The notes beneath the pieces were generated by a model that was not told where the DNA came from, did not search any database, and worked only from the letters and a program-made list of their open reading frames with translations. Below, one piece after another: positions 1 through 8,677 of a stretch of DNA of 8,677 nt. Source of the stretch: Synergistota bacterium (lineage in GTDB: Bacteria > Synergistota > JAGHAJ01); the NCBI GenBank assembly GCA_021161545.1, contig JAGHAJ010000202.1, positions 1 to 8,677 on the forward strand, given 5' to 3'. The stretch's first letter is position 1; each line of letters begins with the position of its first letter. Both the position numbers and the translations under genes were made by a program.

Positions 1-98
1 TCCTTGTAAAAGTGGTCAATGGCAAACGGGTCAAACCCAGCCTCTCTCATTTTGAAGAGCTTTTCTTTACGGACCCTTACGAGTTCGCTTTCTTCCAT
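1..98 (-). CDS. lysS: Lysyl-tRNA synthetase (class II), N-terminal fragment cut by the window edge
   Basis: Only the first 32 codons and two bases are present. The protein begins MEESELVRVRKEKL and continues through KMREAGFDPF. The pattern VRxxKLxxxRxxGxDPF is the N-terminal helix of bacterial class II LysRS, just ahead of its OB-fold anticodon-binding domain. The enzyme charges tRNA(Lys) in the cytoplasm. The ATG at 98-96 has a strong Shine-Dalgarno, GGAGGAG at 111-105, six bases upstream. That site lies inside the last codons of dus, and the lysS start overlaps the dus end by 22 bases, which points to translational coupling. A dus-lysS pair also fits neighbourhoods I know from Clostridia-like bacteria. 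The catalytic domain is outside the window, so the call rests on the N-terminal pattern plus context. Confidence 0.8.
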   Translation of the reverse strand, partial: MEESELVRVRKEKLFKMREAGFDPFAIDHFYK

Positions 99-1039
99 TC
101 TTTTCTCCTCCCCCTAAGAAACCTATAATTTATCACACTCTCATATCTATCAATTATATACCATACCTCAGCCCAGCTACCAGCCCTATTTATACCATCT
201 CTTATCTTCGAAGCGCCAGGTAAATCCCTTATGAACCAGGAGATAAATTTCTTCGTTTCTCTAAACGCCTTCTCTTGTCCCTTGAACTCTATATAATCGT
301 GCAAAAAGCCCCTTAATACAGAAAAAAATTCCTCTTTCGAAATCTCCCTTGAAGGGTCCCCATTCAGAAACCTTTTTATATCCTCGACAAGCCAAGGATT
401 TCCAAGAACACCCCTGGCAAGCATCACACCATCACAGCCCGCAGCTTCTATCATCTCTGCAGCATCTTCAACACTCATTACCCCTCCATTACCCACAACA
501 GGCACATCTAACATCTCTTTCACCTGCTTCAAAAAGGGAAGGTCAACCTCCTCGGCATACCCACCCTTAACGCTCCTTGCATGCACAGTAATAGCATCCA
601 CTCCCGCATCCCGAAGTGCAGCAACCACTCTCATCCCATCTTCACCATCTGCATACCAACCCTTGCGAATTTTCGCAGTAACAGGCACAGAAACCCTTTT
701 CTTTATAGCACTAACTATTTCATAAACCCTCTCTGGTTCCTTCAAAAGATACGCACCTTTTTTCTTCTTTACTACTTTAGGAATAGGACATCCGAGGTTA
801 ATATCTATAAGAATAGCTCCCTTACTCACAGCTATTTTCGCTGCCTCTGCCATTATCTCAGGCTCTCTCCCAAAGAGCTGAACGCCCACATTACACTCAT
901 CTTCTGCTATGTAGAGCATCTCCACAGACCTCTTTGTGCCACTAACAACCCCACGGTCGTTCAACATCTCCGTGAAGACGAGGTCCGCACCATACCTCAG
1001 CATAAGCCTTCTAAACACAATGTTCGTTACACCACTCAT
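77..1039 (-). CDS. dus: tRNA-dihydrouridine synthase (DusB-like); 5' end probably frameshifted
   Basis: This is a flavin (FMN) enzyme that reduces specific uridines in the tRNA D-loop to dihydrouridine using NAD(P)H. Numbering from the ATG at 1039, motifs run in family order: PMSGVT-type FMN loop at the start, NLGCPIPKV (81-89) with catalytic Cys84, VTAKIRKGW (120-128), TVHAR (151-155), GNGG (183-186) and ARGVLGNPW (208-216). The rest is the helical C-terminal tRNA-binding domain. As written the protein has 320 residues and lacks the first barrel strand. The in-frame codons just upstream encode SKRVIIAP, exactly the missing strand, yet that frame has no ATG, GTG or TTG before a stop at 1099-1097. 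A one-base change in the GGGG run at 1065-1068 would join it to ATG 1077 or GTG 1082. Which Dus subfamily it belongs to is less certain than the enzyme class. Confidence 0.92.
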   Translation of the reverse strand: MSGVTNIVFRRLMLRYGADLVFTEMLNDRGVVSGTKRSVEMLYIAEDECNVGVQLFGREPEIMAEAAKIAVSKGAILIDINLGCPIPKVVKKKKGAYLLKEPERVYEIVSAIKKRVSVPVTAKIRKGWYADGEDGMRVVAALRDAGVDAITVHARSVKGGYAEEVDLPFLKQVKEMLDVPVVGNGGVMSVEDAAEMIEAAGCDGVMLARGVLGNPWLVEDIKRFLNGDPSREISKEEFFSVLRGFLHDYIEFKGQEKAFRETKKFISWFIRDLPGASKIRDGINRAGSWAEVWYIIDRYESVINYRFLRGRRKEWKKANS

Positions 1040-1091
1040 CGGTGCAATAATAACCCTCTTACTGCCCCAGAATACATCCCACCAGCTAATA

Positions 1092-1856
1092 CTACTTCAC
1101 CCTCTCGTATATTATCCTCAAACCTTTCAGGGTAAGCTCTTTATCTATTACATCTATCACTTCTGTCTGTGTTGCAACAAGCTCTATAAGGCCGCCAGTA
1201 GCAACAACCTTAGCATTCTCGGAAAGCTCTTTCTTAAACCTCTTAACCATCCCTTCCACCATACCTGCAAATCCCATAACCAAGCCTGAGCGAATGCTGT
1301 CAACAACATTCCTACCTATACTACATGCAGGTACCTCTAACGACACACTCGGCAATCTCGCAGTATAGCTAAACAGGGCATCCCTTGATATCAGCAGACC
1401 AGGTGCTATTGCGCCACCTCTGTAAACTCCATCCTTATCTATCGCACAAAAGGTGGATGCCGTACCAAAGTCAACTACTATAACAGGTGCACCATAAATA
1501 AAGTAAGCAGCCACTGCGTTAACCAGCCTGTCTGCCCCAACTCCGGCAGGAGGATTGTAATCAACACGAATCCCCAAGTCCATATCTGCCCTTACGAATA
1601 TAGGTGTACTACTAAACAACTTCCTGCAGCACTCCTTAAGGTTTCTATCTATCTGAGGCACAACGCTCGAGACCATGATACCATCTATATAATCCGTAGA
1701 GATATGAGCTTGCCTAAGCAATGTGTCTAAGATAGCAAGATATTCATCTGACATTCTTTTTCTCTCTGTAGATATCCTCCAAGATGTCAGTAAGTTTTCG
1801 TCCTCAAACACACCCAACACTGTATTCGTATTACCTACATCCATTACCAACAGCAA
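1092..1856 (-). CDS. coaX: Type III pantothenate kinase
   Basis: CoaX phosphorylates pantothenate to 4'-phosphopantothenate, the first committed step of coenzyme A synthesis. The type III enzyme belongs to the ASKHA (actin-like ATPase) fold and is generally not feedback-inhibited by CoA. The 254 residues match family length. Signatures visible are DVGNTN (6-11, phosphate loop), NPPAGVGADR (101-110, pantothenate and catalytic Asp region), DFGTA (129-133), GGAIAPG (147-153), the IGRN...SIRSG stretch (180-191) and TGG (220-222). The start is TTG at 1856-1854: GGGGAGGTG at 1872-1864 sits seven bases before it, while the ATG at codon 5 is too far away. The gap to the trkH stop is 18 bases, so it lies within the murJ-lysS run. 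No CoaA or CoaW-type kinase gene is visible here. Confidence 0.96.
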   Translation of the reverse strand: MLLVMDVGNTNTVLGVFEDENLLTSWRISTERKRMSDEYLAILDTLLRQAHISTDYIDGIMVSSVVPQIDRNLKECCRKLFSSTPIFVRADMDLGIRVDYNPPAGVGADRLVNAVAAYFIYGAPVIVVDFGTASTFCAIDKDGVYRGGAIAPGLLISRDALFSYTARLPSVSLEVPACSIGRNVVDSIRSGLVMGFAGMVEGMVKRFKKELSENAKVVATGGLIELVATQTEVIDVIDKELTLKGLRIIYERVK

Positions 1857-1863
1857 TACAAAA

Positions 1864-1872
1864 CACCTCCCC
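1864..1872 (-). promoter_or_regulatory. Shine-Dalgarno that fixes the TTG start of coaX
   Basis: GGGGAGGTG lies seven bases before the TTG at 1856 and 19 bases before the first ATG at 1844. The spacing favours TTG. It follows the trkH stop (1877-1875) almost directly. Confidence 0.75.
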
Positions 1873-1874
1873 TA

Positions 1875-3320
1875 TTATACCTTCCTCCAAGAAGCCGGGA
1901 GCAACAAGACCAACACAGTGTATATCTCAAGCCTGCCAAGTAGCATACACACACTCAACAACCACTTACCTGCCATGGGGACAAACGCATAGTTCTGCGC
2001 TGGGCCAACACGTGCAAGACCAGGACCAATATTCCCCAACGTTGCAGCAACAGAAGATATAGCAGTTATCGTATCAAGGCCAAGGGAACTCATATATATG
2101 GTAGCTATTACAAACACAAGCATATAGAGTAGAAAAAAACTGTGTATATCAGCCACTATCTCCTCAGAGACGACCTCTTTGTTGAGAACAATAGGCATTA
2201 CTGCACGAGGGTGTATAAGTCTGTAAAGTCTCCTCACACCATCCTTAAGCAATATCATTATCCTTATATGCTTTATGGCACCCCCCGTTGAACCTGCACA
2301 ACCACCAACAAACATGAGAAACAGTAGGAAAAATTGTGAAAGATAAGGCCACTTACCAAAATCTGCTGTAGCATACCCTGTAGTAGTCATTATAGAAATT
2401 GCCTGAAAGGAAGCATATCTCAAATCCTGCCCAATAGTTGCATATACATGATGATACCACAGGTCAACCGTGATGAATAGAACAGAAATCGCCGTGAAGA
2501 CTGCATAAAAGATAAACTCTGCATCCTTATACACCTTTAACCTGCCCTTAAGAGCATAGTAGTGAAGTGAAAAGTTCGCACCAGCTATAAACATAAATAT
2601 TATTATCACTACATCCACATACACAGAATGATATGCACCAATGCTTGCATTCCGGGTTGAAAAACCACCTGTAGCCATCGTACCAAACATGTGACACAAC
2701 GATTCAAACGGATTCATTCCTCCCAGATAAAGGAGTAGCACTTCTGCAGCAGAGAGAACTATATATACAATCCAGAGAAGTTTTGCCGTCTCCTTTATAC
2801 GAGGACGTAGCTTCTCTGCAACAGGTCCAGGCACCTCTGCAGCAACAAGCTGCATACCACCAACACCGAGAACAGGAAGTATCGCAACAGATAGAAGTAT
2901 AATCCCCATACCACCAAGCCAGTGGGTAAAATCTCGCCAAAAGAGTATACCCAGAGGCGAACCCTCTATATGAGTTAGTACAGAAGCTCCCGTAGTGGTA
3001 AAGCCTGACATTGCCTCAAAGTAAGCATCTGTGAATGTAGGCAACACACCCGAAAACACGTAAGGAAGAGCACCAAACGCAGAAGCCAATAACCACCCAA
3101 ACGCTACTACTGCAAAACCTTCTTTCCTCCCAAGTTCACCCTCATCGCTACCCAAAAAAGAAAACAAAAACCCTGCACCTACTGTTACAGCCATGGAATA
3201 CATTAACGGAAGTATATCATTGCCATGATAATGAAATGCCCAAAACAACGGGAAAGACATACTAATACCCAAAAGAAGCAACAAACGACCAAGAAAGAAG
3301 AGAACTAATCTAATGTTCAT
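1875..3320 (-). CDS. trkH: TrkH-family potassium uptake channel subunit
   Basis: This is the integral membrane, ion-conducting subunit of a Trk/Ktr-type potassium uptake system. The 481 residues are a usual TrkH length. The four pore repeats can be followed by their filter loops: SGFTTTGAS (105-113), ATGGFST (216-222), MTTTGYAT (311-318) and TLGNIGPG (427-434). Each keeps the glycine expected in the potassium filter. GGMGIILL (136-143) and CAGSTGGAIK (341-350) are further family motifs, and the C-terminal RLEIYTVLVLL is typical. Hydrophobic segments fill most of the chain, consistent with two-helix pore repeats. The ATG is six bases after the trkA stop, and its likely ribosome site overlaps the trkA end. 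Genomic pairing with trkA matches their role as one complex. The choice between the names TrkH and KtrB is not settled by sequence alone. Confidence 0.95.
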   Translation of the reverse strand: MNIRLVLFFLGRLLLLLGISMSFPLFWAFHYHGNDILPLMYSMAVTVGAGFLFSFLGSDEGELGRKEGFAVVAFGWLLASAFGALPYVFSGVLPTFTDAYFEAMSGFTTTGASVLTHIEGSPLGILFWRDFTHWLGGMGIILLSVAILPVLGVGGMQLVAAEVPGPVAEKLRPRIKETAKLLWIVYIVLSAAEVLLLYLGGMNPFESLCHMFGTMATGGFSTRNASIGAYHSVYVDVVIIIFMFIAGANFSLHYYALKGRLKVYKDAEFIFYAVFTAISVLFITVDLWYHHVYATIGQDLRYASFQAISIMTTTGYATADFGKWPYLSQFFLLFLMFVGGCAGSTGGAIKHIRIMILLKDGVRRLYRLIHPRAVMPIVLNKEVVSEEIVADIHSFFLLYMLVFVIATIYMSSLGLDTITAISSVAATLGNIGPGLARVGPAQNYAFVPMAGKWLLSVCMLLGRLEIYTVLVLLLPASWRKV

Positions 3321-3326
3321 AAACCC

Positions 3327-4658
3327 TTACCCCACAAAAAGCTTCTCTACTTTGCCCACCTTAGATGTAGGAGCAAATACTATCACCCTATCATTACCCC
3401 ATATGCAGTCATCCCCTTTGGGTATAAAGACATTCTTGTCCCTCATAATAGCTCCTACAATGAAATCCTGTGAACCTTTGAGCTCTGAAAGATTCTTACC
3501 AACAATAGGAGCATCCTGAGAGACCGCTAATTCCAGAGCCTGAACATCTACACCCTCCAGATACACCCCATTGACAAATCCCCTTCTTCTGATAAACCTG
3601 AGTATTGCGGAAGTGACATCTACACGGGGATTGACTATAGAATCTATAGATAGATAGGGTAAGAGATTCATGTAATCTATCTTTCTAACGAGAGCTATAC
3701 TCTTCTTTGCACCAGCAGATTTCCCAAGCACAGCAGAAAGGAGATTCACCTCATCGTTCCTCGTCGTCGTGACAAATCCATCTACCTCACTAACCCCTTC
3801 TTTTATCAGAAACTCAAGGTCTGTACCATCACCATTGAGCACAACCACGTTGTGTAGTTCCATTGCAACCTTCTGACATTTTTCCCTATCCACATCTATT
3901 ACTTTTACGAAAGGGACACCTGCCATTGAAAGACTCCTTGCTACTCTAAATCCCACTTTACCACTACCCACAATCATAACGCTCTTTACTTCTTTCTTAA
4001 ATCTATCAAAATCAGCTGTCTTCCCCAGAACAAATACCTTATCACCCTTTAATATTACGTCATCTCCTCTGGGAATAAAGCTCTTACCATCCCTTACTAC
4101 GACTGCTACAAGGAAGACCCCCTTCCAACCCATATTCCCAAAATCTTTTAGCTTCATATTCTCAAGCATATGCCCTTCTCTTACATTTACCCCATACATC
4201 CTGAGATTTCCATCGAAGAAGTATGCAACCTGTATGGCAGAAGGCAAAGCCAGTAACTCAACAATTGCTTCAGATATAACTCTCTCAGGGCTCACAACAA
4301 AGTCTATCCCAAGTTCCTTGTGAGAGAATGTTGCATCTTTATCAGAATACCTAAGGTCCCTCATCCTTGCAACAGTAGTTGGAACCCCACGTTTCTTACC
4401 AAACATACAGGATACTATGTTTGTTTCATCACTATTTGCAACTGCTATTATCATATCCACGTCTGCACCGACACCTGCCTTTTCGAGGACACCAAGTCTC
4501 GAGCCACTACCCCTTACCGTCATAACATCAAGTCTCTCTCTTACACGAGATATTTTCTCCTCATCTATATCCACAACCACAACATCGTGCTCTTCAGACG
4601 ATAAAACCTTTGCAAGGTTAAATCCAACCTCTCCTGCACCAACAATCAGTATCTTCAT
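3327..4658 (-). CDS. trkA: TrkA, duplicated RCK-domain potassium channel regulator
   Basis: TrkA is the cytoplasmic peripheral subunit that binds nucleotides (NAD(H), ATP/ADP) and gates the TrkH channel. The chain has the full two-repeat build. From the ATG at 4658, the first Rossmann RCK_N starts KILIVGAGEVG (GAGEVG at 7-12) with its acidic VVDID strand end near 29-33. An RCK_C domain follows at about 140-213. The second RCK_N has GSGKVG at 231-236 and VIDVD at 253-257, and a second RCK_C runs from about 368 to the end. Length is 443 residues, full size. An in-frame TTG at 4664, directly after the murJ stop, would add two residues. I prefer the ATG because TrkA proteins normally begin with MKI and GGTGG lies nine bases before it. 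GAGG before the TTG makes that start possible too. Confidence 0.95.
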   Translation of the reverse strand: MKILIVGAGEVGFNLAKVLSSEEHDVVVVDIDEEKISRVRERLDVMTVRGSGSRLGVLEKAGVGADVDMIIAVANSDETNIVSCMFGKKRGVPTTVARMRDLRYSDKDATFSHKELGIDFVVSPERVISEAIVELLALPSAIQVAYFFDGNLRMYGVNVREGHMLENMKLKDFGNMGWKGVFLVAVVVRDGKSFIPRGDDVILKGDKVFVLGKTADFDRFKKEVKSVMIVGSGKVGFRVARSLSMAGVPFVKVIDVDREKCQKVAMELHNVVVLNGDGTDLEFLIKEGVSEVDGFVTTTRNDEVNLLSAVLGKSAGAKKSIALVRKIDYMNLLPYLSIDSIVNPRVDVTSAILRFIRRRGFVNGVYLEGVDVQALELAVSQDAPIVGKNLSELKGSQDFIVGAIMRDKNVFIPKGDDCIWGNDRVIVFAPTSKVGKVEKLFVG

Positions 4659-4664
4659 ACGCAA

Positions 4665-6230
4665 TTACCACCCCCTCAATCTCTGAACAAATAGTTCATA
4701 CACCACAGAGATGTACTTCCTTTCCTTAACCCTCAATAAGTATATCAGCAAGAGAAACATAGATATTCCCACAAAAACCGTTATAGACAATTTTACCAAT
4801 AAAATCCAACCATAACAATCCTTAATCCAGTAAGCATCAATAACATAAACGAGCGTCAACATTACCAGCCCAACCCCAAGAACTCTGAAAAGCGGGAAGA
4901 GAAATGCCCGCCATTTGAGCAAGCCCATTCTCCTCTTAAATATCATAAACAGCACTACAAAATTCAATGCAGACACAATAGAAGTGGCAAATGCAAGACC
5001 TCCAACATCCAAAACACGCATAAGCACATACGCCAAGACAAAATTCAATCCCACCATAAAAGCACCAACCTTAACCGGTGTTTTGGTATCATAGACTGCA
5101 TAAAATGCCTTGAGTATAAGATTCAAGTATGCCATAAAGGGCAACCCTGCCGCATAGAAGCAGAGGGCAAACGCGGTATGATTCACTGCCCAATCTCCAA
5201 ACTCCCCTCTGGCAAACAAAAGTCTTATAATAGGTTTACCCAATACTGCAAGCCCAATAGCAGCAGGAACAACTATAAAGCTAACAAACGCAAGACCATC
5301 CGTTAAGGCATCAACAAACTCAGAGGGTTCATTTTGAGCACTATGCCTTGAAAGAGTGGGAAAGATAGCGGTTGATATCGCAATCCCAAACACCCCCATG
5401 GGTAACAACACAAGCCTCAGTGCATAGTTCAACACAGATATGCTACCAGAAGCAAGTAAAGAGGCAAGTACTCTGTCTATTATGATGTCAAGCTGAGTGA
5501 CTGCAAGGCCAAAAACATAGGGTAACATGAGCTTACCTATTTGTAAAATATCAGGATTACGAAAGTCCAGAATAAACCTGTATCTATATCCTTCCCTGTA
5601 TAATAGGGGCACCTGTATAAAAAACTGCAAACCTCCCCCGATCATCACAGCAATTCCCAGTAGTACAATAGCCCAACTCACTTTTCCAAAGAATAGCATG
5701 ATGGTTATAATCGATACGTTAAGCATGGCTGGTGCAAATGCTGGAACAAAGAACTTACCCAGCGCATTCAGGATACCCATGGAGATTGCAGCAAGACTCA
5801 TAAAAACTATAAAAGGGAACATCAAGCGGGTAAGTCTAACTGCAAGCAGGTGGGTGGATTCAACAAATCCCGGTGCTATAAACTTTACGATCCAAGGCGC
5901 AAATACTTCTCCCACAGAGACTATAATGGCAAAGAGTAAGAGCATAATATTTATTAGAATGTTAACGGTATCCCATGCCTGCTCTTTTTCCCCACTCACA
6001 ATCCTCTTGGTGAAAACAGGTATAAAAGCAGCGCTCAACGCACCTTCTGCAAGTAACCTCCTGAGTAGATTGGGTATAGTGTACGCTACCAGAAATGCAT
6101 CAAACTGGGCAGTAGCACCAAAAAGTGCTGCAACGATTATATCTCTACACAGCCCCAACACCCTGCTTATGAGCGTGGCCACCATCATGGCACCTGCAGA
6201 TTTTACCAAGAAAGAAGTCTTAGAAGGCAC
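4665..6230 (-). CDS. murJ: Lipid II flippase MurJ (MviN family)
   Basis: MurJ is a MOP-superfamily membrane protein that moves lipid II from the inner to the outer face of the cytoplasmic membrane for peptidoglycan synthesis. From the GTG start it has 521 residues, close to the usual 510-530. The chain is a series of hydrophobic helices consistent with 14 membrane segments. Family signatures are SRVLGLCRD (22-30), the FDAF acidic site (43-46), and LLRRLLAEGALSAAFIPVF (55-73) with the conserved arginines and AEGA. Further on are LNYALRLVLLPMGVFGIA and the FPTLSRH loop. GTG 6230 is preferred because GGAGGT (6242-6237) lies six bases before it. A TTG at 6248 falls in a terminator U-tract and has no ribosome site. 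It is the first gene of the run to lysS; trkA starts seven bases after its stop. Confidence 0.95.
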   Translation of the reverse strand: MPSKTSFLVKSAGAMMVATLISRVLGLCRDIIVAALFGATAQFDAFLVAYTIPNLLRRLLAEGALSAAFIPVFTKRIVSGEKEQAWDTVNILINIMLLLFAIIVSVGEVFAPWIVKFIAPGFVESTHLLAVRLTRLMFPFIVFMSLAAISMGILNALGKFFVPAFAPAMLNVSIITIMLFFGKVSWAIVLLGIAVMIGGGLQFFIQVPLLYREGYRYRFILDFRNPDILQIGKLMLPYVFGLAVTQLDIIIDRVLASLLASGSISVLNYALRLVLLPMGVFGIAISTAIFPTLSRHSAQNEPSEFVDALTDGLAFVSFIVVPAAIGLAVLGKPIIRLLFARGEFGDWAVNHTAFALCFYAAGLPFMAYLNLILKAFYAVYDTKTPVKVGAFMVGLNFVLAYVLMRVLDVGGLAFATSIVSALNFVVLFMIFKRRMGLLKWRAFLFPLFRVLGVGLVMLTLVYVIDAYWIKDCYGWILLVKLSITVFVGISMFLLLIYLLRVKERKYISVVYELFVQRLRGW

Positions 6231-6236
6231 CTTTAA

Positions 6237-6242
6237 ACCTCC
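6237..6242 (-). promoter_or_regulatory. Shine-Dalgarno that fixes the GTG start of murJ
   Basis: GGAGGT lies six bases before GTG 6230. Choosing the longer open frame from TTG 6248 would put this perfect ribosome site inside the coding sequence, so the shorter start is better supported. Confidence 0.8.
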
Positions 6243-6246
6243 AAAC

Positions 6247-6276
6247 AAAAAAGGGTGAGAGTATATCTCACCCTTT
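6247..6276 (-). terminator. Intrinsic terminator after the radical SAM gene
   Basis: Read on the minus strand, AAAGGGTGAGA (6276-6266) pairs perfectly over 11 bp with TCTCACCCTTT (6260-6250) across a five-base loop. A run of six T (6252-6247) overlaps the end of the stem and follows it. This is a classic Rho-independent terminator, 35 bases after the radical SAM stop codon. Its U-tract ends only four bases before the murJ ribosome site. On the plus strand the stem is followed only by TTTAATAG, so it is unlikely to act well in that direction. Confidence 0.88.
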
Positions 6277-6310
6277 AATAGTTACAGTAATATATTGACA
6301 AACAATTACC

Positions 6311-7783
6311 TCACTTTGTTAAAACTTCTTCTACTTTCTCCTTTTTTCTCCTTTCCTCCACTTCTCTCCTCCTACGCATAAACCTTTCATAGTTGTAAGG
6401 TTTATCTTCCTTACTAAGGAGTTTCATGTAAAGCGGCAGGTCCTCATTTTCCCATACAGGATCGAATATCTCTTTCACCCTTCTCGCATACTCATCCAGT
6501 TTGGGTGCCAAAGGACCTAAAAGCATTTCTGCTCCTGGATGAGTGGGGTGAGCCCCCGTTTCTTTCACTATCCTCCTAAGAACCCACGGGTGGTCTATAA
6601 TCATACAAGGCCTTGTAAGATTATCATCGTCATAGGGTGCTGCTTCTCTGATTTTAGTAAAAAATGGGCTCTTCAGTATTTCTACAAGGCTCTTCTCATG
6701 GATATTGTCAGTAGCAAAATGTGCAAATACACACGGCTCAACATCTCCAGTAGCAACAATGTGCATATATCTTTCTCCTGCTGCCATACAACCATCTACA
6801 TACAGACCGTCATTCCAGAAGTCTCCAAGAAATATCGGTTTAGTTCTGCGATACTCACGCACCCTTTCGCGTAGCAACGCTCTCTGTTCAGGTGTAGCCA
6901 TGTACTCAAGGTCAGGCGTATCCCCAGTAGGAATATACTGGAAGTACCATCCAACTTTTGCTCCCTTACTTATCATAAAATCTATAAACTCCTCACTGGA
7001 TATGGCTTCAGTACTTGTCCTCGTGGCAGTAGCCGAAAACCCAAAAAGGACTCCTTCTTCTCTTAATATATCCATTGCCTCCATAACCCTGTCGTACACG
7101 CCCTTTCCTCTACGCCAGTCGGTTTCTTCCTTGGAACCTTCTATGCTTATCATGGGAGCAACATTTCCAAGTTCCACGAGGCGCTTCGCCACATCTCTTG
7201 TTATAAGTGTTCCATTGGTATATAACTGGAAATAGGCATCATTGTGCTTTTCCCAGATATCAAACATATCTTTTCTTGTGAATATCTCACCACCAGACAT
7301 GGTAAAGAAATACATACCAAGTTCTTTTGCTTCTGTTATAATTCTGTCCACATCTTCAAAACTAAGCTCCTCAGAGCGAGGATACTTGGCAGCATAACAT
7401 CCTTTACACCTCAGATTACACTTCATCGTAGGGCTAATTACCATAAAGTATGGCAGATGAACGTTGTATTCCTTCTCTTTTTTATCCCTTATACCCCTAC
7501 CTATTATCATCGAATTGACGAGCAGATTTATAACAAGTTTATTTCTGCAATTTGGATGAAGATCTTTGAATATGCTCCTCCACAAAACATAGAACGGATG
7601 ATTCTGATCTGCCATATCTGCAATACCCCTAAAGGTTTCTCTATGAAACTTGGTGGGAGACATCCTCGAAAGAAGCAAAAACACTTTCTTTACATGTGCA
7701 TCAGATGCCTTAGAGAGAAAGGCTGCTACACCTTTCATTACTCGCGCAGAAACATATCCCTTTGCCCTGGTAAGAATATCCAC
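6311..7783 (-). CDS. Uncharacterised radical SAM protein with a SPASM-like C-terminal region
   Basis: The 490 residues carry the radical SAM signature CNLRCKGC (Cys122, 126, 129), which binds the 4Fe-4S cluster that cleaves S-adenosylmethionine. SGGEIF (163-168) is the SAM-binding GGE motif, and the LYTNGTLI (187-194) and ISIEG (212-216) strands fit the barrel. The C-terminal part has DGCMAAGERYMHI (330-342), GDVEPCVF (346-353) and RPCMIIDHP (391-399). Its cysteines 332, 351 and 393 are placed like a SPASM or twitch auxiliary cluster, but only three are present. A helical N-terminal stretch of about 105 residues and a very basic tail (about 465-490) flank the core. GTG 7783 is the start, with AAGGGGGG (7798-7791) seven bases before it. 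It sits three bases behind the phasin-like gene and ends at a terminator. The substrate is unknown. It has no peptide-precursor neighbour of the kind seen for peptide-modifying SPASM enzymes. Confidence 0.88.
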   Translation of the reverse strand: MDILTRAKGYVSARVMKGVAAFLSKASDAHVKKVFLLLSRMSPTKFHRETFRGIADMADQNHPFYVLWRSIFKDLHPNCRNKLVINLLVNSMIIGRGIRDKKEKEYNVHLPYFMVISPTMKCNLRCKGCYAAKYPRSEELSFEDVDRIITEAKELGMYFFTMSGGEIFTRKDMFDIWEKHNDAYFQLYTNGTLITRDVAKRLVELGNVAPMISIEGSKEETDWRRGKGVYDRVMEAMDILREEGVLFGFSATATRTSTEAISSEEFIDFMISKGAKVGWYFQYIPTGDTPDLEYMATPEQRALLRERVREYRRTKPIFLGDFWNDGLYVDGCMAAGERYMHIVATGDVEPCVFAHFATDNIHEKSLVEILKSPFFTKIREAAPYDDDNLTRPCMIIDHPWVLRRIVKETGAHPTHPGAEMLLGPLAPKLDEYARRVKEIFDPVWENEDLPLYMKLLSKEDKPYNYERFMRRRREVEERRKKEKVEEVLTK

Positions 7784-7786
7784 GAG

Positions 7787-8119
7787 CTATCCCCCCTTCT
7801 TGATCTCAGTGACAATCCCTTCTAAAAGTTCTACCCTATTCTCCAACGCCTTAAGCATCCGTTTTATCTCATTTACCTCCGCCTTCGACGGTACATCTAC
7901 CACATCAAACAGCTTCCCTATCTCCTGTCTAATAGTGGATAACATCTCTTCCTTTTTTAACTCCATCCTCTTGGTGAACTCCTCAACTATCTTTTTACCC
8001 TCTTCCTCACTCATCTCACCTTTGCTAACCAACTCTTTAACAAGCGCATCTAACTGCGACTTTGTAAACGCAACCACACCCAAGCCGCTAAACAGAAACT
8101 TCCTCAGCAGCTCTATCAT
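7787..8119 (-). CDS. Small phasin-like helical protein
   Basis: This 110-residue protein resembles the small 'phasin family / polyhydroxyalkanoate synthesis regulator' proteins (COG3937 type). It has a short hydrophobic, amphipathic N-terminus (about 1-19, ELLRKFLFSGLGVVAF), then a TKSQLDALVKELVSKGEMSEEE segment typical of the group. A charged helical middle follows, and VPSKAEVNEIKRMLKALENR (77-96) leads into a likely coiled coil to about 107. No cysteines or catalytic motif are visible. Phasins coat hydrophobic surfaces such as storage granules. Members of this short group also occur without any known granule synthesis genes, and none is visible here, so the role is open. The ATG has GGAGGTG (8133-8127) seven bases upstream and a consensus promoter just before it. 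It appears co-transcribed with the radical SAM gene. Confidence 0.72.
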   Translation of the reverse strand: MIELLRKFLFSGLGVVAFTKSQLDALVKELVSKGEMSEEEGKKIVEEFTKRMELKKEEMLSTIRQEIGKLFDVVDVPSKAEVNEIKRMLKALENRVELLEGIVTEIKKGG

Positions 8120-8140
8120 GAATTACCACCTCCCAAAAGT

Positions 8141-8156
8141 TAGTATAATTATACTA
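8141..8156. repeat. 16-bp perfect palindrome over the -10 box
   Basis: TAGTATAATTATACTA is its own reverse complement. It covers the -10 box and the expected start site. It also creates a TATAAT on the plus strand at 8144-8149. It could be an operator for a dimeric regulator, or a by-product of a TATAAT box beside its mirror image. No plus-strand gene follows that would need a divergent promoter. Confidence 0.55.
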
Positions 8157-8176
8157 CACCTTTGCAACTTTGTCAA
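8148..8176 (-). promoter_or_regulatory. Consensus sigma-70-type promoter of the phasin-like/radical SAM unit
   Basis: On the minus strand, TTGACA (8176-8171) and TATAAT (8153-8148) are separated by exactly 17 bases. Both hexamers match the consensus at all six positions. Transcription would start near 8141 and leave a leader of about 20 bases before the ATG at 8119. The -35 box begins only five bases after the hypA stop codon. This predicts strong, housekeeping-sigma expression. Confidence 0.85.
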
Positions 8177-8181
8177 AAAAG

Positions 8182-8523
8182 CTACTCTACATCTATCTTT
8201 TTGACTATTAGTTCCCTCCCTCCCAATATCTCGACATCTATACTACCACACTTAGGGCATGTAAGATCATACTTATCGGCCTCATACTCATAACCACAGC
8301 TATTACACTTCACCCTTATAGGTAGCTTTCTCACTTCTACCTCTGCCCCCTCAGCTATGCTACCTTTACTCACAATCTCAAAGTAAAGCCTTACAGGTTC
8401 TGGCTCTATAGTACTGAATTCTCCCACTTCTACTTCGACTCTCAAAACCCTTTTCGCACCGTACTTCCGCGCCTCTCTCATAACTATGTTAAATATCTCT
8501 TGAGTAACGCCAAGCTCGTGCAT
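8182..8523 (-). CDS. hypA: HypA, nickel metallochaperone for [NiFe]-hydrogenase maturation
   Basis: HypA delivers nickel, with HypB, to the large subunit of [NiFe] hydrogenases (in some species also to urease). The 113 residues are normal length. The N-terminus is MHELGVTQEI, and the terminal amine and His2 of the Met-His motif form the nickel site. Two CxxC pairs, Cys73/76 and Cys89/92 (CNSCG and CPKCG), build the structural zinc site. The C-terminus GRELIVKKIDVE is typical. The ATG at 8523 is chosen over an in-frame TTG one codon upstream because the family needs His at position 2. GGGGAG (8534-8529) lies five bases before the ATG. No hypB, other hyp gene or hydrogenase gene is in view; the partners must lie elsewhere. 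The next gene downstream has its own promoter, and no terminator is obvious between them. Confidence 0.95.
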   Translation of the reverse strand: MHELGVTQEIFNIVMREARKYGAKRVLRVEVEVGEFSTIEPEPVRLYFEIVSKGSIAEGAEVEVRKLPIRVKCNSCGYEYEADKYDLTCPKCGSIDVEILGGRELIVKKIDVE

Positions 8524-8553
8524 CAAATCTCCCCTTGAATTTGCGATAAGAAC

Positions 8554-8581
8554 ATTTTACCACTTTCCAAATCAAATGCAA
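8554..8581 (-). promoter_or_regulatory. Probable hypA promoter
   Basis: On the minus strand, TTGCAT (8581-8576) and TAAAAT (8559-8554) are 16 bases apart. The -10 box matches five of six consensus positions. The -35 keeps TTG but is otherwise weak. A start near 8547 would give a leader of about 25 bases containing the hypA ribosome site. There is no visible nickel- or FNR-type operator. Confidence 0.5.
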
Positions 8582-8677
8582 GGGAAATATATTCGATAGA
8601 GGGTTAAAAATAGTCCAATATATCCAGATGTGGAATCTACGCACCAAATGCACTCCAAAGCATCTTTACGGCACTAA
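8582..8677. other. Sequence upstream of hypA with no clear gene
   Basis: The stretch is AT-rich, with stops in most frames. On the minus strand one frame is open from the window edge and ends at a TAG (8639-8637) after twelve codons, reading SAVKMLWSAFGA. That could be the tail of a gene lying outside the window, but twelve residues cannot be assigned. I see no convincing terminator or transposon end. Confidence 0.3.

Follow-up and report, generated by a model that had tools for sequence, protein, structure and literature searches.

Membrane-spanning bacterial lipids are the basis of widely used climate proxies. An enzyme that forms such lipids, the membrane-spanning lipid synthase Mss, was described by Sahonero-Canavesi et al. 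in 2022 and is portrayed in passages of PMC13274423, PMC11868695, and PMC11604127. According to these passages, Mss occurs in anaerobic and thermophilic bacteria and is reported to have a catalytic architecture in common with the radical SAM enzyme Tes (GDGT-MAS, the archaeal tetraether synthase), which joins lipid tails. The Mss of Thermotoga maritima is reported to be active alone in E. coli (passages of PMC11604127), which indicates that a partner protein is not strictly required.

Here we analyze a window of 8,677 nucleotides from a Synergistota bacterium, which is one entire contig of a 1.58 Mb draft genome that is 82% complete. The window contains adjacent genes for a small phasin-like protein and a radical SAM enzyme. 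A preliminary description of the DNA had singled out the pair as a candidate for an undescribed system. As to the enzyme, this proposal is not supported, because the family is most likely Mss. What looks new is the association with the phasin-like partner, and no such partner of Mss was found in the passages of PMC13274423, PMC11868695, and PMC11604127. Mss and the enzyme are both found in anaerobic and thermophilic bacteria, have overlapping distributions in Bacillota, and share the company of lipid genes. In contrast to Mss as characterized in the published descriptions, the enzyme from the window is paired with a phasin-like gene.

Organization of the gene pair

The minus strand carries all the main genes of the window: dus, coaX, trkH, and trkA, which were named by reading their translations; murJ and hypA, which were identified by Pfam; and the pair itself. 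The features of the pair and its borders are as follows:

8182-8526, minus strand: hypA, on the same strand and just upstream of the pair
8148-8176, minus strand: promoter TTGACA-N17-TATAAT, an exact match that occurred in 0 of 200 shuffles of the window
8126-8134, minus strand: ribosome site GGGAGGTGG of the phasin-like gene, read from the sequence
7787-8119, minus strand: phasin-like helical protein of 110 amino acids (P0002) with an ATG start, identified by NF047773, a three-helix model, and homologues adjoining the enzyme in relatives
7790-7798, minus strand: ribosome site AAGGGGGGA of the enzyme gene, within the last codons of the phasin-like gene, read from the sequence
6311-7783, minus strand: radical SAM/SPASM enzyme of 490 amino acids (P0001) with a GTG start, putative member of the Mss family, identified by PF04055, PF13186, the family survey, gene contexts, and a structure model
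6250-6276, minus strand: intrinsic terminator with an 11-pair stem and a T-run

The two genes are separated by three bases (7784-7786). The stem of the terminator has a predicted energy of -17.2 kcal/mol (z = -3.1), and three of 200 shuffles were equally good. The exact promoter, the short gap, the position of the enzyme ribosome site inside the first gene, and the terminator show that the two-gene unit proposed previously is real. The promoter and terminator also make it self-contained in this genome, but that arrangement is particular to it: hypA lies upstream on the same strand, and in relatives the pair is part of the secDF gene row. The start codon of murJ is probably the GTG at 6230, which is preceded by a GGAGG site. 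The ORF finder lists the TTG at 6248, which adjoins the terminator.

The enzyme has a radical SAM core and a SPASM region

The enzyme matches the Pfam families Radical_SAM (PF04055, 84.3 bits, 1.4e-23) and SPASM (PF13186, 31.4 bits, 2.4e-07). The cysteines of its CxxxCxxC motif, C122, C126, and C129, are invariant in all 64 aligned sequences, as are cysteines 332, 351, and 393 of the SPASM region. In the AlphaFold2 model (pLDDT 91.4), five N-terminal helices formed by residues 3-106 precede the barrel, and the protein ends in a helical basic tail. The motif, the Pfam matches, and the model thus agree with the earlier characterization of a radical SAM enzyme with a helical N-terminus and a basic tail. 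A scan of the genome contigs with a single query sequence returned one locus, and a search for relatives of the enzyme in viral contigs found none.

The best solved fold matches of the model are the SPASM peptide maturases SkfB (Z 26), SuiB (Z 25), and anSME (Z 25), which outrank Tes (Z 18.5 over 250 residues), and therefore the fold does not decide the substrate. These matches, together with the NirJ2/AhbD and StsB models that head the NCBIfam list, could indicate that the enzyme is a peptide or protein maturase of the RiPP or sulfatase type, unrelated to lipids. We consider this very unlikely, because the identity to SkfB, SuiB, and anSME is just 16-22%, every NCBIfam match listed is far below its cut-off (the best reaches 104 bits against 500), and the neighboring genes in Bacillota are lipid genes rather than the gene company of the maturases. 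Among the models listed, the enzyme scores below all equivalog cut-offs of SPASM RiPP maturases. In addition, no obvious precursor-peptide gene adjoins the enzyme in the window, as noticed in passing rather than by a targeted search.

Three other assignments were rejected. A heme d1/AhbD function is contradicted by the NirJ2 score of 104 bits against a cut-off of 500. An anti-phage role was suggested by PADLOC solely through a viperin-like similarity (E 7e-11), which reflects the shared radical SAM core. The third is membership in the Tes family: the enzyme shares its radical SAM fold with Tes, but the similarity of the sequences is weak and falls short of clear full-length homology. Comparison with Methanocaldococcus Tes (7tol) gave E 0.0024 over 113 residues (116-228); the published cut-off for such homology, E < 1e-50, refers to a different sequence, MA_1486.

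Distribution of the enzyme family

Homologues of the enzyme are present in 60 of 185 Synergistota genomes (E <= 1e-25). A close form with at least 49% identity occurs in 39 of the 60, and the rest have a distant form with 36-44% identity. In a quick tree, the close form is one clade (SH-aLRT 92), and the distant form clusters with sequences from Bacillota, including Caldicellulosiruptor. The family was detected in 188 of 398 sampled Bacillota genomes (E <= 1e-25), some of which carry two or three homologues, and in all 37 Thermoanaerobacteria (E <= 1e-30), where it is single-copy in 32.

One of the Thermoanaerobacteria genomes, with one homologue, is that of an organism that we take to be Caldicellulosiruptor owensensis, and another homologue-bearing genome is presumably that of Thermoanaerobacter pseudethanolicus. 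Given the assumed identity of C. owensensis, the enzyme family occurs in a species known for diabolic-type acids, which speaks of the presence of the family and not of its activity. In the excerpt of PMC13274423, table 1 lists C. owensensis as carrying mss and making extended iso-diabolic acid, and table 2 shows that the published survey of Mss found the same kinds of anaerobic Bacillota families. The breadth of the enzyme family fits this published distribution, and the family is therefore taken to be that of Mss.

Genes neighboring the enzyme

In Bacillota, the genes recurring next to the enzyme encode a PlsC-type acyltransferase (PF01553), patatin (PF01734), FabH (PF08541), AarF (PF03109), UbiA (PF01040), the HGD-D (PF06050) and BcrAD (PF01869) components of a PlsA/Ger-like dehydratase, a conserved HTH regulator, and the phasin-like protein; part of this context set was picked for a nearby phasin-like gene. 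Among 30 Bacillota enzyme loci that were not picked by context, AarF was found within 1.5 kb in ten, the HTH regulator in 23, and HGD-D in two. PlsY adjoins the enzyme in nine of 30 Thermoanaerobacteria loci, all of them Caldicellulosiruptor-like.

The presence of AarF/UbiB and UbiA, which could be quinone-type helpers, raises the alternative that the substrate is a membrane lipid or a polyprenyl or quinone compound and that the enzyme carries out another reaction on it, such as methyl transfer, desaturation, or chemistry of the quinone ring. The occurrence of two or three homologues in some genomes is in line with this alternative, since their functions may have split. Nevertheless, the other recurrent neighbors (PlsC, patatin, FabH, PlsY, and HGD-D) are acyl-chain and acyl-glycerol genes, and we regard a different lipid or quinone reaction as unlikely.

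The source genome contains an HGD-D/DUF2229 (PF09989) and BcrAD gene set of the PlsA/Ger type. Ger/PlsA-like reductases are used in published surveys for ether lipids; according to the excerpt of PMC13274423, Ger and PlsA are indistinguishable by sequence. At locus L178 (G000:C181), three adjacent HGD-D/DUF2229 and BcrAD genes correspond to a split PlsA/Ger-like protein, which is a single chain of about 1500 amino acids in other families. The HTH regulator stands beside the enzyme in 23 of the 30 unselected Bacillota loci and in 15 of the 30 Thermoanaerobacteria loci, for example, at L134:4620-5357. In Synergistota family f3, the next gene after that of the enzyme encodes a flavodoxin-like protein (L183:8960-9442, L185:6879-7352), which could be the electron donor of the enzyme.

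The phasin-like protein

The first protein of the pair is small and helical, like the phasins of families PF05597 and TIGR01837. It scores 35.7 bits with the NCBIfam 'phasin-related' model NF047773, above the cut-off of 35, but falls short with Pfam Phasin PF05597 (24.2 bits, cut-off 28.8) and TIGR01837 (32 bits, cut-off 94.7). The previous designation as phasin-like is thus supported by the phasin-related model, but not by the cut-offs of the Pfam and TIGR phasin families. The predicted structure consists of three helices (pLDDT 84.5, pTM 0.49), and a fold search with it returned nothing better than E 1.6. The recurrence of the phasin-like gene beside a UbiB-type gene in Bacillota is reminiscent of UbiK as part of the Ubi metabolon (PMC9499169), but the score of the protein with the UbiK/BMFP family PF04380 is 15.7 bits, below the cut-off of 37.2.

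Conservation of the pair

The phasin-like gene is present in 23 Synergistota genomes, all of which also encode the enzyme (profile search, clean matches with E < 1e-15). Weak phasin-like matches in 11 other listed genomes, all located inside long frames of other proteins, were left out of this count. Strong AarF matches occur in 12 Synergistota genomes, and each of the 12 has both the enzyme and the phasin-like gene. Fisher tests, which ignore common descent, gave p-values of 1.8e-13 for the enzyme and phasin-like gene and 5.8e-13 for a second Synergistota test, given with the AarF counts.

The usual order of genes in Synergistota is secD-secF-[phasin-like]-enzyme-lapA-recJ, with the flavodoxin-like gene inserted after the enzyme in f3. 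In the window, the pair is adjacent between hypA and murJ and not at secDF, which indicates that it stays together when its context differs. There are also genomes in which the two genes are apart. Genomes G022, G044, G052, and G129 have the phasin-like gene at secDF and the enzyme elsewhere, and the phasin-like gene is not beside the enzyme in the Thermovirga-like family f7, the Aminobacterium-like family f4, family f6, and many Bacillota. In 13 Bacillota genomes, with near relatives among them, no more than about 3 kb separates the phasin-like gene, often beside AarF, from the enzyme, compared with 0.5 genomes expected. At the level of whole genomes, the co-occurrence in Bacillota, seen in 78 genomes, does not reach significance (p = 0.12 by a Fisher test that ignores common descent). 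The pair thus recurs in both Synergistota and Bacillota, which counters the objection that the adjacency might be confined to one genome.

Of 30 Bacillota loci of the phasin-like gene (L100-L129), 20 have an AarF/UbiB kinase gene at a distance of up to 1.5 kb, and two have the enzyme. These counts, together with the non-significant co-occurrence in Bacillota, favor the explanation that the phasin-like protein serves AarF/UbiB and not the enzyme, their adjacency being due to chance or shared regulation. Such an arrangement would be compatible with the enzyme being Mss. We find it rather unlikely, since Synergistota family f9 and genome G020 of family f8 keep the phasin-like gene beside the enzyme while AarF is elsewhere or absent, and since the pair is still adjacent in the different gene context of the window. 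Judging from the gene arrangements, the function of the phasin-like protein is probably broader and involves AarF, with the enzyme as one client among others. A search of the literature, of incomplete coverage, for phasins with UbiB or AarF returned unrelated matches only.

Proposed function of the pair

The data are best read as action of the enzyme on a membrane lipid, as suggested earlier. This reading is well supported by the recurrence of the pair, by the nested phyletic profiles, and by the acyl-lipid genes around relatives of the enzyme. Its distribution and gene company make membership in the Mss family most likely, with Mss compared by description only. It is probable that the enzyme performs an Mss-type joining of lipids, for which we infer the reaction and substrate. 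The cluster bound by CxxxCxxC would reductively cleave S-adenosylmethionine, and the resulting 5'-deoxyadenosyl radical would abstract a hydrogen near the methyl end of a phospholipid fatty-acyl chain. The carbon radical could then couple with a second chain, and the product would be a membrane-spanning C30-C32 diacid of the diabolic type.

The phasin-like protein may be a peripheral protein of lipid surfaces that, as a putative scaffold, holds the enzyme at the membrane or helps to expose the acyl tails; in some genomes, it may also hold an AarF/UbiB-type ATPase there. A tentative possibility is that membrane-spanning lipids are synthesized by a small membrane machine, in which the phasin-like coiled protein, in many species together with the UbiB-type ATPase, would extract the acyl tails and present them to the enzyme. 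The help provided by UbiB, UbiJ, and UbiK in ubiquinone synthesis is a parallel to such a machine.

If the phasin-like protein does bring the enzyme to the membrane, it would assist an enzyme that until now was known solely on its own. The conserved partner and the linked UbiB-type ATPase are candidates for explaining how one enzyme reaches lipid tails buried in both leaflets. They could also bear on why E. coli cells expressing mss together with ger formed ether lipids but no membrane-spanning lipids, for which the authors give other reasons (passages of PMC11604127). The gene predicts membrane-spanning lipids in Synergistota, of which the passages of PMC13274423, PMC11868695, and PMC11604127 contain no report. 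The link of the phasin-like genes of Bacillota to the AarF/UbiB kinase deserves a study of its own.
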